A stretch of 64,000 nucleotides of DNA, from positions 1 to 64,000 of the forward strand of contig LBOO01000002.1 of NCBI GenBank assembly GCA_000989565.1. Reading direction: 5' to 3'. The notes below the pieces were generated by a model. That model ran no database searches and had not been told where the DNA came from. It saw only the letters and a program-made list of their open reading frames with translations. Shown in pieces: positions 1 to 64,000 of this stretch (positions are counted from its first letter, which is position 1; each line of letters starts with the position of its first letter). The translations under genes and the position numbers were made by a program. The stretch comes from Candidatus Peregrinibacteria bacterium GW2011_GWA2_33_10. Its GTDB lineage: Bacteria > Patescibacteriota > Gracilibacteria > UBA1369 > GWC2-33-13.

Positions 1-1130
1 ATTTAATAGCATTCCCCCAAAAAATAGATTTACATAAAGATTTAGTTTATTTAAGTGCACATATTGATACTGTTAACGCAAATCCTAAAGAATGGGATCC
101 CCCTTTTCATCCATGGAAAATTTATGAAAATGAAAAAGAGTTAGTAGGTAGAGGTGTAAACGATTGCAAAGCAGGAGTAGCATTCCAGTTATTTTTAAGC
201 TATCTCACTAAAAATAAATTGATTAACTTAAACAATTTAGTATTTACAATCACTTTCAAAGAAGAAGGGGCAGGCAAAAAAACATCTATTGAAATTGGAA
301 AAGAAATCGGGAAAACATTACCTATTAGCAAAAAATCTACATATCTTTTTGTTTTAGAAAATAATGTCAGTGTAAATAATCCCCCTTTACTGAGCATATA
401 TTCTGGCGAAAGAGGAAATTTTGTTGTAAAAATCATTGATTACCTTCTAAATCTACAAAAAATTATAAGAAAATTAAAACACTGGAATCCTGTCAGCATT
501 TTTCCTACAAAAACAATAAAAAACCAAAAATGGCAAATAAAAAAACAAAAAGGTGGACATGCATGTTCAATCCCAAGAGAAAAAAATTTATTAACTAAAA
601 TAATCTTAGAATCGCAAGAAAATTCAATAATAAAAGCCGGAGATGAAAAAAATTTTGCAGTTATTCCCACAGAAATTAAAATATCTAAAGACAAAAATCC
701 TCAAAAACATACATTAGTAATCAGCAATAGATCCTTTGATACAATAAAACAAGTAGAAAAACAATTAAAAGGAATTCAATACAAAGCATTAAAAGATTTT
801 TCTATCTCCCAAGGTTTCAATATTGAAAGTAAATTCCTAAAAAACAAAATTTACAAAATATTAGAAAAATGCAAAAACGAATCTGAGGTAAAAATAAAAT
901 ACATTTATAACATCGGCGGTTCAGACGCAACAGGAATTTACGCCACATTAAATCCTAAATTTAAAAGAAATTTTATCCCCCTAATAATGGGTCCCGGCTC
1001 CCGTTCTCAAAGAAACAAAAACCCCCAAAGATTAACGCACGGGAAAAATGAAACTTTTGATAAAGAAAGCGGGGAAAAAGCTATAATATATATTATTAAA
1101 GTGTTAAAAGAGCTAAATTGCATAAATTAG
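1..1130 (+). CDS. M20-family peptidase/deacetylase (ArgE/DapE-like), 5' end outside window
   Basis: Frame is open from base 3: ...LVYLSAHIDTVNANPKEWDPPFHPWKI..ELVGRGVNDCKAGVA, then the 303-aa ORF; SAHxDTV and GRGxxDxKxG are M20 motifs. ATG at 219 is probably internal. Confidence 0.85.
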   Translation, partial: LIAFPQKIDLHKDLVYLSAHIDTVNANPKEWDPPFHPWKIYENEKELVGRGVNDCKAGVAFQLFLSYLTKNKLINLNNLVFTITFKEEGAGKKTSIEIGKEIGKTLPISKKSTYLFVLENNVSVNNPPLLSIYSGERGNFVVKIIDYLLNLQKIIRKLKHWNPVSIFPTKTIKNQKWQIKKQKGGHACSIPREKNLLTKIILESQENSIIKAGDEKNFAVIPTEIKISKDKNPQKHTLVISNRSFDTIKQVEKQLKGIQYKALKDFSISQGFNIESKFLKNKIYKILEKCKNESEVKIKYIYNIGGSDATGIYATLNPKFKRNFIPLIMGPGSRSQRNKNPQRLTHGKNETFDKESGEKAIIYIIKVLKELNCIN

Positions 1131-1145
1131 ATTAGATGTTTTTAT

Positions 1146-1898
1146 TCATAGCACCTCCACTCCTGCCCAAGCCAACGCAAAAACCGTCTTCATAGTCGCA
1201 TAAAAAGCTTCATGTTCAATAATCACACCCATCATTTCATCTTTATGATAAGAATATAAAGCTACTTTGTTATTGGGAAAAATATCAATGTGATTTTTAA
1301 TAGGCAGTTTCTTCGGATCAACATATTTAAGCTCCCGCAGCTGACCTTTTTGAGTTTTTTCATGTTTAATGCTCATTGGAATATACCCAGCTACAATACC
1401 ACGATATTTAATCCCGAGCTCAATTCTTCTAGGAATAAAATCTTCTTCATAATATTTTTTAATTTCCGGATGAATAGTTTTTTTATCAACTCCCATAAAA
1501 CTATCACGAACAGAATTTGGAACTTCTAACAAAATTTCTCCAATTTGTTTAATCCCATTCACGCCTTCATAAAAAGTAATTTTTGGTTTTTGCTCGAATT
1601 GATTATGAATAGCTAAAAGTTCAGGCAAAATTGATTTTAAGCTTTTAGCTCCCTCAAAATATCTTTCAATTAAAAGTTTTGGATCCATTGGTACAAAATA
1701 TTTAACTCCATGTTTTATCATATACGAAACAAAACCTTTCTTTTGCAAACTCAAAAGCAAACTATAAGTTGAAGTTCTGTTCTCCTCTAAACGTTTTGAA
1801 AGAGTATTAGCCCCACATTCCCCAAGTTCAAGCAATTTTAAATAAATTTTAATTTCCCGTACAGTCATTCCTAATTTTTCAAGTAATTTTATATTCAT
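1146..1898 (-). CDS. TrmB-family transcriptional regulator
   Basis: N-terminal wHTH (LEKLGMTVREIKIYLKLLELGECGANTLSKRLEENRTSTYSLLLSLQKKGFV) followed by a TrmB-like C-terminal domain; likely start MNIKLLEK. Confidence 0.7.
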   Translation of the reverse strand: MNIKLLEKLGMTVREIKIYLKLLELGECGANTLSKRLEENRTSTYSLLLSLQKKGFVSYMIKHGVKYFVPMDPKLLIERYFEGAKSLKSILPELLAIHNQFEQKPKITFYEGVNGIKQIGEILLEVPNSVRDSFMGVDKKTIHPEIKKYYEEDFIPRRIELGIKYRGIVAGYIPMSIKHEKTQKGQLRELKYVDPKKLPIKNHIDIFPNNKVALYSYHKDEMMGVIIEHEAFYATMKTVFALAWAGVEVL

Positions 1899-2050
1899 TG
1901 TTGACTTAATTAATCGACACATAAAAATATAGCAAATTAAGCTAATAAATCAATAAATAATATTCACTTTGACTTAAACTAAAATGATATTACTTTACAT
2001 TGATTAATCTTAATACTAGGATAACGCCCTAACTATTAATCGTATTTTTT

Positions 2051-2674
2051 ATGCTTTCAAAAGAAACTCTGGAAACTCATTACTCAGAATATGCAAGCCA
2101 GCCAGACGAATGGGTTAACAACATGGAAAAAACAAAAAGATCTATAGTTGAACATATTATAAAAACAGCAAACTTTGAAGCAAGTCACGAACCTATTAAA
2201 ATCGTGGTGCTTGGAGCTTCGGACAAAAGATATATTTCTGTCCACCAAAGAGTATTTAGCGAAACTTTAAAACGTACAATAAACATGAAAACTTTTGACT
2301 TAGACGCTGAACACTTAGGGGGAGAGTCAAATACAGAGATAAAACACGATGTTACGCAGCCTTTTCCGGATGCGCCTTATGCAATAATATTCAGCCATGA
2401 ATTAATGAAATTCCTAACGCCGGAAGAACAATTTTCCACAATAACAAATTCATATCAAGCACTGGAAGAAAACGGATTAGCAATGCACATTCTGCATGAA
2501 CCATCAATAAAAGGAACTTCTGAACTAAGAGAATGGCAAAATCGTGTCAATCCCGATGAACTTATTAAAAAATTAGATGAAATTGGCATTCCTGCAACCA
2601 AAATAACTTTCAATAGTGAAAGCGATGTCGCATGGCTTCGCGAAACCACAGTTATTGTTTTACAAAAAAAATAA
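2051..2674 (+). CDS. SAM-dependent methyltransferase-like protein
   Basis: 207-aa ORF with Rossmann-like pattern IKIVVLGASDKR..MKTFDLDAE..HDVTQPFPDAPYAIIFSHEL. Confidence 0.5.
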   Translation: MLSKETLETHYSEYASQPDEWVNNMEKTKRSIVEHIIKTANFEASHEPIKIVVLGASDKRYISVHQRVFSETLKRTINMKTFDLDAEHLGGESNTEIKHDVTQPFPDAPYAIIFSHELMKFLTPEEQFSTITNSYQALEENGLAMHILHEPSIKGTSELREWQNRVNPDELIKKLDEIGIPATKITFNSESDVAWLRETTVIVLQKK

Positions 2675-2834
2675 TTTCCCTCGAAATTAATAATCTACAT
2701 ATTCCTAAAACATCAGAAGATTATCAAAACCCACCTGTGAAAACTGAATTAAAAAATATATTTTCATATTGCCTTCCCCCCCTTTCTACACTATATTTTT
2801 AAAAGAAAATAAAATCAATTTTTATCAATATTAA

Positions 2835-5800
2835 ATGAGCTTTCTCACCAAGCAGAATTTGGAAAAAGTAAAAAAAGTTTTGATTCTTGGTTCCGGCGCT
2901 CTCAAAATCGGAGAAGCCGGAGAATTTGATTATTCAGGTTCTCAGGCAATTAAGGCTTTAAAAGAAGAAAAAATTAAAACAATCTTAATTAATCCCAACA
3001 TTGCCACAAATCAAACTTCCAAAGGTCTGGCGGATAAGATTTACTTTTTGCCTGTAAATACATATTTTGTCGAAAAAGTAATTGAAAAAGAAAAGCCTGA
3101 TGGTCTTCTTTTGGCTTTTGGTGGCCAAACAGCATTAAATTGCGGAATAGAACTTTGGAAACAAGGGATTTTAAAAAAACATAAAATTAAAGTGCTGGGG
3201 ACCTCAGTGGAAACAATTGAAAAAACCGAAGATCGTGAACTTTTCAATAAAGAATTACAGAAAATAAATGTTTTAACTCCTACAAGTTTTGCTTGCAGAA
3301 ATAAAAAAGACGCATTTTTAGCAGCGGAAAAAATAAAATATCCGGTGATTATCCGAGCTGCTTTTGCCCTAGGTGGAAAAGGTTCCGGATTCGCTTCCAA
3401 TAAAGAAGAATTGGAAAAATTATTGGACACTGCGTTTGCGTTCAGTCCTCAAGTTTTGGTTGAAGAAAATTTAAAAGGCTGGAAAGAAATAGAATATGAA
3501 GTCGTCCGCGATAAATATGATAACTGCATCACAGTATGCAATATGGAAAATTTTGATCCCCTAGGCGTCCACACCGGAGAAAGCATAGTAATAGCGCCTT
3601 CTCAAACCCTTACAAATAAGGAATACCATTACCTTCGTGAAATTTCGATAAAAACAATTCGCCATTTTCAAATTGTGGGAGAATGCAATATCCAATTCGC
3701 ACTTGATCCAAACAGCCTTGATTATCGCGTAATTGAAGTTAATGCCAGACTCTCCCGCTCTTCAGCTTTAGCGTCAAAAGCAACAGGCTATCCCCTCGCC
3801 TTTATCGCCGCCAAATTAGCTCTGGGATACAGTCTTCCAAATTTACCGAACGCAGTAACCAAAAAAACAACAGCTTGTTTCGAACCGGCTCTTGACTATT
3901 TGGCTTTAAAAATTCCCAGATGGGATTTGGATAAATTCCGAAAAGTATCTCAGGAAATCACCAGCGAAATGAAATCCGTTGGTGAAATTATGGCTTTAGG
4001 CCGCAGTTTTGAAGAAGTCATGCAAAAAGGACTTCGTATGCTGCAAGTCGGTCTTCATGGATTTACCGGAAATGAAAGATTGGGAATTAAAAGCGAAAAA
4101 CTCCAAAAAGAAATTGAAGTGCCGACCCCTAAACGTATATTAGCCATTTATGAAGCCTTGAAAAAAGGCTGGAGTCCGGAAAAAATTTCAAAAATGTGCG
4201 GAATTGATAAATGGTTTTTGGATAAATTAAAAAATATCGTTGAAGTTGAGAAAAAATTGTCAAATGCCAAAACAATTGGAAGAGATCTCCTTTTGGAAGC
4301 AAAAAAAAGCGGATTTTCCGATCATCAGATTGCTAAATTAAAAAATAAAAAAGCTTTCGATATCCGCGCCCTAAGAAATAAATTAAAAGTTTTGCCTGTA
4401 GTTAAACAGATCGACACGTTAGCGGCCGAATACCCCGCCGAAACCAATTATTTATATCTCACATATCATGGAGAAAAAGATGATATTGATTTTAAAAGCA
4501 AAAAGAAAAAAGCCATAGTTCTAGGCTCCGGTGCTTATTGTATAGGTTCTTCCGTGGAATTTGACTGGTGTTGCGTAAATGCCATAAAAACATTGGGCAA
4601 AGAAGGATATGAAACAATAATGATAAATTATAATCCGGAAACTGTTTCCACGGATTATGACATGTGTGACAAATTATATTTTGACGAACTATCTTTAGAA
4701 CGAGTTTATGATATTTATGAAAAAGAAAATCCTCATGGACTTGTGTTATCCACAGGAGGACAAATCCCAAACAATCTGGCTTTAAAATTACTGAATTTAA
4801 ATGTAAACGTATTAGGCACATCTCCGGAAAGCATTGATAAAGCTGAAGATAGACATAAATTTTCCGCGATGTTGGACAAATTGGAAATTGACCAGCCAAA
4901 ATGGAAAGATTTTGCTGAAGAAAAGCATGCCTGCAAATTTGCCAAAGACGTTGGTTATCCCGTTCTAGTCCGTCCATCCTATGTCTTGTCAGGAGCTGCG
5001 ATGCGAGTTGCCCAAAATGAAGAAGATCTAAAAAATTATCTGGCAAAAGCCGCAAAAATTTCCAAAGTCGCCCCCGTAGTTATCAGCAAATTCGAGAAAG
5101 GCGCGAAAGAAATAGAAATCGACGCTGTAGCGCATAAAGGCGAATTAATAATCTGGGCGATCGCCGAGCATATTGAGAATGCCGGAGTTCATTCAGGTGA
5201 TGCCACAATTGTACTCCCTCCGCAAAAATTATACTTAGAAACAATCCGCAGAATAAAAAAAATTACCAAGCAAGTTGCGGAAAAATTAAATATAACAGGT
5301 CCCTTCAATATTCAATTTTTGGCCAAAAATAACCGCGTTATGGTTATCGAATGTAACTTAAGGGCCAGCCGCAGCTTTCCTTTCTCGTCAAAAGTAACCG
5401 GAAATAATTTTATTGAAATTGCTGTTGAAGCAATGCTCGGGAAAGTAAAACCGAAAAAATACCGCAAAGAACATTATCGAACATTGGATCTTGATCATGT
5501 TGGAGTAAAAGCTCCGCAATTCTCATTCTCTCGTTTAAAAGGTGCGGATCCGGTTCTGGGCGTTGAAATGGCATCAACCGGCGAAGTGGCTTGTTTTGGA
5601 GAAAATCTTGAAGAAGCATTTTTAAAATCCATGATTTCCGTAGGATTTCGATTTCCTCAAAAAAATATTTTATTATCCATAGGCACAATCGAAGACAAAG
5701 CGGACTTTTTGTCCTCCGCTCAAAAACTTATTACAATGGGATTCAATCTTTATGCCACAGAAGGTACAGCGGATTTTTTGAAAGAAAATGGAGTAGCTAA

Positions 5801-6065
5801 TACCCGCGTTTATAAAGCTGACAAACCGCAAAAAGAAAATAACATCCTCTCATTAATGCAAGGCAAAAAAGTCGATTTTGTAATAAATATCCCCAAAAAC
5901 TATTCTCATGAAGAAATAACCCAAGGCTACATAATCCGCCGCCACGCCATAGATCTGAATATCCCTCTAATCACCAATGTGCAGGTTGCCAAACTGATCG
6001 TGGAATCAATCATGAAATATAAATTATCCGATCTGGAAATTCAGGATTGGGAATATTATTTATAA
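2835..6065 (+). CDS. carB: carbamoyl-phosphate synthase large subunit
   Basis: 1076 aa with duplicated ATP-grasp halves (KKVLILGSGALKIGEAGEFDYSGSQA / KKAIVLGSGAYCIGSSVEFDWCCVNA) and C-terminal MGS-like domain. Confidence 0.97.
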   Translation: MSFLTKQNLEKVKKVLILGSGALKIGEAGEFDYSGSQAIKALKEEKIKTILINPNIATNQTSKGLADKIYFLPVNTYFVEKVIEKEKPDGLLLAFGGQTALNCGIELWKQGILKKHKIKVLGTSVETIEKTEDRELFNKELQKINVLTPTSFACRNKKDAFLAAEKIKYPVIIRAAFALGGKGSGFASNKEELEKLLDTAFAFSPQVLVEENLKGWKEIEYEVVRDKYDNCITVCNMENFDPLGVHTGESIVIAPSQTLTNKEYHYLREISIKTIRHFQIVGECNIQFALDPNSLDYRVIEVNARLSRSSALASKATGYPLAFIAAKLALGYSLPNLPNAVTKKTTACFEPALDYLALKIPRWDLDKFRKVSQEITSEMKSVGEIMALGRSFEEVMQKGLRMLQVGLHGFTGNERLGIKSEKLQKEIEVPTPKRILAIYEALKKGWSPEKISKMCGIDKWFLDKLKNIVEVEKKLSNAKTIGRDLLLEAKKSGFSDHQIAKLKNKKAFDIRALRNKLKVLPVVKQIDTLAAEYPAETNYLYLTYHGEKDDIDFKSKKKKAIVLGSGAYCIGSSVEFDWCCVNAIKTLGKEGYETIMINYNPETVSTDYDMCDKLYFDELSLERVYDIYEKENPHGLVLSTGGQIPNNLALKLLNLNVNVLGTSPESIDKAEDRHKFSAMLDKLEIDQPKWKDFAEEKHACKFAKDVGYPVLVRPSYVLSGAAMRVAQNEEDLKNYLAKAAKISKVAPVVISKFEKGAKEIEIDAVAHKGELIIWAIAEHIENAGVHSGDATIVLPPQKLYLETIRRIKKITKQVAEKLNITGPFNIQFLAKNNRVMVIECNLRASRSFPFSSKVTGNNFIEIAVEAMLGKVKPKKYRKEHYRTLDLDHVGVKAPQFSFSRLKGADPVLGVEMASTGEVACFGENLEEAFLKSMISVGFRFPQKNILLSIGTIEDKADFLSSAQKLITMGFNLYATEGTADFLKENGVANTRVYKADKPQKENNILSLMQGKKVDFVINIPKNYSHEEITQGYIIRRHAIDLNIPLITNVQVAKLIVESIMKYKLSDLEIQDWEYYL

Positions 6066-6176
6066 AAATCTCAAAGAAATCTCCTTTGGTTAAGCTTAAA
6101 CAAATTTGACTTTTTTGTTGCCAACTTTTTTAAAAAATATAAAATTGCCATCTTTAAAAAATAATTTTATATTTTT

Positions 6177-6442
6177 ATGCCAAAGTGCGAAAGTGATAAT
6201 TTTTTATGTCTGAATTGGGGACGATGGTATTTCTACCCCAAAAGCGTTAGTGAAAAGTGTAATATTGTAAGAAGAGAAGCATGGACACCTCGTTTTGTTC
6301 ATGGCGCTGATACTATTATGCCTGCAATGCAATTAGCAAAACAATACAAAATTTTAAAATTTTACCTTGGGAATTTAGATTTTTAGATACAACAAATCAA
6401 GTGATTTCCGACGGAACTCATTATACCGCTCATAATGAATAA
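6177..6442 (+). pseudogene. possible frameshifted small ORF
   Basis: ORF 6177-6386 ends ...AKQYKILKFYLGNLDF*; shifting frame in the TTTTAAAATTTT tract gives ...KILPWEFRFLDTTNQVISDGTHYTAHNE* ending at 6442. Confidence 0.3.
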
Positions 6443-6458
6443 AAATTTAAAAATGAAA

Positions 6459-6947
6459 TTACTCCTGCTCCCTGATATTCAAGAAAACCTTCATGCCATT
6501 ATTTCCTTCATTGAATTCCTTGATAGAATCTTCAATATCCACAGTAATATCAAAAGAATGAGGATTATTTGATAACAATTCCGCTTTATCTTTTTCTAAA
6601 GTATTTAATTCTAAATTCACAATGACTTCTCCTTTTGGAGCTAAATTTGTCTCGTTTTTTACAGTTCCCCATCCGGTCTGATCTTTTGCTGAAATGGAAA
6701 ATCCTTCAAGAACTTCGCTTCCCTCATTTTTCACATTTACAGCCATATTGATTTTATTGCCAATTATAGGTTTTGTTGGAGTAATTCTTACATTTGTAAT
6801 AGTCAAATCAGAAGTGGAAATATCTTCCAGTTTAAGCTGAGCAGTTCCTGAAAGATCTCTTGATTGTTTATTCACAATATAAAAAATACTCATCACAAAT
6901 ACTGTAACCATCAAAGCCCCGGCAAACATTTTTATTTTTTTATTCAT
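6459..6947 (-). CDS. membrane-anchored CARDB-domain protein
   Basis: N-terminal TM, then ITNVRITPTKPIIGNKINMAVNVKNEGSEVLEGFSISAKDQTGWG...; shares CARDB pattern with the genes at 15494 and 17815. Confidence 0.7.
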   Translation of the reverse strand: MNKKIKMFAGALMVTVFVMSIFYIVNKQSRDLSGTAQLKLEDISTSDLTITNVRITPTKPIIGNKINMAVNVKNEGSEVLEGFSISAKDQTGWGTVKNETNLAPKGEVIVNLELNTLEKDKAELLSNNPHSFDITVDIEDSIKEFNEGNNGMKVFLNIREQE

Positions 6948-7084
6948 TTTTATTTTTGTTTTAAAATTTAAATCTCATAATTATAGGATAAAAATGAATT
7001 CAAGTCAAAAAATATGACTTTTCTCTCGCTTTTTTATAAATTCTTAGTATAATTCATACTGCTTTTAAAAATTACTCTTTTAAT

Positions 7085-7963
7085 ATGCCGGAAAAAAACA
7101 CTTATCAACTGAAGAAAGGACTTGCCCAAATGCTTAAAGGAGGCGTAATTATGGATGTGACTAATGCCGAGCAAGCGAAAATCGCTGAAGAGTCCGGAGC
7201 AGTTGCGGTAATGGCTTTGGAGCGTGTTCCGTCTGACATTCGCGCGCAAGGCGGTGTAGCCAGAATGTCCGATCCTAAAATGATAAAAGCCATAATTAAA
7301 GCTGTCACAATTCCGGTAATGGCAAAAGTACGCATTGGACATTTTGTGGAAGCTCAAATTTTGGAGGCAATCGGTGTTGATTACATTGATGAAAGTGAGG
7401 TTTTAACCCCTGCTGATGACAAATATCATATAAACAAAAATGAATTTAAAGTCCCTTTTGTCTGCGGCGCGACCAACCTTGGGGAAGCATTAAGACGCAT
7501 TTCTGAGGGAGCAGCCATGATAAGAACAAAAGGCGAAGCCGGAACAGGAAATGTAATTGAAGCTGTAAAACACTGGAGAGCTATTATTCAAGAACTAAGT
7601 CACATAATTAATTGTCGGGAGGAGGAATTGGTTACAGTTTCTAAAAAGATTAATGCGCCGGTAGAACTTTTAAAAGAAATCAGAAAAAAAAATAAAATGC
7701 CTGTTGTAAATTTTGCTGCCGGAGGAATAGCAACTCCTGCTGACGCGGCTTTAATGATGCAATTAGGATGTGATGGCGTATTCGTGGGCTCAGGAATTTT
7801 TAAATCTGAAAATCCCCAAAAACGCGCTAAAGCTATAGTCGAAGCTGTCATGTACTACGACAATCCTAAAAAATTAGCTGATATTTCCTCGGATCTCGGC
7901 TCTCCAATGGAAAGTCAAGAAATCGAAAATTTAAAAAACAAATATGCTGAAAGGGGATGGTAG
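7085..7963 (+). CDS. pdxS: pyridoxal 5'-phosphate synthase lyase subunit PdxS
   Basis: [55 protein letters not shown] is diagnostic. Confidence 0.97.
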
Positions 7964-8017
7964 TTTTGCATTTCTAACGGAATACATATATAATATTTAC
8001 ATCAGATAAACAAATAC

Positions 8018-9259
8018 ATGGAAACTCATCGGATACTTTTACTAATATTATTAATTTTACTTTCAGGAATATTCTCTGCCAGCGAAACAGCGTTAACATC
8101 AATTTCGATGGGTAGAGTTCACTCCTTGGTTAAAAACAAAAAAAGAGGCGCGAAAAAATTGGAAAAATTAAAATCCAATCCAAATCGTTTATTAATAACC
8201 ATATTAATCGGTAATAATGTCGTTAACATTTTAGCCTCTGTTTATGCGAGTGTTTTTTTTACGGAGATGTATGGATCTGCCGGCCCGGGCATAGCTGCCG
8301 GAATGATGACTTTCTTATTACTCATGTTTGGTGAAATAACTCCAAAAAGTATAGCTATTCGCTATTCAGAAGGGATTTCTCTTTTTATTAGTCCCTTTTT
8401 ATTGATGTTGGAGCTTTTATTATTTCCAATTATGTGGCTTTTGGAACATTTTCTTAAAATGCAAAAACATATTTTTGGTATAAATCATGAAAAACTTATA
8501 ACTGAAGATGAATTAATCGCCTTAGCATCTATTGGCGCTGAAGAAGGAAGCATCCAAAGACAGGAAAAAGAATTAATAGAGAATGTTTTGGAATTTAATG
8601 ATATTGAAGTTAAAGAGATAATGACTCCGCGAACTGAAATGGATTGTTTGGAAGAAGAAGCGACCGTAAGAGAAGCAGCGCATTTTATTGCCGATCATAC
8701 TCATACAAAAATACCGGTTTATAGAGAAAGCATAGATAATATAGTAGGATTGATTTCAGTTAGGGAAATATTGGAATATGTCGCAAAAGGCAAAATGGAC
8801 ATATTTTTAAAAGACATAAATTTACGCAAGCCTTATATTATCCCCAATACTAAAAAAATTAATGTATTGTTGCAGGAATTTCAAAGAAAAAGAAATAACC
8901 TCGCGATAATAGTTGATGAACATGGTGGAACAGCAGGACTGGTTACAATTGAAGATATTTTGGAGGAAATAGTGGGAGAAATTATTGATGAACATGATAA
9001 AGAAGAAGAGCTGATAAAGATAATTGATAAAAACACAGTTGTGGTTCAGGGTAAAACACCTATTTATGAGGTTAATGAATCATTTGGAATTGAGCTTTTA
9101 ATGGAAGATTATAAGCCCATCAGTGCGTTAATATTAAAAAAACTCAAACATATCCCTAAGCAAGGAGAAAAATTTCAAATCGACAATCTCATCTTTCGGG
9201 TAGAAAAAATAACTCGCAATAAAATAGATTTGGTGAAAATTGAAAGACAAAAGATATAA
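8018..9259 (+). CDS. CNNM/CorC-type DUF21-CBS transporter-associated protein (hemolysin family)
   Basis: DUF21 membrane domain, CBS pair (VKEIMTPRTEMDCLEEEATV, IVDEHGGTAGLVTIEDILEEIVGEI), CorC_HlyC C-terminus. Confidence 0.9.
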   Translation: METHRILLLILLILLSGIFSASETALTSISMGRVHSLVKNKKRGAKKLEKLKSNPNRLLITILIGNNVVNILASVYASVFFTEMYGSAGPGIAAGMMTFLLLMFGEITPKSIAIRYSEGISLFISPFLLMLELLLFPIMWLLEHFLKMQKHIFGINHEKLITEDELIALASIGAEEGSIQRQEKELIENVLEFNDIEVKEIMTPRTEMDCLEEEATVREAAHFIADHTHTKIPVYRESIDNIVGLISVREILEYVAKGKMDIFLKDINLRKPYIIPNTKKINVLLQEFQRKRNNLAIIVDEHGGTAGLVTIEDILEEIVGEIIDEHDKEEELIKIIDKNTVVVQGKTPIYEVNESFGIELLMEDYKPISALILKKLKHIPKQGEKFQIDNLIFRVEKITRNKIDLVKIERQKI

Positions 9260-9368
9260 AAACATAAAATCTATTTTTAGTAAAACAAACTTCCTTGATC
9301 CCATCCTATTAATTAGGTATAATTTAAAGATTTATTAATATATAAAAATAAAAATTAAACATCAAAAA

Positions 9369-10703
9369 ATGAAAAAAATACTAATAAAAAGTTTTTTACT
9401 ACTGTTTTTCTCTGCATATTTTTCATCCTATGCAACATTCGCTCAAGGAGAAAAAGATACAGAACCACCTTCAGATGTTGATAATGTCGTTGCTTATCCC
9501 GGTGATAAGCAGGTTACTTTAAAATGGGACAAGTCTACAGATAATGTGGGCGTTGATCATTATAGTGTTTATTATGGGACAGAACCTGTAACTAACGAAA
9601 GCGGAGAATATACGAATGTTTTATCTACAGTAGGAAATGCGAATGAATATATTGTCAAAAATTTAGAAAATGGAACAACTTATTATTTCGCCATGACAGC
9701 GGTCGACAAAGCAGGAAATGAAAGTAAATTATATAGTTACGAACAAAATGCTACTCCGGTTTCCTCAAACGACATTGGTGAAGATCCTAAAGATGACGCA
9801 GTCGCGCCAACAGTTAAATTTGCAAACGCTTTAAATTTAACGGAAGTAAAAGTAGTATTTTCAGAAGGAATTAAACTTCCGAAAGAATCTCCTGAAAGTG
9901 AATTTACAATCATGAATCAGGAAAGCAATGAAGACTTGGAAGTTGCCGGCGCGATAATGGATGCACAGGATTCAACTAAAAAAACTGTTATTTTAACAAC
10001 TGAAACTCAAGAAATAGATGTAAATTATTTGTTGACTGTAGGTTTAAATATAACTGATATGGCAGAAAATCCGATTGAAAGCGGAGTTGAAGATAGCGTG
10101 ACTTTTGTTGGTAAAGAAGAATCCGGTGAAGAGGAAGATTCTACATCTCCGGAAATGGTTTCAGCAACAGCTTTAAGTGGAACCAGAGTTGAAATAGTTT
10201 TTTCAGAAGACATCGTTTTTGATAGCAAAGAAGACTTTACTGTTTATCCAAGCGAAGATTCAAGCGCGATACTGGAAATTGTCAGCGCTCAATATGGTAG
10301 CAGTGAAAAAGTGGTTGTATTGGAAACGGTTGATCAAGAAGCAGGACAGGAATATGTATTAACCATAGAAAATATTTCAGATAAATCCGGTAATTTTATT
10401 CAAGGATATAAAGCAACTGAATTTTTCGTTACACCGGAAAAAGATTTAAGCGACATACTTCCTCCTGAAGATGTCACAAACTTTATTGCTAAAATTGAAT
10501 CTAATATAGTAAAACTTACATGGACAGCCAGTAAAAATAGTTCGAATGATCATTTATTGAAATTAACCACGTTGGATGGTTCCGGCAATGAAAGTAAAGG
10601 AGCCATGACAACTGTTACAATTCCGGCAACCGGTTCAGGTTTGGGCATCCTACTATTAAGTTCATTTGCTCTGACTTCATACATCAGAAGAAAAAAAGAA
10701 TAA
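9369..10703 (+). CDS. secreted Fn3/Ig-like surface protein with C-terminal IPATGSG-TM-RRKKE anchor
   Basis: Signal peptide; Fn3 domain (PPSDVDNVVAYPGDKQVTLKWDKSTDNVGVDHYSVYY); two Big-like repeats; C-terminus VTIPATGSGLGILLLSSFALTSYIRRKKE. Confidence 0.75.
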   Translation: MKKILIKSFLLLFFSAYFSSYATFAQGEKDTEPPSDVDNVVAYPGDKQVTLKWDKSTDNVGVDHYSVYYGTEPVTNESGEYTNVLSTVGNANEYIVKNLENGTTYYFAMTAVDKAGNESKLYSYEQNATPVSSNDIGEDPKDDAVAPTVKFANALNLTEVKVVFSEGIKLPKESPESEFTIMNQESNEDLEVAGAIMDAQDSTKKTVILTTETQEIDVNYLLTVGLNITDMAENPIESGVEDSVTFVGKEESGEEEDSTSPEMVSATALSGTRVEIVFSEDIVFDSKEDFTVYPSEDSSAILEIVSAQYGSSEKVVVLETVDQEAGQEYVLTIENISDKSGNFIQGYKATEFFVTPEKDLSDILPPEDVTNFIAKIESNIVKLTWTASKNSSNDHLLKLTTLDGSGNESKGAMTTVTIPATGSGLGILLLSSFALTSYIRRKKE

Positions 10704-10725
10704 AAATTTTATAAACTTTCGTAGT

Positions 10726-10758
10726 AAAAAGCTCTTTATCAAAAAAAGAGCTTTTTTA
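10726..10758 (+). terminator. intrinsic terminator
   Basis: AAAAAGCTCTTT-loop-AAAGAGCTTTTTT after the surface-protein gene. Confidence 0.8.
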
Positions 10759-10818
10759 ATATTTATTTTAAAATTATTTAATAATTTTTTGTTATAAAAT
10801 TAAAAAATATTATTCATT

Positions 10819-11682
10819 ATGAAAAAGATAAAAATTTTAAGTTTAATAATTATCTTATTATTGCCTTTCCTGCTTTATATTTATTATCAAAAAAGCAGTA
10901 ACGGTTATTTGAAAATACATTTTTTATCCGTTGGACAGGGAGATTCTGCTTTAATCACTTCTCCTTCAAATAAAAATATACTCGTCGACGGAGGACCGAA
11001 CAATGATTTGATAAGAGAATTAGGAAAATTTTTACCGTTTTTTGAGCGCCGAATTGATTTAATAATATTGTCCCATCCTGATAGTGATCATTTATTCGGT
11101 TTAATTGAAGTTTTAAAAAGATATGAGATAGGCAAAATTTTATTAACGGGCATTAATGTTAATACTCCTGAATATATGGAATTTTTGAGAATAATTGAAG
11201 AGAAAAACATTCATATAATAATAGCTGAGGATGATGAAGATTTTTTAATAGATAATATTTTTATAGATATCCATTTGCCGCGGGAAAACATAGCTCAAAA
11301 ATCATTTGCGAATACAAATGACACTTCCATAGTTTTTTCCATGCATTATGGCGAAAATATAATTTTATTTCCCGGAGATATTGAAGAAAAAATGGAACAG
11401 GAGTTACTCCTTGAAAATCCCGACTTGGAAACTGATATAATTAAAATAAGCCACCATGGAAGCAATACCTCAACCCAAGAAGAATTTTTGGAAAAAATAA
11501 AACCCGATTTCGCCATAATATCATGCGGGCTTTATAATCAATTTTCTCATCCTCATCCTGATTTGATAAAAAGATTAATCCTCCAAAATATCCGCGTTTA
11601 TCGTACGGATTATCAGGGAAATATAACGTTTATATTGGATAAAGAGAAAATAATAAAAATAGATACGGAATTCAGCTATTAG
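10819..11682 (+). CDS. ComEC-like metallo-beta-lactamase-fold hydrolase
   Basis: N-terminal TM; HFLSVGQGDSALITSPSNKNILVDGGP, LSHPDSDHLFGL, KISHHGSNTST. Confidence 0.85.
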   Translation: MKKIKILSLIIILLLPFLLYIYYQKSSNGYLKIHFLSVGQGDSALITSPSNKNILVDGGPNNDLIRELGKFLPFFERRIDLIILSHPDSDHLFGLIEVLKRYEIGKILLTGINVNTPEYMEFLRIIEEKNIHIIIAEDDEDFLIDNIFIDIHLPRENIAQKSFANTNDTSIVFSMHYGENIILFPGDIEEKMEQELLLENPDLETDIIKISHHGSNTSTQEEFLEKIKPDFAIISCGLYNQFSHPHPDLIKRLILQNIRVYRTDYQGNITFILDKEKIIKIDTEFSY

Positions 11683-11683
11683 G

Positions 11684-11723
11684 GAGTGTTCAAAAAGTCC
11701 CGGATGGCACTTTTTGAACACTC
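11684..11723. terminator. bidirectional hairpin between convergent genes
   Basis: 15-bp perfect arms GAGTGTTCAAAAAGT / ACTTTTTGAACACTC around CCCGGATGGC. Confidence 0.75.
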
Positions 11724-12980
11724 TCAATTAACTCTTTGTATTTTTGCGCCTAAATTATTTAACTTTTCGTCCAATCTCTCATATCCTCGGTCAATATAAT
11801 TGATATTTGTAATTTCAGTTACACCGTCAGCAATTAATGAAGCCAAAACCATGGCTGCTCCGGCACGAATATCACAACTTGCGATAGAGCATCCCTTTAG
11901 TTTAGTAGGGCCATCAATGTATGCCACATAAGGATTGGATATATTTATCTTCGCCCCCATTTTTTCCAGTTCAAATAAATAATTAAGCCTTCCTTCAAAC
12001 AATGTTTCAAAAATCATACTTCTACCCTCAATTTGAGTTAATAAAACCGCAAATGGAGCTTGTAAATCAGTGGCAAATCCGGGAAAAACAGCAGTTTGCA
12101 ATTTTTCAATACTATTAAGTTTTTTCCATTTATAAAAATAAACTTTATTGTTTTTAATCTCAAAGTTTGCCCCAACTTCCTTTAATTTTTGCCAAAAACT
12201 ATCTAACTGTTTTTCCACTACATTATTGATAACAATTTCACTGTTTGTAATTACTGCCGCAATAGAAAAAGTACCCGCTTCCAAATAATCTGAAGTAATA
12301 CTGTGTGATGCCCCATTTAACTCTTCTACTCCCTCAATCTCTAAAAAATGAGTCCCTATACCCTTAATTTTTGCCCCCATTTTATTTAAAAATACACAAA
12401 GATCCTGCACATGCGGTTCACATGCTGCCAAGCGAATTTCAGTTTTTCCTAGGGCCAAAACACTTGCCAATATAGCATTTTCCGTTGCTGTAACGCTTGT
12501 TTCCGGCATAATAATTACATTCCCTTTTAGAGTTTTAACTTTTGCTTTCAAGCTATTACTGGAATCTGAAAAATTGACACCAAGCCGGTTTAAAGCATAA
12601 ATATGAGGATAAACCGTTCTTTTTCCAAGGACACATCCACCCGGAAAATCAATTTCAATTTCTTTGTTTCGAGCCACTAAAGAACCTAAAAGTAAAATGG
12701 AAGCCCTCATTCTTCTGGCTAAATGATCATGAATGCGTTCTTTGGAAATTCTTTTCGCGTGAATGCTTAAAATTCCATCTTTAAATTCCGCTTCCGCGCC
12801 TATACTTTTAATAATTTGAATAAAGCTGTGTACATCGGCAATATCCGGAACATTTGACAACACGCATTTCTCGGAAGTTAAAAGACAAGCGGAAATAATA
12901 GGCAAAGTCGCGTTTTTAGAACCGCTTACGTTTACTGACCCGCTTAATTTTTGCCCGCCTTTAACTATAAATTTTGACAT
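11724..12980 (-). CDS. murA: UDP-N-acetylglucosamine 1-carboxyvinyltransferase
   Basis: FIVKGGQKLSGSVNVSGSKNATLPIISACLLT..; EPSP-synthase fold; full length. Confidence 0.95.
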   Translation of the reverse strand: MSKFIVKGGQKLSGSVNVSGSKNATLPIISACLLTSEKCVLSNVPDIADVHSFIQIIKSIGAEAEFKDGILSIHAKRISKERIHDHLARRMRASILLLGSLVARNKEIEIDFPGGCVLGKRTVYPHIYALNRLGVNFSDSSNSLKAKVKTLKGNVIIMPETSVTATENAILASVLALGKTEIRLAACEPHVQDLCVFLNKMGAKIKGIGTHFLEIEGVEELNGASHSITSDYLEAGTFSIAAVITNSEIVINNVVEKQLDSFWQKLKEVGANFEIKNNKVYFYKWKKLNSIEKLQTAVFPGFATDLQAPFAVLLTQIEGRSMIFETLFEGRLNYLFELEKMGAKINISNPYVAYIDGPTKLKGCSIASCDIRAGAAMVLASLIADGVTEITNINYIDRGYERLDEKLNNLGAKIQRVN

Positions 12981-13110
12981 CCAAAAAAAATTAAATTGCG
13001 AAAGATATTATAAACCAAATAAAAAAAATACCAAATTTAATTGATTGCCGGATTTGCCATGCCTGAAAATTTTATTTATTGTTAAGGCTGATAAGATTTA
13101 AAATTAAGTT

Positions 13111-15306
13111 ATGAAAAAATATTCACATCAAATAAACATCTATATCCTCTCAGTTATTTTATTTCTCACCCCTCTTCTTTTTCATCCTTATTTGAACCTG
13201 ACGTTTGAGCTGCCAAAAGTCATATTTCTGCGAATTGCCATCTCAATCTGCGCCATAATTTTACTTCTCCGGTTAAAAAATAATAATCAAGTATCATTAC
13301 CATCTTTAAAACAAAATAAATTTTTTTATTATCTTTTTCTCTCTTATATTTTGTTGACTATCATTGGTACATTATTTTCAGTCGCGCCAAGTTTAAGTTT
13401 TTTCGGCTCTTATTACCGTCAGCTAGGATTATTGACTTTTATTCACTTATTCATTTTATTTTTTTTGCTTATCAGCAATCCCCTGCTTACCGAACAGAAA
13501 AATATTCTATTTTATTCCATTCTAAGTAGCGGCTTTTTGGTTTCTATCTATGGAATTTTTCAAAAATTCGGTTCCGGCATTCTCTCCGGCTGGAATTCTG
13601 AGAGCTTTTTAGGACGAACATTCGCGACAATGGGCCACCCCAACTTTCTAGGTCAATTTCTAATTATGACCATTATAGTAAATTTAATTTTAATATTTAC
13701 AGAAAAGCGGAAAATCCTTTTAAGCTTGCTTCTTCTTCCTCAAATCTCAACCTTAATTTTTACCCTTGGCAGATCTTCAATTCTAGGTTTACTTGGCGGA
13801 TTATTTGTCATGTTTCTATTATATTCTTATTTCTATAAACCGAAATTGCTTAGATATAGTTTTGTTTTTGTCATAATTGGAGTTTTTATTATATCCATCG
13901 TAAATTTAATGCCCCAAAATCAATTGGTTCAAAAATCTCCTCTAAAAAGAATCGTATTGTCCGGAGAAAATTTAAGATCCATCAAATCCCGATTTTATAT
14001 CTGGCCGACTGCGATTAAAATAATAAAAGAGTATCCTGTATTTGGTGCGGGATTGGAGACCTTTTCCATTACTTTCCCTAAATACCAGCCCAAAGAATTA
14101 TTGGAATTGGAAGTCTACACGGAAACAGCTGATCGCGCTCACAATGAAATATTGGATAATCTCTTAAATATAGGAATTTTAGGCACCCTCATTTATTATT
14201 CTTTGATTCTATTTTTACTCGTTGAAAGTGTTATTTATCTTAAAAACAATAAAAATATCAAAGAATCGTACGTAATAATCGGCTTGATTGGAATAATTAT
14301 TTCCCAAATAATCGCTAATCAATTTGGTTTCCCCACTGTAACACACTTATTATATTTTTGGACTGCTTCAGCATTGCTTTTTGTTTTAATAAACAAAAAA
14401 GAAGAATACAAAATCAAATATTTAACTTTGCCTTATATAAAAAACAGTCTGATAGTAGTGTGCCTTTTCTTTATTTTAATTAACATCTATAAATATAATT
14501 TTACAAATATATCCGCAGATGCGTCATTTAAAAGAGCTCAAGCATTCGCTCATTTCAACAATAACGATCAATCTTATCGAGAATATGAAAAAAGCATAAA
14601 AAAATTTCCATATCAAAATATATATTATCTATATGGTAGTTTTGAAGCATTATCATTTTCTAAATACCTTCCTTCAATAACAGAAAGAGAAAAATATCTT
14701 AAAGCTGCCGAAGAAATGGCTAAAAAAGCTGTTATTTTTACAAATTCACACGATTTCAATCCTTTCATGCTTTTAGGTGAAATTTATATTTCGTATTCTT
14801 TTTTGGATGGACTCTCTCCTAAAGAACAAAATCAAAATATCCAAAAAAGTCTCCAATCTTATCAGAAAGGTCTTGAACTCGCGCCTTTAAATCCTCGTTT
14901 GCTGCGTAGTTACGGATACTCGCTCTATCAATTGGGCGATTATCAAAATTCCATAAAAACATATCAAAAATTACTTCAAATAAGTCCTCCATATTGGGAA
15001 TGGGATTTAACTTCAAAATCTCAGGAAGAAAAAGATAAAGCCAGAATATTTTACAAAATAAATCCTGATTTTAATGAAAATTTTCTTTACATGGCCCGCT
15101 CTTACGCGCGTCTCAAAGATTATCAAAATGCTCTAAAATATCTCAATTTTGCGCCCTATGATATTGATACTCTTTCTACTTATGCCACAATTTATGCTGT
15201 GTTGGGAGATAAAAAAGAAGCTATGGATTATCTGAAAAAAGCATTGGAACTAGAGCCGAATAATCAACTCATTTTAGATAATTTAAAAATTTTAGAATCA
15301 CAATAA
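13111..15306 (+). CDS. O-antigen ligase (Wzy/WaaL-like) with C-terminal TPR repeats
   Basis: Multiple TMs, ligase motif region (IIKEYPVFGAGLETF.. RAHNEILDNLLNIGILG), C-terminal TPRs. Confidence 0.85.
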   Translation: MKKYSHQINIYILSVILFLTPLLFHPYLNLTFELPKVIFLRIAISICAIILLLRLKNNNQVSLPSLKQNKFFYYLFLSYILLTIIGTLFSVAPSLSFFGSYYRQLGLLTFIHLFILFFLLISNPLLTEQKNILFYSILSSGFLVSIYGIFQKFGSGILSGWNSESFLGRTFATMGHPNFLGQFLIMTIIVNLILIFTEKRKILLSLLLLPQISTLIFTLGRSSILGLLGGLFVMFLLYSYFYKPKLLRYSFVFVIIGVFIISIVNLMPQNQLVQKSPLKRIVLSGENLRSIKSRFYIWPTAIKIIKEYPVFGAGLETFSITFPKYQPKELLELEVYTETADRAHNEILDNLLNIGILGTLIYYSLILFLLVESVIYLKNNKNIKESYVIIGLIGIIISQIIANQFGFPTVTHLLYFWTASALLFVLINKKEEYKIKYLTLPYIKNSLIVVCLFFILINIYKYNFTNISADASFKRAQAFAHFNNNDQSYREYEKSIKKFPYQNIYYLYGSFEALSFSKYLPSITEREKYLKAAEEMAKKAVIFTNSHDFNPFMLLGEIYISYSFLDGLSPKEQNQNIQKSLQSYQKGLELAPLNPRLLRSYGYSLYQLGDYQNSIKTYQKLLQISPPYWEWDLTSKSQEEKDKARIFYKINPDFNENFLYMARSYARLKDYQNALKYLNFAPYDIDTLSTYATIYAVLGDKKEAMDYLKKALELEPNNQLILDNLKILESQ

Positions 15307-15493
15307 AATTTTTTATAAACATGATTAGAGTATAATATTAAAAAAAATCATGCGGTTTTTTATGTGACTAAAATATTAAAATTGTAATAACTTTTTAATA
15401 TGAACGTTAATAAATTAGACAAGATAAAAAAAATAATATAAATTAACCCCCTATGATCTTAAAATATATAAATTTATTATTTAACTAAAAAAT

Positions 15494-17236
15494 ATGAAAA
15501 GTCCGAAACGAATTATCTCTGCCGGATTAGCCACTATCATCTTAATGGCGCTTTTTGTCATCCCAAACGCCAAGGCAGTCCAAGGTGTGCGAGTTGCGCG
15601 AACTTCTACTACAGTCGCTAAATCTTTTGATTTAGAAGTTGTAAATTTAGAAGTAACTCCGGAAAATCCGCAAATTGGAGAAAGAATAGATATTGCTGCC
15701 AGAATTTTAAACAAAGGAACACAAACTATACCTGCATTCACAGTTGAAGCTTACGACCAAACCGGCTGGAAAACCTTTGGTGCTGGTGCATTAATTCAAC
15801 CAGGTCAAACCAGAGTTGTTCATATGGAATTAATGACAACCAATTTAAATAAACAACAAATTCTATATACAAATCCACATAAATTTAAAGTTGTTGTTGA
15901 TCCAAGAAATTTAATTAAAGAATTGGATGAAGAAAATAATGTTGGGTATGTTGAAATCGTAGTTTCTGATCCTGAAAAGGAACAAAATATCTTACCAACT
16001 GAATTTAAAGTCCATGACTCAGTAGATTATAATAGACAAAAAAGTGTAATATTGTCATGGTACGAAGCTGCCTCTGACGTAAATTATAATATCCGATATT
16101 ATACACGTCCTCTCTGGCAAGCCGAGGAAACTTATGGAATGAAATTTTATTCCATGAGCAATGAGCAAGGATTTAAATATTCAATGCCCGAAGAAAATTT
16201 GAGTGAAGATTATAAAAATACTGTAAAAGATTGGCCGGAAGCAAACTTCAATTACCACGTTTACACAGCAGCAACTGGCTATCACGCGGCTGAATTTTTT
16301 GTATCAGATGAAAAAATAAATGAATTTGCGATAGTTGCGGAAAAGAATGGAAATCAGCAAATCGGACCTGAAATAAGATTTTATTATATGACTCCGGAAT
16401 TAAGAGTTACTAATCTTCGCCCAACACCTAGTTCAGGTTTAAATGATGAAGTCACATTGACTTGGACAGATGCGTCAAAATCAAATGATTCCACATGGCA
16501 CGAATTAAAATATTATTCCTCGAGTGATGGGAATCCTTTCAATATGCAATATTACAGTTGGTCAGTAACTAGCAATGGATTACGTTATTATGATTTTAAT
16601 GATGCAGCTAATGATGAATTAAAAGAAAATTTATATAAATTTCAAAATTATTATTTTGAAGAATCGTATGAGGATGGTGTGTATTATTCTAGAAAAGGGC
16701 ACAAAAACTCAGGAGTATTTGTTGTAATTACACATGACAATATCACTGGCCGACAAGAAATAAGTAATGTAATTGGTATAGATGCCGTAGATAATCAGTG
16801 GGATAAGGATATAACCCACGCGTGGGCAGCTAAGATGATCGCTGAAGATCTTCATTATGTATTACAACCTTGCGAAGAACAGCCTTTCTCTGATGTACCG
16901 ATTAATGATTACTATTGCCCTGCCATTCAAAAATTAAAAAATTTAGGTGTATTACAAGGATATCAGGACGGAACTTTTAAGCCTTATGAAGCCTACACCA
17001 GAGTAGAAATTGCCAAAATTTTATTCGCTGCGTATGAAATTCAGGCTCCGGAACAATATGCCCATTATTTTAATGATGTTAAACCAGAAACTTGGTTTTT
17101 TACATATGTAGAATCCTTACAAAACGAAATTTATAAAAAAACACCATGGAATATTGGTTATCAAGATGGATCATATAGACCAGCTGATAAAGTATATTTT
17201 AATTGGTTCACACAATTACTCAATGATTTGGAATAA
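15494..17236 (+). CDS. CARDB + S-layer homology (SLH) surface protein
   Basis: Signal peptide, CARDB-like N-terminus (VTPENPQIGERIDIAARILNKGTQTIPAFTVEAYDQTGW), C-terminal SLH repeats (FSDVPINDYYCPAIQKLKNLGVLQGYQDGTFKPYEAYTRVEIAKIL). Confidence 0.85.
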   Translation: MKSPKRIISAGLATIILMALFVIPNAKAVQGVRVARTSTTVAKSFDLEVVNLEVTPENPQIGERIDIAARILNKGTQTIPAFTVEAYDQTGWKTFGAGALIQPGQTRVVHMELMTTNLNKQQILYTNPHKFKVVVDPRNLIKELDEENNVGYVEIVVSDPEKEQNILPTEFKVHDSVDYNRQKSVILSWYEAASDVNYNIRYYTRPLWQAEETYGMKFYSMSNEQGFKYSMPEENLSEDYKNTVKDWPEANFNYHVYTAATGYHAAEFFVSDEKINEFAIVAEKNGNQQIGPEIRFYYMTPELRVTNLRPTPSSGLNDEVTLTWTDASKSNDSTWHELKYYSSSDGNPFNMQYYSWSVTSNGLRYYDFNDAANDELKENLYKFQNYYFEESYEDGVYYSRKGHKNSGVFVVITHDNITGRQEISNVIGIDAVDNQWDKDITHAWAAKMIAEDLHYVLQPCEEQPFSDVPINDYYCPAIQKLKNLGVLQGYQDGTFKPYEAYTRVEIAKILFAAYEIQAPEQYAHYFNDVKPETWFFTYVESLQNEIYKKTPWNIGYQDGSYRPADKVYFNWFTQLLNDLE

Positions 17237-17267
17237 AGTATATCTAAGACAAAAATAAGAATTAATT

Positions 17268-17308
17268 AAAAAAGATCCCATAAAACTTATGTAAGGGGTC
17301 TTTTTTTA
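17268..17308 (+). terminator. intrinsic terminator
   Basis: AAAAAAGATCCC...GGGGTCTTTTTTT hairpin after the SLH gene. Confidence 0.75.
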
Positions 17309-17683
17309 ATCTAACGATGTTGACGAAGTCTGCATCAAATAAGAGTAAGCCACAATTATAAATATCACTAAAAATATAAATCCTAATACCGCCTGAAAAA
17401 TACCTCTCCATGATTTTTGCGCTTCTTCTTGATTGCCTCTCGAAAGAATTAACTTGAAACCTGAATAAATAATTACTCCAGCAACAACCGGTGCAATTAA
17501 AAAAGGCGCAATTCTAAACAAATCAAAGAAAAACACTTTTAAATTTTCATAACCTGAAGACATCGTGACCTCTTCTGGATTTTGCAAGGCATCTTCAGGA
17601 ATTTCTAAATTTTGAGCAAGAACTTTAAAAATCAAGTAAAACATTTTTTCATTTATTGTATAAATTATTATAAAAAATGGCAT
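17306..17683 (-). CDS. small two-TM VirB2/TrbC-like pilin-type protein
   Basis: Two hydrophobic helices with GVIIYSGFKLILSRGNQEEAQKSWRGIFQAVLGFIFL, matching the pattern of the 36404 protein. Confidence 0.55.
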   Translation of the reverse strand: MPFFIIIYTINEKMFYLIFKVLAQNLEIPEDALQNPEEVTMSSGYENLKVFFFDLFRIAPFLIAPVVAGVIIYSGFKLILSRGNQEEAQKSWRGIFQAVLGFIFLVIFIIVAYSYLMQTSSTSLD

Positions 17684-17814
17684 GAATTAAAGCAATTCAT
17701 ATAAGTTTTGTAATTCAAAAAAGGTTTGACATGTAAGGCCAATTATTTTTCGATATCATTGAATGTAAACAGTAATTATGCTATCATATAAAGATTTGTT
17801 AAACAAAAATACAA

Positions 17815-18318
17815 ATGGAAAAAAATAAAAGATTAATAATTATCGTAATCGCGGGAATAGTTATTACAATAATTTTAGGAATTATAAGCGATTGGAAATA
17901 TTATGGATTAACTGATGTATTTACCATTAAAGAAGAAGAAAAAAAAATGTTTAAGGAAATACAACCTCAAATTAGAGAACCCAAAAAACCGAATTTGATT
18001 ATAGAAAATGTTTTTATAACGCCAAAAGAACCTAAAGTTTCCGATATAATCGGCATTGTGGCTAAAATAAAAAATATAGGAGAACAAGATATAGATGAAT
18101 TTAAAATTAAATTCAGAGACCAAGACAGCTGGGGAGCTACAAAAACCACCTTCATAAAAGGAGATTTATATCGCTATGTCAAAGTGGAATTAAAAGCATT
18201 GGATGTCCATATTGGAGAGCATAATTTAAAAGTTGAAATTGATACGAAAAAACAAGTTGATGAAGAGAATGAAGAGGATAATGTCTTTGAAACGGCTTTC
18301 CAAGTCTTACCTAATTAA
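17815..18318 (+). CDS. membrane-anchored CARDB-domain protein
   Basis: N-terminal TM; NLIIENVFITPKEPKVSDIIGIVAKIKNIGEQDIDEFKIKFRDQDSWG.. CARDB-like. Confidence 0.7.
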   Translation: MEKNKRLIIIVIAGIVITIILGIISDWKYYGLTDVFTIKEEEKKMFKEIQPQIREPKKPNLIIENVFITPKEPKVSDIIGIVAKIKNIGEQDIDEFKIKFRDQDSWGATKTTFIKGDLYRYVKVELKALDVHIGEHNLKVEIDTKKQVDEENEEDNVFETAFQVLPN

Positions 18319-18343
18319 AAAACAAAAATAAAAATAAAAAAGG

Positions 18344-18373
18344 AAGAAGGGCTTTAATCTTTAAGCCCTTCTT
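18344..18373. terminator. bidirectional terminator between convergent genes
   Basis: AAGAAGGGCTT-loop-AAGCCCTTCTT. Confidence 0.8.
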
Positions 18374-18381
18374 TCGAATAA

Positions 18382-19098
18382 TTATTTATAAACCGCGATG
18401 ATTCTATTTTCCCCTCTCTCAATAAATTGCGGATTAAAATCATGAATATTATCGATCAACACATCATATCTATATTTAAAATTCTCACCTTTTTTAGTTC
18501 CCACATCATGGGTAATAAAATTCTGTTCGTCATAACCTTTGATTACCAGCATGTGATAATAGGGACCGGGAGGATTGTAATATGGATTTCCTATATTCCG
18601 TCCGGCTAAAGGAACAATAACTATGCCTTCATTATTTAATATTTTTTTAATTGTATTGATATTGGCATTTGAGACAATCTCAGTATTTTTATAATTATAA
18701 AAAGTATTAATAATCTCATTTGTTTTAGAAACACTAGTATCTTCATAATAACCAAAATTCTCTTTTTCAAAATTAACGATTTTTAGAAGTTCTTCATGAA
18801 ATTCATCTAAAGTCATTGTTCTATTTAGAATATAATTCATTGCTAAAATTATTGAAGATTCCTCACAAGCTTCTTGATAAGGCAAACTCCAATCACCGGT
18901 AGGAGCTTGAGAAAAAAATTGTAATTTATGATCAAAAGTTTCTTTGATTTCATTTGAAATAAACTTTTTCATTGTCGATAAATCAGCCAAAATATTCTGA
19001 GGTTTTTTAAAAACAATTTCTTCATTATTTGAATATTTAAACCCCTCAAACCCTATAATTAACAAAACTATTAAAATAATTCCTTTTTTCCCAAACAT
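18382..19098 (-). CDS. C39-like peptidase, membrane-anchored/secreted
   Basis: Signal anchor; DWSLPYQEACEESSIILAMNYI (Cys), PYYHMLVIKGYDEQNFITHDVGTKKGENFKYRYDVL (His/Asp). Confidence 0.75.
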   Translation of the reverse strand: MFGKKGIILIVLLIIGFEGFKYSNNEEIVFKKPQNILADLSTMKKFISNEIKETFDHKLQFFSQAPTGDWSLPYQEACEESSIILAMNYILNRTMTLDEFHEELLKIVNFEKENFGYYEDTSVSKTNEIINTFYNYKNTEIVSNANINTIKKILNNEGIVIVPLAGRNIGNPYYNPPGPYYHMLVIKGYDEQNFITHDVGTKKGENFKYRYDVLIDNIHDFNPQFIERGENRIIAVYK

Positions 19099-19166
19099 AC
19101 AGACTCAAAATTAATTGTATGACACATACTAAAACATCGCTTGAATAAAATCAATAATCAAATTTT

Positions 19167-21326
19167 CTATAAACCTATTTCAGAAGCAATCTCTTTCATA
19201 GCTTGTAGGGAAATTTCACTGAATTCTTCAAGACTTAAGCCTATTTTTTCACATTCCTGAATTCTATTTCTATCGCAATTTCTGGCAAAATCCTTCTTTT
19301 TCATTCTTTTTAAAACAGATTCAGTGTTTACAGAAGCCAATTTTTTGTTCGGATAAATTAAAGCGGTAGCATAAATTAAACCGGTTATAGTCTCAGCGGC
19401 CGATAAAGCAAAATCCAATCTGCTTTTTCTGCTTTCTGTACCGTTATATTCGCAATTATGCGCTTGAATTGCCTTAATTATTTCTTCATTTACATTATTT
19501 TCCTTCAAAATTTCAGCGCTTAAAATACCATGCTTGGAAGGATCCTCTTTTACACCTTCGATTTCCCAATCCAAATCATGTAAAAGTCCGGCAATCCCCC
19601 AAACTTCTTCATTCTCACCAAAATGTTTGGCTAAAGCCCTCATAATTACTTCGGTTTCCCGACAATGCAGCTTAAAAACATCTGTTTTAGCGTATTTATT
19701 AAGTAAATCTTTTGCTTGTTCAATTGTAATTCCGGCATCGAAAACAGATTTGGCATTACTCGTCTTCTTAACATTTGTAACCATATTTTTCTTCGCGTTT
19801 TCCAAAGGCCTTAAAAGTGGAAACAACACCACATCTTTCAAATTGTCCTGCTCGGTTAAAAGCGCCACTAACCTGTCAATTCCCATTCCCCATCCTGAAA
19901 TCGGAGGAAATCCATGTTCCATTGCAAGCAAATATTCCTCATTCATCATCATCGCTTCCTCATCCCCGCCCGCTTTTGCCAAAGCTTGAACCTCAAAACG
20001 TTTCCTTTGATCAACAGGATCAACAATCTCAGAATAAGCATTAATAATTTCCCAAGTATTTACTAAAAGCTGAAAAGTATCACAAATCATCTCGTTTTCA
20101 TCATTTTTCCTCGCCAAAGGTTTCATATCAGCAGGATGTTTAATCACAAAACAGGGCTGAATCAATTTCGGTCTGACCACCTTTTTATAAAGAGCATCAA
20201 TAAGACCTCCATAACCTAAATTTTCACTGTCCTCAATTTGAATGTTTTTCTTTTTAATTTCATCTAATAACTTTTTAGGGTCAGTTGTTTTCAAAACATC
20301 AATTCCACAATTTTCCTCGATCAATTTCACGAATTCTTTTCTGGGCCAAGGCGCCTTAAAATCAACCTCAACTTCTTTCCCCTCGCGATCTTTAATATTT
20401 AATTTTGTGCTTCCAAATAACTTTTTTAAAAAATATTCAAACATTCTTTCCGTAAAGCGCATATTTTCCTCAAAATTCCAATAAGCCGCGTAATGCTCAA
20501 TCATTGTGAATTCCTGCAAATGGCTCGGATCAATTCCTTCATTCCGAAAACAACGCGCCACTTCAAAAGTTTTTTCCATACCACCGCCAATCGCCATTTT
20601 TTGCCACAATTCCCCTGCCGCGATTCTCAAATAAACATCAATATCCAAAGCATTATGATGAGTAATAAAAGGTTTCGCCGTAGCTCCCGAAGAAATATTT
20701 TCCAAAACCGGAGTTTCAATCTCCATAAAACCTTCCTGCCAATAAAATTCACGCAAAGTTTTTACTAGATCGCTCCTAAAAATAAATCTCTCCATAGTGT
20801 TTCTATTCATTGCCAAATCCAAATATCTCTGCCTATAAAGCGCTTCCTGATCCTTAAGTCCATGCCATTTTTCCGGCAAAGGACGAAGACTTTTACTCAA
20901 AATAAAATAATCTTTAATAAAAACCGTAAATTCACCTTTATGAGTTTGAAACAATTCCCCATCAATACCGATAAAATCACCAATATCCAATTTTTTTAAA
21001 AATTTATATTTATCCTTACCCAAAGCATTTTCCGAAAAACAAATCTGAATCATCCCGCTAAAATCCTGCAATTGCCCGAAAGTAAGCTTCCCATGCCCTC
21101 TAAAAGACTTCAATCTTCCACACACTTTTATATCCCCATTCGCTCCATTTTGATCAATTTCCATACTATCCCTCAATTTACTATTTTTCGCTAATTCTAA
21201 AGCTTCTTCACATTTGTGAGTCCTCTGAAAACTATCTAAATAAGGATTAATTTTAGCTTCTTTTAACTCTTTTAATTTCCTAAACCTCTCCTGAATTTCC
21301 GACGACAAAGAACTATTTTGATCCAT
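19167..21326 (-). CDS. lysS: lysyl-tRNA synthetase (class II) with C-terminal HD hydrolase domain
   Basis: OB-fold plus class II motifs (YRQRYLDLAMN, FRNEGIDPSHLQEFTMIEHYAAY, GWGMGIDRLVALLT); about 200 extra C-terminal aa with HCRETEVIMRAL..AGLLHDLDWE..HGILSAEIL..IQAHN. Confidence 0.93.
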   Translation of the reverse strand: MDQNSSLSSEIQERFRKLKELKEAKINPYLDSFQRTHKCEEALELAKNSKLRDSMEIDQNGANGDIKVCGRLKSFRGHGKLTFGQLQDFSGMIQICFSENALGKDKYKFLKKLDIGDFIGIDGELFQTHKGEFTVFIKDYFILSKSLRPLPEKWHGLKDQEALYRQRYLDLAMNRNTMERFIFRSDLVKTLREFYWQEGFMEIETPVLENISSGATAKPFITHHNALDIDVYLRIAAGELWQKMAIGGGMEKTFEVARCFRNEGIDPSHLQEFTMIEHYAAYWNFEENMRFTERMFEYFLKKLFGSTKLNIKDREGKEVEVDFKAPWPRKEFVKLIEENCGIDVLKTTDPKKLLDEIKKKNIQIEDSENLGYGGLIDALYKKVVRPKLIQPCFVIKHPADMKPLARKNDENEMICDTFQLLVNTWEIINAYSEIVDPVDQRKRFEVQALAKAGGDEEAMMMNEEYLLAMEHGFPPISGWGMGIDRLVALLTEQDNLKDVVLFPLLRPLENAKKNMVTNVKKTSNAKSVFDAGITIEQAKDLLNKYAKTDVFKLHCRETEVIMRALAKHFGENEEVWGIAGLLHDLDWEIEGVKEDPSKHGILSAEILKENNVNEEIIKAIQAHNCEYNGTESRKSRLDFALSAAETITGLIYATALIYPNKKLASVNTESVLKRMKKKDFARNCDRNRIQECEKIGLSLEEFSEISLQAMKEIASEIGL

Positions 21327-21524
21327 AAAATTATAAAAAATAATTAAAAAACCTGTAAAACATTACCAAAAGGAGGGATTGAAGTAAAGAAAAGGTGGAA
21401 ATGATTTATAATTGCCTAATAATTATTGGCTTTCTTTTACTAATTGCTGTAAAATACTAATATTTCCATAATAATTTTTAATAAAGTATTATGTAAAGAA
21501 GAAAAAAAATATTATACCTGCCCC

Positions 21525-21614
21525 ATGCATCCAGAAGTTAGGCAAGAAACTGAAGGCACATGTCCAAAATGCGGAATGGAACTTGTGCAGGTGGAAAAAA
21601 AAGATAATGAATAA
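21525..21614 (+). pseudogene. heavy-metal-binding domain (HMBD-type) mini-ORF/fragment
   Basis: Frame reads ..KEEKKYYTCPMHPEVRQETEGTCPKCGMELVQVEKKDNE*; no ATG upstream of the motif in frame. Confidence 0.6.
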
Positions 21615-21740
21615 AAAACATAATCATATATTTAACTATCCCCCAAACCGACTTAGTATCTCAAATAAGAGTTGGAATGAATGCTGGGAACAAAATTGTT
21701 TAAATAATCTTTAATATAAATCATCAACAGTATATTTAAC

Positions 21741-22574
21741 ATGCATACAATCTTAATTATCGGTGCAACAGGCATGCTCGGACAGCCAGTAGTGAAAAGT
21801 TTAAAAACCAAATTTAAATTAAGATTATTAGTTAGAGATATTACAATAGCTAAAAAAATATTTGGAAGTAATTTTGATTATATTATCGGTGATATATTTG
21901 ATGAAAATTCATTAGATAAAGCCATGAATAACTGTTTTGGCGTGCATATTAATCTTTCCGGAAATATCGAACAAACCGGTACAGAAAAAATTGTAGAAGT
22001 AGCAAAAAGAAAAAATATACAAAGAATAACTTACATTTCAGGCACATCCGTGTCAAAAGACACATTATGGTTTCCTTTGGCAAAGAGAAAGTACTACGCA
22101 GAACAGGCGATAATTCAAAGCAAAATCCCTTATACAATTTTTTGTCCAACTTGGTTTATGGAAACTTTGCCCAAATATATCAAAGGTAATCAAGCTTTTA
22201 TCTTCGGGAAACAACCCAATCAATACCATTTTATTGCAGCTTCAGATTATGCTAACATGGTTTTAAAGGCTTATCAGCTGGATCAAACCAAAAATAAAAG
22301 ATTTATCATTCACGGTAAAGAAGGATACCTTTTTAAAGAAGCGCTTGAAACTTACATCAAAGAAATTCATCCTTCAATTAAATCTGTAACTTCAATGCCC
22401 TATTTTATTGCAAAATTAATTGCATTTATCAGTAGAAAAAAAGAAATGCGAGAAGCCGCAAATTTAATGCAATACTTTGAAAAAGTCGGAGAAAAAGGTG
22501 ATCCAAAAGAGGCATATGAAATACTAGGAAAGCCTGAAATTACGTTAGAAAAATGGATTGAAATGCAAAAATGA
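21741..22574 (+). CDS. NAD(P)-binding atypical SDR / NmrA-family protein
   Basis: TILIIGATGMLGQPVVKSLKTKFKLRLLVRD and downstream SDR-like pattern. Confidence 0.85.
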   Translation: MHTILIIGATGMLGQPVVKSLKTKFKLRLLVRDITIAKKIFGSNFDYIIGDIFDENSLDKAMNNCFGVHINLSGNIEQTGTEKIVEVAKRKNIQRITYISGTSVSKDTLWFPLAKRKYYAEQAIIQSKIPYTIFCPTWFMETLPKYIKGNQAFIFGKQPNQYHFIAASDYANMVLKAYQLDQTKNKRFIIHGKEGYLFKEALETYIKEIHPSIKSVTSMPYFIAKLIAFISRKKEMREAANLMQYFEKVGEKGDPKEAYEILGKPEITLEKWIEMQK

Positions 22575-22638
22575 ATTTGATTTTTTCTTTACTTAAGAGG
22601 AATATAACTAATTCAATTAATTTCATAACCCAAAATAT

Positions 22639-22920
22639 ATGAAAATGAATCCGGTAATTCACTTCGAAATGCCGGCAAATGATCGAGAACGTATGTCTGA
22701 TTTTTATTCCGGTGTATTTGGATGGCAAATGAATATGATGGGGCCAGATATGGGCAATTATGTCATAGCTATGACCACTGATTCTGATGAAAAAGGCCCC
22801 AAAAAACCAAGAGCTATAAATGGTGGCTTTTTCCATGTGACGGATGATAATCCAATGAAACATCCTTCAGTTGTTATACAAGTGGAAGATATCAAAGAAC
22901 ATAATGAGAGGTTGAAGTAA
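22639..22920 (+). pseudogene. truncated VOC (glyoxalase-like) paralogue
   Basis: MKMNPVIHFEMPANDRERMSDFYSGVFGWQMNMMGPDMGNYVI.. ends at VEDIKEHNERLK; the full-length relative at 24569 continues about 40 aa. Confidence 0.75.
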
Positions 22921-22984
22921 AGAAGCGGCATATAAAAGGAGCCATCTGTCATCTTTTATTTTAATCTGATCTAATCTGGTATAG

Positions 22985-23179
22985 AATAAGACCGCTAATA
23001 ATTTTGATGACTGCAAGACGTGGGCTTTAAATATAAAAAGCAACTCAGAAGATAGAGTGACATGTAATAAAAATTGCAAGAACCCTGATGAATACGTTAT
23101 GCAAATATGCGAAGAAGTAATTCGAAATTGGAATACCGGAACTCAAAGCAGTGTAACTTTCGATAATTATAAAGAATAA
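22985..23179 (+). pseudogene. start-less Cys-rich ORF remnant
   Basis: Frame reads NKTANNFDDCKTWALNIKSNSEDRVTCNKNCKNPDEYVMQICEEVIRNWNTGTQSSVTFDNYKE*, directly after the truncated VOC gene. Confidence 0.5.
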
Positions 23180-23239
23180 AAATTATATATTTAAAATAAA
23201 ATATATTTATTATAAAAAATAATCTTTAAAAGTTATATC

Positions 23240-23653
23240 ATGAATAAAAAAATTATTTATCCATTTATTATTCTTATCATTGTTGTATTAAGCTCGACTA
23301 TAGTTTATTTTATTAAACTTGATTAATCCGGAACTTTAAAGAAGAACACTGAAAACAATATAGAGACTTTAAAATTTGCTGCATTTCAAGCCATTGAAAA
23401 AGCAAATCCGGATGGATGGGATGAAAAACTAGAAATAACCAAGGTTGATGAAACAAATAAAGCCGCAAAAGGAATATGGTGGAAATGGGATGAATGGAAG
23501 TGGATTGGATGGCAAGACGAAAATGGTAATTGGTTAGTCCTTGTAGATAGAGACGGTTTTAATTGTAAAGAATTAGATTCAATTCCGACAAAATATAATA
23601 TATTTTTTCGAGATTTAATTTATATAGATAAAACTACTAGATATTGTTATTAA
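23240..23653 (+). pseudogene. single-TM secreted hypothetical protein interrupted by one in-frame TAA
   Basis: MNKKIIYPFIILIIVVLSSTIVYFIKLD*SGTLKKNTENNIETLKFAAFQAIEKANPDGWDEKLEITKVDETNKAAKGIWWKWDEWKWIGWQDENGNWLVLVDRDGFNCKELDSIPTKYNIFFRDLIYIDKTTRYCY*; stop at 23324-23326 is the only break in 138 codons. Confidence 0.6.
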
Positions 23654-23899
23654 ACAAATGTTAATTAGGGGAGATAAAAAACGTTTATTGAGATTTTAGG
23701 TGATAATTGTACGAAAAAGATTGCGAATTTTAGAGTCTGTAAAATTTTATTGCGTCAATGAAAAATCCTAATATTTTAAAAATTTGGCAAGAAATATATA
23801 AACAAAATTTGATTACTACTTCCCCTTGCCTGACAGATTACAAAGTGATTTATTTATGTTCAGAATCATCTTCTTAAAAAATAACAAGGCAATAAATCT

Positions 23900-24382
23900 A
23901 TGAAATATCTTTACATTTTCCCCCTCCTCTTCAACCTGATTTTTCCCGGATGCGAGCAAGAACAAACCGAAAAATGGATTGAAACCAACGAATGCCTTGA
24001 ACAGGGAGGAGAAGAATTTTATGGTTGCCCTGAAGGCACAACCTACATTGGCACCATAAGCGATGTAAAAACTACTAATTTATCTTGTTGTAAAAATTCA
24101 CAATCCACAAAACATATTTATTTAAAATATTTTAATAAAAAAGACTCTAAAATTTTTATAGATTGTCAAAAAGTTGATGATTGTTATCTGATAAATTTAG
24201 AAAGCAGCTGTGGAAATTTCACCTCAATCAATAAAAATAATAAAAAAACTGAAATTGAAAATTATAATAAAAGCCAAAAAGAATTGCTAAAAGGAATGTA
24301 TTTTGATTGCATGACCCCACCGCAAATTGAAGATTATTATCCAACATGTAAAAATAATCAGTGCGGATCTGAAAAAAAATAA
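23900..24382 (+). CDS. hypothetical lipoprotein-like secreted protein
   Basis: Signal peptide with FPGC lipobox-like motif; Cys-rich. Confidence 0.55.
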   Translation: MKYLYIFPLLFNLIFPGCEQEQTEKWIETNECLEQGGEEFYGCPEGTTYIGTISDVKTTNLSCCKNSQSTKHIYLKYFNKKDSKIFIDCQKVDDCYLINLESSCGNFTSINKNNKKTEIENYNKSQKELLKGMYFDCMTPPQIEDYYPTCKNNQCGSEKK

Positions 24383-24538
24383 AAAATATATAATTGTACC
24401 TTCGAAATTTTAGAAAATAGTTATGCAAAAGACAAAAATAATATTTACTTAGAAGGAATTCCGCAAAAATCAAATTAATATTATTCAATAGATAAAAATT
24501 CATTTGATTTTCCCACTATAAAAGTAGAATATAACTAA
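24383..24538 (+). pseudogene. DKNYY-like repeat remnant
   Basis: Frame reads KNYNCTFEILENSYAKDKNNIYLEGIPQKSN*YYSIDKNSFDFPTIKVEYN*; AKDKNNIYLEG resembles DKNYY-family repeats; no start codon, internal stop. Confidence 0.45.
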
Positions 24539-24568
24539 TTCTTCCAATATTTATTAACCCAAAAATAT

Positions 24569-24967
24569 ATGAAAATGAACCCAGTTATACACTTTGAGAT
24601 ACCGGCTCATGACAGAGATAGAATGTCTAATTTTTACGAAGGTGTATTCGGTTGGCAAATGCAAAAAATGGGGCCTGACATGGGCAATTATGTCATAGCT
24701 ATGACCACTGATTCTGATGAAAAAGGCCCAAAAAAACCGGGAGCGATAAATGGTGGTTTTTTCCCTGTGACGGATGATAATCCAATGAAACATCCTTCAG
24801 TTGTTATACAAGTGGAAGATATCAATGAACATATTGAAAAAGTGAAATCCGCGGGCGGCAAAGTGATCGGCAAGCCAATGGATATTCCGGACGTCGGAAA
24901 ATATGTTGTTTTTGTCGATACGGAAGGCAATATGTTAAGCATGATGGAAACAAGGCCGCTAAAATAA
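24569..24967 (+). CDS. VOC-family (glyoxalase/bleomycin-resistance-like) protein
   Basis: 132 aa, NPVIHFEIPAHDRDRMSNFYEGVFGW..VFVDTEGNMLSMME. Confidence 0.85.
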   Translation: MKMNPVIHFEIPAHDRDRMSNFYEGVFGWQMQKMGPDMGNYVIAMTTDSDEKGPKKPGAINGGFFPVTDDNPMKHPSVVIQVEDINEHIEKVKSAGGKVIGKPMDIPDVGKYVVFVDTEGNMLSMMETRPLK

Positions 24968-24971
24968 GAAT

Positions 24972-25991
24972 TTACACTCTCCTCAATCCCTCATACCGCC
25001 GTAGCGTCAAAATATTCTGCTGCGAAAGAATTTCTTTTGATAAAGGATCATCATAATCACTATCATAAATAACTTCTTTTATTCCGGAATTTAGAATCAT
25101 TTTTGAACAAATAACACAAGGAAAAGTGTTGCAATAAAGCGTACTTCCGGAAATGTCTATGCCGAATTTCGCGGCTTGAGTAATAGCATTTTGTTCAGCG
25201 TGCGTACCGCGACAAATTTCATGTCTTTGACCTGAAGGAATTCCTAACTTCTCTCTCAAACAACCACCTAAATCAGCGCAATGAGGAACTCCCCGAGGAG
25301 CACCATTATAACCCGCAGTTAATTGCTGACCATCTTTCGCGATCACCGCACCGACTTTTCGTCGTAAACAAGTCGCTCTTTTAGACCAACTAGCAGCAAT
25401 ATCCATAAAAATTTCATCAAAACTTGGGCGATCTTCATTCTTTAATAGTTTCATATAATGGCTAAATCTATTTTCCAAATCTTCTAAAGTTCCTTCATTT
25501 AAAATCAAATAATCCACCCTCTCCAAACATTTCTTAACCTGCTGGCCGTCAGCTGGTTCCCCTTTTCCTTCCTCGCGATCCAAACGAGCAATAATTTCCG
25601 CTTCGGTTTGAGAGTCCGATTCACGCGATCTGGAAATAACTCTTTCGATCAACAAATCTCTCGCCGCCGATACCCCCACCAGGTATAAATATGGTAATTT
25701 TTTTAATTCATCAATTTCCGCTGGATTACGAATCCCATCAATCACCCAATTATCTCCTCCCTCAGCCAAAATTTTCTCCCGGATTTTCAAACCTAAAACT
25801 CCTGCTCCGAATTCTTTTCTCAAATTATTACCCACATTTTGCAAATTCTCCCGAGTATGTTCTATCCCTCGTTTAGTCGCTTCTTCTCTAACCGCATTCG
25901 AAAGAGAAATATATTTATAACCCTCTTTCTCTAAAATCTTAACAATCTCCCCTTTCCCGCTACCCATATAACCGGTAAGACCAATAAACAT
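24972..25991 (-). CDS. P-loop kinase-like + dCMP/cytidine deaminase fusion
   Basis: N-term MFIGLTGYMGSGKGEIVKILEKEGY (Walker A); C-term CRGTHAEQNAITQAA..CNTFPCVICSKMI zinc deaminase motifs. Confidence 0.88.
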   Translation of the reverse strand: MFIGLTGYMGSGKGEIVKILEKEGYKYISLSNAVREEATKRGIEHTRENLQNVGNNLRKEFGAGVLGLKIREKILAEGGDNWVIDGIRNPAEIDELKKLPYLYLVGVSAARDLLIERVISRSRESDSQTEAEIIARLDREEGKGEPADGQQVKKCLERVDYLILNEGTLEDLENRFSHYMKLLKNEDRPSFDEIFMDIAASWSKRATCLRRKVGAVIAKDGQQLTAGYNGAPRGVPHCADLGGCLREKLGIPSGQRHEICRGTHAEQNAITQAAKFGIDISGSTLYCNTFPCVICSKMILNSGIKEVIYDSDYDDPLSKEILSQQNILTLRRYEGLRRV

Positions 25992-26067
25992 AAAAAAAGA
26001 TTAGTAATAAACCAATCAGATTATATAAAATATTTTCAAAAAAAACATCTTAATTATCGAGATTATT

Positions 26068-27219
26068 TTACTCATGTATATAAATCCTTGTTCCCACTTC
26101 AGTCCATTCAAAATACTTCTCCGCATCCCAAGGCAGCATTCTAATACAGCCGTGGCTAACCGGTATTCCGATATGACTTAAAGCTTCAGTCCAAAAAACG
26201 CCACCATCAGTAGATAAACTTGGCAAGGCATGAAATCCATAACCTCGAAATCCGTTTTTAGGCCGATCAAATCCTTGAAATTTAGGCATAATATAACGAG
26301 GCCAACCCGAAGCGATACGAACTTCCTGTTTGAATTTAATTTCGAATTCTCCATAAGGAGTAGGAGTCTTTCTTGCTCCGCTACTAATTCGCATTTCCCA
26401 GATAACAGTTTCCCCATGTTTTACATACATCTTCTGCTCCGACAAATCAACTTCTACGTTTTTAATACCCTGCATCTCCACGCTTGATAAGCTGCGTTCA
26501 ACAAATTTCATTTTTGTGAAGTCTTCTTGAGCGATGTCACCAATCACAATATCTAAATAAAAATCTTCAGTATTATCAAACCATTTTAAACCTTCCACAA
26601 GCGGTGCAAAATATTCCCGATAAATACCGATTTGTTCCGGAGCTTTTGAATAAAACATAAATATTCCTGTTTCTCCGGGATCAATGTAATCCTGTTTAAG
26701 TTCAATTCTATTTTTTTGATCTCCGGAAACCCAACCGACATTTTCTAAATATTGTGAAATCCAAAAAATACTCTGTCTATCTTGATTTCTTTTAGTCCCA
26801 AGCCTAACAGGTAAAAAATTTTGACACCCGCTATTATCGGAAATCCAACGTACATTTCCCGTGTTTTTTAAATAAATTTCAGCTTTAAAATAATCGCCGG
26901 ATTGAATATTCTGTGGTATTGTAGTCTTCAAGTATTCAGCTTGATATAAATTGTTATCTTTGGAAGTTTCATCGATATTACAAAAATTTAAATTTTTTAC
27001 CCTCACCTGCTTCTCTTGTACTACAAATGCCTTATGAAAAGAAATTCGTTTAGGAGCGACAATTTTAGCCTTTTTAAAAATTTCTTTTCCGGAAGTCGCT
27101 GATAAACTTGAAACAGAAGCTTTAATTTGGGAAAAATCCAAATTAATAATATAAAAATTAATGAAGAGAGATATGGCGAGAAAAAAGGCAATTAAATTTT
27201 TTTTTGTAGATTTATGCAT
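26068..27219 (-). CDS. L,D-transpeptidase (YkuD) with N-terminal Ig-like domain
   Basis: VDLSEQKMYVKHGETVIWEMRISSG..ALSHIGIPVSHGCIRMLPWDAEKYF. Confidence 0.9.
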   Translation of the reverse strand: MHKSTKKNLIAFFLAISLFINFYIINLDFSQIKASVSSLSATSGKEIFKKAKIVAPKRISFHKAFVVQEKQVRVKNLNFCNIDETSKDNNLYQAEYLKTTIPQNIQSGDYFKAEIYLKNTGNVRWISDNSGCQNFLPVRLGTKRNQDRQSIFWISQYLENVGWVSGDQKNRIELKQDYIDPGETGIFMFYSKAPEQIGIYREYFAPLVEGLKWFDNTEDFYLDIVIGDIAQEDFTKMKFVERSLSSVEMQGIKNVEVDLSEQKMYVKHGETVIWEMRISSGARKTPTPYGEFEIKFKQEVRIASGWPRYIMPKFQGFDRPKNGFRGYGFHALPSLSTDGGVFWTEALSHIGIPVSHGCIRMLPWDAEKYFEWTEVGTRIYIHE

Positions 27220-27272
27220 TGAACTTAAGTTAATTCATAAAATAATACAATAAAAACAAGCTTTGGTCAACA

Positions 27273-27833
27273 TCAAGTCTTTGCGAAAACACCTAAGCCA
27301 CTTCCTAAATGTAATATTTCTCCCTTTATTCTCGGATGTTTTTTTAAGACCATAAAAAATTTTTCAAACTGGTCATAATGCGATAATGAATTATCAATGG
27401 CAATAATCCCACCTTTTTTTAAAAACTCATAAACGCTGTTGAAATAATCGATATGTTCAATTTTTGTGGCATCTAAGAAAACAAAATCAAGTTCGAAATT
27501 CAAAAAAGTATCCAATATTTCAGGAGCATGCCCTTTTATTTGTGTAATACAATCATTTAAATCAGCTCGCCTAAAATTATCTTGCGCCATGGAAAAACGT
27601 TGGTCATTCGATTCTACAGTATATAATCGACCATTCATATGTTTCAAAATTGAAGCAATATATAATCCGGAATACCCCACCCCCGTACCAATCTCCAATA
27701 CTTTTTGTGCTTTAACAGCCCTTAATAAGATTTGTAAAAAAACTCCGGTTTCCCGGCTAATTATCCAAAACTTGTTATCTTTCCCGTTTAATTGCTCTAT
27801 CTCTTGTAATATATCTAAATAAGTTTCTTTCAT
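27273..27833 (-). CDS. O-methyltransferase family 3 (CCoAOMT-like)
   Basis: KVLEIGTGVGYSGLYIAS..FDLDFVFLDATKIEHIDYFNSVYEFLKKGGIIAIDNSL-type pattern. Confidence 0.85.
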   Translation of the reverse strand: MKETYLDILQEIEQLNGKDNKFWIISRETGVFLQILLRAVKAQKVLEIGTGVGYSGLYIASILKHMNGRLYTVESNDQRFSMAQDNFRRADLNDCITQIKGHAPEILDTFLNFELDFVFLDATKIEHIDYFNSVYEFLKKGGIIAIDNSLSHYDQFEKFFMVLKKHPRIKGEILHLGSGLGVFAKT

Positions 27834-27838
27834 ATAAA

Positions 27839-28996
27839 TTAAATTAATTCCAATTTTTTTGCCGTATGGAATGCAAAATCATCACTCATACCGGCAATAA
27901 AATCTTTTATATAAATTACTTTTTCTTCATTGTTTGAAACTATAAATTCATTCTTTTTATTGAATTCTTCCCAATTTTTATAAAAATATCTGAATAAATT
28001 ATCAATAATTTTTTTCCCTTTATCCATTTCTTCAATAATTTTTGAATTTGAATATATCTCTTTAAATAAAAATTCCCGTAAACTTTTATTTTTTTCTGAA
28101 TAATCTCGGCTAAACGAAACCAATCTTTTATCATAATTTTTTAAATCAGAGAAATTATTAATATTATTTTTTTCTAATCTTTTTTCAGTTTCTTTAATTA
28201 CATCATCAATCATCAAAGAAATCATAATGCTTATCTTCCTGTTTATTTTTATATCTTTAGTCGCCGGATTAAATTTATACCGTTTATTAAAAAGCAGATC
28301 TGACTCTTTCCAAATGTCTAAATTTTGCAAACTTTCATCAGAGATAAACATTGATCGTAATCCATCATCAACATCATGGTTTTGATATGCGATTTCATCG
28401 GCAATATTGACGATTTCAGCTTCTAACGGAGGTCTGATAATATCAAACGAATGATTATTATGGTTGTCCCAAGGAGTAACATGCTTCATCAATCCTTCAA
28501 GTACTTCCCTGCTCAAATTTAAGCCCACGAAATTAGGATAAGAAATTTCCAAATTCTCAACAATCCTTTGAGACTGGATATTATGCTCAAATTCCATATT
28601 GAACTCTTCCATAATTTTATTTAGAGCCGCCTCTCCGGCATGCCCATAGGGGGTATGCCCAAGATCATGTGCGAGAGCGATCGCTTCAGCCAAATCTTCA
28701 TTTAATCCAAGTGTTCTTGCTATACCTCTTGATATTTGAGCGACCTCCAAAGTATGAGTAAGCCTGGTTCTATAATGATCCCCATGATTTCCCAAAAAAA
28801 CTTGAGTTTTCCCTTTTAAACGCCTAAAAGCTTTACAATGAATAATTCTGTCCCGATCTCTTTGAAAGCAAGTTCGAAAAACATGTTCTTCTTCCTTAAA
28901 CTTTCTACCTTCAGTATTCATGCTCAAACACGCATACGGCCGTAAAACTTTTTTCTCATTTTCTTCAATATGTTCGCGGTAATAAATTCTTTCCAT
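27839..28996 (-). CDS. dgt: deoxyguanosinetriphosphate triphosphohydrolase-like (HD)
   Basis: CFQRDRDRIIHCKAFRRLKGKTQVFLGNHGDHYRTRLTHTLEVAQISRGIARTLGLNEDLAEAIALAHDLGHTPYGHAGE. Confidence 0.93.
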   Translation of the reverse strand: MERIYYREHIEENEKKVLRPYACLSMNTEGRKFKEEEHVFRTCFQRDRDRIIHCKAFRRLKGKTQVFLGNHGDHYRTRLTHTLEVAQISRGIARTLGLNEDLAEAIALAHDLGHTPYGHAGEAALNKIMEEFNMEFEHNIQSQRIVENLEISYPNFVGLNLSREVLEGLMKHVTPWDNHNNHSFDIIRPPLEAEIVNIADEIAYQNHDVDDGLRSMFISDESLQNLDIWKESDLLFNKRYKFNPATKDIKINRKISIMISLMIDDVIKETEKRLEKNNINNFSDLKNYDKRLVSFSRDYSEKNKSLREFLFKEIYSNSKIIEEMDKGKKIIDNLFRYFYKNWEEFNKKNEFIVSNNEEKVIYIKDFIAGMSDDFAFHTAKKLELI

Positions 28997-29039
28997 AAAT
29001 TAAAATTATCTTTAAAATTAACTTAAAAAAAATAACAAG

Positions 29040-30221
29040 TCAAATCTTTAGGCTTCGATTGGGGCCTATTTTAAACAAAACCATTGAGATACATCTAATC
29101 CCCTTGCCTTCGCCAAAAGGTCCCATGTTTTCTCCGCTGGTGGCTGTTATACCTATATTTTGTATATCCAAATCTAAAATTTTTGAAAGACTTTTCTTGA
29201 TTTTATCCGATATTGGAGTGATTAGAGGAATTTTACATTCCAAAGCAACAGAGATATTCAAAAAAATTATTTTATTTTTATCAAGCAAAACTTCTAAATA
29301 CTCCCTGCTGTCTTTTATCCCTTTAATTAAACACATTTCATCGGCAATCTCACTAATACTGCCCTGTCCTGATGCTGATGAAATTGCATTAAATAAAGAA
29401 TGTAAAATTACATCGCCATCTGAATTAGCTTTCATGCTTCGATATTGATTGAACTTAACTCCCCCCAATATCAAACCGAATTTATTTTTGTCAAATTCGT
29501 GACTATCAACACCTATACCGGTTCGAATTAAATCGTTTTTCAATATATTTTCACCTAACTGAATATCCGAAAAATTGGTTATTTTAAAATTATCTTTGCT
29601 TGCGGGAATAATTTTTACTTTGCCTCCCAGCCTTTCCACTAAACTTAAATCATCAGTACCGATAAATTTTTCTTTCATAGCTTTTTTATAAGCGTTTATT
29701 AACAATTGATATTGAATAACCTGAGGTGTCTGCATTAAAACAACAAAATCTCGACTTAAAGTTTCTTTGACAAATTTGTTTTTATCAACAACTTTTATTG
29801 TATCTTTTGCTTTGTGAGCGACTCCGGAAGCGCCAAATTTTTTTGCCGCCATAATTGAGTTTTTCAATTCCTTTTCTGTAAAAAAAGGATTAGCACCATT
29901 ATGAATGATAACCGGATCAGTACTTTTAATTCCCGAATTTTTTAATGATTTTAAACCATTCCACACGGAATCCTGCCTTTCTTGGCCACCTAACACAATT
30001 TTAGTGATTTTTTTAAAACTGTTTTCTTTTATAATGCTTTTCAAATGATTTTTATCTTCATTTCTTATTACTACAACAATATGATCAATTAATTCTGAAT
30101 TTTCGAACTTTGCCAAAATATGTGAAATTAATTCTTTTTCATTTAATTTGAAAAAACATTTATTGATGTTTAACTTAAATCGAGTGCTTTGGCCTGCCGC
30201 GACAATAATGGCAAAATTCAT
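29040..30221 (-). CDS. ispDF: bifunctional IspD/IspF (MEP pathway)
   Basis: N-terminal IspD (FAIIVAAGQSTRF), C-terminal IspF (TGIGVDSHEFDKNKFGLILGGVKF). Confidence 0.9.
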   Translation of the reverse strand: MNFAIIVAAGQSTRFKLNINKCFFKLNEKELISHILAKFENSELIDHIVVVIRNEDKNHLKSIIKENSFKKITKIVLGGQERQDSVWNGLKSLKNSGIKSTDPVIIHNGANPFFTEKELKNSIMAAKKFGASGVAHKAKDTIKVVDKNKFVKETLSRDFVVLMQTPQVIQYQLLINAYKKAMKEKFIGTDDLSLVERLGGKVKIIPASKDNFKITNFSDIQLGENILKNDLIRTGIGVDSHEFDKNKFGLILGGVKFNQYRSMKANSDGDVILHSLFNAISSASGQGSISEIADEMCLIKGIKDSREYLEVLLDKNKIIFLNISVALECKIPLITPISDKIKKSLSKILDLDIQNIGITATSGENMGPFGEGKGIRCISMVLFKIGPNRSLKI

Positions 30222-30230
30222 AAGATTAAA

Positions 30231-31307
30231 TTATTTAATGGCTTTTTTTAATAATTTATAAATATCCAAAAATCGGATTTTTCCTTCTAAAAATAATTTT
30301 ACTGCTTTTTCATTTGCTTCATTAAATTTTTTCGGATAATTCATGCCTTTTTTTGCTGCTTCATAAGCCAATTTCAAGCCTTCAAAAGTTTTTAAATCCA
30401 CTTTTTCAAAATCCCATTTCAGAAAAGCAGTTTGGCTGTTGTCTTTTAAATTTCTGCTGCCAATATCCAATCTCACAAATGAATTTTCTTTTTTCTCAGG
30501 GTAATATAAAGAATAGAAAATAGGAATACGCATATCAGCGCTAGCCGCGTGCATTAAGACCGATCCATCTTTGAAATAAACTATTCCATGAATTTGACTT
30601 TGGGGATGAATAACAACTTCGATTTGCTTTAATTTTAGATTGAATAAATGCATGGCTTCAATCACTTCCAACCCTTTATTCACAAGAGTCGCACTATCAA
30701 TGCTTATTTTTGCTCCCATTTTCCACGTAGGATGTTTTAAAGCATCTTTCAAAGTAACTTTTTCAAGATCATTTTTATTGAAACCTCTAAATGGCCCTCC
30801 TGAACAAGTTAAAACAATTTTTTCCACTTCTTTTATATCCCTGCCCTCCAAACATTGAAAAATCGCGTTATGCTCAGAATCGATTGGTATTAAATTTATT
30901 CTGTTTTTTTTTACTAATTTCATAATTTTTTTCCCCTCGCATACCAATGCTTCTTTATTGGCAATCGCTATATCCTTTTTAGCTTGTATAGCTGAAATAG
31001 TAGGTTCAACGCCGGCGCTTCCCACAATCGCGTTCACAACCAAATCTGCATCTTTCAAGGCCGCGATATGGCATAATCCCTCTTCATCATTAAAAATTCG
31101 AATTTTTAAATTTTTAAATTCTTCATTAAATTTTTTGGGTACGTTTATAGCAAGCGGTTTAAACTCTTTAATTTGTTCTTTGAGTATTTTTATATTTGAG
31201 TTGCATGTAAGACCGATTATTTTAAAATCTCTTTTGTTTTTTCTTATAACATCCAATGTTTGCGTTCCAATAGAACCGGTTGAACCTAATATTACAATTT
31301 TTTTCAT
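30231..31307 (-). CDS. dxr: 1-deoxy-D-xylulose 5-phosphate reductoisomerase
   Basis: KKIVILGSTGSIGTQTLDVIRKN..IPIDSEHNAIFQCLEG. Confidence 0.96.
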   Translation of the reverse strand: MKKIVILGSTGSIGTQTLDVIRKNKRDFKIIGLTCNSNIKILKEQIKEFKPLAINVPKKFNEEFKNLKIRIFNDEEGLCHIAALKDADLVVNAIVGSAGVEPTISAIQAKKDIAIANKEALVCEGKKIMKLVKKNRINLIPIDSEHNAIFQCLEGRDIKEVEKIVLTCSGGPFRGFNKNDLEKVTLKDALKHPTWKMGAKISIDSATLVNKGLEVIEAMHLFNLKLKQIEVVIHPQSQIHGIVYFKDGSVLMHAASADMRIPIFYSLYYPEKKENSFVRLDIGSRNLKDNSQTAFLKWDFEKVDLKTFEGLKLAYEAAKKGMNYPKKFNEANEKAVKLFLEGKIRFLDIYKLLKKAIK

Positions 31308-31317
31308 TTTTTAAACA

Positions 31318-33927
31318 TTATTCTATTTTATATAACCAATAACTTGGCGAATCATAAACCAAATTCAAATTTTTAACAAAATCTTTAATTGATTCAAATC
31401 TCTTATCGGCATTTTCTTTCCCCACAGTTAAAGATGAGTTTAAGTTTTTATCTAAAATAATATAGGACACATTTAAAGTTTTTAATCTTTCAATGGTTTT
31501 TTTCGCGTCTTTTTCCAAATACAAACAACTTAAAACATCTACCCCGTCATCATCTATAACTCTTTTATAATTATTGTTAATCCAATATTTCATATAAGTG
31601 CCGGCTCTTATAATTTTGGTATCTTTTTGACTAGTATTAATAATTTTACTGCCGGCTAAAATATTTGGAAAAATATAATCCATAAATTGAGATTCGTTAA
31701 TATAGCCGTTTATATAGCCAATTAATTTAGCATTTGCCGCCCAAGTATATCGAGCGGATAAATTGGTAATAAACAGTATCGCCAAAACAGCGCCAAGCAA
31801 ATATTTCATGTACTTGCTTTCTCGTTCCAAAAAGCAAAAACCTAAACCGCTTAAGATTATCAAACCAATAAATCCGGTAATCCCATACCAAATTATTCCT
31901 CTTGCCGCAAAAGTCCAAAAAAAGTAATAAATAAAGCTAAAAAGTAATAAATGAATCCATATTCGATTTTTTTCAATAACAGTAAATATACTATTTTGTT
32001 TATTTTTTGAATCGGATGTGTTTTTTTTGAATAAATACAAAATAAGAATTACTATAAAGGCCAGAAACAGAGGCCCGATATCCACATGCAGCTTGTGCAA
32101 ATAATTATTCATCGTAACATCCCAAGGCAGCGAAAATAGAGCTTTAACAATTGAATCACCGCCTAAATATCGTTGCATTTCTTCATCGGCTCCTTGACAG
32201 AGACCTCTATCAACGCCCAAGCTTTTATAATCTATGTTTGTCTGAAATTTCCCATACAAAAGCGTGGAAAAATTTAAACTTTTGTAATGTATATAATTAT
32301 TTGCAAACCAAATTGACAAAGGAATAAATACTAACAGTCCACATAACAAAACTTTTTTAAATTTTTGCCAAAAATAATTGTTTTTAGAAAAAGCGATAAT
32401 TCCGGTTAAAATAATCGCGACACCAAATGCGATTAAACTGATAATCTTTAAAGCGTTATCTCCCCATATTGATATGTCTGATTTTAAAATGCCGGCCAGA
32501 AAAAGTATGCTTGCGCTACCAAGAAAACCGGCTATTAAACCTATCCTTTTAAAGAAAATATAAAATAGAGCAATGAAAAAAGTAACAATTAAAATTAAAA
32601 CCGTATATTTGATACTCATAGCGAATCCAAGCAAAAAAGAGCACAAATAAAGGAAATAATTTTTTTCCTGTTTATTATGCAGCCAATAATAGAAGTTAAG
32701 AATCGCCAAATTGGCAATGAAAACCAAAGCTAAATCAGGTTTTATATCCACTCCGGTTATCCAAAAGACAAACGGCAGTGAATAAAAAGTTGTTGCTAAA
32801 TAAAAAGAGAATGAGTCGGAAAAAAACTTTTTAAGAATAAAATATAACGTACTTATTGCTCCAAAGCCTGCGAATAAAGCAAAAAACATTGCCACCGCGG
32901 AATTTTCAGACAAGAGGAATCCGACACTTTGAATTAAACCGAAAGCATAAGGCATTCTACCGAACAAGCCATTATTCTCGCTTAACAAATGTGGAATATT
33001 GATATAAGAGATTGTTTCATCCCAACTGGCCGGAATAGGCCTTAAAATATCTATAATATTAAAAGCGCACAAAACCCCGAATATTGTTAAGGCAAGAGAA
33101 AAATGTGAGAAAAGCTTGATTGAGAAATTACTTTTAAAAGTTAAATGTAATAATTCAGGTATTTGCCTATAAGAAAGAGTTATTCCTATAAAAAATAAAA
33201 TTCCGACAGATAAAACATTAAATAAATGAAAAAAGCTTAAAATGAATAACATGAAACTCAAAATTGCCATTCCCAATCCAACAGAACAAAGTAAATATTC
33301 AAAATTTTCAACTTCAATCTTTAGTTTTTTCTTAAAAAATAGATTTAACAAAAAAGAACCTGTCACAAAAGTAAAAAAATACAAACAGATTATGCTAAAC
33401 AAGGGAATCGCCAAAAATTTTAATAAAAAATAGTTTTTTGTTAAAAACCCATGTTTAACAAAAAAATTTCCGGCTCTCTCGTCGGCAATGGCGGAAACGA
33501 TCTCGTTCGTGTTCACCACTAAATCATTTTCCTTTAAAAGAATTTCAAAATCTTCCGGAACATCTGAAGCATGGGGAAATACCGCATATGCAGTCTCTGA
33601 TTTTGCGAAAACACCTTTTTCATAACCTGATTTAAAGGATGAAATATTTAAATCATAACTAATAACATTGTAAATGATTCCTAGAATTAGAACGAAGTAA
33701 ATAAAGATTTTAAAAATATTAATATTGATAGCCCCTTTATCTTTTTTAAAAGCCATTAAAACAAATTTGAATATCACAAAAAATAAACCAATAAAAAAAC
33801 CTGCAATCAATAATTTGCCAAAATTACTGTGAAAAGCATCCAAATGATTATTATTGCTCTTAAAATATGAAATAAAAACAATAGTTATCCATACTAAAGA
33901 AAAAAAAGCTAATAGAGGATTCTTCAT
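31318..33927 (-). CDS. polytopic membrane protein, GT-C glycosyltransferase-like
   Basis: 869 aa with many TM helices and a C-terminal soluble tail; overall PMT/ArnT-like organisation. Confidence 0.55.
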   Translation of the reverse strand: MKNPLLAFFSLVWITIVFISYFKSNNNHLDAFHSNFGKLLIAGFFIGLFFVIFKFVLMAFKKDKGAININIFKIFIYFVLILGIIYNVISYDLNISSFKSGYEKGVFAKSETAYAVFPHASDVPEDFEILLKENDLVVNTNEIVSAIADERAGNFFVKHGFLTKNYFLLKFLAIPLFSIICLYFFTFVTGSFLLNLFFKKKLKIEVENFEYLLCSVGLGMAILSFMLFILSFFHLFNVLSVGILFFIGITLSYRQIPELLHLTFKSNFSIKLFSHFSLALTIFGVLCAFNIIDILRPIPASWDETISYINIPHLLSENNGLFGRMPYAFGLIQSVGFLLSENSAVAMFFALFAGFGAISTLYFILKKFFSDSFSFYLATTFYSLPFVFWITGVDIKPDLALVFIANLAILNFYYWLHNKQEKNYFLYLCSFLLGFAMSIKYTVLILIVTFFIALFYIFFKRIGLIAGFLGSASILFLAGILKSDISIWGDNALKIISLIAFGVAIILTGIIAFSKNNYFWQKFKKVLLCGLLVFIPLSIWFANNYIHYKSLNFSTLLYGKFQTNIDYKSLGVDRGLCQGADEEMQRYLGGDSIVKALFSLPWDVTMNNYLHKLHVDIGPLFLAFIVILILYLFKKNTSDSKNKQNSIFTVIEKNRIWIHLLLFSFIYYFFWTFAARGIIWYGITGFIGLIILSGLGFCFLERESKYMKYLLGAVLAILFITNLSARYTWAANAKLIGYINGYINESQFMDYIFPNILAGSKIINTSQKDTKIIRAGTYMKYWINNNYKRVIDDDGVDVLSCLYLEKDAKKTIERLKTLNVSYIILDKNLNSSLTVGKENADKRFESIKDFVKNLNLVYDSPSYWLYKIE

Positions 33928-33997
33928 TTTTTATAATTAAATTTTTCTTTATAAACACAAAAAAGATAATACTAAAATAATAATGTACGCAATATAA

Positions 33998-34465
33998 TTA
34001 AATTTTATTTAAAATTTGATAAACCCCGATCCCGAAAGCAGTAGAGACATTCAGCGACTCCTTTTTTCCAAGCATTGGAATGTGCAGCACCTTATCTGAA
34101 ATATTTAATACAGCCTCGGAAATACCTTCAATTTCATTCCCTACAATTATAGCTATCGGTGATTTATATTTTTTAATATCTAAAATATTCCTCGAATCAG
34201 CGGTTTTCTCTAATGCGATTATTTCATATCCTCCTTTTTGTAGTGTACTAATAACGCTTATAATATCAGGATCGTGTACCCATTCAACATATTCCTCAGC
34301 CCCTAAGGCTGTTTTTGTGATTTCTTTTCGAGGTGGAATCCCCGTATACCCGCAGAGATATATTCTTTCAATATTAGAGGCATCCGCTGTTCTGAAAATC
34401 GCCCCAACATTATGAAGAGAGCGAATATTTTCTAATATTGCCACTATTGGTGTTTTTGAAGTCAT
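33998..34465 (-). CDS. TrmH/SpoU-family RNA methyltransferase
   Basis: ILENIRSLHNVGAIFRTADASNIERIYLCGYT..IIVGNEIEGISEAVLN..HIPMLGKKESLNVSTAFGIGVY; start likely MTSKTP. Confidence 0.92.
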   Translation of the reverse strand: MTSKTPIVAILENIRSLHNVGAIFRTADASNIERIYLCGYTGIPPRKEITKTALGAEEYVEWVHDPDIISVISTLQKGGYEIIALEKTADSRNILDIKKYKSPIAIIVGNEIEGISEAVLNISDKVLHIPMLGKKESLNVSTAFGIGVYQILNKI

Positions 34466-34479
34466 AAATTTAAAAATAA

Positions 34480-34713
34480 TAGACAAACTCAATGTCTGGA
34501 CAATCATATCGATTTGTATTTTTTTTGTCTATTGTTTTTTTCGATCAAAAACATCTAAGTATAAACTGAATTTAACAATATCGTCAGTAGACATGGTGGA
34601 AAAATTTGTCTACATATTTGTCTATAAAAATTGTCTTCTTTGTTCTTGAAAAAAGTTTAATTATAAGGTAATAATATAGATAGACACTATTTTTAATAGA
34701 CAATATATGTCTA
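34480..34713. promoter_or_regulatory. TAGACA/TGTCTA motif array in divergent intergenic region
   Basis: Exact hexamers at 34480, 34526, 34588, 34607, 34619, 34681, 34697, 34708; near matches TGTCTGGACA (34493) and TGTCTT (34632). Confidence 0.75.
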
Positions 34714-35366
34714 AAGTAAAAGAATACACGTTAACCAGAGAACGCGCAGCCTCGATTATACAAGTTTCAACCAGAACATTGGACAGGTATATTCGACAAA
34801 ATATATTAACGAGTCTAAAGATTGGAGCAAAAGTATATCTGTCTGATCAAGAAATCTCAAATTTTATCAAATTTCGAAAGAAAACTCCTTTGGAATCTAC
34901 GTCAAATTTGAAATCAAAGGATAAAGAGCCACAGAAAAAGAATATTTATATTAAAGACTTGGTCGGTAAACATCTTGAGCGGCAAAAAGATCCATTAGAA
35001 GAGAAAAAAGAAGTTTTGACTAGTCATGATGAATATACAGTATATCAAAAACTCTATCATGAATTAGCTGTTCAGGTTAAAGAAAATCAAAAAAGATTGG
35101 AAGGCGCCAATTATAAGGTTGGGCAATTAGAGGCAAAACTGGAAATCGTTAATCAACATTACATCTCGTTGGCGGATCATCATAAATACCTTAATGTTCT
35201 AAAAGTAAACGAAATGGAGTTAAACACAAAAAATTATCAAAGCAAATTGCTGATTAAAGATATAGAAGATAAATTTAAAAACGAAAAAGTAAATAAGCAA
35301 ATAATCATCGCCATTTTGTTTTTTTTGTTGTTGTTGCAGCCTATATTTTGGCTGATTTTAAAGTAG
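34707..35366 (+). CDS. HTH (MerR/excisionase-like) + coiled-coil + C-terminal TM protein
   Basis: YTLTRERAASIIQVSTRTLDRYIRQNILTSLKIGAKVYLSDQEISNFI; heptad-rich middle; C-terminal IIIAILFFLLLLQPIFWLILK. Confidence 0.75.
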   Translation: MSKVKEYTLTRERAASIIQVSTRTLDRYIRQNILTSLKIGAKVYLSDQEISNFIKFRKKTPLESTSNLKSKDKEPQKKNIYIKDLVGKHLERQKDPLEEKKEVLTSHDEYTVYQKLYHELAVQVKENQKRLEGANYKVGQLEAKLEIVNQHYISLADHHKYLNVLKVNEMELNTKNYQSKLLIKDIEDKFKNEKVNKQIIIAILFFLLLLQPIFWLILK

Positions 35367-35397
35367 TTAGGGTTTTTGATTAGTCAAAACGTTTAAT

Positions 35398-36165
35398 CTA
35401 CAATTTTCTCTGTATTAAGGTTATAAATATACCCAACATAATAAAACCGAAAAATACTTCCATTGAAACAAAGAATTTGGCCAAAAACGTTTTTGGCACA
35501 AAATCCCCGATTCCTAACGTCGTTAAAGTAACTATTGAAAAATACATGTAATCAAAAAAATGTCCTTTTGAAGATATGATTTTATATTCCTCTTTTAAAT
35601 TAAAATCTAAAAGTCCGTAAATCGAAGCCAAAACCATGGCAAATAAGAAAGATGTAAGTCCCCATCTAAAAAAGCTGTCTCCATAATTGCTGGTTTTTTC
35701 AAGAAAAAAATATTCAAACCATCTCAAGTATTTTTTCTCAAATCTAAAGCTTTTTTTTCTAAATTCCATTTTTCTTTCATAAGTTTTCTTTTTACTCTGA
35801 TTAAAAGCTTTTTCAATATAAAGCGCCTCTAGAGAAGAATAAATTTTTTCTATTAATAAATATAATTCTTTAAGTTTATCTCTGATATCTTTTGAATTTC
35901 TTTTTCTGATTTTTTTATTATAAATTTTTTCTTGCGTCAGGAAAAAATCATCCATTTTTTGATGATAATTTTTGCATTCTTGGCTTTCATACAATTTATG
36001 CGATTTTAAAGTGATTTGCAGCAAATAGTAATATATTTTTGCTTTTTCTAAATAATTCTCATGATCTATCTTCTTTAAATGATTCTTTAAAGTATTTTTT
36101 ATTTTTTGTATTTTTATGGTTTCTTTTCTTTCTTCAATAATATCTATGGCGTCCTCAAATTTCAT
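35398..36165 (-). CDS. two-TM potassium channel-like protein with cytosolic N-terminal coiled coil
   Basis: YFSIVTLTTLGIGDFVPKTFLAKFFVSMEVFFGFIMLGIFITLI pore region. Confidence 0.75.
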   Translation of the reverse strand: MKFEDAIDIIEERKETIKIQKIKNTLKNHLKKIDHENYLEKAKIYYYLLQITLKSHKLYESQECKNYHQKMDDFFLTQEKIYNKKIRKRNSKDIRDKLKELYLLIEKIYSSLEALYIEKAFNQSKKKTYERKMEFRKKSFRFEKKYLRWFEYFFLEKTSNYGDSFFRWGLTSFLFAMVLASIYGLLDFNLKEEYKIISSKGHFFDYMYFSIVTLTTLGIGDFVPKTFLAKFFVSMEVFFGFIMLGIFITLIQRKL

Positions 36166-36403
36166 AATTTTTTAGAATTTAATATTTAAACATTAACGAT
36201 TCTTTCAATTATAACATATTTTTTAATTCAGTAAATACAACTTATTACGAAAACTATCGAATAATAAGCTGTCTACCTTGAATTATCATAAAAAACATGA
36301 TAATATAATATGATTTAAAAATAAAAAAACCTCTAAAACATAAAAAAAATTTAATATATTTATACTTTAAAAAATAAACAAAAATATAATTTAACCAAAA
36401 AAA

Positions 36404-36874
36404 ATGTTAAACATTACATCAAAATCCGTTACCGGAATATTGACAAAAGAAAATTTCAAAAAAGCGGTTATCTATTTATTTATGGCTGCCACATTGGCTT
36501 TTGCTTTAAATTATTTGACAGTAGACAATACGTTTGCTCAGTCTACTGCCGGATATGATACTCAGCAAGATGATAAACCAGAATGGATCACCAAAATGGG
36601 TGGGGGCGATAGTGCTAGAGATCAAGCTAGACAATTTATCAACTTCTTCTTGGGATTTCTTGGGTTCATTGCCACGGCTATGATTATCTATGGAGGTTTC
36701 TTATATGTAACAGCTGCCGGTAATCAGGAAAAAACCGATCAAGGCAAAAAAATTATTACTTATTCAATAATTGGTATATTAATTATTTTGATTTCATTCG
36801 CGATCGTCAACACAGTATTAAGTGGAGCAACGAGTGGTAATGATCAAACAGATGATGGTAGTGCTGCATTATAA
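36404..36874 (+). CDS. VirB2/TrbC-like pilin-type membrane protein
   Basis: N-terminal hydrophobic segment, then two TMs with MIIYGGFLYVTAAGNQEKTDQGKKIITYSIIGILIILISF. Confidence 0.65.
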   Translation: MLNITSKSVTGILTKENFKKAVIYLFMAATLAFALNYLTVDNTFAQSTAGYDTQQDDKPEWITKMGGGDSARDQARQFINFFLGFLGFIATAMIIYGGFLYVTAAGNQEKTDQGKKIITYSIIGILIILISFAIVNTVLSGATSGNDQTDDGSAAL

Positions 36875-36890
36875 ACTATATACAAATTTT

Positions 36891-36926
36891 AAAAAGCTCT
36901 CCGCAAAATTGCTGGGGGCTTTTTTT
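36891..36926 (+). terminator. intrinsic terminator
   Basis: AAAAAGCTCTCCGC AAAATT GCTGGGGGCTTTTTT. Confidence 0.75.
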
Positions 36927-37425
36927 ATGCCATTTCAATAGATATATTCTCTTTTAACTTCAATCTGCTTTTTAAAGCATTCTTTACAAATTCAAAATCA
37001 TCTTTGACTATAATCTTTTTTTCTTCAATGCTTATTATGGCTGAATAAGGGATTATTCTTTGATTATATTGAATAAACAAAAATGTTTTAAAACAGAGTA
37101 TCCCATTAATAATTAAAAAATTACAATCAAAGCTAAAATCATTAACTTTGCCTAAATATTTGTTGGAAACAGTTTCAACCCGCATATTATTGAGAAAACT
37201 TCCGTTATTTTTTTTATCTGATATTTGTTTTTTACTTTTGACGATAATATTTGGCGACCAATTAATTATATCCAATGCGTTAATTGATTTATTTTGTTCA
37301 GTGGTTAAACCTAAAATTTTTCCTGTATTCTTATCAACCAGTATATTTTGAACAAATCCGAGCTTTACGTTCTTTTCTTTATCAATAATCTTCCTGCCCA
37401 AAATTTCCGCGTAACTAGCATTCAT
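36925..37425 (-). CDS. PRC-barrel domain protein
   Basis: YAEILGRKIIDKEKNVKLGFVQNILVDKNTGKILGLTTEQ. Confidence 0.7.
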   Translation of the reverse strand: MNASYAEILGRKIIDKEKNVKLGFVQNILVDKNTGKILGLTTEQNKSINALDIINWSPNIIVKSKKQISDKKNNGSFLNNMRVETVSNKYLGKVNDFSFDCNFLIINGILCFKTFLFIQYNQRIIPYSAIISIEEKKIIVKDDFEFVKNALKSRLKLKENISIEMA

Positions 37426-37522
37426 AAATAAAATTATTACTGCCTTAACTTAGCAAATAATTAAAATATTGTAAAAATTTACCACCCTAGGTATCTTTTT
37501 AAAGGTATTTAAAAAAATATTA

Positions 37523-39280
37523 ATGAGATCCGGTTTTCGCAAAAAATCATCAAAAAGAAGGATATACAAAAAAATAAGTCTAATAGCTTTAGGATTTATT
37601 GTTATTATTTTTATTTATTTTTATGTTGCTCTTGGGGAATTGAATATTTTCGTAAAAAAATATTACAAAATCAGCGGATTTCCATTTTCTGAACGAAATT
37701 ATCTTATTCTGTTGCAAAACAATAGTGAATTGCGCCCAACCGGTGGCTTTATTTCCGCTTATGGTATCATCACGTTCAAATCAGGCTTTTTAACCAATGT
37801 GGAAATACACGATTCTTATGATCAAATAAATAAAATTTCATCACCCGCGCCTTACCCGTTAAGTGAACTGCTTTCAGGACCAACATATCCCGGCCATGGT
37901 TTTCGCGACGCTAATTTTAATCCTGATTTTTTTTCTTCAATCATAGATCTTCAATATTTTTTTTCCCGCGCTTATCCTGAAGTTAAATTGGATGGAGTCT
38001 TTGCGATTGATTTGAAATTCATTGAAAATATTTTAAAAATGACCGGCCCGATTCAGGCGGAATCGGATCTCTTTACCGGAGAAAATATCTTTACAAAGTT
38101 GGAGCAACAGGTTTCGGATATTGATTTGCATAATATTGATGCCATAAATTCCCGTAAAGACATATTAAAGCGGTTCGCCGGCGCATTGATGAAAAAAGCC
38201 TCATTTAAACTGACGCGACCTTCGAAAATAAAAGAAGTGGTTATTAACAACTTGGACCAAAAACATATTTTATTATTTTTCTTTGATCCCAAAATAAATG
38301 ATTTTATTGTGAAAAATAACTGGAATGGGGCGTTAAAAAACAAAGGGGGAGATTTTGTAGGCGTAATAGAAGCCAATCTCGGAGGCATGAAATCAGATAG
38401 ATATATAAAAAGAAGTATAAACTATGAAATAGACTTAAACAATCAAAATGCCAATCAAGAGTATTCACAAATTGATGCCTCTCTGAAAATTACCATAGAA
38501 CACGGAGGGGCGCAAAACACGCCTTTAAGCGGATGGTATCAGGGCTGGATTAGGCCTTTTATTCCTGAAGGCGCACAAATTAAATCTCTTCAAATTCATG
38601 ATCAGAATTTTCAAATTGTAAATTTTATTGATGATAAATCAAAATTGTTGAAAATAAATCATTTTGATCAGGTTAATAACTTGGTTGCCCCGGGAATCAG
38701 AATTAATATGAATCCGGGTGAAAAAAGAATAATAAGTCTCAAATATTCATTACCATCGCGAATACTTGCCAATAACACCTATAAATTGTATTTGAGAAAA
38801 CAACCCGGTACAGATCTTGATTATTATTCGGTAATCATTAAAGCGCCCCTGGAAAGTTCAATGACAAGTGAAGAATTTGAAGTAAAAGAGGACAGAGCAT
38901 TTTTTTCCGGTTTTTTAAAAACAGACAAATCATTGCAACTACAGATTTATCCGGACAAGTCGCCACCTAGAATAATTCAGCAAAACATTCCGGAATTAAA
39001 CCATATTAAAGTTACGTTTAATGAACCAATAAATCAAAATTCAGCTTACTACATTGAAATTTTTGATACAGATTTAAAGAATCCGAATTTAAAAGAACAA
39101 ATTATCTTTGAAAAATATTATTTTTCCGATCCAAGAACATTGGACATCATTACTTCAGGCATGAATAACCAAAAAGAAGAACACTATATAATAAAGTTAT
39201 ATGGAATAAATGACCTAAACGGCAATTTAACTTCAGAAAATCCTCGTCAAATTACTGCTGTTTATCGGTACGGACTTTAA
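37523..39280 (+). CDS. DUF4012-family membrane-anchored protein
   Basis: YLILLQNNSELRPTGGFISAYGIITFKSG.. and DFFSSIIDLQYFFSRAYPEVKLDGVFAIDLKFIENILKMTGPI. Confidence 0.85.
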   Translation: MRSGFRKKSSKRRIYKKISLIALGFIVIIFIYFYVALGELNIFVKKYYKISGFPFSERNYLILLQNNSELRPTGGFISAYGIITFKSGFLTNVEIHDSYDQINKISSPAPYPLSELLSGPTYPGHGFRDANFNPDFFSSIIDLQYFFSRAYPEVKLDGVFAIDLKFIENILKMTGPIQAESDLFTGENIFTKLEQQVSDIDLHNIDAINSRKDILKRFAGALMKKASFKLTRPSKIKEVVINNLDQKHILLFFFDPKINDFIVKNNWNGALKNKGGDFVGVIEANLGGMKSDRYIKRSINYEIDLNNQNANQEYSQIDASLKITIEHGGAQNTPLSGWYQGWIRPFIPEGAQIKSLQIHDQNFQIVNFIDDKSKLLKINHFDQVNNLVAPGIRINMNPGEKRIISLKYSLPSRILANNTYKLYLRKQPGTDLDYYSVIIKAPLESSMTSEEFEVKEDRAFFSGFLKTDKSLQLQIYPDKSPPRIIQQNIPELNHIKVTFNEPINQNSAYYIEIFDTDLKNPNLKEQIIFEKYYFSDPRTLDIITSGMNNQKEEHYIIKLYGINDLNGNLTSENPRQITAVYRYGL

Positions 39281-39410
39281 TTCAGTAACTTTTTGAAGCA
39301 CACTCTCATTCAGACACTTTACTTCCAATAAGTAATATGCTAAATTCTTAATGAAAAAATTGTTTATATTTAATTTTCAAATTTTTTAAACTAAGTCGAT
39401 TGTCTAAACA

Positions 39411-39445
39411 TAGTCTTTTAAAAGACTAAAGTTGACTTTAAAGTC
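39411..39445. promoter_or_regulatory. tandem perfect palindromes upstream of guaA
   Basis: TAGTCTTTTAAAAGACTA (39411-39428) and GACTTTAAAGTC (39434-39445). Confidence 0.5.
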
Positions 39446-39468
39446 TTTCACATTTTTTAAATGTTTGT

Positions 39469-41271
39469 ATGGATAAAATTGCTGTCCTTGATTTTGGTGG
39501 CCAATATGCTCACCTGATTGCAAGCCGGATAAGAAGGCAGGGAGTTTACGCGGAAATCAAACGCCCTAAAACACCGGCTTATTTATTGAAAAATTATAAA
39601 GGTATTATCTTGTCGGGAGGACCCAGAAGTGTCTTTGAAAAAAATTCACCGCGGTGTGATAAAAGAATTTTTGATTTAAATATCCCAATATTGGGAATTT
39701 GTTATGGACATCATCTGATGGCTTTTTTACAGCGCGGTTACGTGAAGCCAGCGCCGACAAAAGAATTTGGTCCCGCTGAACTTACAATCAATGATAATTC
39801 CCACATTTTTAAAGACATAGATACCAAACAAACAGTTTGGATGAGCCACGGAGATTCTGTCACAGTTGTTCCCAGAAATTTCAAAGTCATAGCTAGCACC
39901 AAAGATTGTGAAAATGCGGCTATCGCTGATGAGCAAATGAAATTTTACGGTGTTCAATTTCATCCTGAAGTTACACATACAGCTTGCGGTGATCAGATTT
40001 TTAATAATTTTTTAGAAATTTGCAACGCTAAAAGAGATTGGGATTTAAGTGAATATCTCGAGAAAAAAATTGCTTATATTAAAGACTACGTAAGAGATAG
40101 GCGAGTATTTATGCTAATAAGCGGAGGAGTTGATTCCACTGTTTCTTTTGCCATTTTGGAAAAAGCTTTGGGAAAAGAGAGAGTATACGGATTGTTTGTA
40201 GATACCGGTTTTATGCGATATCAAGAGAAAGAACAAGTTGAAAAGGCCTTAAAAGAAATCGGAGTGGAAAACCTTCACGTTTATGATGCCAAAAAAGAAT
40301 TTTATTCATCTTTGAAAAACGTATATGATCCGGAAATAAAAAGAGCGGTAATCGGGAATTTATTTTTAGAAATAAAAGACAAAGTCAGTAAAGATCTCAG
40401 ACTTAACATTGATGAATGGATGCTGGGGCAGGGGACAATTTATCCGGATACCATCGAGTCAGGAGGAACGCAATATTCATCCCGCATAAAAACTCACCAT
40501 AATAGAGTTGAAGGAATTCAAGAATTAATTAAAAGAAAAAGAATAATCGAGCCCGTAAAAGAATTATACAAAGATGAAGTACGTCAAATTGGAGAAAAAC
40601 TGGGATTACCTAAAGAACTTGTTTGGAGACAGCCATTTCCCGGACCGGGTTTAGCGGTTCGAATTCTCTGCGCCAAAAAAGAAAATTATCCACCCAATCA
40701 TTTGGCTTTGGAAAGACAAGTCAATATGCTCCTCGCGGAAACTGATAATTTAAAAGGGAAAGTTTTACCTATAAAAAGTGTTGGTGTTCAAGGAGATAAC
40801 AGGACTTACCGTCATCCTCTGGTAATTTACGGAGACACCACATGGGATGAACTCAAAAATATTTCCACTAAATTGATCAATCAGTTTAAAGAAATAAATC
40901 GTGTAGTTTATGGCTTTGGAATAAGTAATATCGAAAATGTACAATTATCTCTTTCCGAACTTGCCGAGGATAGAATCAAGCTCCTTCAAAAAGCTGATAA
41001 AATAGTGCAGGATGCGATTTTTGAAAAAGATCTAACTAAAGATATTTGGCAATTCCCGGTTGTTTTGCTGCCTGTGAATTTTAATAATCAAGGAAAAGAA
41101 AGTATAGTGCTACGGCCTGTTGAATCTATGGACGCAATGAGTGCGGGCGTTTATGAACTTGATTGGATGACAGTTAAGAAAATAGCTGATGACTTATTGA
41201 TAATACCGGACATCTCAGCTGTTCTTTATGATGTTACCAGCAAGCCGCCGGCCACAATTGAGTGGGAATAA
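39469..41271 (+). CDS. guaA: GMP synthase (glutamine-hydrolysing), long form
   Basis: GATase (ILGICYGHHLMAFL), SGGVDSTVSFAIL P-loop, C-terminal KPPATIEWE. Confidence 0.96.
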   Translation: MDKIAVLDFGGQYAHLIASRIRRQGVYAEIKRPKTPAYLLKNYKGIILSGGPRSVFEKNSPRCDKRIFDLNIPILGICYGHHLMAFLQRGYVKPAPTKEFGPAELTINDNSHIFKDIDTKQTVWMSHGDSVTVVPRNFKVIASTKDCENAAIADEQMKFYGVQFHPEVTHTACGDQIFNNFLEICNAKRDWDLSEYLEKKIAYIKDYVRDRRVFMLISGGVDSTVSFAILEKALGKERVYGLFVDTGFMRYQEKEQVEKALKEIGVENLHVYDAKKEFYSSLKNVYDPEIKRAVIGNLFLEIKDKVSKDLRLNIDEWMLGQGTIYPDTIESGGTQYSSRIKTHHNRVEGIQELIKRKRIIEPVKELYKDEVRQIGEKLGLPKELVWRQPFPGPGLAVRILCAKKENYPPNHLALERQVNMLLAETDNLKGKVLPIKSVGVQGDNRTYRHPLVIYGDTTWDELKNISTKLINQFKEINRVVYGFGISNIENVQLSLSELAEDRIKLLQKADKIVQDAIFEKDLTKDIWQFPVVLLPVNFNNQGKESIVLRPVESMDAMSAGVYELDWMTVKKIADDLLIIPDISAVLYDVTSKPPATIEWE

Positions 41272-41289
41272 AAAATTTAATAAATATCC

Positions 41290-41736
41290 ATGAAATTTAA
41301 AAAACCTCTTGCGTTCATCTTCCTTATAATTTTTGTTTCCGTATTATATCTCACGGACAAAAACTTTTCCAAAGAAGTGGACTCGCAGCTTGACAGTATT
41401 GATGTGAGCTTAACGAAAAATCAAATTTCCGGTGAAGAATTAAATAAAAAAATAGAAGAAAAAAGCGACATAATTATACTCGACGTCCGTTTTGAGGAAG
41501 AATATTTAAACGGCCATATACCGGCCGCTAAATTGTTAAGCATGAATTTAATCAGTAAAGAAAAGCTTTTTAATCTTATCCCCGTAGAAGATGAATTAAT
41601 TATAATTTATAGCTACACTGACGAAAGAAGCGATAAAAGTACTCAAAAAGTAAAAGAATTAGGATATACAAACATAAAAATACTAAAGGGAGGATACAAA
41701 AGTTGGACGGAAAAAAATTTGCCGATTGAAAAATAA
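41290..41736 (+). CDS. rhodanese-like protein, membrane-anchored
   Basis: IILDVRFEEEYLNGHIPAAKLL..ILKGGYKSWTEKNLPIE; active-site Cys apparently absent (IIYSYTDERS). Confidence 0.75.
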   Translation: MKFKKPLAFIFLIIFVSVLYLTDKNFSKEVDSQLDSIDVSLTKNQISGEELNKKIEEKSDIIILDVRFEEEYLNGHIPAAKLLSMNLISKEKLFNLIPVEDELIIIYSYTDERSDKSTQKVKELGYTNIKILKGGYKSWTEKNLPIEK

Positions 41737-41776
41737 AATCCTTTCATGATAAATTGATAAAAATTAATTACTTAAA

Positions 41777-42547
41777 TTGGCTGAGAATTTTTTTCATATT
41801 CATGTTCACGAAAAGACCCGGAAAGAAGCTTTAAGAGTTTTAAAGAGTTTTATGGAAGGGAAAAAATACAATTTGACTCAAGAATTTACAGGGAAGGAAA
41901 TTGAAAAATTCGAGTTTAAAGAACGAAAAAATCAGGCGATCTTCATAATCACGCAGGAACATAAATCATGGACAACTATTTACGGCCCTATGAAAGAAAA
42001 TGAATTATTGGAATTGGCGCTTTTCATTTCCAATAAAGAAAAAGCAAAAACTCTCTTCCTAATGCTCTATGAAGATGATGTTTTTCTTTATAATTTATTT
42101 AAAAATGGAGAAATGTTGGCGGAATATAATTCTTGCCCCAATTATTTTGAAGATAGAGTTACAAACCGCCAAATCATTGAATCAAAAGAAGATTCTGAGA
42201 TCTTTTTAAAAGAATTTCCCTTCACAAAAGAGAAGAAATCACTCATTAAAAAAATGTTAACGGAAGGATGGGTTATCAATCAAAAAGATTTTGAAAGAAA
42301 TTCAAAATATTTGGATCCCGGCGTTTTAATGAATGAATTTGGCCAAAGCCTAAATATTGAATCAAAATATTTAAATATAAATTATATGGATTTTTTTGCT
42401 GATCAGGACTTCTTAAAGAAATTTCCCAATTATAAAAATTTAAAAATATTGATCTACAAAAAAAAATCATATCTTTGGATTTGGCTGCTTTTACTATTAT
42501 TTATTTTCAGCGGAAAGTTATATCAGCTGATAATGAGCTATTTTTAG
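41777..42547 (+). CDS. hypothetical protein with C-terminal TM (TTG start)
   Basis: 256-aa ORF, C-terminal hydrophobic helix, ends just before recR. Confidence 0.6.
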   Translation: MAENFFHIHVHEKTRKEALRVLKSFMEGKKYNLTQEFTGKEIEKFEFKERKNQAIFIITQEHKSWTTIYGPMKENELLELALFISNKEKAKTLFLMLYEDDVFLYNLFKNGEMLAEYNSCPNYFEDRVTNRQIIESKEDSEIFLKEFPFTKEKKSLIKKMLTEGWVINQKDFERNSKYLDPGVLMNEFGQSLNIESKYLNINYMDFFADQDFLKKFPNYKNLKILIYKKKSYLWIWLLLLLFIFSGKLYQLIMSYF

Positions 42548-43155
42548 ATAAAATCTTTGCGGCCTAAAATTGAATTTTTTAAACTGACATCATCCGCATA
42601 TTCTAAATTGCTGCCAACAGGCAATCCTTTAGCAATTCTGGTTATTTGAATGTCCGAATTTTTAAGTTGATTATAAATATATTGTGCTGTAGCTTCTCCT
42701 TCCAGTCCCAAATTCGTAGCTAAAATTATTTCTTTTATAATAGGATCATTCTTCCTGACTCGATTAAACAATTCTTCGATTCTAAGATCGTTCAGCCCTA
42801 TGCCATCAATAGGGGACAAGGCTCCATGAAGAACATGATAAACTCCTTTAAAAGAGTGTGTTTTCTCAATAGCCACAATATCCAGAGGTTCTTCCACCAC
42901 GCAAATAAGATCTTTTTCTCGATAAGAATTACTGCAAATTTCACAAGGATTTTCAGTGCTGAAATTAAAGCAGCTTTGACAATGTATGATTCCGTCCCGC
43001 AGCTTGATTAAAGAATCACCCAAATCCCGTGATTTTCGCTGGTCGCTTCGAAGCAGGTGAAAGGTGAGTCTTTCCGCGGTTTTAGGACCAATGCCGGGAA
43101 GCTTTGTAAATTCTTCTATTAAGTTTCTTATATTTCTAGGTAAAAAATCACTCAT
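42544..43155 (-). CDS. recR: recombination protein RecR
   Basis: LIEEFTKLPGIGPKTAERLTFHLL, zinc finger CQSC..CEIC, Toprim. Confidence 0.95.
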   Translation of the reverse strand: MSDFLPRNIRNLIEEFTKLPGIGPKTAERLTFHLLRSDQRKSRDLGDSLIKLRDGIIHCQSCFNFSTENPCEICSNSYREKDLICVVEEPLDIVAIEKTHSFKGVYHVLHGALSPIDGIGLNDLRIEELFNRVRKNDPIIKEIILATNLGLEGEATAQYIYNQLKNSDIQITRIAKGLPVGSNLEYADDVSLKNSILGRKDFI

Positions 43156-43158
43156 AAA

Positions 43159-43698
43159 TTATTTAATTAGATTCAAAAATTCGCTCCTTGTATTTTGATT
43201 ATTTTTAAATAGTCCCGTAACAGCGGAAGTAGTCATCAAAGTTCCTTGTTTTTGAACTCCTCTTGCCATTATGCACATATGCTTGGCTTCCAATACTACA
43301 CCCACGCCTTTGGGTGATAAAATTTCCTGTAAAGTATCAGCAATTTGTTTTGTTAATCGTTCCTGATTTTGTAATCTTCGTGAAAAAATATCAACCAATC
43401 GGGGCAATTTGGATAATCCGATAATTTTACCGTTTGGGATATAACCAATATGAGCCTTGCCAAAAAAAGGCAGCAAATGATGCTCGCAAGTACTATAAAA
43501 CTCAATATCCTTGCTGATAATCATCTGATCGTAGTTTTCATCATCGAAAATGGTTAAAATATCCTGTGGATTCATTTTATATCCTGAAAAAATAGTTGCA
43601 TAAGAATCTACCACTCTTTTTGGAGTACCTTTCAAGCCCTCTCGATTTATATCTTCTCCTGTAGAACGAATAATTTCTTCAATATTTTTTTCTAACAT
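43159..43698 (-). CDS. folE: GTP cyclohydrolase I
   Basis: FYSTCEHHLLPFFGKAHIGYIPNGKIIGLSKLPRLVD; MCIMARGVQKQGT. Confidence 0.97.
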   Translation of the reverse strand: MLEKNIEEIIRSTGEDINREGLKGTPKRVVDSYATIFSGYKMNPQDILTIFDDENYDQMIISKDIEFYSTCEHHLLPFFGKAHIGYIPNGKIIGLSKLPRLVDIFSRRLQNQERLTKQIADTLQEILSPKGVGVVLEAKHMCIMARGVQKQGTLMTTSAVTGLFKNNQNTRSEFLNLIK

Positions 43699-43706
43699 AT
43701 TAAAAA

Positions 43707-44300
43707 TTAAGATCTTTTACATAATTGAATAAAATATTTATGAATATCCGGCTTATCTCCTAATTCAGGATGAAAAGTTGAAACCATTAAATTTTCCTCT
43801 TGCGCAAAAATAATATCATTTTTATATTTTGCCAATATTTTTACGTTTTTCCCTATTTCATTAATTTTTGGCGCCCGAATAAAAATTGCCGGAAACATTT
43901 TTAACTTTAATTCATTTATATCTATATTATCAACAAAACTATAAATTTGCGAACCATAAGCATTTCTACAAACTGTAATATCCATTAAATTTAAATTTTT
44001 AACTCCGCCATTATTATCAATAATTCGTTTAGACAATAAAATAGCCCCCGCGCAAGTTCCATAAATACCCATTCCGTCTTTTACTTTTTTCTTTATTTTT
44101 TCAGACAGATTAAATCTTTCCAGCAGCTTGGAAATAGTGGTTGACTCGCCTCCGGGAATAATCAGACCATGAATTTTATTTAAATCCTGTTTTTCCCTGA
44201 CAATTATAGTTTCAACATCAGACTTCTCTAAAGCATTCACATGCTCAATAATAGATCCCTGTATCCCCAAAACTCCGATTTTTAACTTTTTTATAAGCAT
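43707..44300 (-). CDS. pdxT: pyridoxal 5'-phosphate synthase glutaminase subunit PdxT
   Basis: KIGVLGIQGSIIEHVNALEK..IIPGGESTTISKLLE..YGTCAGAILLSK. Confidence 0.95.
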   Translation of the reverse strand: MLIKKLKIGVLGIQGSIIEHVNALEKSDVETIIVREKQDLNKIHGLIIPGGESTTISKLLERFNLSEKIKKKVKDGMGIYGTCAGAILLSKRIIDNNGGVKNLNLMDITVCRNAYGSQIYSFVDNIDINELKLKMFPAIFIRAPKINEIGKNVKILAKYKNDIIFAQEENLMVSTFHPELGDKPDIHKYFIQLCKRS

Positions 44301-44424
44301 AAATTAAATCAAAAGCTTACGTAAGATAAAGCAAAATGCACAAAAATTCAATTGCTTGACCTTGACAAATATGTATGTAATCTTTTTAATTACTAGCCTC
44401 ACGGTATTTTATAAAACAATAAAA

Positions 44425-44709
44425 ATGAAAGAAAAAAAAATTCCAAATAATCCAAATTTATCTGCATTTGAAGAAGATTTTATTTTAGGGTTAGAAACCA
44501 ATAAGCCCGGGATGTATGTTCTTAATCGTCCATTAACCGAGGGAGAAATGGACAAACTGCCTTTAAATACTATGATTATACAATACGGGGCATATTTCGC
44601 TATACAAATTTTTTCAGAAGTTCCAGAAGATAGGGAAAGACCCATGGAATCACTTAATTTAATTATCTCAAAAATTAAAAAAATCACACAAAAAGTTCTT
44701 TATAAATGA
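44425..44709 (+). CDS. hypothetical protein
   Basis: Likely start MKEKKIPNNPNLSAFEEDFILGLE; no family recognised. Confidence 0.45.
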   Translation: MKEKKIPNNPNLSAFEEDFILGLETNKPGMYVLNRPLTEGEMDKLPLNTMIIQYGAYFAIQIFSEVPEDRERPMESLNLIISKIKKITQKVLYK

Positions 44710-44723
44710 AATTAATTATAGTT

Positions 44724-45500
44724 TTAGTGAACAATAAACAAGCTGCTGCCTGAACCGGTTAAATGAGCTTTTGCTCCTTTTTTGGAAATTTTATCCATCT
44801 CTTTTCTGATTTCAGGAAAGTTTTTAAAAATCAAAGGCTCAAAATCATTATGAATATTTTCTTTTATTTGTGCCAAGTCATTTTTTCCCAATGCAAAAAT
44901 AAGATTTTCAGTTTTCTTCACATCCTTTCCCACATCATATTCATCAATATTTTTATACGCCCAGGGGGTATCAATGGAAATGTTTGGAAAGTTTAAAATT
45001 TCCAAGTTTAATTTTGGCGCGTTCTTTATAATCGTGATTTTCTCACCGAAATTTTCACCTAAAGCAACACCGCCTTCAATAAAAAACGGCGCATCCATTC
45101 CAATTTTTTCCGCTAAAATCCTAAGTTCATCATTATTCAAATCTAAATTCCACAATTTATTTAAAGCTTTTAAAATTGAGGCACCATTAGAACTGCCGCC
45201 TCCCAATCCGCCGCCCATAGGAATGTTTTTTTTGATTTTAATCTGAACACCCTGTTTTATATTAAACTTATTTTGTAGAATATTGGTTGCTTTAAACATC
45301 GTATTTTTATTGTCTCTAGGGACATCTTTGTTATCACACAAAATTTCAGTACTTAAATTATCTTTGGTTTTTAATTCGATTTCATCAAAAAGATCTTCAA
45401 TTTCATAAAAAACGGTTTTTAAAAAATGAAAAGAAGTAACAGAATCTTTCCCTAAAATATCTAAACCCGGATTAACCTTTGCGCAGGATTTTAAAAGCAT
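44724..45500 (-). CDS. ispE: 4-diphosphocytidyl-2-C-methyl-D-erythritol kinase
   Basis: AKVNPGLDILGK, IPMGGGLGGGSSNGASILKALN GHMP motif, AHLTGSGSSLF. Confidence 0.93.
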   Translation of the reverse strand: MLLKSCAKVNPGLDILGKDSVTSFHFLKTVFYEIEDLFDEIELKTKDNLSTEILCDNKDVPRDNKNTMFKATNILQNKFNIKQGVQIKIKKNIPMGGGLGGGSSNGASILKALNKLWNLDLNNDELRILAEKIGMDAPFFIEGGVALGENFGEKITIIKNAPKLNLEILNFPNISIDTPWAYKNIDEYDVGKDVKKTENLIFALGKNDLAQIKENIHNDFEPLIFKNFPEIRKEMDKISKKGAKAHLTGSGSSLFIVH

Positions 45501-45506
45501 ACAATC

Positions 45507-46010
45507 TTATTTAAAGTAAGTACATCCAATGACTCTTGAGTGTCTGAAAATCAAATAAAAACAAAGAGTAATCAAAATAATTAAGATTTGTTGAGCCAGA
45601 CAAAAAATACAAACCGCGTTCAAAATAAAAAGTTCAGCATAGGAAAGATAAAGAGAAAATAACACTCCGAATAAAGAAAATAGCATTATGAAAACAAGAA
45701 CTGTTCTATTGGTTAAGCCGTGATGAATATTTTTAAAATCAAATTTATTGAAAAAAAGAATACTAACTATAAAAATTAGAATATAACTTAAAATACCCCA
45801 AATGGATACAGGTACATTTAAAAATTCCGAATAAATGGATTTATTAACCTTATCACAATTTAAAAAATCATTGATGTTGCAAATCGCCCCTATATCAATC
45901 TTATAATGCTGATAAATCAAATAAATACAAATTAGAATTGCCGCGCCTGAAAAAATTAATATCAAATTTAATAAGTTTTTTTCTATTTTGCATATTGTTA
46001 ACTGATTCAT
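45507..46010 (-). CDS. vitamin K epoxide reductase (VKOR) family protein
   Basis: CNINDFLNCDKVNKSIYSEFLNVPVSIWGILSY and NAVCIFCLAQ (CxxC). Confidence 0.88.
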   Translation of the reverse strand: MNQLTICKIEKNLLNLILIFSGAAILICIYLIYQHYKIDIGAICNINDFLNCDKVNKSIYSEFLNVPVSIWGILSYILIFIVSILFFNKFDFKNIHHGLTNRTVLVFIMLFSLFGVLFSLYLSYAELFILNAVCIFCLAQQILIILITLCFYLIFRHSRVIGCTYFK

Positions 46011-46093
46011 TTTTATTGATTAAAGATACTGAAATTCTTAAAAATTATAATCTTCATTCTCAAAAAAACCAAAATGATTTTAAAACACTTTCT

Positions 46094-48580
46094 TTAGTAG
46101 ATTAAAAAAAAGTTTACTTCATTCGATACGCTTTCGCCACCCTCCAAAATATAAGCTTCAGCTCTTGCTTTAATAGGGCATTTAATCTTATTTATTTGCT
46201 TATCCAATGAGCAATTGTCGTTAAATTTTTCAATATCCATTAAATAAGTAAATGGAAATTCTGATGTTTCAAACGAAAATTTATTATTTATATACCATTT
46301 TACTTTTGCCACATCGTTTTTTACATTCGCTCTTAATGGTATCTTTTGAGCGTTAATCGGCACTTCTTTGTCGATTAAAAAGGAATCATTATTGTTAGGA
46401 TGAGAGATTTCAATTGTTTTAGGGGTTTCAGTATTGCTCGTTTCGCAAGTTTTAATTGGAGGTTGAGGAATATTGTGTTCCATTGCCCATCTTCTCAACT
46501 CAGGAGGATAAACAATAAAAACTTTTTCTTCAATATGATTAGAATAAACCTCGCAAGAATCACTGATCAACATATTATTAATCGGGTCAATTCTCAGTTT
46601 TTGATACATATTATCCCATTCTTTCGGTTCTGTTCCCTGAATAAAGATTTCATTAACACGTTCCGAACACAATTGAGTAGGCAGAAATCCTGACAATTTG
46701 CAAATTTCCACATCCACAAGCCCTTCAGGCCGAGCAAAATCTTTTTTCGGGATATTTCCATGAATTTCTTCCATCAATGAATTCCAGATAGGTGCCGCGC
46801 CCGTAATACCTGAAATATTCTCCATACTTTTTGCGTCCGCATTCCCTATCCAGACTAAACTTAAATAATCAGGGGTAAATCCGATCGCGAAATTATCCTT
46901 AAAATTTCTGGTTGTACCTGTTTTTACAGCTGCTTTTCGGTTCAATTCTAAAACAGTGTCTTCTCCAAATCCCAAAATTCTACTTTTTTTATCGCTTAAA
47001 ATATCAATAATCTGAAAAGCAGCCTGTTCTCCATTTTTTCCCAGAATATAACTACCTTTATTATCCTCGTTTTTCTCTAAAACATTTCCGTTAACATCAA
47101 TGATTCTTTCTATAAATTTTAAATCCTTTTTCACTCCGAAATTCGCTAAAATATTATAGGCTTGAGCTAATTCAACCGGTTTAACTTCCGCACCTCCCAG
47201 CGTCAACGATAAACCATAATGTTTAGGTTGATTTTTCCAAGAGGAAATACCCATTTTTTTCATAAACGTCATAAAATCGGGGATGCCAATATAATCCAGA
47301 ACCTTAACAGCTGGAATATTTAAACTGCTTCCCAACGAATCCCTAAGCTTCACGAGTCCATGAAATTTTAAATCATAATTTTTTGGCGAATAAGAGCCTC
47401 CATCAGTGGAAAATTGAGTATAAATATCATTTACGGTTGTGGCGGGAGTATAACCTTTTAAAAAAGCTTTCAAGTAAGTGAAAGGTTTTAACGCGGAACC
47501 CGGTTGTCGCAAAGCCAAAAGCATATCCACGGCTCCATCAATGGATTCGTCAAAATAATCTTTTGACCCTATCCAAATTAAAACTTGATTGGAATCAGTA
47601 TCAAGCACGAGAATCGCACCATTATTTACATTGTTTTCCTCCAGTTTTTTTAACTTTTCTTCTAAGATTATTTCCGCTCTTCGCTGCAAATTCATATCTA
47701 AAGTCGTATAAATTCTGAGACCTCCGAAATGCACCAAATCTTCTCCATATTTTTTTTCTAATTGATTAATCACATAATGAGCAAAATGAGGCGCTTTAAT
47801 TTCATACACATTTTTCCTAAAAACCAGAGGTTCTTCTTTCGCAGCTTCAGCTTCTTTTTCAGACAAAAATTTGTTTTTCACCATCATGTCAAGAACATAC
47901 GCTTGTCTTTTTTCCGCATTATCTATATTTAAAAAAGGGTTGTAATTGCTTGGAGATTGAGGAAGTCCCGCAAGTATTGCAGTTTCAGCCAAATCCAAAT
48001 CATACACATGTTTGCCGAAATAATCTAAAGATGCCGCTTCAACACCATAAGCCAAATTGCCGTAATAAATCTTATTTAAATACATCTCTAAAATTTCTTC
48101 TTTTGAAAATTCCAATTCCAGTTTTAAAGCATAAAAAGCTTCTTTAATTTTATTTTTCCATGATCTGTCTTTTTTTATACCCAAAAGATTTCTCGCTAAC
48201 TGCTGAGTGAGAGTACTGCCTCCGCTGACAATTCTCGCTTCTTTGATATTTAAATAAACCGCCCTCACAATGGCTTTAAAATCCAAACCGTGATGTTTAA
48301 AAAAATTTTTATCTTCAACGGAAATTGTAGCCTCAAGTAAAGATTTAGGCATTTCCTTAATCGCGATTTTTGTTTTTTTGCCGGAATTCGGTATTAAAAT
48401 TTCATATAAAAGTTCCTTGTTTCGATCATAAATTTTACTGGTTTCCGTAAAATTATTATTAAAATTATCAGGTAGAGGAAAACTGTATAAAACTAAAAAA
48501 AAACCTCCAATTAAAAAGAATATGGTAGCTGATAAAATAAATTTATAATTTTTTAAAAAATTTTTTCTCTTCATTGTCAA
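46094..48580 (-). CDS. bifunctional penicillin-binding protein (1A/1C type)
   Basis: GT51 (EDKNFFKHHGLDFKAIVRA, GGSTLTQQLARNLL), transpeptidase SSLNIPAVK and KTGTT, C-terminal BiPBP-like domain. Confidence 0.93.
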   Translation of the reverse strand: MTMKRKNFLKNYKFILSATIFFLIGGFFLVLYSFPLPDNFNNNFTETSKIYDRNKELLYEILIPNSGKKTKIAIKEMPKSLLEATISVEDKNFFKHHGLDFKAIVRAVYLNIKEARIVSGGSTLTQQLARNLLGIKKDRSWKNKIKEAFYALKLELEFSKEEILEMYLNKIYYGNLAYGVEAASLDYFGKHVYDLDLAETAILAGLPQSPSNYNPFLNIDNAEKRQAYVLDMMVKNKFLSEKEAEAAKEEPLVFRKNVYEIKAPHFAHYVINQLEKKYGEDLVHFGGLRIYTTLDMNLQRRAEIILEEKLKKLEENNVNNGAILVLDTDSNQVLIWIGSKDYFDESIDGAVDMLLALRQPGSALKPFTYLKAFLKGYTPATTVNDIYTQFSTDGGSYSPKNYDLKFHGLVKLRDSLGSSLNIPAVKVLDYIGIPDFMTFMKKMGISSWKNQPKHYGLSLTLGGAEVKPVELAQAYNILANFGVKKDLKFIERIIDVNGNVLEKNEDNKGSYILGKNGEQAAFQIIDILSDKKSRILGFGEDTVLELNRKAAVKTGTTRNFKDNFAIGFTPDYLSLVWIGNADAKSMENISGITGAAPIWNSLMEEIHGNIPKKDFARPEGLVDVEICKLSGFLPTQLCSERVNEIFIQGTEPKEWDNMYQKLRIDPINNMLISDSCEVYSNHIEEKVFIVYPPELRRWAMEHNIPQPPIKTCETSNTETPKTIEISHPNNNDSFLIDKEVPINAQKIPLRANVKNDVAKVKWYINNKFSFETSEFPFTYLMDIEKFNDNCSLDKQINKIKCPIKARAEAYILEGGESVSNEVNFFLIY

Positions 48581-48692
48581 GCCAATATGTTATGTATTTA
48601 GTTTCCTAAACTTATATTTAATTTTAGTCGCAACTCTTGTCTATTTACAAATAATAAAGTATTCTCTAACATGATAAAACTTTAATAAATAA

Positions 48693-50228
48693 ATGCAAAT
48701 GCCATTCACATCACAAGACATATTGTTTGGATTAATAGCTATTTTACTGGGAGTAGGAATTGCTTTTTTAATCAAAAGAATACCTAAATTTGATCCCAAA
48801 ATTGCCGAAGAAAAAACTTCCAAATTGATTGAAGAAAAAAAGACGGAAGCAAAAGAATATTTGGAAAGAATTAAAAAATCTTTGGAAGAATATAAAAAAA
48901 CGGCTGAAGTCCAACAAAATCGCTTAAAAAATTCTATCCAAAATTTAGAAAAAATAATTAATTTAAAATCTGAAAATGTAAATAAAAAAGAACAAAGAAA
49001 AAATCTTGTTGAAGAGCAATACAAGGAATTGGAAAAAAATATTAACGAGAATAAAAATCAAATTGATAATTTGGAAAGCGATTATATTAAAAAACTCATT
49101 GAATATACTGAGTTGGACAGAGAAGAAGCCAAAAATTCAATTATTCAAAATGAAGTGAAATATATAGATGACAATAAACAAAACATTATAACTAAATATG
49201 AAGAAATTATTAAAGAAGATGTGGTTAAAGAAGCCAAAAATATTCTTCATACGGCAATTTATAAATGCAATACGGTAACTTCGGTTGAAAGCAAAGCAAC
49301 AATCGTGAAATTGCGGAAGGAAAAAATAAAAGATCAATTGCTGGAGAATAAAGCTGAAAATCTTATTTATCTCGAACAGCTGTTGGGAGTGGATATTATT
49401 TTTGATGATGTTGAAGAATCTATTACAATTGCCGGTTTTGATCTTATAAAGAGAAATATAGCTACAGTCGCTATCGAAAAATTACTTAAAGAAAAAGCCA
49501 TTAACAAACAAAAAATTGACAAAAAAATTGAAGAAGCTAAAAAAGAAACTGAAGACATTATTATAAAAGAAGGGCAAAAAGCTTGTAAACTAATGAATAT
49601 CCAAAATGCACATCCAAGTTTTGTTAAAATTGTTGGCAGATTAAAGTTCAGAACAAGTTATGGTCAGAATATATTGCTGCATTCTTTGGAAGTCGCTTTC
49701 TTATCGGCAATCCTAGCTTCTGAAATCGGAGCTGATATCCAAGTCGCAAAAATAGCAGGGTTCTTGCATGATGTCGGAAAAGCTATAGATCATGAAATAG
49801 AAGAATCGCATGACAAGTTGACTAAAGAGATCATGACCAAGTTCAAATTCCCTGAACCGATGATCCATGCCGCATGGGCACATCATGAAGCAATACCTTT
49901 GGAAACAATTGAAGCCCATATAGTAAAAGCTTCAGATGCTTTATCCGCGGGACGTCCCGGAGCCCGACAAGAATCCTTGGAAAAATATTTGGAAAGGATT
50001 CAACAATTGGAAGAAACCGCTTCCTCATTTGAAGGTGTCAAAAAAAGTTTTGCCATATCCGCGGGCAGAGAAGTCAGAATAATTGTAGAACCGGAAATAA
50101 TAAATGACGCAGGAGTTGATGAATTAGCGATAAATGTTGCTGACAAAATAGAAAAAAAGATGTCTTTCCCCGGAAAAATAAAGGTAAACGTGATCAGAAC
50201 AACCCGCTCAACAGAATACGCTAAATAG
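48693..50228 (+). CDS. rny: ribonuclease Y
   Basis: N-terminal TM, coiled coil, KH, HD domain (LHSLEVAFLSAILASEIGADIQVAKIAGFLHDVGKAIDHE..AWAHHEAIPLETIEAHIVKASDALSAGRPGAR). Confidence 0.95.
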   Translation: MQMPFTSQDILFGLIAILLGVGIAFLIKRIPKFDPKIAEEKTSKLIEEKKTEAKEYLERIKKSLEEYKKTAEVQQNRLKNSIQNLEKIINLKSENVNKKEQRKNLVEEQYKELEKNINENKNQIDNLESDYIKKLIEYTELDREEAKNSIIQNEVKYIDDNKQNIITKYEEIIKEDVVKEAKNILHTAIYKCNTVTSVESKATIVKLRKEKIKDQLLENKAENLIYLEQLLGVDIIFDDVEESITIAGFDLIKRNIATVAIEKLLKEKAINKQKIDKKIEEAKKETEDIIIKEGQKACKLMNIQNAHPSFVKIVGRLKFRTSYGQNILLHSLEVAFLSAILASEIGADIQVAKIAGFLHDVGKAIDHEIEESHDKLTKEIMTKFKFPEPMIHAAWAHHEAIPLETIEAHIVKASDALSAGRPGARQESLEKYLERIQQLEETASSFEGVKKSFAISAGREVRIIVEPEIINDAGVDELAINVADKIEKKMSFPGKIKVNVIRTTRSTEYAK

Positions 50229-50276
50229 AGTTTTAATTAAAAATTGAGAATTAATAAAATACTAACCACTTAATTT

Positions 50277-50642
50277 ATGGAAAACAAAAAAATTGGTAAA
50301 AAAATAGACAAATTAATTATGGGTGCGATTATTGGTGGAGCTATCGGTTCTGTTTTGGGTGTAACTTTTGCGCCAAAATCAGGGAAAGAGATGAGAAAAA
50401 CCATTACCGATAAAAGTAAAAATGCTTATTTAAAAAGCAAAGTCGCCACGGAAAATTTTATGGATACACATAAAGATCAAATTGAAAGCGCTAAAAATAC
50501 ATCAAAAAGTATTTTTAAAAAAATATTTTGGCGACTTAAAAAAAAAGCATCTTTAGATTCTTCAGATAGAGAAAAATCCGGCATCAAAAATATACCTGTA
50601 GAATCCATTGATCTCACAATTGAAAGAGAAGAAAAAATATAA
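50277..50642 (+). CDS. YtxH-like protein
   Basis: IMGAIIGGAIGSVLGVTFAPKSGKEMRKTI. Confidence 0.75.
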   Translation: MENKKIGKKIDKLIMGAIIGGAIGSVLGVTFAPKSGKEMRKTITDKSKNAYLKSKVATENFMDTHKDQIESAKNTSKSIFKKIFWRLKKKASLDSSDREKSGIKNIPVESIDLTIEREEKI

Positions 50643-50732
50643 ATATTTTTTAAATTTTATAAGTGATTTTAAAAAATGTAATGATTAAATTAAAAAACGG
50701 TTGTATAATGTACAACAATATTTTAAAAATTT

Positions 50733-52601
50733 ATGAATAAAATTAAAGTTTTAAAAAATAAGATTTTGATGATTATCTCGGTGATTTTGAGCATTTCAAC
50801 CGCTTTGATTTTAGCGGTCGGCTATTTTGTCCCACTATTATTTGCGGATAAAATATATCCGCGCACATATGCTTTCAATAGCAGTCTTTCTTTTGAAGAT
50901 ATGAATACCGCCAAAGAAATCGTTAAAAATAACCTTGAAAAAATATTTTTACAAAAGGTGCCGATCATATTTAATAATAAAGAATATTTATTCTCTTTTT
51001 CCGAATTAGGTGTTGAGATTGATATTAATCAGATAGAAAAGCAGCTTCTAACCATTCAAAATAACAATACAATCGAATTTTACCGCCAAAGCTTGATTCC
51101 AAAATACATTGATATAGAACCAATAATAGATAATGAAAAAGCAACCGGATCACTAATATCCAAAATACCGGATCTGAAAATTTCTAAAAATGCTCAAATT
51201 AAATTAAATGCGGATCGTCAGATACAAATTATCCCTGAAGAAGAAGGTTATAAAGTAAATTACAATGAATTTGCTTCCGCTATCAAGACTCTCATCAATA
51301 ATAACAAAATTCAAAAAATTGTTTTAGAAGCAAAAAAAGATAAACCTTTATTAACGGAAGAGAAATTAAATGCTTACAAAAGTAATTTAGTGGAAAAAAT
51401 TTCTAAAAATATTAACTTAATTCATAACGAGAAAAAATGGACAATAAAAGCGCTTGATAATCCCGAATGGTTGACTATTAATATTCAACCCTACTATGAA
51501 TTGAAATTTATAAACAAGAAAATCCCTTTAGAAATAATTTCGGAAAAAGCTGATTTGTTTCAAGCGGATTATGGCGATTTAAATCTTCAGTTTGAACCAA
51601 AAATAAAATTCAATGAAGAAAAAATAAAAGAATTTATTATCTCTAAAATAAGTCCGCAAATAGAAGTCAAAGCAACTAACGCAAAAATATATTACAATCA
51701 AAATAATCAAGTTGTCTTTGAGGGAACAGCGAAAAACGGTCAAGGAATTGAGATGGATAAATTAATGAAAAATTATCAATTAGCTGTCAATGAAAACCTG
51801 AATCAATTGGAAATTCCTGTTTCAATAATGAAAGCTCAAGTTGAAGCTGATGAAAAATTAAAAAATTTAGGCATCAAAGAGCTTATTGCCGTAGGGTATT
51901 CCAATTTTACAGGCTCTCCTACGAACAGAATACATAACATTGGAGTAGCAATGAGTAAATTAAATGGAATATTAATTCCGCCTAATGAAATATTTTCTTT
52001 TAATACCAATATTGGCGCGGTTGATGGATCTACGGGCTATTATAAAGAGTTGGTCATTAAACAGGGGAAAATAACGCCGGAATACGGGGGAGGGGTATGC
52101 CAAGTATCATCAACCGTATATCGTGCGGCATTTTTTGGAGGCTTGCCAATAGTCGACCGCCGTGCGCACAGTTTTGCCGTAAGTTATTATGCTCGGCCTT
52201 TAGGATATGGGCTTGATGCCACAATTTATATAGGCGCGCAAGATTTAAAATTTAAAAACGACACTCCGGGACATATTTTAATTCAAAGTTTTGTTAGCGG
52301 CAGTGATGCATACATAAAATTTTATGGAACAGATGATGCCAGAGAAGTCGAAACGCAAGGCCCATTCATTACAAACAAAAAACCTGCGCCTCCGACTCAG
52401 ATAATTTATACTGACCAATTAGCTCCGGGACAAAAGAAAAAGCAGGAAAACGCAGTGGAAGGATTCGACGCGGCATGGATCCGCGTAGTAAAAAAAGGCA
52501 GTACTTCTCAAAAAGAAACTTTCAACAGTTATTATCGCGCATGGGCGGAAAAACTCTTGGTAGGTATCGATAAACCTCAAGAAGAAGAAAAAAAGGAATA
52601 G
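50733..52601 (+). CDS. VanW-family protein with N-terminal TM and peptidoglycan-binding-like repeats
   Basis: YSNFTGSPTNRIHNIGVAMSKLNGILIPPNEIFSFNTNIGAV..YGGGVCQVSSTVYRAAFFGGLPIVDRRAHSF. Confidence 0.88.
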   Translation: MNKIKVLKNKILMIISVILSISTALILAVGYFVPLLFADKIYPRTYAFNSSLSFEDMNTAKEIVKNNLEKIFLQKVPIIFNNKEYLFSFSELGVEIDINQIEKQLLTIQNNNTIEFYRQSLIPKYIDIEPIIDNEKATGSLISKIPDLKISKNAQIKLNADRQIQIIPEEEGYKVNYNEFASAIKTLINNNKIQKIVLEAKKDKPLLTEEKLNAYKSNLVEKISKNINLIHNEKKWTIKALDNPEWLTINIQPYYELKFINKKIPLEIISEKADLFQADYGDLNLQFEPKIKFNEEKIKEFIISKISPQIEVKATNAKIYYNQNNQVVFEGTAKNGQGIEMDKLMKNYQLAVNENLNQLEIPVSIMKAQVEADEKLKNLGIKELIAVGYSNFTGSPTNRIHNIGVAMSKLNGILIPPNEIFSFNTNIGAVDGSTGYYKELVIKQGKITPEYGGGVCQVSSTVYRAAFFGGLPIVDRRAHSFAVSYYARPLGYGLDATIYIGAQDLKFKNDTPGHILIQSFVSGSDAYIKFYGTDDAREVETQGPFITNKKPAPPTQIIYTDQLAPGQKKKQENAVEGFDAAWIRVVKKGSTSQKETFNSYYRAWAEKLLVGIDKPQEEEKKE

Positions 52602-52610
52602 CCCTATCAA

Positions 52611-53750
52611 TCATAAAATTTCTTTTCCCCTAGCTTCAGAAATATTCTTATACCCGTCTTTTTTTAATAATTCCACCAATCCCAAATTAATATCTGATAT
52701 GGTTTGCGGACCCTGAAAAATCATCCCTGTAACCATTTGAATCAAATTAGCGCCTAATTTGATTTTTTTATACGCGTCTTCTGCTGTAAATACACCCCCA
52801 CAACCAATAATAATCAATTTCCCTTTGGTTTTTTTAAAAATATATGAAATCATTAAATTCGCTTTTTCCTCCAATACTTTGCCGCTAATTCCACCATTCA
52901 CAAAATTAAATTTATCTTTAATTCTAGGATTCATATAATCTTTAGTCAAGTTAGTGCAAATAACACCGCTAATCTTATATTTTTCCACAACCTCTAAAAT
53001 ATCATCAATCTCTTTATGATTTAAATCCGGAGACATTTTCAAGAAAATTGGTTTATCATATTCAATTTTACTGATTTCTTTCATTAAACTCTCCAAACTT
53101 ACTTTATCCGTAAAAGGCTGCCCTCCATAAGCATTAGGACAACTAATGTTAATTGTCATGTAATCCCCAATATCTTTCATTAAATTAAAGGCTTTCACAT
53201 AATCTTTAATTCCCTCCTTGTTATCAGCAGTTAAAGCACAATTAGTCTTTGCCACACTAACACCAATAGGAAAATTAAACTTCTTATTCTTTAATCGTTT
53301 AGAAATTTTTTCCGCGCCATCATTCATTAAACCATAATAAATAACCAAAGATCCGGATTTCTTAAGCCTCCAAAGCCGCGGTTTAGGATTACCAGCGCAT
53401 TCTTCCCCTGTGATAGAACCGATTTCTTCAAATCCAAAACCCACCTCAGGTAAAATAGCAGTTAATTGTGCATTCTTATCAAATCCCGCAGCCAATCCAA
53501 TGGGATTTTTAAATTTAATACCTAAAACTTCTTGCTCTAAATAAGTCTTATTTTGATAAGAAAAGGCTATTTTGGTTAAGGTTCTGGTTAAAAAAGTTTT
53601 ACCGAGCATTTTTCCGGCCCTAGTCATTCGATCATGAATAAATTCCGGATCTAAAAGAAAAAAAATTCTCTTTAAAAACACTGCATATATAAAACCTTCA
53701 ATAAAATTTCTAACTTTAAATAAATAAAACATAAAATTAAATTTATACAT
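52611..53750 (-). CDS. pyrD: dihydroorotate dehydrogenase (class 2 type)
   Basis: FKNPIGLAAGFDKNAQL..GFGFEEIGSITGEECAGNPKPRLWRL..NISCPNAYG. Confidence 0.95.
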   Translation of the reverse strand: MYKFNFMFYLFKVRNFIEGFIYAVFLKRIFFLLDPEFIHDRMTRAGKMLGKTFLTRTLTKIAFSYQNKTYLEQEVLGIKFKNPIGLAAGFDKNAQLTAILPEVGFGFEEIGSITGEECAGNPKPRLWRLKKSGSLVIYYGLMNDGAEKISKRLKNKKFNFPIGVSVAKTNCALTADNKEGIKDYVKAFNLMKDIGDYMTINISCPNAYGGQPFTDKVSLESLMKEISKIEYDKPIFLKMSPDLNHKEIDDILEVVEKYKISGVICTNLTKDYMNPRIKDKFNFVNGGISGKVLEEKANLMISYIFKKTKGKLIIIGCGGVFTAEDAYKKIKLGANLIQMVTGMIFQGPQTISDINLGLVELLKKDGYKNISEARGKEIL

Positions 53751-53865
53751 AAATTAAATATAGCAGAAAAAAATAAAGATAATAAATAATTTCAACCGGT
53801 AAGGTTTTTTGTAATACAAAAGCATTAAAACGGTTATATAAAATGATTAATTAACAAATAGTTTT

Positions 53866-54762
53866 ATGTATTGTCAAGAAAGCTTTTTAAAAAACAATTA
53901 TCTAAATACATTTATTGAAAATGTACAAAGCCCTAAAAGAATAGCCCTATCTTCACGCTATCCTTATCTAAAAACTCCAATAATTGAATTTAGAAGATTT
54001 AATAACAACTTGAAAAATTTCTTCAATATTTACTTAGCGCGTTCAAAGCAGAAAAACTATTTTGATAATAAAATATTTTCTCATCAGTCGGTTCTAATGA
54101 GAAAGCTGGGTGATTCTGATATTCGTCTACAAAAGCAAAAAATAACTAATCTAAAAATCGCAGCAAGCAAATTAGATAAGATAATTATAAAACCGGGACA
54201 AACATTCTCATTCTGGCATTTAGTTGGAAGACCAAGCGCCAAAAGGGGATTTGTAAATGGTATGCTTTTAAGTAATGGAAAAGTTGTCGAAGGTTTAGGA
54301 GGAGGACTATGCCAAATGGCAAATCTCCTTTACTGGATGTTTTTACATGCCCCTGTTGAAATCAAACAAAGATATCATCATTCATTAGATGTTTTCCCGG
54401 ATTCAGGCCGAACACTCCCTTTCGGTAGCGGTGCGACCGTTCTTTATAACTTTGTGGATTTAAAAATAAAAAATATCTCTCCTGATACATTACAATTAAA
54501 AATTTGGCTCACAGATAATCATCTTAAAGGACAACTATTATCAGATAAAAAAATAGAATCGAAATTTCATATTTACGAAAAAAAGCATTGTTTTATAGAA
54601 AGAGAAGGCAAATATTATCGGTTTAATGAAATTTGGAGAGAAGAAAAAGTACAAGGGGAAATAATAAACAATCAAAAAATAATAGAAAATTTCGCCCCTG
54701 TTTTATACGAAGTTAATGATAATTATTTAAAAGAGAACAATTATAAGTTAATTAGATTATAA
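53866..54762 (+). CDS. VanW-family protein (soluble, second paralogue)
   Basis: IKPGQTFSFWHLVGRPSAKRGFVNGMLLSNGKVVEGLGGGLCQMANLLYWMFLHAPVEIKQRYHHSLDVFPDSGRTLPFGSGATV. Confidence 0.9.
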   Translation: MYCQESFLKNNYLNTFIENVQSPKRIALSSRYPYLKTPIIEFRRFNNNLKNFFNIYLARSKQKNYFDNKIFSHQSVLMRKLGDSDIRLQKQKITNLKIAASKLDKIIIKPGQTFSFWHLVGRPSAKRGFVNGMLLSNGKVVEGLGGGLCQMANLLYWMFLHAPVEIKQRYHHSLDVFPDSGRTLPFGSGATVLYNFVDLKIKNISPDTLQLKIWLTDNHLKGQLLSDKKIESKFHIYEKKHCFIEREGKYYRFNEIWREEKVQGEIINNQKIIENFAPVLYEVNDNYLKENNYKLIRL

Positions 54763-54793
54763 AAAAGACCGGATGAAAGTTCCGGTCTTTTTA
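54761..54793. terminator. bidirectional terminator
   Basis: AAAAAAGACCGGA TGAAAGT TCCGGTCTTTTT. Confidence 0.85.
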
Positions 54794-54812
54794 TTTAGTT
54801 TGATCTTAAACT

Positions 54813-55301
54813 TCAAGGAATATATCGCTCTTTTAAACTTAATACCTTATCTCCATCAACTTTAATTTCAAAAGGCGCGAATTCAAAAGTTTCTTTATTA
54901 CCATTGAATACCTCAGTGAAGATTTTAACATTTAAAGCATTACCGGACGAAGGATCTTGCCCCAAATTGGCAGTATAAACTGTTAAATCTGAAGGAATTT
55001 CAAAAGTCACAATTTTTTCCTCATCATTCACAATCAAAAATCCATTAGGATTGCATTCCGGAATTTCATTCGTAGCCTCTTCAGTTGAAGTAGTACAAGT
55101 ATTATCTACCTCAGATAGCCATTTTATCTCATCAATATCAATAAAGTTTTTACCTTCTTTCTCATAAATATTTTTCATATATGCAATTTTTTCATTCCCG
55201 CTATTTTCACTCCCTTGCGATCCATTATTTTGAGGAAGAAATTGAGCACATGCAGTTAAAATAAAAACAATGCTCAAAATAATCGTAGTTATTTTTTTCA
55301 T
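54813..55301 (-). CDS. hypothetical lipoprotein
   Basis: Signal peptide with SIVFILTACAQ lipobox. Confidence 0.65.
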   Translation of the reverse strand: MKKITTIILSIVFILTACAQFLPQNNGSQGSENSGNEKIAYMKNIYEKEGKNFIDIDEIKWLSEVDNTCTTSTEEATNEIPECNPNGFLIVNDEEKIVTFEIPSDLTVYTANLGQDPSSGNALNVKIFTEVFNGNKETFEFAPFEIKVDGDKVLSLKERYIP

Positions 55302-55455
55302 AATTTTTTAGTTAAATTAATTGAATTAAGCAAATATAATAACCTCCAAAATATTAATACATTACAGAAAAGAAAAAATCCATTCTTCTGCTGCGCGAAG
55401 AATTGTTTTCATAAATTCTTTTGTTAATTTTAAATATATTTTAACAAAAGAAAAC

Positions 55456-55485
55456 CTGTACCCGTGTCCACTTTTTGGGGTACAG
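55456..55485 (-). terminator. hairpin downstream of tRNA-Ser, IS-end-like sequence
   Basis: On minus strand CTGTACCC CAAAAAGTGGACAC GGGTACAG followed by GTTTTCTTTT. Confidence 0.6.
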
Positions 55486-55490
55486 ATAAC

Positions 55491-55583
55491 TGGCGGAGAG
55501 AGAGGGGTTCGAACCCTCGCGGGGGATTGCTCCCCCCTACAGCTTTAGCAAAGCCGCCCCTTCAGCCACTTGGGTATCTCTCC
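55491..55583 (-). tRNA. tRNA-Ser(GCU)
   Basis: Reverse complement GGAGAGATACCCAAGTGGCTGAAGGGGCGGCTTTGCTAAAGCTGTAGGGGGGAGCAATCCCCCGCGAGGGTTCGAACCCCTCTCTCTCCGCCA: 7-bp acceptor, long variable arm, anticodon GCT, encoded CCA. Confidence 0.95.
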
Positions 55584-55672
55584 ATTTATGGCTTACTTAA
55601 GAAAATCTTAAATTTTGACCGTGGTAATGTTAACAAAGAAGATCTAATTCATCAAGAAAAAACTTTTAATTT

Positions 55673-57103
55673 TTAATTCAAACCTTCTTCCACTAAAGTT
55701 TCTTCAGATACTTTAATAATATTTTTTTCTTCATCAGTGATCTTTTTCTTCTTCCAAGTTCCTTTCATAAAATAAATTATAAGACCAAACGTAGAAATAA
55801 TATTACTTAAAGGGAAAGACCACCAAATGCCCTCTTCATTAAGAAAATATCTCGATAAAATATAAGCTATTGGGAATTGTAAAACCCATAATGAAATAAA
55901 AGTAAAAATCATAGCCATAAAAGTATCTCCTGCCCCGCGAAGAGTCCCGCTCAAAACTTGATACACACCAATAAAACCAAAACTTAAAGCCATAATTCTA
56001 ATTAAATTTGTGCTTTCTTTGATGGCTTCTAATTCCCCCGGTATAAAAAATTCCGAAAGTTCATGCGCAAAAAAATAAATTAATACACCAGCCAAACTTA
56101 AAATGACAAAGCTGATGATAGTACTTTGTATAGCAATATCTTCAGCTCTTTTTATTTTTTTTGCTCCTATATTCTGCCCTACTAAAGTTGAAGCTGCCAT
56201 AGACAAACCAATCGCCGGAATCACAACAAAACTTAATATTCTAGTCCCAATCCCATAAGCGGCAATTGACGAAGTACCAAATCTAACCACCAAAACAGTC
56301 ATTAAAGCAAATCCAAAAGCTCTGGTAGATTGTTCCAAGGAGGCCGGAATTCCTAATTTAAAAAGGTCCTTAATAATTTTCCAATCAGGTTTTATATCCT
56401 TGATTTTTAAATGAATTCCAAATTTACCCCTAAAAAGATAGTATAAACTGATCATGGCTGCTACCGCTTGAGAAAAAAGCGTTGCAATCGCTGCGCCGGC
56501 AACACCATAAGCAGGAATAACACCCCACCCATTGATTAAAATCGGATCTAAAATTGCGTTTAAAATTACAGTAGCGGAAACAACATACATAGGCAATTTC
56601 ACAACTCCTATACCTCTTAAAACAGACTGGAACATAAAAAAAATAAATACAAATAGCATACCTAAAAAAGATACCTTTAAATAAATAGTCGCATTCATAA
56701 TCACATTATTTTCAGCCCCCATTAATTGAAGTAAATACTCAGCGGAAAAATATCCAACAATGCTTAAAATTAAAGAAACAAATATAATTAGAATAAAAGT
56801 TTGCATGCTTACTTTGTCAATTTTATCATTATCACCTTTCCCTTTATATTGCGCTATAAAAATACTCCCCGCTATAGCCAACCCCCCGCCCAAAGAAATA
56901 ATTAAAAAAATTATTGGAAAACTTAATGAAACAGCGGCAATCGCATTTTCTCCCAATCTTCCAACCCAAAAAGTATCTATAAGGTTGTACGCTGTGTGTA
57001 AAATATTAGCGAATACAATAGGAAGAGATAAAGTTATTAAAGATCTTAATATTGATCCCTCTGTTAATTTATTTACTGACATAGAAATTATTTTAAAAAA
57101 CAC
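55673..57103 (-). CDS. MATE-family efflux transporter
   Basis: LITLSLPIVFANILHTAYNLIDTFWVGRLGENAIAAVSLSFPI; 12 TM. Confidence 0.93.
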   Translation of the reverse strand: MFFKIISMSVNKLTEGSILRSLITLSLPIVFANILHTAYNLIDTFWVGRLGENAIAAVSLSFPIIFLIISLGGGLAIAGSIFIAQYKGKGDNDKIDKVSMQTFILIIFVSLILSIVGYFSAEYLLQLMGAENNVIMNATIYLKVSFLGMLFVFIFFMFQSVLRGIGVVKLPMYVVSATVILNAILDPILINGWGVIPAYGVAGAAIATLFSQAVAAMISLYYLFRGKFGIHLKIKDIKPDWKIIKDLFKLGIPASLEQSTRAFGFALMTVLVVRFGTSSIAAYGIGTRILSFVVIPAIGLSMAASTLVGQNIGAKKIKRAEDIAIQSTIISFVILSLAGVLIYFFAHELSEFFIPGELEAIKESTNLIRIMALSFGFIGVYQVLSGTLRGAGDTFMAMIFTFISLWVLQFPIAYILSRYFLNEEGIWWSFPLSNIISTFGLIIYFMKGTWKKKKITDEEKNIIKVSEETLVEEGLN

Positions 57104-57360
57104 GTAAGTAAAAATTTACTATATAAGAAAAAAAATTACAAATTTGATAATTATTTTATACTGCTCCGTAGCTTTTTTGTTGATAAATCGATAAAATTAT
57201 CTTTAAGCTTCACAGTATTACTTGTCTTTCCGAGCTTTAGCGAAGATTGATACAAAAATTTAAAAGCGTAGGAGTATAAAAGGTTAAAAGTACAATAAAA
57301 ATTTTATTTTTATATTTGTTTCTGTTAAAATCAGCCATAAAGAATATTAAATCTGATTTT

Positions 57361-57564
57361 ATGGATCTTACTTATATAATTTGGAAGGAAAAAGATGTAT
57401 TTCAAGCCTATTGTCTAAACACAGACTTAAGCCGAGCCGGACGGACAAAAGAGGAAGCATTAGCATCACTTGATGAAGCATTGGAGCGGCATTTCAATAA
57501 GCAAAAGCCAAAATTTGTAGAGATTCAGAAACCGGAAATAATAAAAGCGCAAGTTACAATTTGA
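57361..57564 (+). CDS. HicB-like (UPF0150-type) protein, no HicA partner visible
   Basis: MDLTYIIWKEKDVFQAYCLNTDLSRAGRTKEEALASLDEALERHF; downstream gene is on the opposite strand. Confidence 0.65.
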   Translation: MDLTYIIWKEKDVFQAYCLNTDLSRAGRTKEEALASLDEALERHFNKQKPKFVEIQKPEIIKAQVTI

Positions 57565-57604
57565 GAGTGTTTAAATTAACAAATAAGCTTTTAAAGGCTG
57601 ATGA

Positions 57605-58906
57605 TTAAATAACCCCCCCTAGGTCATACGCACTGCCTGAAATAATTTTTACATCATAAAACTTATTAACTTCAAGTGCTTTTTTACTTTTTATAAAAAT
57701 TTGGCCATCAATTTCAGGAGCAAACTTCTCAATTCTCCCAAAATACAATTTAGATTTTTTGTCAAATCCTTCAATTAAAGTTTTCATTATTTTCCCCTTC
57801 AAATTCTGATTTTTTTGCTTAGATATTTTTTGTTGTAAAAACATTAATTCATCCCGTCTCTTCTTCTTTATTTGATTCGAAATTTGACTAGGCATAGAAA
57901 AAGCTTCAGTCCCTTCTTCTCGTGAATACTCAAAAACACCAACATGATCAAAATTAATCTCCTTTAAAAAATTTTTTAAATTCAAAAAAGCCTTTTTATT
58001 TTCTCCGGGAAAACCTGTTATAAAACTGCTTCTCAAATAAATATTTGGGATCTCCCCTCTCAAATATTTAATCTTTTCTAAAATTCTATCTTTATTGGCC
58101 GTCCTTCTCATCTTTTGTAAAATTTCCGCGTCTCCATGTTGCAAAGGAATATCTAAATATTTACATATTTTTTCACTTTCTTTCATCACATTTATTAATT
58201 CAGGAGAAACCCTCTCAGGATAAATATATAAAACTCTAACCCAAAAATCTCCTTTAATTTGACTTATTTTCTTCAGTAATTTCGGTAAAGCAAATTTTTT
58301 ATATAAATCATACCCATAATATCCACAATCCTGAGCTACTAAAACCAATTCTTTCACTCCCATTTTAATTGAATTTTTACATTCTTTGATAATTTCTTCC
58401 ATTTTCCTGCTGCGATATTTACCTTTTAATTTCGGAATTAAACAATAGCTGCATTTGTTGTCACAGCCTTCGGCAATTTTTACATAGCTAAAACCGCCAC
58501 TCGTCAGAAGCATTTTTCCATTTATTTCTTCAAAAACTTTTGGGTTATCATTAACGGCAAAAACTCTTTTATCTTTCAAAATTTCATTAAAAATTTCTCC
58601 AACTTTAAAATAATTTGCACTGCTTATGACAGCTTTTATTTGAGGAAAATTTTCAAAAATACTTTCATCAATTAAACCGCACATACAACCCATTAAAATA
58701 ATTTTCTTATCTTTTAATAATTTCAAATTTTCAAAAACCTCATCTCTGGCCGATTTCAAAAAAGCGCATGTATTTAAAAAAATATATTCAGCATCATTTT
58801 CATTAACTAATTCAACATTTTTTAAATTTCCCAAAATACTTTCAGTATCCGCCAAATTTTTCGGACACCCCAGCGAAACCGCGCTAATTTTGATCAATTT
58901 CCCCAT
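57605..58906 (-). CDS. rimO: ribosomal protein S12 methylthiotransferase-like (radical SAM)
   Basis: ISAVSLGCPKNLADTESILG; KIAEGCDNKCSYCLIPKLKGKYRSR; C-terminal TRAM. Confidence 0.93.
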   Translation of the reverse strand: MGKLIKISAVSLGCPKNLADTESILGNLKNVELVNENDAEYIFLNTCAFLKSARDEVFENLKLLKDKKIILMGCMCGLIDESIFENFPQIKAVISSANYFKVGEIFNEILKDKRVFAVNDNPKVFEEINGKMLLTSGGFSYVKIAEGCDNKCSYCLIPKLKGKYRSRKMEEIIKECKNSIKMGVKELVLVAQDCGYYGYDLYKKFALPKLLKKISQIKGDFWVRVLYIYPERVSPELINVMKESEKICKYLDIPLQHGDAEILQKMRRTANKDRILEKIKYLRGEIPNIYLRSSFITGFPGENKKAFLNLKNFLKEINFDHVGVFEYSREEGTEAFSMPSQISNQIKKKRRDELMFLQQKISKQKNQNLKGKIMKTLIEGFDKKSKLYFGRIEKFAPEIDGQIFIKSKKALEVNKFYDVKIISGSAYDLGGVI

Positions 58907-58919
58907 ATAAATATTCCTT

Positions 58920-58954
58920 TTACGGATTACGGATTACGAATTACGAATTACGAT
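58920..58954. repeat. 7-bp tandem repeat, five units
   Basis: TTACGGA TTACGGA TTACGAA TTACGAA TTACGAT. Confidence 0.9.
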
Positions 58955-59770
58955 TTATTTCAATACAACAACATTAATCTCCGGCTTAGCAAAAAACCTA
59001 ATAGGCAAAAGAGTTGTTCCCACCCCATGAGTAACAAAAACTTGAGAATATTGATTTTTAACCAAACCTTCTCGATATTTCTGTCCAAAGCTTGATTGCG
59101 TATTAGGAGCGTACAATCCAAAAAAAGTCACCTGCCCCCCATGGGTATGACCGCTCAATACCAAATCGATTTTGTCAGTTTCTAAAAACTCCGAAAAATC
59201 AGGATTATGAGAAAGCAAAATTACAAAATCATCTGTTTTCGCGTCCCCGATAGTAGGCTCTAAATTCTGAGTATCGTGCCAAAAATCCCCAACCCCGCCA
59301 ATCTTAAATCTCTCATTTCCTTCACTTATCCATACAGCTTCATTAAGTAAAATTTTTATATTAGCTTTATTCGCGGCTTCCAATATGCGTATCTTCCTAT
59401 TATCCCGTAATACAGAATCATGGTTCCCAAGCACTCCATAAACTCCATATTTTGCTTTAATTTTACCAAAAATCCTAAAAGTATCATCAGCCAAATTAGG
59501 TTCTTTATTTATATAATCACCTCCAAGTAAAACCAAATCAGGATTTTGCTCATTTATTAGCCGTACAACTTTTTCCAATCTTTCCGTTGAAAAATAATGA
59601 CCAAAATGAAAATCAGCCGCAAATATAATTTTTTTATTTTTAATAAATTCCGGAACATCTGAATCTATAATTTCATTGCTTTCAACTTTTAACTGAAAAG
59701 GCTCTATTAATGCCCAAGAAAAACAGATAAATCCAAAAATGAAGAAGATAATAAAAAATTTTTTTAACAT
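58955..59770 (-). CDS. metallophosphoesterase (YkuE/YaeI-like), N-terminal TM
   Basis: KKIIFAADFHFGHYFS..LLGGDYI..GVLGNHDS..LLSHNPD..LSGHTHGGQ. Confidence 0.92.
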   Translation of the reverse strand: MLKKFFIIFFIFGFICFSWALIEPFQLKVESNEIIDSDVPEFIKNKKIIFAADFHFGHYFSTERLEKVVRLINEQNPDLVLLGGDYINKEPNLADDTFRIFGKIKAKYGVYGVLGNHDSVLRDNRKIRILEAANKANIKILLNEAVWISEGNERFKIGGVGDFWHDTQNLEPTIGDAKTDDFVILLSHNPDFSEFLETDKIDLVLSGHTHGGQVTFFGLYAPNTQSSFGQKYREGLVKNQYSQVFVTHGVGTTLLPIRFFAKPEINVVVLK

Positions 59771-59799
59771 TTACAAAAATAGAATTTAAATTATAGCTG

Positions 59800-59925
59800 G
59801 AAATTGCTTCCTAAAGTGCCAGATGTGGCTTTTGTTTGGCAAAAAATAATGTGAGCCCCGTTTACGGGGTGATCATTATTTTTTGGGAGAAAAAAGTCAC
59901 AGATGGCACTTTAGGAAGCAATTTC
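59800..59925. repeat. 126-bp self-complementary (MITE/REP-like) element
   Basis: 22-bp perfect terminal arms GAAATTGCTTCCTAAAGTGCCA / TGGCACTTTAGGAAGCAATTTC, then AAAAAATAATG pairing, then a GCCCCG/CGGGG-type central hairpin. Confidence 0.85.
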
Positions 59926-60234
59926 TTATTTTCGTTCAACTTCAATAGTGCAGTTAGTGACCAAAGCCGCCAAAGCTCCGACAGCAGCTAAAATTGGTGC
60001 GATAACAGTCCCTAATACAGCGAAAGTTACAGGAATTTCCATTAAAACTTCTTTTTTCTCATTTTTTATGATTATTCTTCTTACATTTCCTTCTTTAATT
60101 AACTTTCTTATTTTTTTTAATAATTGATCTCCCGAAGCCTTAATTTCTTCCTTTGTTGATTTTTTATTATTTTCTTTTTCCTTAGAAGAAGTTTTTGTGT
60201 TTTTTGCTCCGGATTTATTTTTTACTATAACCAT
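59926..60234 (-). CDS. DUF4342-family protein
   Basis: LLKKIRKLIKEGNVRRIIIKNEKKEVLMEIPVTFAVLGTVIAPILAAVGALAALVTNCTIEVER. Confidence 0.85.
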   Translation of the reverse strand: MVIVKNKSGAKNTKTSSKEKENNKKSTKEEIKASGDQLLKKIRKLIKEGNVRRIIIKNEKKEVLMEIPVTFAVLGTVIAPILAAVGALAALVTNCTIEVERK

Positions 60235-60315
60235 ATTTAAAAGTTAAAAAATATTTTTGATTACTAAAATACTACCACAAATAAACAAATACTAAAACTC
60301 TCGACATTTATTATC

Positions 60316-60843
60316 TTAAAAACTAATCCTATTCAAAAAATAAATTCCCGCATTCAGGTAAACCGCAAAACTAACCCATACGATGTAAGGAATAAGAAGA
60401 CTTGCTGCTAAAATATTATGCTTTGAAAAATAATATATTGTCATAAATATTGCTAACCACAAAAATACAATTTCAATTAATGCGTATAAGGGATTATGAA
60501 GGCCAAAAAACAAAATGGACCATAATGAATTTAGAATTAATTGGATCGCAAAAAAACTGTAAGCCGCGGATTTGTCGTCATCTTTAATTCTCAGAACAAA
60601 ATCTATTATTCTGTCGAAAAAGTTTTTTTTAATATCCGTTACAATTATTAAGTATAATGCAAAACCCATCAATAAATATAAAACAATCCACGCAGGTCCA
60701 AAAAGCCATGAAGGAGGAGTAAAAGCCGGTTTTGAAAGCAAATTGTACCAGTCATTTATATTTGGAATAGTAAATATACTGCCGATAATACCCGCTAATT
60801 GACTTATTAATATACAAAACAGAAGAATAAAAAACTTTTTCAT
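60316..60843 (-). CDS. TspO/MBR family protein
   Basis: WYNLLSKPAFTPPSWLFGPAWIVLYLLMGFALYLI..LNSLWSILFFGLHNPLYALIEIVFLWLAI. Confidence 0.92.
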   Translation of the reverse strand: MKKFFILLFCILISQLAGIIGSIFTIPNINDWYNLLSKPAFTPPSWLFGPAWIVLYLLMGFALYLIIVTDIKKNFFDRIIDFVLRIKDDDKSAAYSFFAIQLILNSLWSILFFGLHNPLYALIEIVFLWLAIFMTIYYFSKHNILAASLLIPYIVWVSFAVYLNAGIYFLNRISF

Positions 60844-60854
60844 ATTCGATTTTT

Positions 60855-61067
60855 TTAAATTTCAATATCGATTTTGGAATATTTATTCACCCTTCTTGCG
60901 AAAGCTAAAGCAATAATTCCAAATATTATTAAAAAACCACCTATTAAGATTGGTAGTAGATCAGGAAAAATTAAAATTAATAATCCTAAAACTATTGCGA
61001 AAATTCCGTTTAAAATTAAACTCCAAACAATATTCTTCATGAATTTAAAAACGTGTTCATATTTCAT
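60855..61067 (-). CDS. small two-TM DUF308/HdeD-like protein
   Basis: NIVWSLILNGIFAIVLGLLILIFPDLLPILIGGFLIIFGIIALAFARRV. Confidence 0.6.
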   Translation of the reverse strand: MKYEHVFKFMKNIVWSLILNGIFAIVLGLLILIFPDLLPILIGGFLIIFGIIALAFARRVNKYSKIDIEI

Positions 61068-61091
61068 AAAAAAAGGTTTTAAATAATAATT

Positions 61092-62204
61092 TTAAGTTTT
61101 ATTTATTTCTTCATGCGGGTTTAGTACTTCCTGATATTCTAACTCATAAATATGCAAAAATGCCAGCGTTAAAGTTAAAATTAATGGACCAAAAATTAAA
61201 CCCTGAAAGCCGAAAGCAAACACGCCACCTAAAATAACAAGTAAAACCGCTAATGGATGCAATTCCGCCGATGACCCGATTAAATAAGGTTTGACCAAAT
61301 TATCTGATAAGCTGACAACGACTAATCCCCAAATAAGCATAAGTACTCCGGCAAGAATTTTTCCGGTTGCAAAGAAGGAGATAGCAAAAGGAAGCCAAAC
61401 AATCGATGTTCCCAAATAGGGGACAGGGGATAGTAAGGCAGCGATGCCGCCCCAAAAAACCGAATTATTCACACCTCCGACAAACAGTGCTATTCCCACT
61501 AAAAATCCTTGAATAATGGCAGCTCCAAAAACTCCAAATATCAGTGCTTTCATCAACTGATAAATTTTTTCCATTAACTCATCACGAAATTTAGGAGAAA
61601 GAGGCAGTAAACTTTTAAAATGATTTACAATAAATTTTCCCTCTTTCAAAAAATAAAAAATCGCTAAAATAAAAATCAATAAATGAACCGCGATAACAGA
61701 TAAATGTTTTAATAAATTTTTTGTGTTTTCAAGAAGAAACCCGCTTATAGTACCGACAAAATCTCCCGCAACAGAAATAAAATTATTTGTTGAAATAAAA
61801 TTTAGTCCTTGAAGGTCTTTGACAATGTTATAAATCCAAGGATATTTCTCCAATTGCGGTATGATTTCACTGCCATTTGTTTCAAAAGTTGCCACCTTCT
61901 CCGATATTACTTTGTAAGCATCAGTTGCTTGATTCATAAATGAAACAAAAAATAGCGCTAAAATACCATCTATTACAACAAAAACAAACAAAGTTGTTAA
62001 AATCGCCGATAAAATCTTAGGAAACTTTAATCGAATTTGTAAAAAATTGTGTACAGGATTAATGGCTGTGGCAATTATAGCGGCTATAAATAAAGTGCTT
62101 AAAAAAGATGAAACAAATATAAAAAGCACAATAATCAACAAAATCAAAGTCCCTAAAAGAAAATATTTCTGCAGATCTTTAACCACTTGATGATTTCGCT
62201 CCAT
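61092..62204 (-). CDS. AI-2E-family transporter
   Basis: 370 aa, PerM-like TMs, ..SPVPYLGTSIVWLPFAI.. and ..FGFQGLIFGPLILTL. Confidence 0.88.
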   Translation of the reverse strand: MERNHQVVKDLQKYFLLGTLILLIIVLFIFVSSFLSTLFIAAIIATAINPVHNFLQIRLKFPKILSAILTTLFVFVVIDGILALFFVSFMNQATDAYKVISEKVATFETNGSEIIPQLEKYPWIYNIVKDLQGLNFISTNNFISVAGDFVGTISGFLLENTKNLLKHLSVIAVHLLIFILAIFYFLKEGKFIVNHFKSLLPLSPKFRDELMEKIYQLMKALIFGVFGAAIIQGFLVGIALFVGGVNNSVFWGGIAALLSPVPYLGTSIVWLPFAISFFATGKILAGVLMLIWGLVVVSLSDNLVKPYLIGSSAELHPLAVLLVILGGVFAFGFQGLIFGPLILTLTLAFLHIYELEYQEVLNPHEEINKT

Positions 62205-62259
62205 TTTTGTTTATTTAATTAATTTTATTATTATCTAATTATAGCAAAAAATAAAGTCA

Positions 62260-62976
62260 TTAAGCAATTACATGTTTCTCATACACTCCAATCAAATGCA
62301 CCTTGCTCTTTTTAAAAAACTTATCCATCAAAAACTCCAAAAAACACGCGAATCTAAAAAGAATCTCATTAAAACTAATATAGCTTGGATCCCCATTCAA
62401 AATTAAATCCCTTTTCTTAAATCCAATATTCGAAAGTGTCCTATTAATCGTCCTCACAGAATTAATCCTATAAAACTTTGAAAAAGTATCATTCTCCTGC
62501 CGATTATAAAGCCTTTTTGTAAAAAAATCGTGAAATCTTTCAGGAATTAACCTTATTATCCAAACATTATAATTCCATGAATTCGGAGTTAAAAACATTA
62601 CTTTCCCTGAAGGCTTCAAAACTCGATAAATTTCCTTAAATACCTTTTCCGGATCTTCAATGTGCTCCAATGTCCACGCACTAACAACCAAATCAAAAAA
62701 ATTATCTTGAAATGGCAATTTTTCTGCTTTCCCCGGAAATTTATTTTTAATAAAAGAATTCTTATCAAGCGCCCTCTGATCCGGATCAATTCCATATGTT
62801 TCATTTGTCTTAGCATAGACATTCTTCATATATTCATTATGTCCACAACCAATGTCCAGAATCTTACTCCCTTTCATCAAAAACCCATCAATAATTTGTC
62901 TATAGACACTCTGACTATCCTCCCATCCTTTATTCTTTTGTCTATATTTCTCCCGATAAAATTCCTGTTTATTCAT
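62260..62976 (-). CDS. class I SAM-dependent methyltransferase
   Basis: GSKILDIGCGHNEYMKNV..LPFQDNFFDLVVSAWTLEHIEDPEKVFKEIYRVLKPSGKVMFLTPN. Confidence 0.9.
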   Translation of the reverse strand: MNKQEFYREKYRQKNKGWEDSQSVYRQIIDGFLMKGSKILDIGCGHNEYMKNVYAKTNETYGIDPDQRALDKNSFIKNKFPGKAEKLPFQDNFFDLVVSAWTLEHIEDPEKVFKEIYRVLKPSGKVMFLTPNSWNYNVWIIRLIPERFHDFFTKRLYNRQENDTFSKFYRINSVRTINRTLSNIGFKKRDLILNGDPSYISFNEILFRFACFLEFLMDKFFKKSKVHLIGVYEKHVIA

Positions 62977-63039
62977 ACAATTTTTTAAAATGTCTATCGC
63001 ATAATAACATTTTTATCCAACTTTAGACAAAAATGTCTG
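62897..63039. promoter_or_regulatory. second TGTCTA/TAGACA cluster at the 5' end of the methyltransferase gene
   Basis: TGTCTATAGACA (62897-62908), TGTCTA 62939 and 62991, TAGACA 63024, TGTCTG 63034. Confidence 0.5.
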
Positions 63040-63053
63040 CAAATTTTGTCCTC

Positions 63054-63317
63054 TTATTTATAAAACTTCTTAATCCAAATTTTTTTAACTTTAAAAATAG
63101 ATAAACTTGATAAAATAAATGCCAAAGCCGGAATGATCGCATTTATAAAAGGATCAGGCAATTTCGCCAACAAGAAAAAAATTAAAACAACAATGTAAGT
63201 AAATAAACAAACAATAATTTTTCGAGTCCAACTCGTTTCCCAAGCTTTATCCGCTTCCACTCGCTTGTTTCTGGCTTTTATTATTTCAATTTCTTTTAAA
63301 ATTTCATCATTTTTCAT
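63054..63317 (-). CDS. small two-TM hypothetical protein
   Basis: MKNDEILKEIEIIKARNKRVEADKAWETSWTRKIIVCLF..; overlaps stop of upstream gene. Confidence 0.55.
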   Translation of the reverse strand: MKNDEILKEIEIIKARNKRVEADKAWETSWTRKIIVCLFTYIVVLIFFLLAKLPDPFINAIIPALAFILSSLSIFKVKKIWIKKFYK

Positions 63318-63796
63318 AATTGCCCAACAATAACAATATAATTTTTCCCATATTTTTTCGCGCATTTAGGACAAGTCGTATACCACATATACATTTTTTG
63401 AATTTCTAAATTTTTCTCCTGCGCGTATCTTTCGAAGTCCTTACACCATTTGCCTGTTTCTTTGTAATTACCCTCATAAACTTTAAACAAAAACTTTCCA
63501 CTTGATTTTACATTTTCAATATCCTTAATCTCTTTATTTACAGCCACATAAAGATCCATATTCCATTTTGAAGTATGATCAGAAAGACAAAGCCAATCAT
63601 CACTTAACTTTGCGCCGGCAGCTTCAACTTTTTTCATCATTCTCGTAATAACTTGCCCAAAATTAATAGGCATATAAAACAAAGAAAAAACTTTATCTTT
63701 AATAAACAACTTATCCTTCCATTCAACAATTTTCCCATCCCAAGGCGCAGGATCAAATTTCGGACAACATTCAGGTTTTTGATTAGTGTCGTTCAT
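63314..63796 (-). CDS. conserved hypothetical protein with CxxC
   Basis: CCPKFDPAPWDGKIVEWKDKLFIKDKVFSLFYMPINFGQVITRMMKKVE..TTCPKCAKKYGKNYIVIVG. Confidence 0.65.
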   Translation of the reverse strand: MNDTNQKPECCPKFDPAPWDGKIVEWKDKLFIKDKVFSLFYMPINFGQVITRMMKKVEAAGAKLSDDWLCLSDHTSKWNMDLYVAVNKEIKDIENVKSSGKFLFKVYEGNYKETGKWCKDFERYAQEKNLEIQKMYMWYTTCPKCAKKYGKNYIVIVGQL

Positions 63797-63918
63797 GTAA
63801 AAAAATAAATAAATTCGAATTCCTATTGCTACATACTAATTACTAGATACTAAAATTTGCGCCAAATAAGTACGTTAAAATACAAATTTAGCAATAGTGT
63901 GAGCAATAGTAACTAGGG

Positions 63919-63943
63919 AAAAATTTGCCAGGTGCAAATTTTT
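63919..63943 (-). terminator. hairpin immediately 3' of tRNA-Ser(UGA)
   Basis: AAAAATTTGC CAGGT GCAAATTTTT, 10-bp perfect arms. Confidence 0.5.
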
Positions 63944-64000
63944 GGCGGAGGGACTGGGATTCGAACCCAGGAGACTCCAGGGGAGCCTAACGGTTTTCAA
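63943..64000 (-). tRNA. tRNA-Ser(UGA), 5' half outside window
   Basis: Reverse complement TTGAAAACCGTTAGGCTCCCCTGGAGTCTCCTGGGTTCGAATCCCAGTCCCTCCGCCA: anticodon TGA, long variable arm, T-loop, CCA. Confidence 0.88.

Follow-up and report, generated by a model that had tools for sequence, protein, structure and literature searches.

The repeats of the staphylococcal plasmid pSK1 lie directly upstream of par, and Par represses its own gene. This protein acts on sequence repeats as a single-protein plasmid partition system, and it combines a MerR-type winged helix-turn-helix (wHTH) domain with a coiled coil and a putative C-terminal membrane-binding element (PMC11500499). RacA of Bacillus subtilis also contains a MerR-like wHTH and a coiled coil; bound to repeated centromere-like sites, it anchors DNA to the membrane through DivIVA (PMC6593407). 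RocS of Streptococcus pneumoniae is composed of an N-terminal wHTH, a coiled coil and a C-terminal membrane element; it connects the chromosome and the membrane in a host with an incomplete ParABS system and acts on the nucleoid (PMC11500499). The regulator BldC binds direct repeats cooperatively in a head-to-tail manner (PMC5859096).

The locus described here is located in a 64,000-nucleotide stretch of the Peregrinibacteria genome GW2011_GWA2_33_10 (the window). It shares sequence features with single-protein partition or anchor systems, namely a repeat array beside the gene and a wHTH, a coiled coil and a membrane element in one protein. In its working it appears to resemble RacA, RocS and pSK1 Par, yet it lies outside those sequence families. 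We know of no mechanism for the positioning and segregation of the chromosome in uncultivated, small-genome CPR bacteria, and the part of the literature that was searched contained no publication on such a system in Peregrinibacteria or Gracilibacteria.

Compared with the described systems, this family exhibits several differences. pSK1 Par is plasmid-borne, with an amphipathic helix and a DUF536 domain, whereas the present family is chromosomal, has an integral transmembrane (TM) segment and carries part of its array within its own coding sequence (CDS). RocS contains DUF536 and a MinD-like amphipathic helix; the family here has neither, and has a TM helix and an array at its own gene. DUF536 was absent in all 25 members searched and in a permissive scan of one of them. 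RacA has scattered ram sites that are densest around the origin (PMC6593407), whereas the array here occupies one locus, and the membrane contact of RacA is indirect, in contrast to the predicted TM segment of this family. The RacA site is also GC-rich (PMC5859096), unlike TAGACA. BldC, Xis and RdfS are small and soluble, lack a coiled coil or TM segment and have another sequence specificity, although the head-to-tail mode of BldC would suit the 10–11 bp direct spacing of the TAGACA array. TubY of type III plasmid partition is likewise unlike this family: it works with TubZ and TubR, has an amphipathic tail and, in the part of its source that was available, is described without an array at its own gene.

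A dense TAGACA array at the start of the gene

The non-coding and neighbouring features of the locus are as follows.

33998–34465, minus strand: SpoU/TrmH-family methyltransferase gene, the divergent neighbour outside the unit (ORF open to 34507; the partner varies among relatives)
34480–34713, no strand: core TAGACA/TGTCTA array of eight exact sites in the divergent intergenic region and the first codons, defined by site positions, genome-wide significance and conservation upstream of homologues
34497–34502, plus strand: near-match TGGACA (TSGACA variants are likewise enriched upstream in relatives)
34646–34675, plus strand: promoter-like element TTGAAA-18-AATAAT, a consensus match only, preceding the last three array sites
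34780–34798, plus strand: TGGACA (34780) and TCGACA (34793), the array continuing within the HTH-coding sequence (in-CDS excess over synonymous expectation in relatives)

The exact hexamers start at 34480, 34526, 34588, 34607, 34619, 34681, 34697 and 34708 of the 64-kb window, and the count of eight given in the initial annotation is therefore right. Seven of these sites lie in the ~240-bp divergent region and one spans codons 1–3 of the 219-aa ORF, corresponding to eight sites per 234 bp. The same annotation had put the expectation at less than one, which is an understatement. With TAGACA at the frequency of the whole genome (278 in 1,226,948 bases, 97% of the assembly), a 240-bp stretch would be expected to contain 0.054 sites; the probability of at least eight sites is 1.8e-15, or ~1e-11 once all windows are allowed for. 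This array is the densest TAGACA cluster of the genome, followed by one of six sites at 62816–63029 and a third with three. A scan of all hexamers identified comparably significant clusters only in one stretch of N and at a handful of other places; each of the latter was marked by several hexamers that overlap, as repeats would be. No Rfam family was found at the locus, and the only structured RNA in the window was one tRNA.

Spacings between adjacent exact sites in the window include 11, 12, 16 and 19 bp. Of the distances close to a helical turn that had been proposed, those of 11, 12 and 16 bp are present between adjacent sites, whereas that of 13 bp occurs solely in the coding part. Taken alone, the spacing within the window is weak evidence for a helical-turn arrangement, which becomes clear only in the relatives.

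A winged HTH protein with a predicted C-terminal membrane segment

The array adjoins a gene with the following parts.

34707–35366, plus strand: HTH–coiled-coil–TM protein of 219 aa, single copy in the genome
34725–34883, plus strand: winged HTH, residues 7–59, with a BldC/RacA/Xis/Par-like fold (AlphaFold2 and fold matches)
34893–35021, plus strand: disordered linker, residues 63–105 (pLDDT < 50), which in many relatives encodes further sites
35025–35360, plus strand: single long helix, residues 107–218, containing the most conserved block and the C-terminal TM segment
35301–35357, plus strand: C-terminal TM segment, residues 199–217 (Q211, P212 and W215 nearly invariant)

The proposed layout of an HTH, a coiled coil and a C-terminal TM helix was upheld by AlphaFold2 and by hydropathy in 55 homologues. 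The AlphaFold2 model, which was built on a 55-sequence alignment, has a pLDDT of 84 overall and mostly >90 in the winged HTH. The protein contains no effector domain; the wHTH is followed by one helix that runs to the TM end. A C-terminal hydrophobic, TM-like segment is present in 55/55 homologues, with a median of 3 residues behind it and, on average, a net positive charge ahead of it. Because this segment is close to the terminus and preceded by positive charge, the HTH is most likely cytoplasmic. Conservation is highest at residues 129–160 of the helix (consensus RLExANYRVGQLEAQ...), where the mean majority identity is 0.79 compared with 0.57 in the wHTH. This block and the near-invariant Q211, P212 and W215 suggest self- or partner contact and a specific interaction with the membrane. 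Within the HTH, R23, T24, D26 and R27 are invariant or nearly so.

Foldseek neighbours of the isolated domain are the BldC–DNA and RacA–DNA complexes, Xis, RdfS and pSK1 Par, with probabilities of 0.99–1.00; the E-values of these fold matches are all >0.001, as expected for a 60-residue domain. BldC (6ama) is the best match, with a TM-score of 0.77 on the target. RacA (5i44) ranks second (probability 1.00, TM-score 0.65/0.61 for the isolated domain), and the DNA-binding domain of pSK1 Par (8csh) is also among the matches (probability 0.99, TM-score 0.63/0.70). The resemblance to RacA in the initial annotation thus holds for the wHTH fold, but this fold is common to BldC, Xis and Par and is not specific to RacA. 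At the sequence level the resemblance is hardly visible: the NCBIfam RacA model NF009649 is matched by 3/25 members, weakly, with a best E of 0.0014, and for the window protein itself no NCBIfam model reaches E <= 0.01. RacA (5i44/5i41) is one of only two PDB sequence-profile matches, at E = 0.13.

Gene and array are conserved together

A profile search (E < 1e-15) located the gene in 81 of 89 genomes from the order, with rare exceptions in single copy, as in GW2011_GWA2_33_10. Homologues also occur in some other families of the class, with none in the 18 genomes of families f19 and f21; the remaining matches in the phylum are weak and largely confined to the HTH. A plasmid or phage gene was ruled out, as tblastn found no match to the protein in plasmids or phages and the PHROGs matches are weak and of the excisionase type.

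Fifty-six loci were collected by an alignment-based search of genome contigs (a single-protein query alone gave none). TAGACA is the most enriched hexamer of all in the 300 bp upstream of these genes, with 262 sites observed and 6.1 expected (43-fold). Neither of two conditions that the initial annotation had set for refutation, homologues without arrays and clusters equally common elsewhere, was borne out. In the 51 upstream intergenic regions, 259 sites were counted (21/kb), with at least three in 39 of the regions; the 208 other intergenic regions of these loci gave 16 sites (0.42/kb), and none had three or more. Chance clustering was ruled out by the counts in the window, the genome-wide significance and this comparison with other intergenic regions. 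The relatives share only ~30–35% protein identity with the window copy, and their site is unchanged. Given the same motif at the same gene throughout the order and the near-invariant HTH residues, the HTH protein is very probably the binder of TAGACA.

In the relatives, adjacent upstream sites are most often 9–12 bp apart (140 pairs, 60 of them at exactly 11). The same orientation prevails, with direct spacings peaking at 10–11 bp and inverted pairs at 2, 6 and 17 bp. The 10–11 bp peak is confined to adjacent upstream spacings; over all pair distances the 10.5-bp periodicity is not clean, and the strongest period tested is 11.5–12 with coding sites pooled.

The array is not equally rich everywhere. 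Some families (f4 and short-helix, f7-like members) have merely 2–6 sites, which counts against a function in anchoring. Six loci (L036, L037, L039, L046, L054 and L086) encode a shorter helix (176–188 aa) and have few upstream sites, and several short-helix members contain TGTCGACA/TAGACA within the codons of the recognition helix (VSTRTLDR). Extra small TAGACA clusters of 3–7 sites are located in the flanks of a few relatives, for example inside an FG-GAP gene; relative to the gene start they lie at -922..-753 (L044), -860..-638 (L050) and +4398..+4448 (L047).

The array extends into the coding sequence

Within the CDS of the family, 230 TAGACA sites were observed against 40.6 predicted by synonymous codon shuffling with local usage, compared with 140 against 113 in neighbouring genes. 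At most loci the sites run to about codon 100 (~300 bp into the CDS), with nearly none past codon 110, and at array-rich loci 43% of the linker codons share bases with a site. The TAGACA sites give the linker a high content of D, V, S and M (tripeptides VDN, VDM, MST and MSI). The reverse explanation, in which low complexity of the protein (VD/MST repeats) causes the sites in the CDS, was excluded, since the excess persists against synonymous shuffling and part of the array is non-coding. At the level of sequence, the excess indicates that selection acts on the DNA within the CDS, and not only on the promoter or the peptide. With binding sites that shape the encoded linker, the gene would, unusually, double as the DNA target of the protein that it encodes.

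The total number of sites is independent of the upstream gap (rho 0.14, P 0.34), and the upstream count rises with it (rho 0.80). Loci with a long intergenic space have 10.7 upstream and 2.0 CDS sites (12.7 in total); those with a short one have 5.1 and 9.2 (14.3 in total). The CDS counts differ between the two groups (P 1.5e-5), whereas the totals are alike (P = 0.26). Since the total is conserved and the split between upstream and CDS follows the gap, site number seems to matter more than exact place. A conserved total with flexible position is more readily reconciled with an array that must accommodate a given number of molecules than with an operator whose geometry is fixed. Together with the spread into the CDS, it is the feature hardest to explain by a simple operator at the promoter.

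The divergent partner changes

The immediate divergent partner changes between families, and the array remains beside the HTH gene. The array might nevertheless be the operator of the divergent neighbour (S-layer/FG-GAP, TrmH, GH18 or YbeY), under the control of the HTH protein. The divergent layout is common, and an FG-GAP/SLH surface protein is the partner at 35 of the 56 named loci, SpoU/TrmH, GH18 and YbeY accounting for 7, 5 and 3. However, the same array is kept with at least four different divergent partners and enters the CDS of the HTH gene, and clusters of at least three sites are found on the divergent side in few loci, which makes such an operator improbable.

Downstream, the relatives carry two DUF881 proteins, glutamate racemase and GMP synthase. 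In the window the upstream partner is TrmH, and the downstream neighbour is an ion-channel-like gene. A tandem pair of convergent DUF881 proteins is located next to the gene, downstream, at 34/56 loci. DUF881 proteins of other bacteria are frequently encoded near cell-division genes, and a functional link between this pair and the HTH gene is possible.

A second cluster and the genome-wide distribution of sites

One further cluster, absent from the account of the initial annotation, was identified in the window.

62816–63029, no strand: second TAGACA cluster, six exact sites and two TGTCCA, covering the 5´ end of a methyltransferase ORF (62260–62976, minus strand) and the DNA upstream of it; the sole other dense cluster found in the genome

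It includes a perfect palindrome, TGTCTATAGACA (62897–62908). In the related genome G052, the only relative available as a single contig (998,424 bp), there is one dense cluster, which is this locus, with 20 TNGACA sites within 380 bp; the runner-up has 4. One dense cluster in G052 and two in the genome of the window suggest that the protein's own gene is its main target.

The dispersed sites, ~280 per genome, raise another explanation, in which a general nucleoid-organising or occlusion protein of the Noc/RocS kind uses single TAGACA sites and the array at its own gene is merely autoregulatory. In favour of this, RocS is built in the same way (wHTH, coiled coil and membrane element) and exerts its effect on the nucleoid (PMC11500499). 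However, TAGACA is at or below expectation genome-wide (286 against ~335, scaled from the shuffled expectation of the window), and its spacing elsewhere looks unremarkable, so that we give this explanation little credence.

Autoregulation, as the initial annotation proposed, is plausible. The sites surround a promoter-like element (34646–34675) and the start codon, and autorepression is accordingly a likely property of the protein. Whether regulation is also its whole function is a separate matter. The protein could be a membrane-bound one-component regulator that senses the membrane or envelope through its TM motif, controls itself homeostatically, perhaps with a few other genes such as the methyltransferase (62260–62976), and does not position the chromosome. 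The sites flank and follow the promoter-like element and cover the start codon, the near-invariant Q-P-W of the TM segment could sense the membrane state, and the neighbours are of the envelope type (SLH/FG-GAP, DUF881 and glutamate racemase). The second cluster also lies at another gene start in the same genome. In overlying the start of a methyltransferase gene it resembles an ordinary regulatory target, which counts against anchoring. Conversely, no output is apparent for a regulator with hardly any target besides its own gene, the sites extend ~300 bp into the CDS with a total conserved whatever the promoter space, and G052 has no second cluster. We consider pure regulation rather unlikely. 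Anchoring is the better guess, given that the number of sites is conserved, that they spread into the CDS, that a sensor domain is lacking and that the gene is near-universal.

A model of self-contained DNA–membrane anchoring

The array, its conservation, its near-uniqueness per genome and the layout of the protein are established by sequence comparison and prediction. On this basis we propose, with roughly even confidence for and against, that the locus is a self-contained DNA–membrane anchor of Peregrinibacteria, in which self-coating, self-repression and attachment of the locus to the membrane are combined. The winged HTH would recognise TAGACA (TNGACA) and bind neighbouring sites about one helical turn apart, covering the promoter and the 5´ coding region of its own gene with protein. 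The extended helix would oligomerise and bridge DNA and membrane, with the C-terminal TM segment holding the protein in the latter. Two outcomes are envisaged: the gene itself would be repressed, and a membrane-attached nucleoprotein complex would form at one fixed chromosomal locus, positioning or segregating the chromosome in the mode of a single-protein partition system. With the protein in the membrane and its own gene as the main target, DNA binding would draw the locus to the membrane; that this tethering is the main output is a proposition that could fall either way.

ParB and chromosomal position

No ParB_N domain was found in the genome of the window nor in 131 of the 153 genomes of the class, and the protein itself matches HTH families, not ParB. 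Another anchoring route would therefore not be redundant in these bacteria. Replacement of ParB by the HTH protein was considered and dropped, as ParB is rare in the class regardless of the HTH gene; its absence is general, including families without the gene, and forms no replacement pattern. Most of the Peregrinibacteria tested have no ParB, and a near-universal single-copy gene with a conserved array provides a direct candidate with a defined motif and protein. The broadest form of the anchoring model is an order-wide, ParB-independent chromosome anchor or centromere. The centromere would form part of the promoter and CDS of the very integral membrane protein that binds it, and the sites would dictate amino acids of the linker. 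This extension is tentative, and we lean slightly against it.

The position of the array also bears on anchoring. In G052 it lies ~419 kb from dnaA on the 998-kb contig, in which neither a skew switch nor a DnaA-box cluster marks oriC. If the origin is near dnaA, such a position is unlike that of parS or the RacA ram sites and would count against anchoring.

The G052 contig (PGYE01000001.1, L123-L172) showed a negative GC skew, from -0.09 to -0.45, in all 100 10-kb windows, with genes on both strands and no replichore switch. It appears as if replicated in one direction, which would be an exception for Peregrinibacteria unless the assembly is at fault. Skew patterns without a switch have been described for some Microgenomates, whereas the curves of Peregrinibacteria are given as typical (PMC7143001). 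Among five further contigs (G041:C3, G013:C6, G063:C6, G016:C2 and G043:C1; L243-L262), four have no sustained change of GC-skew sign near dnaA. In G043:C1, the skew passes from about zero or negative to positive 25–30 kb from dnaA.
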